Part shown: positions 1 through 38,105 of the stretch, in pieces | How positions within the stretch are numbered: position 1 is the stretch's first letter | How the letters are laid out: each line of letters opens with the position of its first letter | Source: Candidatus Firestoneibacteriota bacterium | GTDB lineage: Bacteria > Oederibacteriota > D2-FULL-39-29 > CAIOVX01 | DNA: 38,105 nucleotides | NCBI GenBank assembly: GCA_903916325.1 | Contig: CAIWWK010000055.1 | Location: 1-38,105, forward strand | Reading direction: 5' to 3' | Translations under genes and position numbers: made by a program | Notes under the pieces: generated by a model | Databases searched by the model: none | What the model was told of the DNA's origin: nothing | What the model saw: the letters and a program-made list of their open reading frames with translations, nothing else

Positions 1-1
1 A

Positions 2-79
2 GGCGATACGATGAAGCCGTGGGAAGAAGCGCTCGCCGAGTTCATTTCCAAGGACCTAAATTACAATGCGAGACCCTAA
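2..79 (+). CDS. 3' end of an unidentified gene (5' truncated)
   Basis: An open frame enters from the left edge and ends at TAA 77-79, giving a hydrophilic 25-residue tail ending in NARP. It overlaps the recX start by 14 bases, the same tight packing seen elsewhere in this window, so I read it as the C-terminus of an upstream operon gene. recA is a common neighbour of recX, but this tail lacks the acidic character typical of RecA C-termini, so I assign no identity. Confidence 0.45.
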   Translation, partial: GDTMKPWEEALAEFISKDLNYNARP

Positions 80-551
80 GACCAAAGCCCGCAATTATGT
101 CTATATGCTGCTCTCCAAGAAGTCTTACACAAAAAAGGAAATAGTTGACCGCCTGAAACGCAAGCTTTACGAGCCGGAAATAATTGCGGCTGTCATTAAG
201 GAATTTGAGGACGAAGGCTGGCTCAATGACAGGCGCTATGCCAGGGCCTTCGCGGCGGACAGCAAGACCTTTAACCGCGTCGGGAAAAGGCTGGTCCGGA
301 TTAAGCTTATGCGCAAGGGTGTGGACAGAGAGATAATAGAGAGCGCGGTTGAGAAAGCCTACGAAGGCGTTGACGAGTACGAGATGGCTCTGGAACTCGC
401 CTCAAAGAGGATGAGGAGCCTGCAAAAACTTGAGAAACAGGCAGCTGCAAGGCGGCTTCAGGGCTTTCTTGCGAGAAAGGGATATAATATGGATGTGATT
501 ATAAAGGTGGTAAAGAAAGTGCTGAGCGGAGCAGTATACGATGAAGGTTGA
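66..551 (+). CDS. recX: RecX family regulatory protein
   Basis: The 161-residue product matches RecX, the small helical protein that modulates RecA filaments in recombination and SOS repair. Recognisable RecX features are the N-terminal YTKKEIVDRL helix and the segment FEDEGWLNDRRYARAF (about residues 46-62), which carries the family's W-L-D-ryA pattern. The later three-helix repeats follow in order. Length is normal for the family (about 150-260). The ATG lies inside the end of the preceding gene, so the two are probably cotranscribed. The 3' end carries the alaS promoter. RecX followed by alaS is a gene order I recall from several bacterial groups. Confidence is good, as no other family has this pattern. 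Confidence 0.88.
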   Translation: MRDPKTKARNYVYMLLSKKSYTKKEIVDRLKRKLYEPEIIAAVIKEFEDEGWLNDRRYARAFAADSKTFNRVGKRLVRIKLMRKGVDREIIESAVEKAYEGVDEYEMALELASKRMRSLQKLEKQAAARRLQGFLARKGYNMDVIIKVVKKVLSGAVYDEG

Positions 552-576
552 GAGTTTTAGGGTAAACTGCTAAAAT
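548..576 (+). promoter_or_regulatory. Promoter for alaS
   Basis: TTGAGA (548-553) and TAAAAT (571-576) are separated by exactly 17 bases. The -35 box overlaps the recX stop codon. Transcription would begin near 583, leaving a leader of about 159 bases that contains the nested inverted repeat at 603-685. Confidence 0.6.
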
Positions 577-602
577 ACATGCAAATTTCGTAGAGAGAAG
601 TT

Positions 603-685
603 TGATGACACCGATGTTAAAACGATGACACTGATAGAGCAAGACGGTTTATCGGTGACATCAAGTGACTTTATCGGTGTAATCA
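603..685 (+). repeat. Nested inverted repeat in the alaS leader (IS-end-like)
   Basis: Two left arms, GATGACACCGAT (604-615) and GATGACACTGAT (624-635), face two right arms, ATCGGTGACATC (651-662) and ATCGGTGTAATC (673-684). Outer and inner arms each pair at 11 of 12 positions (the inner pair counting one G-U). The 83-base unit begins TG and ends CA. Paired direct repeats at each end, inverted to one another, resemble the termini of IS21-type elements, so this may be a MITE or IS remnant. It would also fold as a stacked hairpin in the alaS mRNA leader. A 27-codon ORF (625-708) runs through it, with no ribosome-binding site and no Ala codons. I see no clear target-site duplication. Confidence 0.6.
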
Positions 686-741
686 ATAAAAGCCATTTTC
701 TTTTGTGATCTTGATTAAAATCAGGCTGGTAAAGGATAAAA

Positions 742-3345
742 ATGAAGACGAACGAGATAAGAAAGTTATACATGGAATATTTCAAGAGCAAAGGACATAC
801 GGTGGTTGCGAGCGATTCGCTCATCCCGTCAAATGACCCGACGCTGCTATTTTCCTCCGCCGGGATGGTCCAGTTTAAACCGCTTTATGTCACGAAGGGG
901 CCTATACCCTACAACACCGCAACCAGCTGCCAGAAATGTTTCAGGACGCCTGACCTGGAAAGGGTTGGACTGACGCCGCGCCACCACACGTTTTTTGAAA
1001 TGCTCGGCAACTTCTCCTTCGGAGATTATTTCAAGAAAGAAGCGATTGAATACGCCTGGGATTTTTCCGTCAATGTCTTAAAACTTCCCAAAGAGCTCCT
1101 ATGGGTAACAATATTTGAAAATGATGACGAGGCCGGAGAAATCTGGCACAAGCATATCGGCCTGCCGAAGGAAAGAATTGTAAAGCTCGGCAAAAAGGAT
1201 AATTTCTGGGGGCCGGTAGGCGGCACCGGGCCTTGCGGACCCTGCAGCGAGATCTACATTGATTTCGGGGAGGAGTTCGGCTGCGGAAAGCCGGATTGCA
1301 AGCCTGGCTGCGACTGCGACAGGTTTGAAGAGTTCTGGAATAATGTTTTCCCGAGCTTCGACGCCCGGCCGGACGGGAAGATGCTGCCGCTGGCAAGGCG
1401 CGGCGTTGACACCGGGATGGGGCTGGAAAGGCTGGCTTCGATATTGCAAAATACAAAAAATAATTATGACATAGATATAATAAAACTGATAGTCCTGGAA
1501 GCAGCGAAACTTACCGGTTCGGAATACAAAAAAGACGCCAAGAAGGATGTTTGGCTGAAGATTATCACGGACCATGTCCGAGCTTCAACATTTCTCATAA
1601 GCGACGGCATTCACCCTCTTAATGAAGGGCGCGGATATGTACTGCGCCGCATCATCAGGCGCGCGGTCAGGTACGGCAAGCTGCTCGGAGAGGACAATTC
1701 GTTCCTCTACAAACTTTCCGGGACGGTCGTTGATATTATGAAAGAGGCCTACCCTGAACTGGGCGAGCGCAGGGTGCAGATATCGGATGTCATCAAGCAG
1801 GAAGAAGACAGGTTCCGCGAAACGCTGAACCAGGGAATCAACCTGCTGGAAGAAGTTATGGCGAAGTGCAAGGGAGTGATACCCGGAGCTGAGGTCTTCA
1901 AGCTGCATGACACCTACGGTTTCCCTCTTGAGCTTACAAAAGAAATTGCCGCCGAGAGAAACCTCAAGGTTGACGAAAAGGGGTTTGAAGCCGCGCTGGC
2001 GGAACAGCAGGAGCGGGCAAGGGGCGCATGGAAAGGCTCGGGCGAGAAGGAACTGCCCGGCATGCTCTCTGAGTTCCCAAAGACTGTGTTCACCGGTTAT
2101 TCCGGAGAAGAGAGATACTCAGGCAAAGCAAATATCCTTGGGATTATAGCGGCTTCCGCAGCCATCAAATCCGCCAAGAAAGACGACGAAGTTCTGATTG
2201 TGCTCGACAGGACGCCATTTTACGGAGAGTCCGGAGGGCAGATGGGGGATGTCGGGCGGATTTTGGGGGATAAGTTTGAAGCGGAAGTAATAAACACGGA
2301 GAAGTTCCAGCAGAAGGTTTTTGTTCACAGGGTGAAGATCCTTCGGGGGGTTGCTTCACCCGGGGATGCTGTTCTTGCCTCGGTTGATATTAAGAGGCGC
2401 AAAGCGATAATGAGAAACCACACCGCGACCCACCTGCTTCAGGCGGCTCTGCGTGCTGTGCTCGGCGATCACGTGCGCCAGTCAGGTTCTTTTGTCGGGC
2501 CTGACTACTTCAGATTTGACTTCACGCATTTTAAGTCCGTAACTAAGGATGAACTTGACAAAATTGAGAACGCTGTCAATGAAAGGATACTCGATAGTCT
2601 AAATGTCACGATGGACGAAATGGATGCGTCGGAAGCCAAAAAGACCGGCGCGCTGGCCTTTTTCGGAGAGAAGTACGGAGATAAAGTAAGAGTTGTCTGC
2701 ATAGAAGGCGTGAGCAAGGAGTTCTGCGGCGGCACGCATGTGAATAACATTGGCAAGATCGGAGTCGTGAAGATAGTCTCAGAGAGCAGCGTCGCCTCGG
2801 GAATCAGGAGAATTGAAGCGGTTTCGGGCGTCGGCGCGTTTAAATTGATAAAGGACAAGGAAAGGATAGTTACGGAGCTCGCCAACAACCTGAAGATTGA
2901 TCCCGCAAAACTTATCGAGCGCGTCGGAAAGATGTCGGAGGAGATTAAGACGCTTGAGAAAGAGATAGTCAGGCTCAAGCGCGGTGAAGGCGCTGTGAAA
3001 ACAACTGACCTGGCAGGAAGCGCGAAAGAGATAAAGGGAATGAAGGCGGTAATCGCCAAGCTTGAGGGCGTAGAAGCAAAGGATATGAGGGACATCGGAG
3101 ACAAGCTCCGGGACAAACTCCAAAGCGGCGTCATTGTCCTTTTCGCGTCAAACGAAGAGAAGACCTCGTACCTTTGCATGGTAACAAAGGACCTGACAGA
3201 TAAGGTAAACGCCGGGAATATAATCAAAGAGATAGCAAAGCTTACGGGCGGAAGCGGCGGCGGCAGGCCGGATATGGCGCAGGGCGGCTGCAAGAAAGTT
3301 GAGGACCTTGACGCGCTTGTAAAGAAAGCCGAGCAGATAATCTAG
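742..3345 (+). CDS. alaS: Alanine--tRNA ligase
   Basis: This 867-residue class II synthetase charges tRNA-Ala. The N-terminus (KTNEIRKLYMEYFKSKGH), SSAGMVQFKPLY and the RRGVDTGMGLERL segment form the catalytic core. The editing domain carries HNHTATHLL-type HxxxH at residues 560-564 and CGGTH at 662-666. The C-terminal C-Ala domain ends with the Gly-rich KLTGGSGGGRPDMAQGG. A Cys-rich stretch near residue 175-195 (GCGKPDCKPGCDCDRF) is the version found in many bacterial AlaRS proteins. Length is standard. The ATG is preceded by AAAGGA at a spacing of 5. It has its own promoter and an unusual structured leader, and a terminator follows. Confidence 0.98.
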   Translation: MKTNEIRKLYMEYFKSKGHTVVASDSLIPSNDPTLLFSSAGMVQFKPLYVTKGPIPYNTATSCQKCFRTPDLERVGLTPRHHTFFEMLGNFSFGDYFKKEAIEYAWDFSVNVLKLPKELLWVTIFENDDEAGEIWHKHIGLPKERIVKLGKKDNFWGPVGGTGPCGPCSEIYIDFGEEFGCGKPDCKPGCDCDRFEEFWNNVFPSFDARPDGKMLPLARRGVDTGMGLERLASILQNTKNNYDIDIIKLIVLEAAKLTGSEYKKDAKKDVWLKIITDHVRASTFLISDGIHPLNEGRGYVLRRIIRRAVRYGKLLGEDNSFLYKLSGTVVDIMKEAYPELGERRVQISDVIKQEEDRFRETLNQGINLLEEVMAKCKGVIPGAEVFKLHDTYGFPLELTKEIAAERNLKVDEKGFEAALAEQQERARGAWKGSGEKELPGMLSEFPKTVFTGYSGEERYSGKANILGIIAASAAIKSAKKDDEVLIVLDRTPFYGESGGQMGDVGRILGDKFEAEVINTEKFQQKVFVHRVKILRGVASPGDAVLASVDIKRRKAIMRNHTATHLLQAALRAVLGDHVRQSGSFVGPDYFRFDFTHFKSVTKDELDKIENAVNERILDSLNVTMDEMDASEAKKTGALAFFGEKYGDKVRVVCIEGVSKEFCGGTHVNNIGKIGVVKIVSESSVASGIRRIEAVSGVGAFKLIKDKERIVTELANNLKIDPAKLIERVGKMSEEIKTLEKEIVRLKRGEGAVKTTDLAGSAKEIKGMKAVIAKLEGVEAKDMRDIGDKLRDKLQSGVIVLFASNEEKTSYLCMVTKDLTDKVNAGNIIKEIAKLTGGSGGGRPDMAQGGCKKVEDLDALVKKAEQII

Positions 3346-3360
3346 CAGAGTGCAAATCCA

Positions 3361-3398
3361 AAGGGGCGTGTCTCTCAGTGGCGCGCCTCTTTTGTTTT
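3361..3398 (+). terminator. Rho-independent terminator after alaS
   Basis: An imperfect GC-rich stem (AGGGGCGTG against GGCGCGCCT, one mismatch plus a G-U pair) encloses a loop around TCTCTCAGT and is followed by the T-rich CTTTTGTTTT. It lies 16 bases past the alaS stop and just ahead of the next promoter. Confidence 0.65.
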
Positions 3399-3413
3399 GG
3401 AGCCCCGCGGTCA

Positions 3414-3442
3414 TAGACATTGTATTGACGATTGGTTATACT
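3414..3442 (+). promoter_or_regulatory. Promoter for the phasin-like gene
   Basis: TAGACA (3414-3419) and TATACT (3437-3442) have a 17-base spacer; each hexamer matches consensus at five of six positions. It lies directly downstream of the alaS terminator. The predicted start near 3449 gives a leader of about 53 bases. Confidence 0.65.
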
Positions 3443-3468
3443 AAATAAGGAAGAATAAGTGAATTGTG

Positions 3469-3490
3469 CTCGCAAGGCGCGAGTAGCGCC
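3469..3490 (+). other. Two mutually exclusive hairpins beside a ribosome-binding site
   Basis: CTCGC (3469-3473) can pair with GCGAG (3479-3483), while GGCGC (3476-3480) can pair with GCGCC (3486-3490). The two 5-bp stems share bases, so only one can form. The second directly abuts the ribosome-binding site AAGGGGG (3491-3497). The geometry is seen; any regulatory role is inference. Confidence 0.35.
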
Positions 3491-3501
3491 AAGGGGGATT
3501 T

Positions 3502-3798
3502 ATGAACAAAACATTGAAGGACCTGGTGACTGCCGGTTTCGGTTTGGCAGCGGTGGCGGAAGAAAAAGGGCAGAAGTTGCTGAAGGAAGTTATGAAGAAA
3601 GGCGTGATCCCTGAGGCGAAAGCCAGGAAGATGTATAAAGATTTTGCTGCAAAAGCAAAGAAGAGACAGGCGGAAGTGGCGAAATCTGCGGAAGCAGAAC
3701 TGACAAAAGCCCTGAAAAAGCTGCATATTGTCACGGTAGAAGATCTTGCCGCTCTTGAAAAGAAACTGAAAGCGAAAAAAACAGGGAAGAGACGTTAG
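3502..3798 (+). CDS. Small phasin-like helical protein
   Basis: The 98-residue product is highly charged, Ala/Lys-rich and almost certainly all-helical, opening with LKDLVTAGFGLAAVAEEKGQKLLKEVMKKG. This resembles the phasin / PhaF-PhaI-like small proteins annotated as polyhydroxyalkanoate granule proteins or regulators. I see no PHA synthase or depolymerase gene nearby, and many phasin-like hits in uncultured bacteria have no link to PHA, so function is open. The C-terminus is very basic (KAKKTGKRR). It appears to be monocistronic, with its own promoter, a strong ribosome-binding site (AAGGGGG) and a repeat block immediately after it. Confidence 0.7.
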   Translation: MNKTLKDLVTAGFGLAAVAEEKGQKLLKEVMKKGVIPEAKARKMYKDFAAKAKKRQAEVAKSAEAELTKALKKLHIVTVEDLAALEKKLKAKKTGKRR

Positions 3799-3804
3799 CA
3801 AGTT

Positions 3805-3911
3805 CCGTGTACCGTTTCCGGTTTACCGTTGACCGTTTGTTGTGTGCTTCGCACTCTGATTGCCGAAAAACATTCTTGAAACGGTAAACGGTACGCGGTA
3901 AACGGTAAACG
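3805..3911 (+). repeat. Inverted pair of 7-base CCGTTTA repeat arrays
   Basis: Five period-7 units (CCGTGTA, CCGTTTC, CGGTTTA, CCGTTGA, CCGTTTG; 3805-3839) are followed by a 38-base spacer and a second array of about five units on the opposite strand (3878-3911). The two arrays could pair into a long imperfect cruciform or RNA hairpin. The spacer contains a small perfect hairpin, GTGC-TTC-GCAC. The same heptamer recurs at 15133-15167. Confidence 0.75.
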
Positions 3912-3946
3912 AACGCATACAGTTTTCTCGGGGGTTTTTCAGGAAA

Positions 3947-5614
3947 ATGTCTATTTTTACGATTGGCAGAACAGGAAATAATGTCCGCCGGCTTGGCGAG
4001 ATTGTTAATGTTCTCGCCAGGCATAGTCTCGGCTACCTGGTGCACAAGCTTAACCTCGGGCATCTTCTGCATTTGAATAGCAGGATCTTCAAAGATACCG
4101 GTCATCATCTGGTAGAGCAGGAAGTCGAGAAGGCGTGCGAGGAGCTCGGGCCTACCTTTGTGAAGTTCGGGCAGCTGATGAGCATGCGCACGGATATGCT
4201 TCCGTTAAAGTTCACGAGGGAGCTTTCAAAACTGCAGGATTCCGTAAAACCTTTTCCGTTTGCCGAAGTTAAAAAAATACTCGAAGCCGAATACAGGCAA
4301 CCCATTCTATCCGTCTTTTCAAGCATTGATGAGAAGCCGCGGGCTTCGGCCTCCATCGCGCAGGTGCATTCCGCGGTAATTAAGGACACTAAAGATCGCG
4401 TGGTGGTTAAAGTTCAGAGGCCGAATATTGAAAACGAAGTGGAGAGAGACATAGACATTCTCTTTTATCTTGCCAGGCTAATCGAAAAACACGCGCCTGA
4501 GCTCAAGGTCTATAATCCTGTTGGTATTGTAGACGAGTTTGCCAAGGCTATAAAGAAAGAGCTGGACTTTACCTATGAAGTCAGCAACGCCGACAGGTTC
4601 AGAAGGGCTTTTGCAGGGAATAAGTCGGTCCACATTCCAAAAATATATTTTGATTTTTCCGGCAAAAAAGTTATAGTCATGGAGCATATAGACGGGATGA
4701 AGATATCGTCTTACATTCGCTCCAAGGCTCCGGCTGCCGAAAAGAGGAAAGTAGCGGAACGAATCATTGATATTTACTATACTATGATCTTTGAGCTTGC
4801 CTTCTTCCATGCTGACCCGCACCCCGGCAACATTCTGATAAAGAAGGATGGGACCGTGGGGCTCCTGGATTTTGGTTTGGCGGGCAGGCTTGACGAGTAC
4901 ATGCTGAAGAGACTCGCTTTTATGCTCCTTTCATTCGCGGACGACGAGTTCTCGGCTGAAAAGCTTGCGAATGTAGGATTGGTCAGCGAGTACGAGGAAA
5001 ATCCGGAATTCCAGAAGGAAGCTATAGTGCTTTTGGAACGATACAAAGGGTTTCCGCTTGAAAAGATAGATATCGGCATGGCGCTCTCGGAACTCGCGGA
5101 ACTCGCGAGGAGTTACGGTGTGAAGTTCGAAAAGGAATTCACCCTGCTTGCAAAGACGATGTACGCCGTGGAACGTATAATCCGCGACCTTGTCCCGGAT
5201 TTTGACTTTGTCTCGAGCGCAAAACCGCACGCGAGGAAATACATAGGGACCAACCTCAGCGCAAAGAAGCTGTTGCGCGAGCTGGAGAAACAAACGGCAG
5301 CTTTTTACAATTTGTTCAGGTCGCTGCCCTCCGAGATACTAAATATCATAAGGCTTGTAAAAAAGGGGACGCTCAAGATGGAATTTGAGCATGTCGGGCT
5401 GGAACCTTTGATCAGCGAAATAGACCGCGCGTCAAACCGCATAACTTTCGGGCTTATTATCGGGGCGCTGGTGATGGGTTCGGCGCTGGTAATTCATTCG
5501 GGAGCCGGACCAAAGATTTATGAGGTGCCGGTGTACGGTATAGTGGGATTTGTCATAGCCGCAATCTTCGGTTTGTGGCTGGTCATCTCAATATTCCGTT
5601 CCGGTAAGCTATGA
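3947..5614 (+). CDS. AarF/UbiB/ABC1-family atypical kinase
   Basis: The 555-residue protein belongs to the UbiB/ADCK atypical kinase-like family, which in other bacteria supports quinone biosynthesis or isoprenoid-lipid handling through a slow ATPase. Visible hallmarks are the family-defining KxGQ motif (KFGQ, residues 73-76), the Ala-rich loop ASASIAQVH that replaces the usual Gly-rich loop, the HADPHPGN catalytic loop (288-295) and DFG at 308. Two C-terminal membrane helices (about residues 500-550) end the protein, as is usual. No ubiquinone genes lie nearby, so the lipid substrate is unknown. It overlaps ruvX by ATGA. The start is backed by AGGA at short spacing. Confidence 0.9.
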   Translation: MSIFTIGRTGNNVRRLGEIVNVLARHSLGYLVHKLNLGHLLHLNSRIFKDTGHHLVEQEVEKACEELGPTFVKFGQLMSMRTDMLPLKFTRELSKLQDSVKPFPFAEVKKILEAEYRQPILSVFSSIDEKPRASASIAQVHSAVIKDTKDRVVVKVQRPNIENEVERDIDILFYLARLIEKHAPELKVYNPVGIVDEFAKAIKKELDFTYEVSNADRFRRAFAGNKSVHIPKIYFDFSGKKVIVMEHIDGMKISSYIRSKAPAAEKRKVAERIIDIYYTMIFELAFFHADPHPGNILIKKDGTVGLLDFGLAGRLDEYMLKRLAFMLLSFADDEFSAEKLANVGLVSEYEENPEFQKEAIVLLERYKGFPLEKIDIGMALSELAELARSYGVKFEKEFTLLAKTMYAVERIIRDLVPDFDFVSSAKPHARKYIGTNLSAKKLLRELEKQTAAFYNLFRSLPSEILNIIRLVKKGTLKMEFEHVGLEPLISEIDRASNRITFGLIIGALVMGSALVIHSGAGPKIYEVPVYGIVGFVIAAIFGLWLVISIFRSGKL

Positions 5615-6027
5615 GAATACTCGGGGTTGATTACGGCGATAAAAGAGTAGGACTTGCCGTGACTGATGAAGCCTGCATGCTCGCGCACGCCTTAAAGACG
5701 GTTCCGCGTTCCACGGCTCTCCGCGACATCCTTGCCGTTGTGAAAGAGTACGAAGTGCAGATTATTGTTGTCGGCATGCCCTATAATAACCGGGGCGAGA
5801 TAGCGTTTAAGGCAAAGCAGGTTTTGAAATGGCTGGAAGAACTTAAAGCGGCCGTCGCCGTTCCGGTTGAAACTTATGACGAGCGATTTACAACATTCTC
5901 CGCCAAGGAAGACCTGATTGCGGCGGATGTAAGCAGAAAAAGACGCGACGAGGTAATTGACAAACTTGCCGCAGCCAACATACTCCAGGGCTACCTGAAC
6001 GAGAGGAAGGAAAATGACAAAAAGTAA
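5611..6027 (+). CDS. ruvX: Holliday junction resolvase-like YqgF/RuvX
   Basis: The 138-residue protein has the RNase H-like fold of the YqgF/RuvX family, implicated in pre-16S rRNA 5'-end processing and proposed as a junction resolvase. Motifs in order: LGVDYGDKRVGLAVTD at the N-terminus (first catalytic Asp), VVGMPYNNRG in the middle, YDERFTTFSA, and DKLAAANILQGYL near the end, which supplies the last acidic residue. Length is typical. It overlaps the kinase upstream by 4 bases and mltG downstream by 14, so the three are probably translated from one mRNA. alaS, ruvX and mltG are near-neighbours in many bacteria, which supports all three calls. Confidence 0.93.
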   Translation: MRILGVDYGDKRVGLAVTDEACMLAHALKTVPRSTALRDILAVVKEYEVQIIVVGMPYNNRGEIAFKAKQVLKWLEELKAAVAVPVETYDERFTTFSAKEDLIAADVSRKRRDEVIDKLAAANILQGYLNERKENDKK

Positions 6028-7021
6028 AACAGGCGGAATTCCGCCGTACCTGAAAAAGACGGCAATTGCCGCGCTGGCGGTTTTTGCGGTTATTTTCTGG
6101 GTGCTGTTTGTCCCTCACCGGCTAGGCCATACGCCTACACTTGTGAGTATTGACCGGGGAATGCCGGCAGGCAAGGTCGCGGAGCTTTTGAAGAAGGACG
6201 GTATCATCGGCGATGTCTTTTCATTTAAATTGACTAGGTCGCTCCGCAAGGCGAAATTTAAAGCAGGAGATTATGAACTCTCGCCTTCCATGAACAACTG
6301 GAAAATTATATCAATGCTGGCTTCCGGCAAGGTCAAGCAGTACAAGATTACCGTGCCGGAGGGTTACTCTACAAAACAGATAGCGAGGCTCCTGGCCGCC
6401 CAGCACGTAACCTCGGACACGGCATTCCTGAAGAAGTGCGCCGATGCCGAGCTCGTCAGGAGGAAAAAACTGGAAGGTAATACCTTTGAGGGGTATCTTT
6501 TCCCTGAGACTTATCTTTTTAACGTAAACATGAAAGAAGAAGAAATCATCGGAATGATGTACGCCAATTTCAAAGCAGTGATGGAAAAGAACGGCGTTTA
6601 TAAAAAATGTGAGGCGAAGAAACCGGGTTTTTATGATGTGCTCAAGCTTGCCTCGATAGTGGAAAAGGAGGCCGAGAAACCATCTGAAAGAGCCCTGATT
6701 GCCGGGGTTTTTACGAACCGCCTGAAAGCCAGGATGAGGCTTGAATCCTGCGCCACAGTTTCTTTCGCCCTCGGCGACCGGGTAAAAGGGAAGACGCGGC
6801 TGAGCTTAAACGACCTTGAGGTTGAATCCCGCTATAACACCTATAAATATTACGGGCTTCCGCCGGCTCCAATCTGCAATCCCGGCCTGCCTTCAATCCT
6901 TGCCGCGCTAAATCCCGCGGAGACCAAGTTTATGTTTTTTGTTTCAAAAGGAGACGGCACTCACGAGTTCAGCGAAACGCTCGAACAGCACAACGCCGCC
7001 AAGGCCAAGTTCGAAAAATAG
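6014..7021 (+). CDS. mltG: Endolytic murein transglycosylase MltG (YceG-like)
   Basis: The 335-residue inner-membrane protein cleaves nascent glycan strands to set chain length. It has a cytoplasmic tail, one membrane helix (about residues 16-36), a LysM-like region and the YceG catalytic domain. Diagnostic motifs are EGYLFPETYLF, the catalytic-Glu segment ASIVEKEA (E217/E219), YNTYKYYGLPPAPICNPG and the closing FVSKGDGTHEFSETLEQHN. The common LQSDPTV motif appears here as LESCATV, a variant I have seen in other lineages. Ribosome-binding site AGGAAGGA precedes the ATG inside the end of ruvX. No terminator is obvious before the next promoter. Confidence 0.94.
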   Translation: MTKSKTGGIPPYLKKTAIAALAVFAVIFWVLFVPHRLGHTPTLVSIDRGMPAGKVAELLKKDGIIGDVFSFKLTRSLRKAKFKAGDYELSPSMNNWKIISMLASGKVKQYKITVPEGYSTKQIARLLAAQHVTSDTAFLKKCADAELVRRKKLEGNTFEGYLFPETYLFNVNMKEEEIIGMMYANFKAVMEKNGVYKKCEAKKPGFYDVLKLASIVEKEAEKPSERALIAGVFTNRLKARMRLESCATVSFALGDRVKGKTRLSLNDLEVESRYNTYKYYGLPPAPICNPGLPSILAALNPAETKFMFFVSKGDGTHEFSETLEQHNAAKAKFEK

Positions 7022-7056
7022 CGGTTTCTTGTCCGTAATCGAGGGACCTAATAGCC

Positions 7057-7085
7057 TTGAATTGCCCTTATGGCGGTGTTAAAAT
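7057..7085 (+). promoter_or_regulatory. Promoter for the ABC exporter operon, probably leaderless
   Basis: TTGAAT (7057-7062), a 17-base spacer and TAAAAT (7080-7085), with TGT just before the -10 (extended -10). The expected +1, seven bases after the -10, is 7092, which is the A of the ABC ATPase ATG. No ribosome-binding site lies upstream, consistent with a leaderless transcript. Confidence 0.65.
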
Positions 7086-7091
7086 ATTAAG

Positions 7092-7856
7092 ATGATAGAG
7101 TTAAAACACCTCGTCAAAAAGTACGGCAAGTTCACCGCAGTGGATAATCTTTCCATAACCGTCAAAAAAGGCGAGATCTTCGGGTTTCTCGGCCCAAACG
7201 GCGCCGGCAAGACCACAACAATAAAGATAATGACCGGCCTTCTGAAACCAACTTCCGGCGAAGCTCTAATCGGCGGTTTTGATATACAGAAAGACCCCGT
7301 CTCTGTTAAAAAAATAATAGGTTTTATCCCGGACCGCCCGTACATCTACGAAAAGCTTACCGGTAAAGAGTTCCTTGGTTTCATCTCCGGCGTTTTCAGA
7401 CTTGACAAAAAAAGCGCGGATAAAAAAGCGGCGGAGCTGCTTGAGCTTTTCGAGATAGACAAGTGGGGGGATGAGCTAATCGAGAGCTACTCACACGGAA
7501 TGAAACAGAAACTCGTTATGGCTTCCAACATACTCCACGATCCCGCAATTTATATCATAGACGAGCCTATGGTAGGGCTTGACCCTAAGAGCGCAAAAAT
7601 AGTAAGAGAAATGTTCCTGGACCTGAAGAAGGCCGGAAAGACGCTCTTTATCTCCACTCATAGCCTTGAGATAGTCGAGAGCCTCTGCAACACGATAGGC
7701 ATAATTCAGAACGGCAGGATGATTGCTAAGGGTAGCATGGAAGAACTGCGCGCTTCCTCGAAGAGCGGAAGTTCAAACCTTGAGGATATCTTCCTCAGCC
7801 TAACCGGAGCGCCGGATCTTACCGGAGTACTAAATTATATCAGCGGGGAAAAATGA
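7092..7856 (+). CDS. ABC transporter ATP-binding protein
   Basis: This 254-residue ATPase has Walker A GPNGAGKTT (about residues 35-43), a signature YSHGMKQKL in place of the classical LSGGQ, Walker B IYIIDEP, the D-loop GLDP and the switch His in STHS. The SxGMKQ-type signature is typical of the Nat/YbhF/Ccm-like exporter subgroup. It is followed by a membrane permease with an ATGA overlap, so the two form an exporter. The substrate cannot be read from sequence. Translation probably starts from a leaderless mRNA. Confidence 0.93.
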   Translation: MIELKHLVKKYGKFTAVDNLSITVKKGEIFGFLGPNGAGKTTTIKIMTGLLKPTSGEALIGGFDIQKDPVSVKKIIGFIPDRPYIYEKLTGKEFLGFISGVFRLDKKSADKKAAELLELFEIDKWGDELIESYSHGMKQKLVMASNILHDPAIYIIDEPMVGLDPKSAKIVREMFLDLKKAGKTLFISTHSLEIVESLCNTIGIIQNGRMIAKGSMEELRASSKSGSSNLEDIFLSLTGAPDLTGVLNYISGEK

Positions 7857-9553
7857 CCGCTGACCTTCTTGCGCTGCTTCGGATAACCTCACGGACCGTT
7901 AAGAACTCTTTTCTTAAGGCCGGGAGAAGGGGAGCGGGCAGAGGGGCAGTTCTGGCTGTTATAGGCGCCCTTTTTCTTTTCGGAGCCTACAGAGGCTTGG
8001 GCCGGGTGCTTGCGGCTTTTATGAATATCCCCGGAGTCGGAAGTGTTCTTATTGAAAAACTGCTGGCGATGGTCTTCCTCACTTTCCTGTTCCTGCTGCT
8101 CTTTTCCAATATTATTATCGCTATTGCTACTTATTATCTGTCCGACGATATGTCTTTGCAGTTGTCTCTGCCGGTGAATAGGCGCGCGCTTTTTCTTTCC
8201 AGGTACGCCAAGGTCACGGTTAACAGTTCCTGGATGGTCTTTTTCATGGGCTTGCCTATCTTTGCCGCGTACGCAGCGGTTTTGAAGTCAGGCCTTCCGG
8301 GTTTTCTTGCAAGTTTTGCCGCCCTGGGTCTTTTCCTGCTCATAGCTTCTTCGCTTGGCGTGACGCTCACCGTATTTATGATGAAAGTATTCCCTGCCAA
8401 AAGGATACGGGATTTCTTTGTGTTTTTAAGCGTGGCTGTCGTCTGCGCCCTGCTCGTTTTCATACGCCTGCTCCAGCCGGAGAAGCTCACTAATCCGAAC
8501 GAACAGATGCTCTTTAAGGAATTTATCGCGTCGCTTCAGGCGCCCTCGGCTCCGTATCTTCCGAGTTTCTGGGCCTCGCAAGCGGTCTTCGGTTTCCTTT
8601 CCGGCGCATATTATAACGCGCTCAAATATCTTGGTTTTCTTACGGCCGCAGCCGGCGCGACTTTCGCGCTGATGCTTTCAGTCTCAGGAAATATTTTCCT
8701 GCGCGGCTGGTGGAACTCGGCGGAAAACCAATTGATGCGCTACCGTAAGAAATTCTTTGACAGGATAGATTACAGGAAATACCTGGGAAGGCTGGGCCCT
8801 GCGGTCAGGGAGATGGTGATAAAGGATGTCCTCGTCTTCGTAAGGGATTCCACTCAGTGGCCGCAGCTTATGATAATTGTCGCCATAAATATTATTTACG
8901 TGGCAAATATTTCGATGATTGATCTTTCGAAACTTCCGGCGGGCTATTCCATCATAATCAAGGATGTGCTCTTCCTGGTCATAATGGGGTTCGCGGGTTT
9001 TGTAATCGCGTCTATTGCGGCCAGATTTGTTTTTTCTTCCATCAGTATTGAAGGCAGGAGTTTTTGGGTGGTGCGCATGGCGCCGATGACTCCCGGAGAA
9101 TTCTTAAAAGAGAAATTCTGGATTAACTTCTGGCCCTTGCTTGCGCTCTCCGAGGTGCTGGTTTTCTTGTCCGCAATTTTCGTGAAGATTGATCTTTTTA
9201 CGTGCATAATCTCCGCGGTCATGGGCGTTTTCTTCAGCGTCTGCCTCACCGCTATGGGTATAGGTCTCGGCGCGATATTCCCAAAGTTCGATGCGGCGAA
9301 CACGGCAGAGATAGCCACAAGTTACGGCGGCATCCTCTATATGATATTCGCCATCGGTTATATCGGCATCTCAGAATTCCTGCTGGCCTATCCGATGCAT
9401 ATGTATTACACGCGCGGTATTTCCTTCTTCGCCGGGACTGAAAGCCTGCTTTGGGCCTGCCTGGCGGTTTTTGTCTTCCTGCTGGTTCAGGCGGCGGCCT
9501 TCGCGCTGCCAATGATGCGGGGAAAGAGGGCGCTTGAAAGACTGGAGCTATGA
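7853..9553 (+). CDS. ABC exporter permease (ABC_tran_2-like membrane subunit)
   Basis: The 566-residue protein is strongly hydrophobic, with about ten to twelve membrane helices, and is encoded immediately after its ATPase. Its N-terminal region, a pair of helices followed by the motif YYLSDDMSLQLSLPVNRRALF, resembles the large 'putative ABC exporter' permeases that contain the PnxxR-type coupling segment. A second half begins near residue 320 with a region containing REMVIKDVLVFVRDSTQWPQ, which is also characteristic. The partner ATPase overlaps by 4 bases, and the downstream secreted protein overlaps by another 4. Cargo is unknown; no peptide precursor or resistance gene is obvious nearby. 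Confidence 0.85.
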   Translation: MTADLLALLRITSRTVKNSFLKAGRRGAGRGAVLAVIGALFLFGAYRGLGRVLAAFMNIPGVGSVLIEKLLAMVFLTFLFLLLFSNIIIAIATYYLSDDMSLQLSLPVNRRALFLSRYAKVTVNSSWMVFFMGLPIFAAYAAVLKSGLPGFLASFAALGLFLLIASSLGVTLTVFMMKVFPAKRIRDFFVFLSVAVVCALLVFIRLLQPEKLTNPNEQMLFKEFIASLQAPSAPYLPSFWASQAVFGFLSGAYYNALKYLGFLTAAAGATFALMLSVSGNIFLRGWWNSAENQLMRYRKKFFDRIDYRKYLGRLGPAVREMVIKDVLVFVRDSTQWPQLMIIVAINIIYVANISMIDLSKLPAGYSIIIKDVLFLVIMGFAGFVIASIAARFVFSSISIEGRSFWVVRMAPMTPGEFLKEKFWINFWPLLALSEVLVFLSAIFVKIDLFTCIISAVMGVFFSVCLTAMGIGLGAIFPKFDAANTAEIATSYGGILYMIFAIGYIGISEFLLAYPMHMYYTRGISFFAGTESLLWACLAVFVFLLVQAAAFALPMMRGKRALERLEL

Positions 9554-11238
9554 TGAAAAAAATCGTATTGTTGTTCGTTTTGATACCTACGGCGCTGCTT
9601 TGCGACGGTGATTTTGTCACTTCAAGATCTTCCGCCGCTCTGCTGCAGGACGGATACACGGGGGATAAGTATACCAGCCTCAAACTTGAAACCAAGATTG
9701 GAAAAGTTAATTTAGCAGAGGAAAATACCGCGCCGGCTTCCGACTCAGGGTTTGCGCTCTTCTCCAGGAATTACCTGCTTGATGTTTCAGCCTCTTTTAT
9801 TCCTTCAAAGGAGGAGTTTGAGGTCAAGAGAATAAACTTGTTTGTGGCGCCGGGAGAGTACGAACCGTTTGTCATCGGCGTCTATCCTTTTGAAACCCTT
9901 AAGAATTGCAAGATAACCTGCGGGGTGTTTAAAAACCCGGAAGGCGCGCTCCTGCCCGCGGAATCCTTTGAGATAAACAATGTGCTCATGCGCCCGGTTG
10001 GCACAACCTTTGTGACTGTGAAAGGGGAAATCCTGGAACGCGCGGATAATATTCCTTCTCTTGCTCCGTTGGTTCCGAAAGCGGTGTGGATAAATGTTCA
10101 TCCTCCGGCAGGTACTCCCGCCGGGTTTTACTCGGGCATGATAAATTTCTCTCCTGAAGGGAAACCCGCCGCGGAAATTAACGTTCAGGTAAGAGTCCTG
10201 CCTTATGAACTCAAGAATCCTCCTCCCGACAGGATGAACTGGCTCGGGATAATGTCGGGTTCGTGGGATTTTGAGCGCCAGGCCGAAGAGTTCCGCTGCA
10301 TCAGAGAGCACAATTACACAGGCGAGGTAACCAACGCGCTCGCTCCAGAAGGCGACGATTTTACCAAGGCTAACCGCTACATGGAGCTGGCAAAGAAGGC
10401 AGGAATGCCCGGAATATTTATTCACACCAACACGCATTGCCAGGGGGGGCTGAATCTGGACAACAGTTACGGGCCGAACGGACATGGGCTGAACATGTTT
10501 AACAGCGAGTCCTACGCGAAAACGGCCGCGCTGGTCGCCAAAGTCAAGGCTAATGCGGAGAAGAACAAATGGCTAAGGACCGTTTTTTACCTCTCTACCG
10601 AGCTCGGCACGACATTCGGAGAGGGTGGGTCGGCGGATTTCACTTTTCTTATGAAGAGCATAGAAGAGTATTATGCGGATATTAAGGCTGCGGGGGTTGA
10701 GACGTTGGCCACATTCAACAGGCACGAAGAGTTTGCGCTGCATGCGGGTCTTCCCACCCTGGACTGGACGGGGTTTAACGGCGAGATGTTTCCTGGATGG
10801 GAGAAGAGCCTGCGCGTAAAACCTTCTTTGATGACCTTCATCGGAATTGACCAGAGGATGGGGCACGGTTTTTACATGTGGAAGTTCGGATTCAAGGGCG
10901 TGCGCCCGTGGTGCCTGGATCCGGGAGTAATGTATCCGCGCGAGCAGGGGCTGGTCTATTACTACAATAAAAAAGCCCACCCGAGCGTAAGGTTTGAGAG
11001 GATACGCGAAGGAGCGGATGACTACAGGTACCTTTACACGCTATCAGAAGTCATGAAAGAGGCGGAAGCAAAAGGAATAGATACAAAAGAAGCGTCCAAT
11101 ATGATAAATTTAATAATGGGATACATTCCCTACAACCACAAGAAGGATACGCCGGGGGTAGATTACCTCAAACAGGATGAATACCGTGGGAAAATAGCGG
11201 ATGAGACCGAGAAATTGCTCGTAAAACTCGGCAAATAG
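9550..11238 (+). CDS. Secreted DUF4091 (glycoside hydrolase-like) protein
   Basis: The 562-residue product starts with a short signal peptide (MKKIVLLFVLIPTALLCDG). The middle contains a beta-sandwich-like region with APGEYEPFVIGVYP and WINVHPPAGTPAGFYSG. The C-terminal half resembles a TIM-barrel ending in the DUF4091 signature, GLVYYY...SVRFERIREGADDYRYLYTL. DUF4091 proteins are often encoded with polysaccharide-degrading enzymes, but no enzymatic reaction has been firmly assigned that I know of. It overlaps the ABC permease by 4 bases, which suggests co-expression. A functional tie to the exporter is only inference; proteins of this type normally leave by Sec. Confidence 0.8.
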   Translation: MMKKIVLLFVLIPTALLCDGDFVTSRSSAALLQDGYTGDKYTSLKLETKIGKVNLAEENTAPASDSGFALFSRNYLLDVSASFIPSKEEFEVKRINLFVAPGEYEPFVIGVYPFETLKNCKITCGVFKNPEGALLPAESFEINNVLMRPVGTTFVTVKGEILERADNIPSLAPLVPKAVWINVHPPAGTPAGFYSGMINFSPEGKPAAEINVQVRVLPYELKNPPPDRMNWLGIMSGSWDFERQAEEFRCIREHNYTGEVTNALAPEGDDFTKANRYMELAKKAGMPGIFIHTNTHCQGGLNLDNSYGPNGHGLNMFNSESYAKTAALVAKVKANAEKNKWLRTVFYLSTELGTTFGEGGSADFTFLMKSIEEYYADIKAAGVETLATFNRHEEFALHAGLPTLDWTGFNGEMFPGWEKSLRVKPSLMTFIGIDQRMGHGFYMWKFGFKGVRPWCLDPGVMYPREQGLVYYYNKKAHPSVRFERIREGADDYRYLYTLSEVMKEAEAKGIDTKEASNMINLIMGYIPYNHKKDTPGVDYLKQDEYRGKIADETEKLLVKLGK

Positions 11239-11259
11239 AGGGCAAGCAAAAGGAGAGAA

Positions 11260-12336
11260 ATGAAGATAGGTATAATAGGACTGCCTCAGACAGGGAAGAA
11301 GACTTTGTTTGAGCTTATCACGAAACACAAGCTTACGGAAAATGAACTGGCCGGGAACAAACCGGTTTCCGGGCTCGCGGAAATAATAGACCCGAGATTC
11401 GAAAAGCTCGTTGAGCTGTACAATCCGGAAAGCGAGGCGCGGGCACGCCTAAACGTGGAGTTTATTCCGAAACTTGAAAAGGGTTCGTTCGCGAAGGAAG
11501 AGGTGCTGAAGGCTCTTGATGGAGCCGATGTGCTCTGTCACATTGTCCGGGATTTTCAGGATGAAGCTGTCTATCACATAAACGGGTCAGTTGACTCAAA
11601 AAGGGACATCGACGAGATCAATTCAGAACTCATCTTCAACGACCTGGCTTTTATTGACAAGAGGCTTGACCGCCTGAACCAGACTTTGAAACGGACCAGC
11701 GAAGAGAAGATGATGAAAGAGCGGGATGTCCTTGCTAAGATGAAGGCCCAGCTTGAAGCCGAACTGCCGCTCCGGCTTTTGACGCTTACGCCTGATGATA
11801 TGAAATACCTGGTTTCGTATCCTCTGCTCACGCTGAAAGAGCTTATAGTTGTCCTCAATGCTTCGGAAGCGGATTTGAAGAATACCTCGAAGCTTGAGTC
11901 CTATAAAAAAGAACACGAAAAACAGCGCATCTTCTGGATGCAGGTATCGGTAAAGGTAGAATCTGAGATAGCGGCTTTTGAATCCGCGGATGACAGGAAT
12001 ACCTTCCTCGCGGAACTCGGCATAAAAGAGCCCGCGGTTGATACGCTTAAACGCACCTGCATAGAGGCGCTGAATCTTATTTCGTTCTTTGGCGTAGGAA
12101 CGGATGAAGTTAAACAATGGACCATTCCAAGAGGTTCCTCGGCCCCGCAGGCCGCCGGAGCCATACACTCGGATCTTGAGAAGGGGTTTATCCGCGCCGA
12201 GGTTATGAAATACCGCGATCTGGTTGATGCCGGCGGCGATGAGAAAAAATTACAGGAAACAGGAAAGGTTTATCTGAAAGGCAAGGATTACACTGTTGAA
12301 GACGGGGATATACTTTCAATAAGATTTAATGTTTAA
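11260..12336 (+). CDS. YchF/Obg-like P-loop protein with degenerate switch motifs
   Basis: The 358-residue protein aligns by eye along the whole length of YchF/OLA1, ribosome-associated P-loop NTPases that favour ATP. Retained: the P-loop GLPQTGKKT (residues 7-15, usual form GLPNVGKST), the coiled-coil insertion, the NxxE base-recognition motif (NASE, 200-203) and an intact TGS/DUF933 C-terminus with IPRGSSAPQAAGAIHSDLEKGFIRAE. Lost: the G2 Thr region (here ELAGNKPVSG) and the G3 DxxG (YchF has VDIAGLVKG; here VEFIPKLEKG). It may therefore bind nucleotide but hydrolyse it differently or not at all. AAAGGAGAG precedes the ATG. Either a divergent YchF or a paralogue of a canonical one elsewhere. 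Confidence 0.85.
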   Translation: MKIGIIGLPQTGKKTLFELITKHKLTENELAGNKPVSGLAEIIDPRFEKLVELYNPESEARARLNVEFIPKLEKGSFAKEEVLKALDGADVLCHIVRDFQDEAVYHINGSVDSKRDIDEINSELIFNDLAFIDKRLDRLNQTLKRTSEEKMMKERDVLAKMKAQLEAELPLRLLTLTPDDMKYLVSYPLLTLKELIVVLNASEADLKNTSKLESYKKEHEKQRIFWMQVSVKVESEIAAFESADDRNTFLAELGIKEPAVDTLKRTCIEALNLISFFGVGTDEVKQWTIPRGSSAPQAAGAIHSDLEKGFIRAEVMKYRDLVDAGGDEKKLQETGKVYLKGKDYTVEDGDILSIRFNV

Positions 12337-12345
12337 TTTTTATGA

Positions 12346-12383
12346 GCCGGTAAGTCGGCCAAATTTAGCCGGCCGCAACCGGC
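12346..12383 (+). other. Intercistronic palindromic hairpin
   Basis: GCCGG (12346-12350) pairs with CCGGC (12379-12383), and CGGCC (12356-12360) pairs with GGCCG (12371-12375), giving a ten-pair stem with a 5/3 internal loop and a 10-base cap. No T-run follows, so it is more likely an RNA-stabilising or processing element than a terminator. Confidence 0.5.
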
Positions 12384-12420
12384 AGCCGTGCCTAATGAAA
12401 TTGTTTTAAAGGAGAGGAAT

Positions 12421-13332
12421 ATGAAGCGCGTCTTGCTGCTGCTTTCAGTTCTGCTCGGGTTAGTGCTTTTCGCGGGAGCCCAGGATTTTCTTAACAAGGC
12501 CGCCGAGGATCAAACCATGTCGGATGTGAAAAAATCCGCGGACGGCACGCTCTCTGCGTTTAAAATAAGCGGTTCCGGAATTGCGACAGGCAAACCGGAC
12601 GGGGTGTATGTGAAACTGGCAGTTTCTTCCGGCTCAATGACTTCTCTCCGCTCCGCCCAGAACGATGTTGACGGAAAGATAAGTTTTATTATAGGAAGAC
12701 TCACGGCGCTTTACCGCATGAAGAAAGAGGATTTTAAAGTTTTTCAGCCGGCGGCGCAAATGAAAGAACAGACGCTTGGCACTCCCACCTCGCTGGTAGT
12801 CAAGGATTCAAACGGCAATCCCATAAAGCAGACCGCGTACAAATATCTCATCAGCAAGACGGTGATCATGAACGGGCTGGTTGACCGGAAGATTGGCGAG
12901 GTTTTTGAGATCGTTGACAGGGCGGTGAGTTACGGGGCTACCGCAATAGCCGCGATAGACAAGGGCGACGGTTCCGAAGTGGCGAGCAGCACAATCATGA
13001 CCGATGCCAACAGCAGTTCAGGATCTAAGATACAGCTCTCTAAGGGAGTTTCAAAGCTGAAAATAGACAAGGCTGAAGACGCCTCTTCCTCGGAATTTAT
13101 AAATTTTTTCTTCAAGGATGAAACGCTGGATAAACTAAAACAGTCGGCGCGGGCCGAGGCGGTGAAGGAAGTAAAGGGGAAAATTGCCGAGGCAGGGAAA
13201 AAATATACTATAGACGAAAAGAAGTATGAGATTGGCCTTACGGAAGACTACACGGCTACGCAGACCGCGGAAGGCGAGCTTTCGGTCAAGTGCGACCTCG
13301 CTGCCGACTATAAGGTGCCGGTAAAACAGTAA
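12421..13332 (+). CDS. Secreted SIMPL (DUF541) domain protein
   Basis: From the ATG at 12421 this encodes 303 residues: a signal peptide (MKRVLLLLSVLLGLVLFAGAQ) and then the SIMPL/DUF541 fold, recognisable from SGSGIATGKPDGVYVKLAVSS, repeated beta/alpha units and the GEVFEIVDRAVSYGATAI stretch. SIMPL proteins are periplasmic or surface proteins of unclear function, some linked to oxidative stress or the envelope. I reject the ORF-track GTG start at 12388: ATG 12421 has AAAGGAGAGG at ideal spacing and puts the signal peptide at the N-terminus. It lacks a visible promoter and probably shares a transcript with the YchF-like gene upstream. Confidence 0.85.
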   Translation: MKRVLLLLSVLLGLVLFAGAQDFLNKAAEDQTMSDVKKSADGTLSAFKISGSGIATGKPDGVYVKLAVSSGSMTSLRSAQNDVDGKISFIIGRLTALYRMKKEDFKVFQPAAQMKEQTLGTPTSLVVKDSNGNPIKQTAYKYLISKTVIMNGLVDRKIGEVFEIVDRAVSYGATAIAAIDKGDGSEVASSTIMTDANSSSGSKIQLSKGVSKLKIDKAEDASSSEFINFFFKDETLDKLKQSARAEAVKEVKGKIAEAGKKYTIDEKKYEIGLTEDYTATQTAEGELSVKCDLAADYKVPVKQ

Positions 13333-13391
13333 CGCTCAATATGATTTAGGGCATATTACGCGGAACGCGGTAAAGTTATAATTTAACGTAT

Positions 13392-13421
13392 TTGTCAATT
13401 CTCCATAGCCGGTGTTATAAT
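13392..13421 (+). promoter_or_regulatory. Promoter for the oxygen-defence cluster
   Basis: TTGTCA (13392-13397), an 18-base spacer and a perfect TATAAT (13416-13421) preceded by TGT. The predicted start is near 13428, giving a leader of about 30 bases to the flavoprotein gene. No PerR- or Fur-like operator is evident by eye. Confidence 0.7.
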
Positions 13422-13459
13422 AAGAGAGCCGGGCCGGAGGGGGAATGGAGAGCAGAAAT

Positions 13460-13978
13460 ATGAGGGCAGTGCAGAAAATTAACTATGGTGTTTACCTGGT
13501 CGCTTCAAGAAATAACGGCAAGTTCAACGGGCAGATAGTCAATACCGTTTTCCAGGTAACTTCCGAGCCGCAAACGGTGGCTGTATGCATAAATAAAACC
13601 AACTTAACCTGCGATTACATTGCGGCAAGTAAAGTGTTTTCCGTTTCCATCCTTGATAAAGACGCCCCTATGACTTTTATCGGCACATGGGGTTTCAAAT
13701 CCGGACGCGATATTGACAAATTCGCAACGGTTAAATCCAAGCAGGGTGTGACAGGCGCTCCGGTTGCTCTTGACTGGGCCGTCGGCTGGTTTGAATGCGA
13801 GGTCATAAGCCTCACGGATGTAGGTACGCACTGTATCTTTGTGGGGAAAGTGATTAACGATGAAGTGCTTGACGCTTCAAAAGAGCCGCTTACCTACGAG
13901 TACTATCGTCTGGTGAAAAAGGGAAAATCTCCCGCGAGCGCGCCGACTTATGTCAAGCCTGAGGTGAAAATTGGATAA
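13460..13978 (+). CDS. FMN-binding flavin reductase-like protein (Hrb flavin domain)
   Basis: The product (172 residues from ATG 13460) belongs to the flavin reductase-like split-barrel family. [25 protein letters not shown] and [11 protein letters not shown] closely follow the flavin domain of high-molecular-weight rubredoxins (Hrb), which pass electrons from NAD(P)H to flavodiiron proteins or rubredoxin. In Hrb a rubredoxin domain is fused at the C-terminus; here rubredoxin is a separate overlapping gene. Start choice: ATG 13460 has GGAGAG at a spacing of 7 and matches the family N-terminus, whereas the ORF-track ATG 13445 sits only about 3 bases from its GGAGG. The protein would be 5 residues longer if 13445 is used. 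Confidence 0.85.
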
Positions 13979-14129
13979 ATATAAATGCACCGCCTGTGAC
14001 TATGTTTATGACCCCGCCAAGGGCGATCCGGAACACGGCATAGAGGCAGGGACCGCGTTTGAAGATCTTCCCGATGATTGGGTATGCCCGGTCTGCATGG
14101 TGGGCAAAGATATGTTCGAGAAGGCGTAA
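13971..14129 (+). CDS. Rubredoxin (TTG start; absent from the ORF track)
   Basis: This 52-residue protein is a textbook rubredoxin, a one-iron electron carrier. It has CTAC (Cys 6 and 9), the aromatic/acidic core [18 protein letters not shown], then DDWVCPVC (Cys 39 and 42). Those four Cys bind the iron. It starts with TTG at 13971, inside the end of the flavoprotein gene (8-base overlap), with GAGGTG 4 bases upstream; no ATG or GTG is available in frame. The next gene starts 1 base after its stop. Electrons probably pass from the flavoprotein through rubredoxin to rubrerythrin and desulfoferrodoxin encoded downstream. Confidence 0.95.
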
Positions 14130-14130
14130 G

Positions 14131-14694
14131 ATGAAAGTACTCGGCATTAACGGAAGCCCGAGGCCGCGAGGCAATTGCGATATCCTGCTCGACAGGGCGC
14201 TTGAAGGAGCCGTATCGGCCGGGGCAACAACGGAAAAGATATTTCTTAATAAACTGAGTTTTCGCGGCTGCCAGGAATGTCCTGACGCGAGAACTGACGG
14301 AAATTGCAAGATAGAAGATGACATGCAGGGCGTGTTCCCGAAAGTCTTTGAAACTGATGTAATTATTGTTGCTTCCCCGGTTTTTTTCGGCAGTGTTTCG
14401 TCCCAGACGAAAGCCATGATAGACAGGTTTCAGTGTTACTGGATGGGCAGGTACCTTCATCACAGCGTGGAACAGCTTATGAGGAAGAAGGGCGCTTTCC
14501 TATCAACGCAGGGCCAGGAGCGTGACGAGTATTTCCTGAATGCCAAGGGCGTAATCAAGAATTTCTTTTCCACGGTAAACGCAGGATACGAAGAAGAGCT
14601 CTTCTGCAAGAAAGTTGACGCGAAAGGGGATATTCACAAGAGGCCGGACTGCCTCGACGAAGCCTACAGGATTGGAAAGAAACTGGGCGCCTAA
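14131..14694 (+). CDS. Flavodoxin-fold NAD(P)H-dependent FMN reductase
   Basis: The 187-residue protein (start ATG 14131, not the track's 14059, which lies inside rubredoxin) begins MKVLGINGSPRPRGNCDILLD, the FMN-phosphate binding loop of the flavodoxin-2 / iron-sulfur flavoprotein group. It continues with IIVASPVFFGSVSSQTKAMIDR, which lines the flavin pocket. A Cys pattern near residues 49-65 (CQECPDARTDGNC) resembles the cluster region of iron-sulfur flavoproteins but has only three Cys, so a 4Fe-4S cluster is doubtful without a ligand from elsewhere. Its place between rubredoxin and desulfoferrodoxin suggests a role as an electron donor or quinone/peroxide reductase in oxygen defence. Confidence 0.85.
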   Translation: MKVLGINGSPRPRGNCDILLDRALEGAVSAGATTEKIFLNKLSFRGCQECPDARTDGNCKIEDDMQGVFPKVFETDVIIVASPVFFGSVSSQTKAMIDRFQCYWMGRYLHHSVEQLMRKKGAFLSTQGQERDEYFLNAKGVIKNFFSTVNAGYEEELFCKKVDAKGDIHKRPDCLDEAYRIGKKLGA

Positions 14695-14748
14695 AATGCG
14701 GAAAAGTTTCAATTATCAAAATGTCAGCAGTGTTAAAAGGAGGAACTT

Positions 14749-15126
14749 ATGGCGGCAAAACAGTTGGGGATATATAAATGCAGTCTGTGCGGTAATATTG
14801 TTGAGGTAGTTAACGCTTCGGGGGGCACGCTTGTATGCTGCGGCAAGAACATGGACCTGCTTGTCGAGAACAGCGTTGAAGCCGCGAAAGAGAAGCACAT
14901 CCCTGTAATTGAAAAAACCGCGGAAGGCTACAAGGTAAAAGTAGGAAGCGTCGCTCATCCGATGGAAGACAAGCATTATATCCAGTGGATAGAATTGGTA
15001 GCCGACGGAAAGGCCTATAGGGAATTTCTTAAACCCGGTCAGGCTCCCGAAGCCGTATTCTGCGTTAAAGCTTCTGCCGTTTCCGCGAGAGAATATTGCA
15101 CGCTGCACGGATTGTGGAAAGCATAG
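14749..15126 (+). CDS. dfx: Desulfoferrodoxin (2Fe superoxide reductase)
   Basis: This 125-residue enzyme reduces superoxide to hydrogen peroxide without releasing oxygen, taking electrons from rubredoxin. The N-terminal desulforedoxin domain has all four centre-I Cys (C11, C14, C30, C31). The catalytic centre II has its ligands H50 (in EKHIPVI, with the conserved E48-K49), H70, H76, C117 and H120. Length matches class I (2Fe) desulfoferrodoxins. The ribosome-binding site AAAGGAGG is excellent. The gene sits between a flavodoxin-fold reductase and rubrerythrin, the expected peroxide-reducing partner. Confidence 0.96.
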
Positions 15127-15132
15127 TAAGGG

Positions 15133-15167
15133 CCGTTTACCGTTTACCGTGTACCGTGTACCGTGCG
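15133..15167 (+). repeat. 7-base CCGTTTA/CCGTGTA repeat array
   Basis: Five tandem heptamers (CCGTTTA twice, CCGTGTA twice, CCGTGCG) occupy the gap between desulfoferrodoxin and rubrerythrin. They match the arrays at 3805-3911, 11 kb away, so this is a dispersed short tandem repeat family. Here only one arm is present, with no inverted partner. Confidence 0.75.
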
Positions 15168-15225
15168 GCAGGTCTCAGCGCTGCAGGGCGAACATAATAA
15201 TTGAAAGAATTAAAGGAGGAAACCA

Positions 15226-15804
15226 ATGGCAAGTTTGAAAGGATCGAAAACAGAGAAAAACCTGCTGGCTTCATTTGCGGGAGAGTCGCAGGCGAGGAAC
15301 AGGTATACATTTTTCGCGTCCAAGGCGAAGAAGGAAGGGTACGAGCAGATATCGGCAATATTTCTGGAAACCGCTGAGAACGAAAAAGAACACGCAAAAA
15401 GATTTTTTAATTTTCTGGAAGGCGGCGCGCTTGAAATAACGGCAAAGTTTCCCGCGGGAAAAGTGGGCACCACCGCGGAAAACCTCAAGGCTTCTGCCGA
15501 AGGCGAGCACGAAGAGACCAAGGTAATATATCCGGAAGCGGCAAAAATAGCCGAGCAGGAAGGGTTCAATGATGTCGCGGCCGCGTTCAAGCTGATAGCG
15601 GCTGTGGAAGCGCATCACGAGAAGAGGTACAGAGCGCTGCTTGAAAACGTCGAAAAAGGAAAAGTCTACAAAAGAAGCGGCAAGGTTCAGTGGAAGTGCA
15701 TGAATTGCGGCCATATTCATACCGGAGAGAACGCGCCGGAACAGTGTCCCACCTGCCTGCATCCCAAGGCGTATTTCGAAGTGGCTTGCGAGTGCTATAT
15801 CTAA
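15226..15804 (+). CDS. rbr: Rubrerythrin
   Basis: The 192-residue protein is a complete rubrerythrin, which reduces hydrogen peroxide to water. The ferritin-like diiron domain shows E20 in GESQARNRY, the ENEKEH ligand motif, the EGEHEET helix and the EAHHEKRY motif. The C-terminal rubredoxin-like domain carries CMNCGHIHTG and CPTCLHPKAYFE, four Cys for the FeS4 centre. Length is typical. AAAGGAGG lies before the ATG. It removes the peroxide made by the superoxide reductase encoded just upstream. A strong terminator follows, closing this cluster. Confidence 0.97.
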   Translation: MASLKGSKTEKNLLASFAGESQARNRYTFFASKAKKEGYEQISAIFLETAENEKEHAKRFFNFLEGGALEITAKFPAGKVGTTAENLKASAEGEHEETKVIYPEAAKIAEQEGFNDVAAAFKLIAAVEAHHEKRYRALLENVEKGKVYKRSGKVQWKCMNCGHIHTGENAPEQCPTCLHPKAYFEVACECYI

Positions 15805-15831
15805 AAAATATAACTTGCGTTGAATAAAAAG

Positions 15832-15863
15832 GGAGCCCTGTTTTCATCGGGCTCTTTTTTTTT
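15832..15863 (+). terminator. Rho-independent terminator after rubrerythrin
   Basis: GAGCCC (15833-15838) pairs with GGGCTC (15849-15854) around a 10-base loop, followed by nine consecutive T residues (15855-15863). Confidence 0.92.
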
Positions 15864-15878
15864 GCCGGAAAAATGCTA

Positions 15879-15907
15879 TTGATTCGGGGGCTCCCAAAAA
15901 GTATAAT
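15879..15907 (+). promoter_or_regulatory. Promoter for folD
   Basis: TTGATT (15879-15884), a 17-base spacer and perfect TATAAT (15902-15907). It begins 16 bases after the terminator T-run; the predicted start near 15914 leaves a leader of about 45 bases. Confidence 0.75.
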
Positions 15908-15958
15908 ATCTGAGTTGTTACAGGGGATTTTCAAAATAATGCAATAGGAGGACTAATA

Positions 15959-16870
15959 ATGCCCGCAATAATAATAGACGGTGAAGCTGTTGCGAAGAAG
16001 ATAAAGGAAGGTTTGAAATCGGAGATAGAGGCTTTCAAAGCGAAAGGCCATCCTCTCCAGCTCGTTGCTGTCCAGGTCGGCGAGAATCCTTCTTCAAAGG
16101 TTTATACCAACCAGCAGAAGAAAGCCTGTGAAGAGATGGGGCTTATTTACAGTCTGAAGGAGCTCCCTGTGGCAACCACGGAGGCGGAACTTCTCAAATT
16201 TGTTGACGAGCTCAATAACGACAAGTCGGTAACCGGGATAATCCTCCAGATGCCGCTTCCGCAGGGAATTAACGCGCGGAATGTCCAGGTAAAGATCTCT
16301 CCCTCCAAAGATGTAGAAGGCCTAAATCCCCACAATATGGGGTTGCTTGTATTCGGAAAGCAGGTAGTGGCGCCTTGCACGGCAATGGGCGCGGTGGAAC
16401 TTTTAAAGAGTACAGGCGTGGAACTTAAAGGCAAGGAAGTGGTGATAGTAGGTCATTCTGAAATAGTCGGCAAGCCTATACTTCTCCTTATGTTACAGTC
16501 TCTGACGGAATCCGCTACGCCCACGGTCTGCCACATTGCAACGAAAGACACTCCTTCGCATGTAAAGAGGGCCGACATAGTCTTTGTCGCGGTAGGCAAG
16601 GCAGGGCTGGTCAAGGGCGAATGGATTAAACCCGGCGCCATCGTAATTGACATCGGCATAAACAGAGTGCCGAACATCGGGCCGGACGGAAAACAACTGG
16701 TAGACGAGAAGACCGGCAAGCCAAAGATGAAGACCGTAGGAGATGTAGAGTTCGACAAAGCGAAAGAAGTCGCCGGAATGATATCTCCGGTGCCCGGCGG
16801 TGTCGGGCCTTTGACCGTTACGATGCTTATTAAGAACACGGTCGAATGCGCCAAAGTGCTGTACAAGTAA
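15959..16870 (+). CDS. folD: FolD methylenetetrahydrofolate dehydrogenase/cyclohydrolase, altered active site
   Basis: The 303-residue protein matches FolD throughout: PSSKVYTNQQKKACEEMG, ILQMPLPQG, PCTAMGAVELL, the Rossmann motif GHSEIVGKP and PVPGGVGPLTVTMLIKNT. FolD interconverts 5,10-methylene-, methenyl- and 10-formyl-tetrahydrofolate. Two catalytic positions differ. The Lys four residues after the active-site Tyr (E. coli YVASK54, human K56) is Gln 53 here (Y49-TNQQ). The DVDG Asp (human D125) is Glu in DVEG. Human K56Q is reported, as I recall, to keep dehydrogenase but lose cyclohydrolase activity, so this enzyme may be one-sided. There is an extra loop near residues 240-257 (DGKQLVDEKTGKPKMK). 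AGGAGG precedes the ATG by 7. Confidence 0.93.
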   Translation: MPAIIIDGEAVAKKIKEGLKSEIEAFKAKGHPLQLVAVQVGENPSSKVYTNQQKKACEEMGLIYSLKELPVATTEAELLKFVDELNNDKSVTGIILQMPLPQGINARNVQVKISPSKDVEGLNPHNMGLLVFGKQVVAPCTAMGAVELLKSTGVELKGKEVVIVGHSEIVGKPILLLMLQSLTESATPTVCHIATKDTPSHVKRADIVFVAVGKAGLVKGEWIKPGAIVIDIGINRVPNIGPDGKQLVDEKTGKPKMKTVGDVEFDKAKEVAGMISPVPGGVGPLTVTMLIKNTVECAKVLYK

Positions 16871-16888
16871 TACTCAGAAGAAAAACAG

Positions 16889-16918
16889 CAGGGGCCCTCC
16901 AGGGTCCCTGTTTAATTT
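16889..16918 (+). terminator. Rho-independent terminator after folD
   Basis: CAGGGGCCC (16889-16897) pairs with GGGTCCCTG (16902-16910, one G-U) around a TCCA loop, followed by TTTAATTT. Confidence 0.8.
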
Positions 16919-16925
16919 CAGGCGG

Positions 16926-16954
16926 TTGACTTGACGGGTATTATATAGTAAGAT
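16926..16954 (+). promoter_or_regulatory. Promoter for the TolC/MacA/MacB operon, nearly leaderless
   Basis: TTGACT (16926-16931), a 17-base spacer and TAAGAT (16949-16954). The expected +1 is about 16961, one base before the tolC ATG at 16962, and no ribosome-binding site precedes that ATG. Confidence 0.55.
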
Positions 16955-16961
16955 TAAAGCC

Positions 16962-18269
16962 ATGAGAAAAGCCTTCTGCGCATTACTGTTGCTGATTTTT
17001 CTCCTTTGCAATCCCCATGCCGGCATAATTTCACTAAAAGATTGTGTTGATAAATCCATTACTTCCTCAACCGCTGTTTCACAATCTGCGCAGGACCTCC
17101 GCAAAGCCGTAAATGACGCGGGTATCTACCGCGCCCCCTTCTATCCGTCCGTCGGATTCAGCTTCAATGCTGCGCTTGCAGGATATGACGCGAACGGCAA
17201 TCCGGTAAATCTCTTAACCTTTTATCCCGACAACTATACGGCTACTTTGCAGGCGGGCTACAACCTGTTTAATATGTGGAAAGATTCAGACAAACTGTCC
17301 TATTACATTAAAAAGCAGGAAGAAGCGGAACTTAAACTGGCAAGCGCGAAACAGGATGCCGCGTGGAATAGCATCAAGGCTTTCTATGAAGTGCTTAAGG
17401 CGCAGAAATCGCTTATGGTCTCCGAAATACTCCTGAAACAGCGGCAGGAAAACCTGAAACTCACAGAAAGTTTGTACCGGGCGGGCATAAAATCTAAGAG
17501 CTATTTCCTTGACGCTCAGGTGCAGCTGGCAAACAGCAACATAGCGGTGATAAGCGGAAATAATTCGGTGCTTGCGGCAAGGGCGGCGCTAAACTACCTG
17601 CTCGGTCTTGCTCCCGATGCCGAAACGCTTCCTGAGGATGACCTCAAATTTGTCAAATACGAAAAGAGTGCCGGTCAGGCGCTTCTCTCCGCTTTTAACA
17701 ACAGGCCTGACTGGCTCATCCTGGCAAAAGAGAAAGAAGGGAGCGTTGTTAATCTCGGTCTTGTTGAACGGGACCTGCTCCCCTATGTAAGTTTGGACGC
17801 TTCATACGGTTTATACCTTGATAAATACGCGAGAGACAGCAGCCTCTGGACTCACAGAGGCGCGCTTGACCAGAACTCCGGCTGGGGAATATCCCTGTCC
17901 TTGAGCTACCCGATCTTTGACGGCGGGGTTAATTCGCTTAAAGCGGAAAATGCAAAAATAGAATTGAAAATATTTGACATTCAGGAGGCTTCACTAAGGC
18001 GTTTTATAAACAAAGAAGTCTTCCTTGAATGGAACGACCTGGACCGAATCTATAAGAACGTGCCCGTTTACGAGCAGCAGGTGGGGCTCTCCAAAGAGAG
18101 CATGGAAATAACGCGGAGCAAGTACAGGGAAGGGACGGCTTCTTTCCTTGAGCTTGTTGACGCGGAAGTTAACTACAGCTCGGCTCAGATAAACTGGTAC
18201 CAGTCAATCTACGATTATAAATCCCAGACCGCGGACCTTCTGAAAGCGATGGGAGTAAAACTGTTTTAA
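16962..18269 (+). CDS. TolC-family outer membrane efflux protein
   Basis: The 435-residue product has a signal peptide (RKAFCALLLLIFLLCNPHAG) and two outer-membrane-efflux repeats of long amphipathic helices. Examples are QDAAWNSIKAFYEVLKAQKSLMVSEILLKQRQENLKLTESLYRAGIKS in the first half and QQVGLSKESMEITRSKYREGTASFLELVDAEVNY in the second. The duplicated YxxG(i/t)aSfleLldA-type pattern is the family hallmark. It is the trimeric outer-membrane channel of a tripartite exporter. Adaptor and permease genes follow at 9 bases and by overlap. Length is usual for TolC-like proteins. Confidence 0.9.
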   Translation: MRKAFCALLLLIFLLCNPHAGIISLKDCVDKSITSSTAVSQSAQDLRKAVNDAGIYRAPFYPSVGFSFNAALAGYDANGNPVNLLTFYPDNYTATLQAGYNLFNMWKDSDKLSYYIKKQEEAELKLASAKQDAAWNSIKAFYEVLKAQKSLMVSEILLKQRQENLKLTESLYRAGIKSKSYFLDAQVQLANSNIAVISGNNSVLAARAALNYLLGLAPDAETLPEDDLKFVKYEKSAGQALLSAFNNRPDWLILAKEKEGSVVNLGLVERDLLPYVSLDASYGLYLDKYARDSSLWTHRGALDQNSGWGISLSLSYPIFDGGVNSLKAENAKIELKIFDIQEASLRRFINKEVFLEWNDLDRIYKNVPVYEQQVGLSKESMEITRSKYREGTASFLELVDAEVNYSSAQINWYQSIYDYKSQTADLLKAMGVKLF

Positions 18270-18278
18270 AGGGGTAAA

Positions 18279-19250
18279 ATGAGAATGAAGACAGCGGTTT
18301 TTTGCGCCTGCAGTCTGGCTCTTTTGTTCTGCGGCTGCAACCGGGAGAATAAACCCTTGCAGGCGAACGGGGCTCCGGTTGAAATCAAACTTAAAGAAGT
18401 AAAGAGAGGCGATATTACCGAAAAACTCTCCGAGGTGGGCAAGTTAGAGCCCTTAAGCTCCGTAAAGGTAAAATCCAACGTGACCGGCACAGTAAAGAAA
18501 CTCCTGGTAGATGACGGGTATACTGTGAAAAGAGGCCAGCTTCTCGCGGTAATCCAACCGGGAAGGGAGGCGGAGCAGTACCAATCGTCAGAGGTACGGT
18601 CGACGGCTTCAGGGGTAATTATAGACAAGTCGGTAGAAGAAGGCGATATGGTGACTTCCGGCCTGTCCGAATATTCCGGCGGCTCCATAATGATGACGAT
18701 AGCGGAAATGAGCAGAATGCTTGTCCGTGTGGACATAAACGAAGTTGATATCGGAAAGGTGAAGGTAGGACTGCCCGCCAAGATACGGGTTGAAGCTTTC
18801 TCCGACAAGCAGATAGAGGGCAAAGTAACAAGAATCTCTCCTATGGCAAAACTGAGCTCGGACGGCAAGATAAATGTGTTCAATACCGAAGTAGAGGTCA
18901 TAACCAAAGTCCCGGAACTGCGTCCGGGCATGAAGACCGTCGTGGAGATAAAACTTGATGAAAGAAAGAATGTCCTTATTCTTCCGATAGAGGCGGTTTT
19001 TGAAGAAAAGGACGATGAGACCGGCGTGAACGAGCAGGTGCTCTATGTCTGCACCGGGAATGATCAGTATGAAAGAAAGAGCGTGAAGACCGGCCTCTAT
19101 GATGAAACTAATATTGAGATACTAGAAGGGGCCGCGGAGAAAGATAAAGTCGCTCTCTCGAAACCAGCCGGTTTAGGCGCCTCCCTTAAAGTAAGCGACC
19201 GTTCCAAGGCAAGAAGAATGCCGGGCGGCACTGTGGGGAGGAGTTTCTGA
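18279..19250 (+). CDS. MacA/HlyD-like periplasmic adaptor lacking the alpha-hairpin, probable lipoprotein
   Basis: The 323-residue protein is a membrane-fusion adaptor. Its N-terminus MKTAVFCACSLALLFCGC suggests a lipoprotein signal with the Cys at about residue 21. The first lipoyl half-motif (VKSNVTGTVKKLLVDDGYTVKRGQLLAVI) is joined to the second (RSTASGVIIDKSVEEGDMV) by only about 14 residues; MacA and AcrA have a long helical hairpin there. A beta-barrel (LVRVDINEVDIGKVKVGLPAKI) and a membrane-proximal domain follow. As I recall, Borrelia BesA is another adaptor without a hairpin. AAAGGGG precedes the ATG. The stop codon overlaps the next gene's CTG start. Confidence 0.88.
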   Translation: MRMKTAVFCACSLALLFCGCNRENKPLQANGAPVEIKLKEVKRGDITEKLSEVGKLEPLSSVKVKSNVTGTVKKLLVDDGYTVKRGQLLAVIQPGREAEQYQSSEVRSTASGVIIDKSVEEGDMVTSGLSEYSGGSIMMTIAEMSRMLVRVDINEVDIGKVKVGLPAKIRVEAFSDKQIEGKVTRISPMAKLSSDGKINVFNTEVEVITKVPELRPGMKTVVEIKLDERKNVLILPIEAVFEEKDDETGVNEQVLYVCTGNDQYERKSVKTGLYDETNIEILEGAAEKDKVALSKPAGLGASLKVSDRSKARRMPGGTVGRSF

Positions 19251-20473
19251 AACTCATCTCGCCTTTTACCGTACTAAAACTCGGCCTGAAGGAGCTGTTT
19301 TCTCACAAGCTCCGTTCATTCCTGACCATGCTCGGAATAGTTCTCGGCACAGGGTCTCTCATCAGCCTCTTTTCCATAGTTGACGGCGGCAAGCAGAACA
19401 GTTTGAACTGGATGAAGGAAGTCGGCGGGCTGGAAAAAGTAGCCGTGCTGAACCAGGAAATCCCGCAGACCGACAGGCTGAAACTGAACCGCTCGAAGGG
19501 CCGCACCACCGGTGACGCCGCGGCGCTCAAGGAGAAGGCCGATACGCTCTCAGTGGTTTCACCCGAGGTTGAACTGTGGACGAGACTGGAATATCAACGG
19601 CGCGCCTACCGGTGTTATGTTTACGGCGGCACTCCGGATTTCTTCACGATCAACAAATATGAAGTTGGACGCGGGAGAGGGATCACCGGGTTTGACCTGC
19701 GCAGGAACGCGAGGGTTGCCGTATTAGGGTCTCGGGTGGTTTCTGAACTCTTCAAGAATGCGGAACCGCTCGGCAAGTACATTTACATAAAAGGCCAGTA
19801 CTTCCTGATAGTCGGGGTGATGAAGAAATATGAGATGTGGTTCGGAAAGAGGAACGCGATAGATTTCAAGAATAACTGGGTTTTTATACCGGTCACCACA
19901 ATGCAGAACCGTATCACCGGCAACGACTCTGTAACCTACCTTAATATCCAGATTAAAGATACAGACCGTATGGACAGCGCCATCCAGCAGGTCAGGAACA
20001 TTCTGCTTAAGCGCCATTTTAATATAGAGGACTTCAAATTTGATACTCGTGAAGAGCAGATGGCCCAGATTCAGCAAAGCACGAATATGTGGTCGTTGAT
20101 ACTGGGTGCGATAGGGTTCATTTCTCTGCTTGTGGGCGGGCTCGGGATTATGAACATCATGCTTGCCTCGGTAACTGAACGCACCAGGGAGATAGGCGTA
20201 AGAAGGGCCATTGGGGCAAAGAAGCACCACGTTCTTTCACAGTTTCTTGCAGAAGCATTCATAATAAGCATTATGGGTGGAGTGCTGGGGATTGTTTTTG
20301 GCATCATAATTATCAAGATATTTGCTACCTTCCCGGACATAACCCCAAAACTCTCCTTCAGCGCTGTTGCCCTGTCTTTCAGTTTCTCTGTATCTGTCGG
20401 GCTTTTTTTCGGTGTTTACCCCGCAAGCAGAGCCGCCGGTCTTAACCCAATTGAAGCCCTTCGCTACGAATAA
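19247..20473 (+). CDS. MacB/FtsX-type ABC transporter permease, CTG start
   Basis: The ORF track starts at ATG 19328, which removes the start of the protein. The frame is open upstream, and the family N-terminus (KLISPFTVLKLGLKELFSHKLRSFLTMLGIVLG) is encoded back to CTG 19247. That CTG sits 5 bases after GGAGG and overlaps the adaptor's TGA as CTGA, like the ATGA junctions here. From CTG the protein is 408 residues: a first membrane helix, a MacB periplasmic core, then three C-terminal helices with GGLGIMNIMLASVTERTREIGVRRAIGAKK and the ending YPASRAAGLNPIEALRYE. There is no ATPase domain and no ATPase gene beside it; an NBD must be supplied in trans. Confidence 0.88.
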   Translation: MKLISPFTVLKLGLKELFSHKLRSFLTMLGIVLGTGSLISLFSIVDGGKQNSLNWMKEVGGLEKVAVLNQEIPQTDRLKLNRSKGRTTGDAAALKEKADTLSVVSPEVELWTRLEYQRRAYRCYVYGGTPDFFTINKYEVGRGRGITGFDLRRNARVAVLGSRVVSELFKNAEPLGKYIYIKGQYFLIVGVMKKYEMWFGKRNAIDFKNNWVFIPVTTMQNRITGNDSVTYLNIQIKDTDRMDSAIQQVRNILLKRHFNIEDFKFDTREEQMAQIQQSTNMWSLILGAIGFISLLVGGLGIMNIMLASVTERTREIGVRRAIGAKKHHVLSQFLAEAFIISIMGGVLGIVFGIIIIKIFATFPDITPKLSFSAVALSFSFSVSVGLFFGVYPASRAAGLNPIEALRYE

Positions 20474-20491
20474 CCAATTTCTGATTTAAGG

Positions 20492-20520
20492 TTGACGAAT
20501 AAAACCTTTAGTGTTATAAT
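20492..20520 (+). promoter_or_regulatory. Promoter for pilD
   Basis: TTGACG (20492-20497), a 17-base spacer and perfect TATAAT (20515-20520) with TGT directly upstream: one of the best promoters in the window. The leader to the pilD ATG is about 47 bases. Confidence 0.85.
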
Positions 20521-20573
20521 GTGAATACTGGTTTGAAGCTAAATAGTCTAACTCAATACAGAACAGGGATAAA

Positions 20574-21353
20574 ATGACAGAGCATGCCTTTCAATCCGTC
20601 ATGATATTTTTGACCGGTCTAATATTCGGCAGTTTTTTTAATGTATGCATATACAGAATACCATCAAAACGCTCTTTGATGTTTCCGAATTCCTTCTGTC
20701 CTCAATGCAAGAAACCGATTCAATGGTATGACAATATACCTTTGCTTGGCTATGCCCTGTTGGCAGGAAAGTGCAGGAGTTGCGGAAAGCCCATTCCCGT
20801 AAGATATCCTCTGGTTGAGGCTTTGACGGGAATACTATTTTTGCTCTTGTTTCTCAAATTCGGTGTTTCCTATATGTTTCTCAGAGGTGTTGTGCTCACC
20901 GGGTTTTTAATTGTTATTGGTTTTATTGATTTCGACACGCAATATATTTATGAAGTTACGACAATTCCGCTTGTTCTGGTTGGGTTATTCCTGAGCCTAT
21001 TGCCAGGGGGCAACCCGTGGAATTCGCTGCTTGGAACCGTAACCGGAGCGGGCATTCTTTATGTAATCGGCATGATAAGCATAGTTTTGTTCAAGAAAGA
21101 GGGAATGGGCGGAGGGGATGTCTATCTTGCCGGCGCAATAGGAGCTTTTCTTGGCTGGAAAGGGGCTATCGCGATGCTTTTTCTTTCCTTTATTGTTGGA
21201 GCTGTGGTGAGCGTAGTTTTAATAGGCCTGAAAATATTGAACCGAAAGTCCATGATTCCGTTCGGGCCCTATATAGCGGCAAGCGCGCTTGCCGTGTTTT
21301 TCTTCGGCGATAAATTGATATGGCTTGTAATGCCGCTTCTGCCTCGTAATTAG
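20574..21353 (+). CDS. pilD: Prepilin peptidase (type IV leader peptidase)
   Basis: The 259-residue membrane enzyme cleaves and N-methylates type IV prepilins. The N-terminus GLIFGSFFNVCIYRIP, two zinc-type Cys pairs (CPQC and CRSC, about residues 42-70) and PVRYPLVEALTG are classical PilD. The aspartyl protease residues lie in IDFDTQYIYE and the GGGDVYLAGAIGAFLG motif. About eight membrane helices are expected. The third acidic residue of the usual D-D-D cluster after IDFD is Glu here, probably conservative. ATG has AGGGAT upstream. It heads the pilus gene cluster, with its own promoter. Confidence 0.95.
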   Translation: MTEHAFQSVMIFLTGLIFGSFFNVCIYRIPSKRSLMFPNSFCPQCKKPIQWYDNIPLLGYALLAGKCRSCGKPIPVRYPLVEALTGILFLLLFLKFGVSYMFLRGVVLTGFLIVIGFIDFDTQYIYEVTTIPLVLVGLFLSLLPGGNPWNSLLGTVTGAGILYVIGMISIVLFKKEGMGGGDVYLAGAIGAFLGWKGAIAMLFLSFIVGAVVSVVLIGLKILNRKSMIPFGPYIAASALAVFFFGDKLIWLVMPLLPRN

Positions 21354-21362
21354 CATGAGTGG

Positions 21363-21391
21363 TTGACTAAATAGAGGGTCTTTGGTACTAT
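21363..21391 (+). promoter_or_regulatory. Promoter for pilMNOQ
   Basis: TTGACT (21363-21368), a 17-base spacer and TACTAT (21386-21391) preceded by TGG. It lies just after the pilD stop. The predicted start near 21398 gives an AT-rich leader of about 54 bases. Confidence 0.7.
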
Positions 21392-21451
21392 TATTAATAT
21401 ATTTCCGTAAAAACATTTGTTTTCAATTTGATTTTTAGGGGTGGTGTACAG

Positions 21452-22534
21452 ATGCCGCACATAGGGCTTGACATAGGCTCCTACAGCGTTAAAGCCTGCC
21501 AGATGAAAGAAAAGGGCGGGAAGTACACTCTTGTTAATTTTGGCGTCGCCGATATTTCAGAAGAACTTATAGAGGGAATGGACCCGGCGCAGAAAGATGT
21601 TTTGGTGTTTGACGCTGTAAAGAGAGTGCTTTCCGACAATAATATCAAAGGCACTTCTTTGAGCCTCTCGGTTTCCGGCGATCAGGTTATAGTGCGCTAC
21701 ATAAAACTTCCTTTTATGACCAGGGAAGAGTTAAAGAGCACCATCAGAATAGACGGTGAGCAGTATATTCCTTTTAATATTAATGAATGCGTGCTGGATT
21801 TCTCAATGCTCGGAGAGATAGTGGAAGAAGGGCAGAAGAAAATAGAAGTACTGCTTGTTGCGGTAAAAGAAGAGGTTGTGAACCAGTACCTTTCCCTGGT
21901 CAAGAGCCTCGGGTTTGATATTACCGTCATAGATGTTGACTGTTTTGCGCTGCAGAACGCTTACGAAGCCGTTTATGGCGTCAAGCCGGAAGAAGTTGTC
22001 GCGCTGTTGAACATCGGCGCCAAATATTCCAATATAAATATCATTGAAGGCGGAGTGACAATGTATTCCAGGGATATCCCGTTTGGCGGAGCCCTGCTGA
22101 CAAAGGATATTGCCCGTGAGCTGGCCTGCACTTTCCCGGAAGCGGAGAAGATTAAGAAGGAGACCGGCGGCATCATTATTGAAAGCGAAGAGACCAAGCT
22201 TACAAGGATTCCCAGTAAGGATGACAAGAAAATAAGGATTTACGGGGCTATGGTGCCTACTATAAACAAACTGATCACTGAAGTCCGGAGGGCTTTTGAT
22301 TTCTATGAATCATCCTCTAAGAAAAAATCTATCACGAAAATTGTCCTGTCCGGCGGCACGGCGAAACTGAGGAACATTGATAAATTCATCAGCGAAAGGA
22401 TGAAACTCCCGGTTGAGCTTTTTGACGCGTTCAAGGACGTTGAAAGGGAAGACCCACGGATAGAATTAAAACTGCAGGAAACATATTTGTACGCTCCGGT
22501 AAGCCTGGGACTCTCGCTGCGGAGGCCTAAATAA
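21452..22534 (+). CDS. pilM: Type IV pilus assembly protein PilM
   Basis: The 360-residue cytoplasmic protein has an actin-like ATPase fold. It shows the phosphate-1 motif IGLDIGSYSVKACQ, VALLNIGAKYSNINIIEGG and the adenosine motif KIVLSGGTAKLRNID. PilM links the cytoplasmic motor to PilN and PilO. I use ATG 21452, not the track's TTG 21428: MPHIGLDIGSYSVK is the family N-terminus, with AGGGGTGG 8 bases upstream. The stop overlaps pilN as TAATG. Length is typical. Confidence 0.95.
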   Translation: MPHIGLDIGSYSVKACQMKEKGGKYTLVNFGVADISEELIEGMDPAQKDVLVFDAVKRVLSDNNIKGTSLSLSVSGDQVIVRYIKLPFMTREELKSTIRIDGEQYIPFNINECVLDFSMLGEIVEEGQKKIEVLLVAVKEEVVNQYLSLVKSLGFDITVIDVDCFALQNAYEAVYGVKPEEVVALLNIGAKYSNINIIEGGVTMYSRDIPFGGALLTKDIARELACTFPEAEKIKKETGGIIIESEETKLTRIPSKDDKKIRIYGAMVPTINKLITEVRRAFDFYESSSKKKSITKIVLSGGTAKLRNIDKFISERMKLPVELFDAFKDVEREDPRIELKLQETYLYAPVSLGLSLRRPK

Positions 22535-23625
22535 TGCTTGAATTAAACCTGGTTCCCGAGAGTTACATTAAGGCCAAAAGAATGGCACGTATACTGGCTG
22601 TCGCCATCGGCGGAGGTATACTGCTTATTGCGATACTTGCGATGTTTTACGTCTACACCATGTCGCAGATCTCAAATCTCAAGGGAGACATTAGCAGGGT
22701 AGAACTGGAGAAAAAGAAGTACGCCAAAACACTGGCCGATATAGAACTCTTAAACTCCAAGACCAAGGCGGTGGAAGAGAGGCTCAAATCAATAGACGAA
22801 CTGCAGGAGCAGCAGGCGCTCTGGATACTGCTTGTTGATGATTTCGGCAAATGCGTGCCAAATAACCTGTGGGTGATCTCGCTTAACAATAAAAGGGAGG
22901 CCGGCGGAACAAGGACTTTTTCCTGCTCCGGCATAAGTCTTTTCAAAGAAGTCATCGCAGACCTGCTTGTAAGACTCAATTCTTCAAAGTTCTACCGTAA
23001 TGTGTCGCTTTCCACTATGGCAGAAACAACTTCGGCAGGGCTGCGCGCCTACAATTTCAGAATAACCTTTACCTCGATTGAAGATAATAAGGTCCTGCCG
23101 CAGAGACTTGTGGGGATAAAAGAGGCAGGAAAAACAGGAATCTTTGACGGCACGTATGTCAACACGACGCTCGGCTGCAGCCTTTCAAAGTCTGAAGGCT
23201 GGAATATCTCGGACAAAACTCCTCTGCCGAATATGCTGGCGGTTATTACGAGGGAGAGAAAGCAGAATTCCGGCAAGTTTTCGCCAAATGTGACGCTTGC
23301 CTCAGAGAGGCTAAAGGAGCAATTCAAGGACTCGAAACTGTACGCGCTCTCGGTGGAAGAATCGCTCAAGAAAACAGTAAAAGGCTACGGCAGGATTTCA
23401 GAGCGCGAGATTTTCATAAAGAACCTGCGGTGTTACGAAACCGTCATAATCTTTAGGTCCCCGTCCCGGCTGGAATCCGGCAAGCAGCTAGAAATAAAAC
23501 AGCGCAGGGTCTATTTTGTAAAGAACAACACCGGGTTCGTGATAAGCTGCACGGATGCGACCTCCGGATTTGAATCCGGACGGGAAGATTTCGAATCCAT
23601 AATAAATACTTTCAGAGTTTTGTAG
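22534..23625 (+). CDS. pilN: Type IV pilus protein PilN with an extra C-terminal PsbP/DcrB-like domain
   Basis: Residues 1-185 are a standard PilN: NLVPESYIKAKR, one membrane helix (about 20-45), a coiled coil and a small ferredoxin-like periplasmic domain. PilN is normally about 180-220 residues, but this protein has 363. The added part begins near residue 190 and contains TLGCSLSKSEGWNISD, a long middle helix and the end RRVYFVKNNTGFVISCTDATSGFE...FESIINTFRVL. That arrangement resembles PsbP / DcrB / Mog1-like domains of secreted bacterial proteins. The domain call is pattern-based and moderate. It would place an extra module in the periplasm at the alignment complex. Overlaps pilM by one base. 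Confidence 0.88.
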   Translation: MLELNLVPESYIKAKRMARILAVAIGGGILLIAILAMFYVYTMSQISNLKGDISRVELEKKKYAKTLADIELLNSKTKAVEERLKSIDELQEQQALWILLVDDFGKCVPNNLWVISLNNKREAGGTRTFSCSGISLFKEVIADLLVRLNSSKFYRNVSLSTMAETTSAGLRAYNFRITFTSIEDNKVLPQRLVGIKEAGKTGIFDGTYVNTTLGCSLSKSEGWNISDKTPLPNMLAVITRERKQNSGKFSPNVTLASERLKEQFKDSKLYALSVEESLKKTVKGYGRISEREIFIKNLRCYETVIIFRSPSRLESGKQLEIKQRRVYFVKNNTGFVISCTDATSGFESGREDFESIINTFRVL

Positions 23626-23637
23626 GAAGGCGGAAAA

Positions 23638-24561
23638 ATGACACCACAACAGCAGAAATGGGCGGCAATAATCCTCGGCGTTGGCGCCGCCATATTTTGC
23701 TATGTATATTTTCTTTACCTTCCGCTTTCCGAACAGATAAGCGTCCTCAATAAAGACTTGGCGAAGAAACAACAGGAACTTGACGACGCCAAGGTAAAAG
23801 TAAAACAAATGGATATGCTTAAGGCGCAGAATATAGATCTTGAACGGGATCTTAATTTCACCAGGAAGAGGCTTGCAAAGAACGATGACCAGCCCGGAAT
23901 AATAAAAGAAATCAGCAGAGTCGCGGCAGAGAAGAATGTTGCCATTATGTCCCTTGAGTTCCAAAAGACCGCGCCCGGGCCAAAGGGATTTTATTCAGAG
24001 ATACCTATCAAACTTAGCGTTATCTCCGATTACACCGCTTTCGGCCAGTTCCTGACCGGGCTTGGTTATTCTACCAGGCTTATAAACTGTTTTGACTGCC
24101 AGTTCTCGGCGAACACGGATCAGAAAGGAAGCACCAGTGTTTCGGCAATGTTCAAGGCGTTCGTGCTCACCGGCGACCTTGAGTCCGGAGATAAAACCGC
24201 AAAAGAAGAGATAAATGAGAGAGCCATTGAGCCTCTATTTCGCTACACGCAGGAATCAGGCAAAGATCCGTTCAAATCTCTGTCCGGCAACGAGCTGCAG
24301 CAGGTTGCTTCGGAGCTCAACATTATGTCGCTCCGGCTTGAGAGCGTTGTCGTGCTCAGCAAGACCAAACTCGCCGTTCTTGTCGACGGCAGCAACGTGC
24401 CATATTATCTTATAGGCAGCAAACTTTACAACAAAGATAAAACTGAGGTTATAAAATACATAGAGGGAAGTTTTGATAGCGGGAGAGTTGAACTTAAGCA
24501 GACAGATCCGGTCTCGGGCAGTGTAAAACAGCGTTTGCTGGATATACCCGGGAACCGCTGA
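23638..24561 (+). CDS. pilO: Type IV pilus PilO fused to a PilP-like domain
   Basis: The N-terminal 200 residues are PilO: one membrane helix (KWAAIILGVGAAIFCYVYFLYLPL), a coiled coil and the ferredoxin-like domain containing PIKLSVISDYTAFGQFLTGLGYSTRLIN. From residue 209 the sequence KDPFKSLSG opens a region with NIMSLRLESVVVLSKTKLAVLVDGSNVPYYLIGSKLYN. It resembles PilP, the lipoprotein that joins PilNO to the PilQ secretin and carries an RDPF motif followed by a beta-domain. No separate pilP lies between this gene and pilQ, so a PilO-PilP fusion is the simplest reading; the PilP part would lack its lipid anchor. GGAAGG precedes the ATG. Confidence 0.87.
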   Translation: MTPQQQKWAAIILGVGAAIFCYVYFLYLPLSEQISVLNKDLAKKQQELDDAKVKVKQMDMLKAQNIDLERDLNFTRKRLAKNDDQPGIIKEISRVAAEKNVAIMSLEFQKTAPGPKGFYSEIPIKLSVISDYTAFGQFLTGLGYSTRLINCFDCQFSANTDQKGSTSVSAMFKAFVLTGDLESGDKTAKEEINERAIEPLFRYTQESGKDPFKSLSGNELQQVASELNIMSLRLESVVVLSKTKLAVLVDGSNVPYYLIGSKLYNKDKTEVIKYIEGSFDSGRVELKQTDPVSGSVKQRLLDIPGNR

Positions 24562-24611
24562 AGCATTTAATAATTTTCGTGGCGTTAAGCGCCGATATTA
24601 AGGAGAGAATC

Positions 24612-26348
24612 ATGAAAATCATAAAACTTATCGGGCTCTCGGGAGTGCTGCTTGCCGGCGCGTTATTCGCGCAGGATACGGCTCAGCTCGGCAAGATATC
24701 GGCCTCAGGCGACATGAAAGAGGTGAAGATTTCCGTTCCCATCCAGAAGGGAGATGCTGCAGCCAGTCCTTCTAAAACAAACGCCGCGGTGATTCTGGAT
24801 GTGCTTCCGGCTGTCCTTTCGGCTGCCGGTGAGGAAAAACAAGCGGCAGGGATGCTTGTCACAAAGATAAAATCGGAACAGTACGATAAAACGGTAGTGC
24901 GTTATACTCTTTTTACCTCGGTTCCTTCCGATTTTACCGCTGTCACGGAAAAAGGCAGGATAGTTATTCTGATTAAGCCTTCAATTGTTAAAGCAGAAGT
25001 GCCAAAGCCTGCGGGAACGAAACCTGTTTCCGCAAAACCTGCTGAAGTAGCTCCCGCGGAAGAGCCCCAGTCCTCAATGGATAAGATGACCCAGGTCGCA
25101 GGGGACGAGGTCGCTAAGACCGAGAAAAAGAACTCCGATTCAGAGCTTGTTTTAGGGCATGTTGTCGGCAAGAAAGGAAACATTGACCAGATTGTGGAAC
25201 ACATAAATATATTGAACGCGGACCTGCCTTCGCTTCTGAACATGCTTTGCACCGAGGCAGGTTTCAATCTTGTGACCAGCAAGAGCATCAGCGGGAATAT
25301 TCCAAGTATTCAGCTGAGCAATGTTACGCTCAGGAAGGTTCTTGACCTAATCCTGAAGCAGAACGGCTACGCTTATGAGATAGAAGGCAACATTATCAGG
25401 ATTGCAACGCCGGCTGAGATAAACACAGAAGCAGAATCGGCGCTTCTGGAGACGCGGACCTACGGATTGAGTTTTGCGAAAGCAGCTATAGTGGTCGGGA
25501 CCATTCAGCCGTTCCTCAGTTCCAAAGGAAAGATTCAGGCTGATGCCAGGACCAACGCGCTTATTGTTACAGACATTTCCAAGAAACAGGAGGAAGTGGC
25601 CGACCTGGTAAAAAAACTTGACGCGAAGACTGCGCAGGTCAGCATAGAAGCAAAATTGCTCGATATTAACTATACCGCCGAACAGAATCTCGGCATAAGG
25701 TGGGACATCGAAGGAGGAGGACAGCACAGCCCGATTGGGACAGACATTTATCCTCCCGCCGGCAACTCGGTTTTCCGCGGCACGGTTGCTCCTCCGCAGG
25801 CGACGACCTCAAACGCCGGAACATTGCAATTCGGCGTGGCAGGCAGCACCAACTTCTGGGCCAGCCTGAACGTGCTTATTCAGAACAATGACGCTAATGT
25901 CAAGGCCAGTCCCAGAATCACAACGTTGGATAATACAACTGCCACCATGAATATATCGCAGGCCTACCCGTACCTTTCTTCCTACAATCAGTCAACGGGC
26001 GTGGCGAGCTATTCCTCCGTGGACGCGGGCGTTACGCTTTCGGTTACTCCGCAGGTTAACAGGAATGGTTTTATAACCCTGCAGGTGATACCGACCGTAA
26101 GTTCTGTCGTAAATCCGGGGCCGCCGCCGGTTGTTGATTCCCGTACTGCCTCGACTACCGTGCTTGTCAAGGACGGAGAGACGCTGGTGATCGGCGGAAT
26201 GCTTAGGGACGATGAAACAATAACGACGGCGAAAGTTCCGATACTGGGAGACATACCGCTGCTCGGAGCCCTGCTTTTCCAGAGCAGGTATACGAAGGTC
26301 ACGAAGAGAGACCTTGTGGTTCTTATCACGCCGCGTATACTGGAATAG
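24612..26348 (+). CDS. pilQ: Type IV pilus secretin PilQ
   Basis: The 578-residue outer-membrane secretin has a signal peptide (MKIIKLIGLSGVLLAGALFAQ) and an N-terminal AMIN-like beta domain (about 25-120). A Lys/Pro/Ala-rich linker (130-165) follows, then an N0/STN domain (about 195-260), one Secretin_N domain (TYGLSFAKAAIVVGTIQPFL) and the secretin core ending VPILGDIPLLGALLFQSRYT...LVVLITPRI. I take ATG 24612 (AAGGAGAG at good spacing) over the track's upstream 24579, so the signal peptide is N-terminal. Only one Secretin_N is present. A small GGCG-TTAAG-CGCC hairpin (24581-24593) lies just ahead. A strong terminator closes the operon. Confidence 0.95.
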   Translation: MKIIKLIGLSGVLLAGALFAQDTAQLGKISASGDMKEVKISVPIQKGDAAASPSKTNAAVILDVLPAVLSAAGEEKQAAGMLVTKIKSEQYDKTVVRYTLFTSVPSDFTAVTEKGRIVILIKPSIVKAEVPKPAGTKPVSAKPAEVAPAEEPQSSMDKMTQVAGDEVAKTEKKNSDSELVLGHVVGKKGNIDQIVEHINILNADLPSLLNMLCTEAGFNLVTSKSISGNIPSIQLSNVTLRKVLDLILKQNGYAYEIEGNIIRIATPAEINTEAESALLETRTYGLSFAKAAIVVGTIQPFLSSKGKIQADARTNALIVTDISKKQEEVADLVKKLDAKTAQVSIEAKLLDINYTAEQNLGIRWDIEGGGQHSPIGTDIYPPAGNSVFRGTVAPPQATTSNAGTLQFGVAGSTNFWASLNVLIQNNDANVKASPRITTLDNTTATMNISQAYPYLSSYNQSTGVASYSSVDAGVTLSVTPQVNRNGFITLQVIPTVSSVVNPGPPPVVDSRTASTTVLVKDGETLVIGGMLRDDETITTAKVPILGDIPLLGALLFQSRYTKVTKRDLVVLITPRILE

Positions 26349-26370
26349 GTTTTTTTTCAAGAGAATCCTG

Positions 26371-26405
26371 ACAGCCTGCCTGCGTGAGCTTGCAGGCTGT
26401 TTTTG
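26371..26405 (+). terminator. Rho-independent terminator after pilQ
   Basis: A perfect 9-bp stem, ACAGCCTGC (26371-26379) with GCAGGCTGT (26392-26400), a 12-base loop and a T-run through 26404. Confidence 0.92.
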
Positions 26406-26410
26406 TAAAT

Positions 26411-26444
26411 GATTACACAGATTAGAAAAAGAGATTACGCGGAT
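26411..26444 (+). repeat. Imperfect direct repeat of a GATTACRCRGAT motif
   Basis: GATTACACAGAT (26411-26422) and GATTACGCGGAT (26433-26444) differ at two positions, with an A-rich spacer. Similar GATTACACGGATTA-type intergenic repeats are found in several unrelated bacterial genomes. Confidence 0.5.
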
Positions 26445-26492
26445 CAGGTCTGACTGTTTCTATCCTGTGAGATGTGTTTAAAAGGAGAATTT

Positions 26493-27617
26493 ATGCTGAA
26501 TTTCAGGACAGCCGGGGAATCTCACGGGAAAGCGCTTATAGCGCTGGTTGAAGGCGTCCCTGCGGGTTTAAAACTGGATGTTAATCAAATAAATACGGAA
26601 CTGAATCGGCGTCAGAAAGGCTACGGGCGGGGCGGGCGAATGCTCATTGAGAAAGACAGGGCTGAAATTCTTTCAGGCCTCCGCAGGGGTGTTACGCTCG
26701 GAAGCCCGATAACCATTATTATACCAAATAAAGATGAAAGGATTGACTCCGCGCCGGAGGTATTGGTCCCGAGGCCCGGACACGCGGACCTTGCGGGCGC
26801 CTTAAAGTACGGGACTCGCGACGCCAGGGATATTCTTGAGAGGGCCAGCGCCAGGGAGACGGCGGCGAGGGTCGCGGCCGGGTCGGTCGCAAAACAGATA
26901 CTGGCGCGTTTCAATGTGCGCGTGTTTGGGCATGTGATCTCTATCGGGCAGGCGTTCTGTGACTGCCGCGGCCTTGGTTCCAAGGATATTGCGGCGATTT
27001 GCGCTTCCGATGTAAGCTGCCCGGATAAGAAAGCCGCGATAAGGATGAGGGCCGAGATAGACTCGGCCGCAAAGAAAAAAGACACTGTAGGCGGCGTATT
27101 CGAATTGATTGCGGAGAATGTGCCGCCCGGGCTTGGTTCCCATGTCCAGTGGGATTCCAAACTTGACGGGAAGATTGCGAGAGCCATCCTTAGCATACAG
27201 GCGGTTAAAGGCGTTGAGTTCGGCGCGGGTTTCGCTTCCGCTCTGATACCGGGCTCGCGCCTGCATGACGCTATCAGGAGATTCGGGAAAAAAATAGTCC
27301 GCGGGAGTAATAACGCCGGAGGTATTGAAGGCGGGATGTCTAACGGCTCCGATATTATCGTCAGGGCCGCGATGAAGCCTATAGCGACGCTTTATTCCCC
27401 GCTTGAGTCCTTTAATCTTTCTACCGGAAAGAAAGCTCCGGCGTCGGTGGAGCGTTCTGACATCTGCGCGGTCCCGGCCGCCTGCGTGGTCGGCGAGGCC
27501 GCTCTGGCGTTTGAGCTGGCGCGCGCTATGCTGGAGAAGACCGGCGGAGATTCTATCAGGGAGGCTGAGAGGAACATGAACAGCTACTTGAAGCAGATAG
27601 AGAGCATGATAGGATGA
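26493..27617 (+). CDS. aroC: Chorismate synthase
   Basis: The 374-residue enzyme makes chorismate from 5-enolpyruvylshikimate 3-phosphate and needs reduced FMN. Family motifs appear in order: TAGESHGKAL with the first catalytic His, RRQKGYGRGGRM, RPGHADLAGALKYGTRDARDILERASARETAARV with the second His, NAGGIEGGMSNG and RSDICAVPA. I use ATG 26493 (AAAAGGAGA upstream) instead of the track's 26472, because MLNFRTAGESHG is the family start. It overlaps aroK by ATGA. It follows the pilus genes, echoing the pilMNOPQ-aroK-aroB linkage of gammaproteobacteria. Confidence 0.97.
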   Translation: MLNFRTAGESHGKALIALVEGVPAGLKLDVNQINTELNRRQKGYGRGGRMLIEKDRAEILSGLRRGVTLGSPITIIIPNKDERIDSAPEVLVPRPGHADLAGALKYGTRDARDILERASARETAARVAAGSVAKQILARFNVRVFGHVISIGQAFCDCRGLGSKDIAAICASDVSCPDKKAAIRMRAEIDSAAKKKDTVGGVFELIAENVPPGLGSHVQWDSKLDGKIARAILSIQAVKGVEFGAGFASALIPGSRLHDAIRRFGKKIVRGSNNAGGIEGGMSNGSDIIVRAAMKPIATLYSPLESFNLSTGKKAPASVERSDICAVPAACVVGEAALAFELARAMLEKTGGDSIREAERNMNSYLKQIESMIG

Positions 27618-28120
27618 AAAATGCGGTTTTGCTCGGCATAATGGCTTCCGGCAAGACCTCTGCGGGGAAAATACTTGCCAAGAAACTATCTTTTTGTTTT
27701 TTTGATTCAGATCAGCTTGCCGAAAAAATCGAAGGGATGAGCATAAAGGAAATATTCGAGAAGAAGGGCGAAGCGTATTTCCGCAGACTTGAAAAGAAAG
27801 TGCTTTCAGGGCTTTCTAAAGAAAAGAACGCGGTGATAGCGGCGGGCGGAGGCGCCATAAAGGATGGCGCGAATGTCAGGGCGCTGAAAAAAAACGGCGT
27901 GATTGTCTGCCTGCTTTCTTCGCCTGAGGCGATACTCAAAAGAACGGGAAAGGGGCGCTTAAGGCCTCTTCTGAACTCCGGAGACAGGAAGGAAAAAGTT
28001 GAAACGCTGATCAGGGAACGCTTCCCGCTTTACGCAAAGCACGCGGATATCCTGCTTGACACGTCAAAGCTTACGCCGAAAAGCACGGCGGAAGCCGTTC
28101 TTGGACTGCTTTCATATTAA
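27614..28120 (+). CDS. aroK: Shikimate kinase
   Basis: The 168-residue P-loop kinase phosphorylates shikimate. Walker A is GIMASGKT (residues 8-15), the shikimate-binding Asp lies in FFDSDQLAEKIEG (D33), with FRRLEKKVL carrying the conserved Arg. AAGGGAIKDG supplies the Gly-rich substrate loop, and KRTGKGRLRPLL is the lid with its essential Arg. Length is normal. It overlaps aroC by 4 bases. With aroC this gives two shikimate-pathway steps; the EPSP synthase acting between them is not here. Confidence 0.95.
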   Translation: MKNAVLLGIMASGKTSAGKILAKKLSFCFFDSDQLAEKIEGMSIKEIFEKKGEAYFRRLEKKVLSGLSKEKNAVIAAGGGAIKDGANVRALKKNGVIVCLLSSPEAILKRTGKGRLRPLLNSGDRKEKVETLIRERFPLYAKHADILLDTSKLTPKSTAEAVLGLLSY

Positions 28121-28129
28121 ATTCTATTG

Positions 28130-28138
28130 TGTTATCAT
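28130..28138 (+). promoter_or_regulatory. Extended -10 promoter for the TPR/YfhO operon
   Basis: TGT followed by TATCAT (28133-28138) forms an extended -10; the best -35 at 17 bases (TTTCAT, 28110-28115) is poor. The expected +1 near 28145 is only about 3 bases from ATG 28148, with no ribosome-binding site, so a leaderless mRNA is likely. Confidence 0.45.
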
Positions 28139-28147
28139 AGGCTAACT

Positions 28148-28807
28148 ATGGACAGAGACACCGAAATAGAAATAGAAGAGTACCGCAAAAAACTTGCCGA
28201 TAATCCTGCAAGCCTCATATTCCTGCCTCTTGCAGATCTTTTCCGCAAGAACCGGCTGTATGACGAAGCCATAGAAACTTGCGCCAAAGGCCTTTCCTTT
28301 CACCCTGATTATATAAGCGCCAGGCTCTTTCTTGCAAAAATACGCCTTGAACAGAATATGCCTGCCGAGGCAGCGGAAGAACTGAAAAAGATAACAGAGA
28401 TAGATCCGGACAACATAATGGCGCACACGATGCTGGAAGGAATCTACCGCCAGTCCGGAAGTCCGGAGCTGGCAAATGCCGCCGTGAAAAAAATTAACTC
28501 GATAGCCTCAACGCCGCCGGAAGCCTCGCTTGAAAAAAACCCAGGGATGGAGACGGTTACTATGGCGGAAGTCTATTTCAAACAGGGTCTGCTTGACGAG
28601 GCTATGGGAGTTTACGAGAAAATAGTTAAACGAAACCCGCTTGACGTCAACGCTTCCTCGAGGCTGCAGGAATTGCGTTCTCTCAAGGAAGAAGAGTTTA
28701 AAAGCTTCCGGAATAAGAAAGACCGCCTTCTTTCAGAACTTAAAGAACTCCGTGAAACCATCCGTCAGGCGGACGAGCAGATCGCCGGGCTGGAGAAGGA
28801 GCTTTGA
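28148..28807 (+). CDS. Tetratricopeptide repeat protein with C-terminal coiled coil
   Basis: From ATG 28148 the product has 219 residues and no signal peptide. About four TPR-like helix pairs are visible, such as PLADLFRKNRLYDEAIETCAKGLSFHP, ARLFLAKIRLEQNMPAEAAEELKKITEIDPDN and AEVYFKQGLLDEAMGVYEKIVKRNP. The last 50 residues are a charged coiled coil (LLSELKELRETIRQADEQIAGLEKEL). It is a cytoplasmic protein-interaction scaffold of unknown partner. The track's TTG start (28127) would place the -10 box within the coding region, so I use the ATG. It overlaps the YfhO gene by TTGA. Confidence 0.8.
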   Translation: MDRDTEIEIEEYRKKLADNPASLIFLPLADLFRKNRLYDEAIETCAKGLSFHPDYISARLFLAKIRLEQNMPAEAAEELKKITEIDPDNIMAHTMLEGIYRQSGSPELANAAVKKINSIASTPPEASLEKNPGMETVTMAEVYFKQGLLDEAMGVYEKIVKRNPLDVNASSRLQELRSLKEEEFKSFRNKKDRLLSELKELRETIRQADEQIAGLEKEL

Positions 28808-31083
28808 AAAAGCACGAAATTCTTCCGGCCGCCCTGACTGTTTCCATCTTTATAGCGCTTTTCTGGGCCGGTTTGTTCTTTACGGGCAGAATGCCTTTTT
28901 TTCGCGACAGTTTCCTTCAATTTTACCCGTGGCAGGAATTTGCGTCTGCTTCCGTTCGCGCGGGTGAGATTCCTCTCTGGAATCCGTATTCAATGTGCGG
29001 AACGCCTTTTCTTGCAAACCTCCAATCCGCGGTTTTTTATCCTCTGAAGGCTCTATTTTATATAATGCCGTATGCTCAGGCTTTTAAGACGTTTTTCTTT
29101 CTAAACATGCTCCTTGGGGCGTTCTTTACCTTTGCGCTGGCCAGAAGCTATAAACTTTCTGTTTGGGCGGCTCTTTTGGCTTCCCTTGTTTTTGCGCTTA
29201 ACGGACATCTGTCTAACAGACTGGAATTTATGAGCGTTTTCGCGGCTTCGGTCTGGCTGCCCCTTTCTGTGCTGGCTTTCAAGAAGTTCAACGAGGAGGG
29301 GAAAACTGTCTGGTTCCTCGCGCTTGCGTTCTCGCTTGCCATGCAGATATTTGCCGGCAGCGCGCAGATCTTCCTATACACTTTCATGCTCCTTTCGCTA
29401 TACATGCTGTACTTCGCAATTACCGGAAAGAAGTGGTTGAAAAGTTCGCTTTTTCTCATTGGTGCGGCCCTGCTTGCCCTGCTTTTCTCGGCAGCGCAGT
29501 TCTTCCCGTTTTGCGAGTACGTTTTTAACTCTACCAGAGCCGCAGGATTCAATCTAAGCGATACCGCGGGTTTATCCCTGCCGTTCTCTCATCTGGCGGG
29601 ATTTATCTTCCCTGATGTTTTCGGAAATCCTGCTGTTTCGTCCTATATTCAAACGGGTAAACTTCAGTACTGGGCTGCCGCGCTTTATTGCGGGCTCCTG
29701 CCTTTTATCTTTGCTTTCTTTTACGGGATTGACAGGAAAAAACCGGAAACATATTTCTACCTGGCATCATTCCTGTTTTTCATTCTCTATGCGCTGGGGC
29801 CGTCCGCGCCTCTTTATTCAAACCTTTACAATGCGCTGCCTGTCTTCCGGTTCATAAGATATCCGGCAACCGCGCTCTTAGGCGCCATGCTCCCGCTTGC
29901 CGTCCTTTCCGCTTTCGGTTTTGATGCATTACTGAAAACCGCGGTGCGCAGGAAAACCGGGATTGTCCCTAAGCTTCCCTATCTGTTCTTTGCTTTCTTT
30001 ATTGTTGTGCTGCTGTACATTCTCTGCATTTTCAGGCCTTCCGGTCCCGGGCTTTTTGCGCTTGCAGCGCAGGCTGCCTGGGTTTCCCTGGCAGTTGCCG
30101 CGGGTTTTCTGATTCTTTTTACGCTTTACCGTAAGAAAATGATTGCCAGGGACGCCTTTGCCCTGCTTTTAGTCCTGCTGATTTTCACCGATCTTTTTTT
30201 CTACGGCAGCAGGAATAATCCCCTGTGCGGAGAGTCTGAGCTCACCGGCCGTTCCAAAGCGGCCGATATAATGAAGACAAGGGAGAGCGGCTGTTTCAGG
30301 TACGTTATTGAACCTGAAACACACAGGTTTATTCAGCGGAAGTACTTCAATGAGGGCGAGAACATCGAACCCATCCCCTACAATTCTTTTTTGTGGGAAA
30401 CAAAGAACCTGCTTTTTCAGAACCTGAATGTGAAAGAGCAGGTCAGCAACGCGAACGGCTACGATCCCATGCGGCCAAAAATTTCTGACCCGCTTATCTC
30501 AAAAATGATGGTAACTGCCGGAAACCGGATCGCAGATCTCTGTAATGTGAAATATATAATTTCCTACAGGGTATTCAGGGATGAAGTGTTAAAACAGGTC
30601 GGAAGGGCCGGTATGGCGAACATATACGAAAACACCAGGGTTATACCGCGGGCGTTTGTCCCAATGGCTTTAGAATTAAACGGGCCGGATATAACCGCTC
30701 GGGGGGTATTTGACCCGGAGAAAACGCTATTGTTTAACACGCGAGAGATAGTCAATGTCCCGTCCGTGATGTCCGGCACAGTTGAGATAACGGAATATGG
30801 GAACAGAAGGGTGCGGATGCTTGTCAAGTCTGATACCGGATGTTTTGCTGTATTGACAGATACCTGGTATCCCGGCTGGAAGGCATTTGTCGACTTTAAG
30901 GAAGCGGAAATCTACAGGGCGTACGGTGTGTTCCGGGCAGTTTATGTAAAACCGGGACTGCACAAGGTAACGTACAGTTATGAACCGCTCTCTTTCACTC
31001 TCGGTATTTGGGTCACTTTTGTTTCGCTTATTTCCTGCTGTTTCTGGGGAGGGGTAGCCTGGAAAAACCGTATCTTAGCATAA
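28804..31083 (+). CDS. YfhO-family polytopic membrane protein
   Basis: The 759-residue protein has about twelve membrane helices in its first 470 residues, then a mostly soluble extracytoplasmic region and one C-terminal helix. FFRDSFLQFYPWQEFASASVRAGEIPLWNPYSMCGTPFLANLQSAVFYPLKAL is the classical YfhO signature. The late motif YGNRRVRM...TDTWYPGWKAFVDFKE is also typical. YfhO proteins are GT-C-like and, in Firmicutes, help glycosylate lipoteichoic acid. The start is TTG 28804, overlapping the TPR stop, with AAGGAG just upstream. The next gene is an ALG5-like glycosyltransferase, a likely supplier of polyprenyl-phosphate sugar. Confidence 0.88.
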   Translation: MKKHEILPAALTVSIFIALFWAGLFFTGRMPFFRDSFLQFYPWQEFASASVRAGEIPLWNPYSMCGTPFLANLQSAVFYPLKALFYIMPYAQAFKTFFFLNMLLGAFFTFALARSYKLSVWAALLASLVFALNGHLSNRLEFMSVFAASVWLPLSVLAFKKFNEEGKTVWFLALAFSLAMQIFAGSAQIFLYTFMLLSLYMLYFAITGKKWLKSSLFLIGAALLALLFSAAQFFPFCEYVFNSTRAAGFNLSDTAGLSLPFSHLAGFIFPDVFGNPAVSSYIQTGKLQYWAAALYCGLLPFIFAFFYGIDRKKPETYFYLASFLFFILYALGPSAPLYSNLYNALPVFRFIRYPATALLGAMLPLAVLSAFGFDALLKTAVRRKTGIVPKLPYLFFAFFIVVLLYILCIFRPSGPGLFALAAQAAWVSLAVAAGFLILFTLYRKKMIARDAFALLLVLLIFTDLFFYGSRNNPLCGESELTGRSKAADIMKTRESGCFRYVIEPETHRFIQRKYFNEGENIEPIPYNSFLWETKNLLFQNLNVKEQVSNANGYDPMRPKISDPLISKMMVTAGNRIADLCNVKYIISYRVFRDEVLKQVGRAGMANIYENTRVIPRAFVPMALELNGPDITARGVFDPEKTLLFNTREIVNVPSVMSGTVEITEYGNRRVRMLVKSDTGCFAVLTDTWYPGWKAFVDFKEAEIYRAYGVFRAVYVKPGLHKVTYSYEPLSFTLGIWVTFVSLISCCFWGGVAWKNRILA

Positions 31084-31805
31084 TAATTCCCGCTTACAGG
31101 GAAGAAGACAGAATAATTGCCGCTCTCAAGGCAATCAATGAGCATTACTATAATACCGGCCTGAAGTATGAAGTTATAGTCATAGAGGACGGCGCGCGGG
31201 ACCGGACCGGCGAGTTGGTCCTGAAATTCTCCGCAAACAATCCGCATGTGCGCCTGCTTACGAACGAAAAAAACCTTGGGAAAGGCGGCGCGGTAAAGCG
31301 GGGAATGCTTGCGGCCGCGGGTGAATACATGCTCTTTGCCGATGCTGATATGTCAACGCCAATCGGGGAAGCCGAGAGGCTGCTGCCCTTCTTTTCCGAA
31401 GGGTTTGACGTGGTAATTGCCTCGCGGAGAGTGAAGGGCGCAAAGATCTCTGTTTTTCAGCCGCCGCTGCGCCGGCTTGCCGGCTGGTTTTTTCACAATA
31501 TCAGGAGGATGATAATCCTTCCGCGTATAAAAGACACGCAATGCGGTTTTAAATGCTTCACGGCTGCCGCTGCCCGGGAGATCTTCAGCCGGTCACAGAT
31601 AAACGGATTTGTCTTTGATGTTGAGGCGCTGGCAATAGCCAGAGGGCTCGGTTACAGGATAAAAGAGGTTCCGGTTAAATGGATTGACGACCGCAGGACC
31701 ACTCTTTCAGCGGCAAAACACGCATGGAATATTTTTATTGACCTGCTGAAGGTTAAGTACAGAAGCCTGTCCGGCAAATACAGCTTCAGGAAGAGAAAAA
31801 TATGA
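31059..31805 (+). CDS. ALG5-like family 2 glycosyltransferase, CTG start
   Basis: The family 2 enzyme probably makes a polyprenyl-phosphate hexose. Motifs: EKPYLSIIIPAYREEDRI at the N-terminus, VIEDGARD, the metal-binding FADADMSTPI (DxD), and IASRRVKGAKI...LPRIKDTQCGFKCF, the pattern of dolichyl-phosphate glucosyltransferases. The track starts at TTG 31008, which adds a hydrophobic stretch absent from the family and has no ribosome-binding site. CTG 31059 lies 6 bases after GGAGG (31048-31052) and gives the expected N-terminus, 248 residues. It overlaps YfhO by 25 bases and nfo by ATGA. No C-terminal membrane helices are seen. Confidence 0.88.
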   Translation: MEKPYLSIIIPAYREEDRIIAALKAINEHYYNTGLKYEVIVIEDGARDRTGELVLKFSANNPHVRLLTNEKNLGKGGAVKRGMLAAAGEYMLFADADMSTPIGEAERLLPFFSEGFDVVIASRRVKGAKISVFQPPLRRLAGWFFHNIRRMIILPRIKDTQCGFKCFTAAAAREIFSRSQINGFVFDVEALAIARGLGYRIKEVPVKWIDDRRTTLSAAKHAWNIFIDLLKVKYRSLSGKYSFRKRKI

Positions 31806-32665
31806 AAAAAAACAGAGATCTTCTTGTCGGGTTTCATGTGTCTATTGCCGGAGGCTTCACGGCCGCCGTTGCTTATGCGGCTTCCCTGGGAATAAACTCC
31901 ATGCAGATATTCTCAAAAAACCCGCGCGGCTGGTCGGCAAAACCATTAGACAGAGCGGAAGCGCTGGAGTTTCGGGCGAAGCGCAAAGAGGCAGGCATAA
32001 AATTTGTTATGATACACACCTGCTATCTTTTGAACCTGGCATCCCAGGACGAAGAACTGCGGGGAAAATCTGTCAAGGCGCTTGCGGCAGAGCTCGAGCG
32101 CGCCGAGCTTCTCGGCGCGGACTGCTTGAATACCCACGTCGGAAGCTGCAAAGGATGTCCTCCTGAAGAGGGTATAAGGACTGTTGCCTGGTCAATTAAT
32201 GAGGCATTCAGGCTCTGCAGGAATAGTCCGGTGCTTTTGCTTGAGAATACATCGCGGCTTCGGCCTTCCATCGGCGGCAGTTTCAGAGACTTAGGGGCTA
32301 TCTTAAAGCTGGTAGATGATAACAGCAGGACGGGTATCTGCCTGGATACGGCGCACGCTTTTGGAGCCGGATATGATGTCAGGTCGGCTGCAGGGTTGAA
32401 TTCGCTGCTGAAAGAGATTGATTCGGAGATAGGCCTGTTAAATTTACGGGCAATACATTTCAACGATTCCAAAGCGGTTCTTGGTTCCGGGATAGACCGC
32501 CACGAACATCTCGGGATGGGCGAGATAGGAAAGGCAGGGGTGTCCCTGTTATTGAAAAACCCAAAGCTCAGAGATCTCCCTTTTATAATGGAAACTCCAA
32601 GGAGCCGTCCGGAAGATGACAGGAAAAATCTCTCAACGGTTCTCAGATTGCGTGTTTTCGCTTAA
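31802..32665 (+). CDS. nfo: Endonuclease IV (AP endonuclease)
   Basis: The 287-residue enzyme incises DNA at abasic sites using three zinc ions. Zinc ligands appear in order: FHVSIAGG (His 12), MIHTCYLLNLAS, CLNTHVGS, LLLENTS (Glu), CLDTAHAFGAGYD (Asp and His), AIHFNDSK, GIDRHEHLGMGEIG (Asp, His) and FIMETP (Glu). All are intact, and length is typical. It is the last gene of the TPR-YfhO-glycosyltransferase run, joined by an ATGA overlap with AGGAAG upstream, though its function is unrelated to theirs. Confidence 0.97.
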   Translation: MKKNRDLLVGFHVSIAGGFTAAVAYAASLGINSMQIFSKNPRGWSAKPLDRAEALEFRAKRKEAGIKFVMIHTCYLLNLASQDEELRGKSVKALAAELERAELLGADCLNTHVGSCKGCPPEEGIRTVAWSINEAFRLCRNSPVLLLENTSRLRPSIGGSFRDLGAILKLVDDNSRTGICLDTAHAFGAGYDVRSAAGLNSLLKEIDSEIGLLNLRAIHFNDSKAVLGSGIDRHEHLGMGEIGKAGVSLLLKNPKLRDLPFIMETPRSRPEDDRKNLSTVLRLRVFA

Positions 32666-32690
32666 ATAAAGAGACCGATTCTGGTATAAT
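32662..32690 (+). promoter_or_regulatory. Promoter for the ppiC-surA-argCJ operon
   Basis: A perfect TATAAT (32685-32690) with TGG just upstream (extended -10); the -35 candidate TTAAAT (32662-32667) at 17 bases is weak and overlaps the nfo stop region. Confidence 0.6.
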
Positions 32691-32729
32691 TTGAAGGTAA
32701 AGTGATTGTTTACAATTGCGAAGAAGCCC

Positions 32730-32792
32730 CGGGCCTTAGCCCGAGGGTCCGCCAGGCAGAAATACTGCCGGCGAAGTCTCGCCTCCGGCGGA
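32730..32792 (+). other. Structured leader / REP-like palindrome before ppiC
   Basis: A hairpin CGGGC-CTTA-GCCCG (32730-32743) is followed by a three-way junction. The closing stem is TCCGCC (32748-32753) with GGCGGA (32787-32792). Inside it are GGCAG-AAATA-CTGCC (32755-32769) and GGCG-AAGTCT-CGCC (32770-32783). All stems are perfect. It lies between the promoter and ATG 32801. It could be a REP-like repeat or a 5'-UTR regulatory RNA. Confidence 0.55.
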
Positions 32793-32800
32793 AATTCGGC

Positions 32801-33772
32801 ATGAATAACAGAGAAAGTCACATCTCGGCAGAAACCCAAAGCGTCAGCTTAAGGGATTGCATTCTGCTTGTCATTATCTTCGCGGTTGCACTACTCTCGG
32901 CTTCCTGCAAAAAGGAGCACGCTGAAGACAGAGTGATAGCGACCATTAACGGAGAACAGGCGCTGGAGAGCGAATTCAAGCTTTTTCAGAAGGTCTATGC
33001 CTTGAAGTCCGGTGACGGAACTTCCGGCAGCGTTTCAAAAACGGAATTGCTTAACAGGTTCATTGAGCGAAAAATAGTGCTCGTCGAGGCAAAAAAAAGG
33101 AATATTTCGGCGACTGAGGCCGAGGTTTCTGCTGCATACAAGGATTTTGATGCCGGTGACTCAGGTAGCGGTTTCCCCGAAGTTTTGAAGAGATTGGGAA
33201 TAAGCCAAAAAGATTGGAAGCAGTATGCGGCTGATCAGTCTGTTTTTGAGAAGACTCTTTCAGCGTTTGCGGAAGGGGTAAGTCCCGGAGATGATGAGAT
33301 CAAGGCCTACTTTGGCGCGCATCTCAAGGAATTTTCCCGGGGCGAGCAGGTTCACGCGTATCAAATAGTCTCTGATAATGCGGAGGCCGCGGAAAACATC
33401 CGGAAAGATCTTGAAAGCGGGGCTGATTTTGAAAAAATAGCGAAAGCCCGCTCAAATTCTCCGGATAGGGAGAATGGCGGCGATCTTGGTTTCGTTTCTC
33501 CGGACGATCTGCCGCCTGAGATGTCGCAGGCCGTATTTCGGACTGAACCCGGTAAATTGAGCCGGGTCATAAAGAGCGATTACGGGTTCCACGTTTTTCT
33601 GGTTAAAGAAAAGAGAAAAAAAGGGGTGGCAAGCCTTGAAGAGGTTAAGCCTTTGATTGAAGACAGGATTCGCCGCTCGAAGGCCGAGAAGATTCTGGCG
33701 TCAAGACTGAAAGAGCTCGGCGGCAGCACTAACGTAAAATTAAATAAAATATACCTGGAGGAGATTAAATGA
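32801..33772 (+). CDS. PpiC/SurA-type peptidyl-prolyl isomerase, probable lipoprotein
   Basis: From ATG 32801 the product has 323 residues. A hydrophobic segment (DCILLVIIFAVALLSASC) ends in a lipobox-like Cys, so it may be anchored to a membrane. A SurA-like N-domain (ATINGEQALESEFKLF...RFIERKIVLVEAKKRNIS) leads into a parvulin domain with HAYQIV, GGDLGFVSPDDLPPEM and PGKLSRVIKSDYGFHVFLV. Parvulins isomerise prolyl bonds and help fold envelope proteins. The track's GTG start (32702) would put 33 residues before the signal and translate the structured leader, so I reject it. The stop overlaps the SurA-like gene by ATGA. Confidence 0.87.
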   Translation: MNNRESHISAETQSVSLRDCILLVIIFAVALLSASCKKEHAEDRVIATINGEQALESEFKLFQKVYALKSGDGTSGSVSKTELLNRFIERKIVLVEAKKRNISATEAEVSAAYKDFDAGDSGSGFPEVLKRLGISQKDWKQYAADQSVFEKTLSAFAEGVSPGDDEIKAYFGAHLKEFSRGEQVHAYQIVSDNAEAAENIRKDLESGADFEKIAKARSNSPDRENGGDLGFVSPDDLPPEMSQAVFRTEPGKLSRVIKSDYGFHVFLVKEKRKKGVASLEEVKPLIEDRIRRSKAEKILASRLKELGGSTNVKLNKIYLEEIK

Positions 33773-34680
33773 AGAGGTCAATACTGTTTATTCTGGCGCT
33801 TGGCGCCGCGCTTTACGCGGCAGAAACGCCGGTTGACCGTGTCATCGCGGTTGTAAACGAAGAGATAATCACCGCTGTTGAGCTGGAGGGTATCTTCTCT
33901 CAAGCCGTGAAAATGAAGCCGGATATTTCCGGCGAGCAGGCCGTGAAAATGAAGAAAGATATCCTTAACGACCTTATTGCTTCGCGGCTTTTAGTCCAGG
34001 AAGCAAAGAAGCTGAATTACGAGGTAAGCAAAGGCGAGCTCGACGGCGCGCTGGACCAGATAAAGTCGCAGAACGGCGGCCGTGAAAACCTGGCCCGCCT
34101 GCTTGTGCAGGAGGGAATGACTTCCGAAGAGCTGTCAGCCAGGATTAAGGATAACCTGCTCTCTGAAAAGCTTTTAAATGACAGCGTGAGAAGAGAGGTC
34201 AAACTTGATCCAAAAGACTATCAAGAGCTTTACGAGAAAAACAAAAGCCAGTTTACCGAGAATAAGGTGACTTTCAAGAGAGCAAAAGTGCCAATGGGCG
34301 CGGATGAAGCGAAGGCAAGGTCCGACGCGGCGGAATTAGAGGCAAAATATAAAGCGGGAACTGAAATGGAAGGCGAAGCGGCAACTATGATGAAAGAAGA
34401 TCTTAACCCGGAAATAGCCGCTGTCGTCTTTGCCATGAAGGAAGGGGAAGTAAGCGATCCTGTGAAATTGTCGGATGGTTTTTATCTGTTCAAAGTCACA
34501 AAGATTGACGCTGGGAAAGTTCTCTCGCTGGACGATAAAGTGGATTTTCAGGGGCAGAAGGTTGAATTGCGGGAAAAACTCAAGGCCATTCTCTTCCAGG
34601 AGAGGTTCATAAAGAAACGCAATGAATTTGTGGCCAAACTGAGGGCAGCAGCGGTCATAGAAACCCGCCAGGAGAAATAA
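33769..34680 (+). CDS. SurA-like periplasmic chaperone with a degenerate isomerase domain
   Basis: The 303-residue product has a signal peptide (MKRSILFILALGAALYA). Its SurA N-domain contains VDRVIAVVNEEIITAVELE and RLLVQEAKKLNYEVSKGELDGALDQI. The parvulin-like region after residue 160 keeps the end VVFAMKEGEVSDPVKLSDGFYLFKVTKID but lacks the GGDLG motif and the opening His. It is probably a chaperone without isomerase activity, and shorter than two-parvulin SurA (about 430). Together with the preceding PpiC gene it makes a tandem outer-membrane-protein folding pair. GGAGGA precedes the ATG; the stop overlaps argC by one base. Confidence 0.83.
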   Translation: MKRSILFILALGAALYAAETPVDRVIAVVNEEIITAVELEGIFSQAVKMKPDISGEQAVKMKKDILNDLIASRLLVQEAKKLNYEVSKGELDGALDQIKSQNGGRENLARLLVQEGMTSEELSARIKDNLLSEKLLNDSVRREVKLDPKDYQELYEKNKSQFTENKVTFKRAKVPMGADEAKARSDAAELEAKYKAGTEMEGEAATMMKEDLNPEIAAVVFAMKEGEVSDPVKLSDGFYLFKVTKIDAGKVLSLDDKVDFQGQKVELREKLKAILFQERFIKKRNEFVAKLRAAAVIETRQEK

Positions 34681-35720
34681 TGAAATATAAAATTGCGGTA
34701 ATAGGCGCGACCGGGTTCACGGGAATGGAGCTGATCCGTATTCTCAAAGCGCATCCTTATGCCGAAATTAATATGCTGACTTCGGAAAGCTACGCGGGTA
34801 TGTCCGTAAAACAAGCCCTGCCGTATTTTAACATGGATAAAATTCTGGAAAAGGCGGACTTGAAGAAAGCAGGCGAAAACTGTGATGTAATATTTCTCTG
34901 CCTGCCGCACACAAAGTCCGCTGTCGCCGCGGCGAAACTTCTCAAATACGGGAAGAAGCTTATAGATCTTTCGGCTGATTTCCGGCTTAAGGCGCCAAAG
35001 CTTTACGAAAAATATTACGGAGTTAAACATCCTTTTCCCGGCCTGCTTAAGGAGAGCGTTTACGGCCTGCCGGAATTATACTCGCATAAGATACGCGGGG
35101 CGGCATTTACCGCAAATCCGGGATGCTACCCGACAGGAGCGATACTTGCATGCGCTCCGGCCGTTTCCGCCGGGCTTGTGAAAACAGCCGGCATTATTAT
35201 AAACTCCGTTTCCGGAGTCTCAGGGGCCGGCCGGAAGATGAAAACCGCGTATCATTTCTCTGAACAGCACGCCAACATAAAGGCTTATAAGCTGGTCGAT
35301 CATCAGCACACTCCGGAAATGGAGCAGGAGCTTTCAAAACTGCGCAAGAATGTGAAGGCGACGGTATCTTTTACGCCGCACCTCGGTCCATATAACCGCG
35401 GCATAATAACAACGGTGGCTTTTGACCTGCTGAAGAATATTTCCACTGAAAAGGTACTGGCCGTCTACAAGGCTTTTTATGCCGGCAAGCAGTTTGTCAA
35501 GGTCCTTTCGGAAGGCGTTTTGCCTGAGGTTAAAAATGTTGCAGGAAGCAATTTCTGTGAAATAGGCCTGAAGGTTAACACGCGGCTTAAGAAACTCATA
35601 GTAGTTTCGGCGATAGACAACCTTGTCAAAGGCGCATCAGGCCAGGCGGTCCAGAATATGAATTTGATGCTCGGACTTCCGGAATCATCCGGTCTGCTTG
35701 ACCTCGGGATGATGCCATGA
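34680..35720 (+). CDS. argC: N-acetyl-gamma-glutamyl-phosphate reductase
   Basis: The 346-residue enzyme performs the third step of arginine synthesis, an NADPH-dependent reduction. The nucleotide-binding VIGATGFTGMELIRIL, the catalytic Cys 149 in NPGCYPTG, the SGVSGAGRK segment and the HQHTPEMEQEL motif are all present. Length is typical of the common ArgC type. AGGAGA precedes the ATG, which overlaps the SurA-like stop as TAATG. argC overlaps argJ by ATGA. argB and argD are not in the window. Confidence 0.97.
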   Translation: MKYKIAVIGATGFTGMELIRILKAHPYAEINMLTSESYAGMSVKQALPYFNMDKILEKADLKKAGENCDVIFLCLPHTKSAVAAAKLLKYGKKLIDLSADFRLKAPKLYEKYYGVKHPFPGLLKESVYGLPELYSHKIRGAAFTANPGCYPTGAILACAPAVSAGLVKTAGIIINSVSGVSGAGRKMKTAYHFSEQHANIKAYKLVDHQHTPEMEQELSKLRKNVKATVSFTPHLGPYNRGIITTVAFDLLKNISTEKVLAVYKAFYAGKQFVKVLSEGVLPEVKNVAGSNFCEIGLKVNTRLKKLIVVSAIDNLVKGASGQAVQNMNLMLGLPESSGLLDLGMMP

Positions 35721-36904
35721 GTATTTCCGTAAAGGGTTTTAAGGCGGCATCAGTCTCCTGCGGGATAAAAAAAAGCGGGCGGCCGGATCTTTCGCTGATT
35801 TATTCTGAGGTTCCTGCAGTAGCTTCAGCGGTCTTCACAAAAAACAGCGTTAAAGCCGCTCCTGTGCTCCTTAGCATGAAGAACTCAAAGAACGGCTGTA
35901 TTTCTGCCGTAGTCGCTAACTCCGGGAATGCAAACGCTGCTACCGGCAGAGAGGGTTATAAGAACGCGGAAAAGACGGCGTCAGCCGTCGCCGCCGAACT
36001 TCCGGTGAGGCTTGGGGATGTTTTTGTCTGTTCGACCGGCGTTATAGGGGTAAAACTTCCGGTAGCGAAAATAATCGCGGGCGTAAAGGCCGCCGCGCGG
36101 AGGCTTCGTCCGGAAGGTCTCGAGGAAGCGGCTCGCGGAATAATGACCACGGACACTTTTATTAAAACGGCCGGTGCGGGGCTGAAACTAGGCGGCCGTA
36201 AATGCGGTATCTTCGGCATGGCAAAGGGTTCCGGGATGATTCATCCTGACCTTGCGACTATGTTGTGTTTTATTCTTACCGATGTTTCCATTTCAAAGCA
36301 GATGCTTGATGCAGCCTTAAGGGCTTGTGTTAAAGAGAGTTTCAACTCTATTACCGTGGACGGAGACACCAGCACGAATGACACGGCGCTGTGTCTCGCG
36401 AACGGTATGGCAGGGAACAAGCCCGTAAAGTCGAGCGGCAGCGGGTACAACGCGTTCCTGAAAGCTCTTTCTTCCGTGATGGTCTCGCTGGCTAAACAGA
36501 TTGTTCGGGACGGCGAAGGCGCTTCAAAATTCCTGGAAATAGAGGTAAAAGGCGCCGCGGATGAAAAGACAGCCCGTGCCGCGGCGATGGCGATAGCGAA
36601 ATCCTTGCTCGTGAAAACGGCTGCTTACGGGGGAGACCCGAACTGGGGAAGAGTGCTTTCGGCGGTCGGGAATTCCGGCGTTAAATTTCGTGAAGAAAGA
36701 ATAAAGATATTCTTCGGCGGGCTTAAGGTAGTCAGCGGGGGAACCGAACTTAAAGGTTTCAGCGAAAAAAAAGCGCACTTGGCTCTTGCCGAAAAGGAAG
36801 TGAGAATAACGGTAGATCTGGGAGCCGGGAAAAAGAGCGCGAAAGTCTGGACGTGTGATCTTACGGAAGGCTACATAAAAATCAACGCGCATTACAGAAC
36901 CTGA
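35717..36904 (+). CDS. argJ: Glutamate N-acetyltransferase / ornithine acetyltransferase ArgJ
   Basis: The 395-residue proenzyme transfers acetyl from N-acetylornithine to glutamate, and in bifunctional forms also uses acetyl-CoA. It cleaves itself before a conserved Thr, here Thr 181 in MIHPDLATML, giving alpha and beta chains. Other motifs are SGNANAATG, CSTGVIG, FNSITVDGDTSTND, GGDPNWGRV and the family C-terminus EGYIKINAHYRT. The cyclic pathway with argC is implied. Length is standard. Whether it is monofunctional or bifunctional cannot be judged from motifs alone. Confidence 0.97.
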   Translation: MSISVKGFKAASVSCGIKKSGRPDLSLIYSEVPAVASAVFTKNSVKAAPVLLSMKNSKNGCISAVVANSGNANAATGREGYKNAEKTASAVAAELPVRLGDVFVCSTGVIGVKLPVAKIIAGVKAAARRLRPEGLEEAARGIMTTDTFIKTAGAGLKLGGRKCGIFGMAKGSGMIHPDLATMLCFILTDVSISKQMLDAALRACVKESFNSITVDGDTSTNDTALCLANGMAGNKPVKSSGSGYNAFLKALSSVMVSLAKQIVRDGEGASKFLEIEVKGAADEKTARAAAMAIAKSLLVKTAAYGGDPNWGRVLSAVGNSGVKFREERIKIFFGGLKVVSGGTELKGFSEKKAHLALAEKEVRITVDLGAGKKSAKVWTCDLTEGYIKINAHYRT

Positions 36905-36943
36905 AACAGTCGGAAATATCAGCTGCATAAGGCCGCTTTTGCC

Positions 36944-36986
36944 GGGGACTGTCCTTGCCTTGTAATATCCGGGCCGGATTGTCCCC
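36944..36986 (+). other. GGGGAC...GTCCCC inverted repeat after argJ
   Basis: GGGGAC (36944-36949) pairs with GTCCCC (36981-36986) across 31 bases; a wider comparison (GGGGACTGTCC against GGATTGTCCCC) pairs at 9 of 11. A modest T-rich stretch (TGTGTTTT) follows. Either a weak terminator for the arg operon or a dispersed repeat. Confidence 0.45.
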
Positions 36987-37006
36987 TGTGTTTTCATGGG
37001 AGAAAA

Positions 37007-38105
37007 ATGCTTCAGATTACAAAACTCACAAAAAATTTCGGAGAAAGGGTGATACTTGAGGAGGCGGAAGCCTATTTCAACGACGGAGAGCGCGTTTCTT
37101 TGGTCGGCCCGAACGGTTCCGGAAAAACTACTTTCTTTAAGATAATCACCGGCGAAGAACACTGCGATTCAGGCGAGCGCGTCGTTGAGACCGGAGCAAG
37201 GATAGGATTTCTTCCTCAAGAGATAGATTCCATACGCGGCAAAACAGTAATTGAAGAGGTGGCCGGTTCAAGCGAAGAGATACGCGCGATTGAAGCGAAG
37301 ATGCGCGAGCTCGAGCACAAGATGGGCGGCGACGACGCAGCCAACTTCTACGACGAGTACAGCGCGCTGAGCCACAGGTTTGAGGCGCTTGACGGCTATA
37401 ATGTGGAACACAAGGCTAAACGCGTGCTTTACGGGCTCGGTTTCAAGGAGAAGGATTTCACCCGCAATACGGAAGAATTTAGCGGCGGCTGGCTGATGAG
37501 GATAGCTCTCGCCAGGCTGCTGGTAAACCCGCCTGATATAATGCTCCTGGACGAACCTACTAACCATCTTGATCTTTACTCCCTGCTCTGGATGCAGAAC
37601 TTTATACTGTCCTACAAAGGAATCCTGATTTTTACTTCGCACGACAGGGATTTTGTCGACAACGTATCTACGCGCATACTCGAAATAGACAGCGGTAAAC
37701 TTGTCAGCTACAAAGGAAATTATAACTTCTTCCTTGAGGAAAAACAGAAGAAACGCGACATCCTGGAGAAGCAGTCCGGCCAGCAGCAGAAAGAGAAGGA
37801 GCGCCTGCAGGAGTTCATTAACAGATTCCGCGCGACCGCTTCAAAAGCAAAATCCGTGCAGAGCAAAATAAAGCACCTCGACAAGATGGAAGAAATAGTT
37901 GTCGAGAAGGAAAAAAAGACGCTAAATTTCGCTTTCCCCCAGCCAATAAAGAGCGGGCGGGAAGTCATAGCGCTGGAGAATTTGCACAAATCCTACGGCA
38001 GCACAAAGATATACACCGGGGTTGACCTGTCTATTGAGAGGGGCGACCGTATAGCGCTTGTCGGAGTTAACGGAGCCGGCAAATCCACGCTGCTCAAAAT
38101 AATGG
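37007..38105 (+). CDS. ABC-F family ATPase (3' truncated by the window)
   Basis: The frame from ATG 37007 is open to the window edge (366 codons), which is why the + strand track omits it. Two ABC domains in tandem with no membrane part identify ABC-F, translation factors that bind the ribosomal E-site. Domain 1 has GPNGSGKTT, EFSGGWLMRIALARLL and MLLDEPTNHLD. A charged linker (KQSGQQQKEKERLQEFINRFRATASKAKSVQSKIKHLDK) is the P-site interaction motif region. Domain 2 begins with LHKSYGSTKIYTGVDL and Walker A GVNGAGKST. GGGAG precedes the ATG. The subgroup (Uup-like versus EttA-like) is not assigned. Confidence 0.95.
   Translation, partial: MLQITKLTKNFGERVILEEAEAYFNDGERVSLVGPNGSGKTTFFKIITGEEHCDSGERVVETGARIGFLPQEIDSIRGKTVIEEVAGSSEEIRAIEAKMRELEHKMGGDDAANFYDEYSALSHRFEALDGYNVEHKAKRVLYGLGFKEKDFTRNTEEFSGGWLMRIALARLLVNPPDIMLLDEPTNHLDLYSLLWMQNFILSYKGILIFTSHDRDFVDNVSTRILEIDSGKLVSYKGNYNFFLEEKQKKRDILEKQSGQQQKEKERLQEFINRFRATASKAKSVQSKIKHLDKMEEIVVEKEKKTLNFAFPQPIKSGREVIALENLHKSYGSTKIYTGVDLSIERGDRIALVGVNGAGKSTLLKIM

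Follow-up and report, generated by a model that had tools for sequence, protein, structure and literature searches.

PilN and PilO, components of the inner-membrane alignment complex of type IVa pili, form heterodimers with periplasmic cores, and PilP bridges PilNO to the secretin PilQ (PMC5805733). In Pseudomonas aeruginosa, the AMIN domains of PilQ bind peptidoglycan and are needed for localisation of PilO (PMC5285504). The Mog1p/PsbP-like superfamily (PsbP, PsbP_2, DcrB, LpqN/MTC28) has standalone secreted members in other genomes of about 174-187 aa. P. aeruginosa PA1624 is a two-domain periplasmic protein with a domain of this kind; as far as the excerpted text of PMC7716261 goes, its partner is OmpA-like and no pilus link is made. 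Here we describe a gene of Candidatus Firestoneibacteriota, pilN::psbP, in which a PsbP/DcrB-like domain is likewise part of a two-domain protein, but the partner is PilN.

A PilN with a second folded domain

The window, that is, the whole stretch of DNA analysed, is 38,105 nucleotides long and comes from a 2.24-Mb draft genome. The relevant features, all on the + strand, are as follows.

20574..21353 (+): pilD prepilin peptidase, upstream neighbour (Pfam A24_N_bact and Peptidase_A24)
21428..22534 (+): pilM, probable start 21452 (Pfam PilM_2, 4.6e-61)
22534..23625 (+): pilN::psbP, 363-aa fusion gene (intact ORF; Pfam PilN and PsbP_2; full-length ORF in 7 genomes)
22534..23082 (+): PilN portion, residues 1-183 (PF05137; AlphaFold model; hhalign)
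23083..23136 (+): linker, residues 184-201 (low-confidence model stretch 184-189; sequence)
23137..23622 (+): PsbP/DcrB/Mog1p-like domain, residues 202-363 (Pfam, AlphaFold, Foldseek, dN/dS)
23638..24561 (+): pilO::pilP, with PilO (residues 1-178) and a PilP-like domain (about 190-307) (Pfam PilO, 8.1e-17; hhalign)
24579..26348 (+): pilQ secretin, short form, probable start 24612 (Pfam Secretin, Secretin_N and STN; AMIN undetected)

The gene order is pilD-pilM-pilN-pilO-pilQ, followed by a chorismate synthase-like gene. The ATG of pilN::psbP at 22534 shares one base with the pilM stop, its own stop occupies 23623-23625, and pilO follows at 23638. The same placement, with pilM before the gene, pilO after it and pilQ further downstream, is seen at the loci of five further genomes (G004, G006, G007, G009 and G010). 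A sequence-only reading of this DNA had proposed a 363-residue PilN with an added C-terminal part, and both its coordinates and its length prove exact. That reading had also allowed for a missed frame junction separating two genes; the ORF is uninterrupted in all seven genomes that carry the fusion, which rules this out. The fusion architecture is firm.

The first half of the protein is an ordinary PilN. Pfam PilN (PF05137) matches residues 100-180 (E = 1e-7; 32.4 bits versus a cut-off of 22.8), and hhalign against plain PilNs of the phylum gives 99.7% (E = 2.6e-26), with the alignment stopping at residue 181. The AlphaFold model of this portion has a long N-terminal helix (residues 9-107), comprising a membrane span and a coiled coil, and an alpha-beta domain (112-181). 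Residues N5, L6 and P8 of the NLxP motif are invariant in the seven fusions. Gene order (pilM-pilN-pilO), NLxP motif, long helix and alpha-beta domain are thus all held in common with PilN of the type IVa alignment complex, and by both Pfam and hhalign residues 1-183 are the normal PilN that had been expected of the first ~185. What sets the fusion apart from plain PilNs of the same phylum (about 185-200 aa) is some 180 extra residues, which make up a second folded domain.

The added domain has a predicted PsbP-type fold

Pfam PsbP_2 matches residues 207-362, with an E value of 6.5e-5 for the whole protein. When the C-terminal part is searched alone, the E value is 1.3e-5 and the score, 25.7 bits, is slightly under the curated cut-off of 27. 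Across the fusions, PsbP_2 matches six of the seven domains (best 1.9e-9), and five of seven also match DcrB, PsbP and LpqN; the fused domain of G010 clears the PsbP_2 cut-off even when the whole genome is searched. Modelled alone with AlphaFold, the window's domain gives a predicted fold of good confidence (pLDDT 88.8, pTM 0.85), which we compared to the PDB using Foldseek. There were 41 matches at E <= 0.001, with plant and cyanobacterial PsbP on top (best match PsbP, E = 5.5e-8; CyanoP, TM 0.65/0.74), and these also take in MTC28, LpqN, EagT6, Mog1p, SciW and DcrB. Sequence-only searches of the PDB gave chance matches only, which were discarded. In the full-length model, a helix and an alpha-beta domain are followed by a low-confidence linker and then the PsbP-type domain; pTM is 0.49, and the mutual placement of the domains is not fixed by the model.

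The PsbP/DcrB pattern suspected from sequence is therefore borne out by four Pfam families (PsbP_2, DcrB, PsbP and LpqN) and by fold, and the profile and structure comparisons that had been proposed as a check identify the region as PsbP/DcrB/Mog1p-like. An extended PilN fold, the other outcome that had been envisaged, is ruled out by the separate domain in the predicted structure together with the PsbP-type fold matches. Membership of the Eag (DUF1795) type VI chaperones can also be set aside, as the domain is the C-terminal portion of a membrane protein whose gene lies within pilMNOPQ.

Reading the linker sequence directly, we found no signal peptide or lipobox before the PsbP-like domain. 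With no export signal of its own, the domain should reach the periplasm only via the membrane span of PilN, and for lack of its own signal peptide or lipobox cysteine we do not file it as a DcrB lipoprotein. Compared with the Mog1p/PsbP-like superfamily at large, then, it shares the Pfam families and matches over the whole fold, but differs in being fused to a pilus protein, in having neither signal peptide nor lipobox, and in carrying an invariant pair of cysteines. The two residues, C215 and C339, are the sole cysteines present in all seven fusions; both fall in strands of the modelled domain and probably form a disulfide.

Distribution and selection within the phylum

A PilN match was found in 39 of 45 genomes of the phylum, and a full-length match to the fusion in seven, all from one order (two of family f1 and five of family f2). 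It had been asked whether related genomes share the fusion, and these two families show that they do. Searching with a profile restricted to the C-terminal domain retrieved exactly the same seven of the 45 genomes. The other PilN ORFs inspected in the phylum are plain, at about 185-200 aa. Compared over their full length with the window copy, the six other fusions show either 94% or 30-37% identity; the closest named relative, from a Candidatus Firestonebacteria MAG, is 94% identical over the whole protein.

Purifying selection acts on the PsbP-like domain: for the pair G000 and G004, dN/dS is 0.078 for this domain, compared to 0.050 for PilN and 0.046 for PilM, and the domain keeps 20-odd invariant residues in two families that share 30-37% identity. 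Between close f2 species it changes faster than PilN, with identities of about 73-75% versus 83-88%.

Two f1 genomes (G003 and G005) are without the fusion. In G005 (L053, G005:C65), the DNA matches the window up to 21370, past the pilD stop, and again from 26371, past the pilQ stop; 106 bases replace pilM-pilN-pilOP-pilQ, and the pilD and chorismate synthase-like neighbours are kept. Because f2 genomes have the operon in the same place, this absence is best read as a loss. Absence of the four genes as a block is consistent with one functional unit. G003 has no pilN, pilO or pilD match and only another PilM-like protein, but retains pilB-pilT-pilC, which are also present in the window's genome; its operon was either lost or left unassembled. 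At the G010 locus (L046 3179-4317 (-), G010:C15), pilQ and the chorismate synthase-like gene are separated by two inserted transposase-like ORFs. A second pilus/T2SS-like cluster (L042, G000:C101; L047, G003:C74) contains pseudopilin-like ORFs, a T2SSM_b-like protein and a PilM-like protein of about 563 aa that is extended at its C-terminus.

PilO, PilP and PilQ are remodelled in the same order

The sequence-only reading caught the PilN fusion but missed two further changes in the neighbouring genes. One is that pilO and pilP form a single 307-aa ORF at 23638-24561; elsewhere in the phylum they are separate genes. The C-terminal part of this ORF aligns with PilP proteins that other members of the phylum encode separately (hhalign, 98.6%, E = 1.2e-15), and the PilO::PilP arrangement is seen in 7/7 fusion genomes. 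Fused in this way, PilP has no lipid anchor of its own.

The other change concerns PilQ. In five genomes of the order, PilQ is 571-589 aa long and has zero AMIN domains by Pfam, even at a lax threshold, whereas all five PilQ proteins examined from the phylum's other families measure 775-850 aa and have 2-3 AMIN matches. The PilQ of this order is thus ~200 residues shorter than the others examined. An hhalign comparison to the first AMIN gave weak in-register similarity (7%, E = 0.005), and hence a decayed AMIN-like domain may remain. AMIN (PF11741) and the PsbP-like domain are both periplasmic add-ons of the same complex, but they are unrelated families by Pfam, AMIN being carried by PilQ, N-terminal to N0, and the PsbP-like domain by PilN.

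PsbP-like domains beyond the phylum

We extended the search to 384 genomes. The narrow profile recovered the same seven fusions and five other proteins: four of these stand alone, in open frames of 186-187 aa, and the fifth is a 414-aa frame in G249, which represents another, unrelated lineage. A broader profile, built after the G249 match and including it, had matches in 37 genomes; the score of G249 in that search is accordingly not independent evidence. At eleven of the broader-profile loci we looked at the longest central ORF, a partial survey in which several long ORFs of the eleven-locus table fall outside the coverage and L091 contributes an unrelated hydrolase. By eye, these ORFs combine PsbP-like domains with kinase/PEGA, TPR, protease and M48-LysM modules, and none of them has a PilN-like partner. 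At L093, for example, the ORF at 1291-2778 (-) encodes, again by eye, an M48-type peptidase that leads into a PsbP-like domain and has a LysM-like C-terminus. No further fusion recognised as PilN emerged from the two profile scans of the 384 genomes.

The ORF in G249 (L064 3171-4376 (-)) encodes 402 aa from its first start, with a PsbP-like domain ahead of an STN/N0-type one. The former aligns with the fused domain of PilN::PsbP (hhalign, 72%, E = 3.5e-5). The pilus cluster of G249 (L064, L067, G249:C90) includes PilB/PilT/PilC-type ORFs, a PilM-PilN fusion, two short secretins, a T2SSG-type pilin and a second N0-type protein of 579 aa with AMIN and TPR repeats. With one of the two N0-type proteins carrying AMIN and the other a PsbP-like domain, both domains hold comparable places in this cluster.

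Regarding origin, the narrow profile identified no donor of the domain in the same phylum. PsbP_2 and the broader profile point to standalone copies there in G023, G024 and, once, G008, as candidates only. Mobile carriage was likewise rejected, with no plasmid match and no relative confirmed in viral contigs. Some entries of the plasmid collection, NZ_AP026896.1 and others, are 3.6-4.9 Mb and chromosome-like in size.

In a search of the open-access literature, none of 11 papers that mention both PilN and PsbP dealt with pili in title or abstract, and nothing was found on Firestonebacteria with type IV pili. The idea of a new architecture at PilMNOPQ therefore holds across the 45 phylum genomes, the 384-genome scans and this literature, and what we describe is a new architecture, specific to one clade, of a known machine.

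Proposed role of the PsbP-like domain

In our reading, pilN::psbP encodes the PilN of a type IVa-like pilus, which brings a probably non-enzymatic PsbP/DcrB-like domain to the inner-membrane alignment complex. Its NLxP motif would bind cytoplasmic PilM, the chain would cross the membrane once, and the periplasmic part would pair with PilO. Judging from PilN topology, the added domain is likely periplasmic; given the periplasmic cores of PilNO and the bridging function of PilP (PMC5805733), it should sit near PilP and the secretin base. A ring of such domains might then form beside the PilP-like domain of PilO::PilP and PilQ's N0 region, where it could steady the PilN-PilOP-PilQ junction or tie the junction to the cell wall or outer membrane, perhaps taking over the work done elsewhere by the AMIN domains of PilQ. 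That the domain is a docking or anchoring module of this sort, with AMIN's work transferred to it, is the reading we favour, at middling confidence. The overall pattern suggests that part of the anchoring/docking job of the pilus has shifted onto PilN in this order.

A more specific version is tentative and somewhat doubtful. Here, envelope attachment has moved from the AMIN domains of PilQ to the PsbP-like domain of PilN, PilP is tethered to PilO rather than by lipid, and the PsbP-like domain is a second, independently recruited pilus anchor able to replace AMIN. The PsbP-like N0-type protein of G249 also suggests this and is the sole independent hint of AMIN replacement. Since gain of the PsbP-like domain, fusion of PilO to PilP and loss of AMIN fall on one branch, their co-occurrence counts once. 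One caveat here is that we know of no PsbP/DcrB superfamily member that binds peptidoglycan; another is that PsbP-like domains occur with many partners, so that the partner alone leaves function undefined.

Several other explanations merit consideration. The domain may act as a pure structural clamp, stabilising the PilNO heterodimer and the PilP/PilQ N0 contact with no envelope anchoring, loss of AMIN being unrelated. Proteins of the PsbP family serve as accessory subunits in large membrane complexes (the top Foldseek matches include PSII and NDH-PSI structures), the fusion of PilO to PilP in this order is in keeping with selection for a closer physical link, and in G249 the PsbP::N0 protein places a domain of this kind at the base of the secretin. 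By itself, however, a clamp leaves the absence of detectable AMIN in the lineage unexplained, although that may be coincidence, and we consider this account rather unlikely. We regard as improbable a chaperone-like role in which the domain would cover hydrophobic helices, for instance the N-terminal helices of pilins, in the way that Eag proteins of the same fold do. The structural matches include Eag/SciW complexes (6xrf, 6xrr), and Eag chaperones stabilise the transmembrane domains of type VI effectors (PMC12881460). These matches nevertheless rank under PsbP and MTC28/LpqN-type proteins, and pilin helices remain in the membrane until pilus entry. Eag proteins, moreover, are cytosolic and act there.

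It is similarly improbable that the domain is a periplasmic sensor that binds a ligand or responds to redox state, possibly via C215/C339, and signals to PilM and the motors. The conservation of just these two cysteines, in modelled strands, would suit a sensor, but a structural disulfide accounts for it equally well. Neither a ligand nor a signalling partner nor any other sign of sensing was found, and the context points to docking or anchoring; the suggestion made from sequence, that the domain senses or binds something in the periplasm, is thus still a guess. Least probable of all is an accidental fusion that left a neutral appendage with no function of its own. The faster change of the PsbP part relative to PilN could be taken that way, but the low dN/dS and the preservation of the domain and its invariant residues across two diverged families argue against it.

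Implications

The PilMNOPQ core is usually treated as a conserved part list. In this order, its periplasmic parts have been rebuilt together: PilN has an extra fold, PilO and PilP are fused, and PilQ is without detectable AMIN. Such a lineage amounts to a natural experiment, one that can tell load-bearing contacts from swappable ones, and it raises the question of whether a PsbP-like domain is able to do AMIN's job. For a superfamily with mostly unknown roles in bacteria, the fusion also supplies a pilus context.
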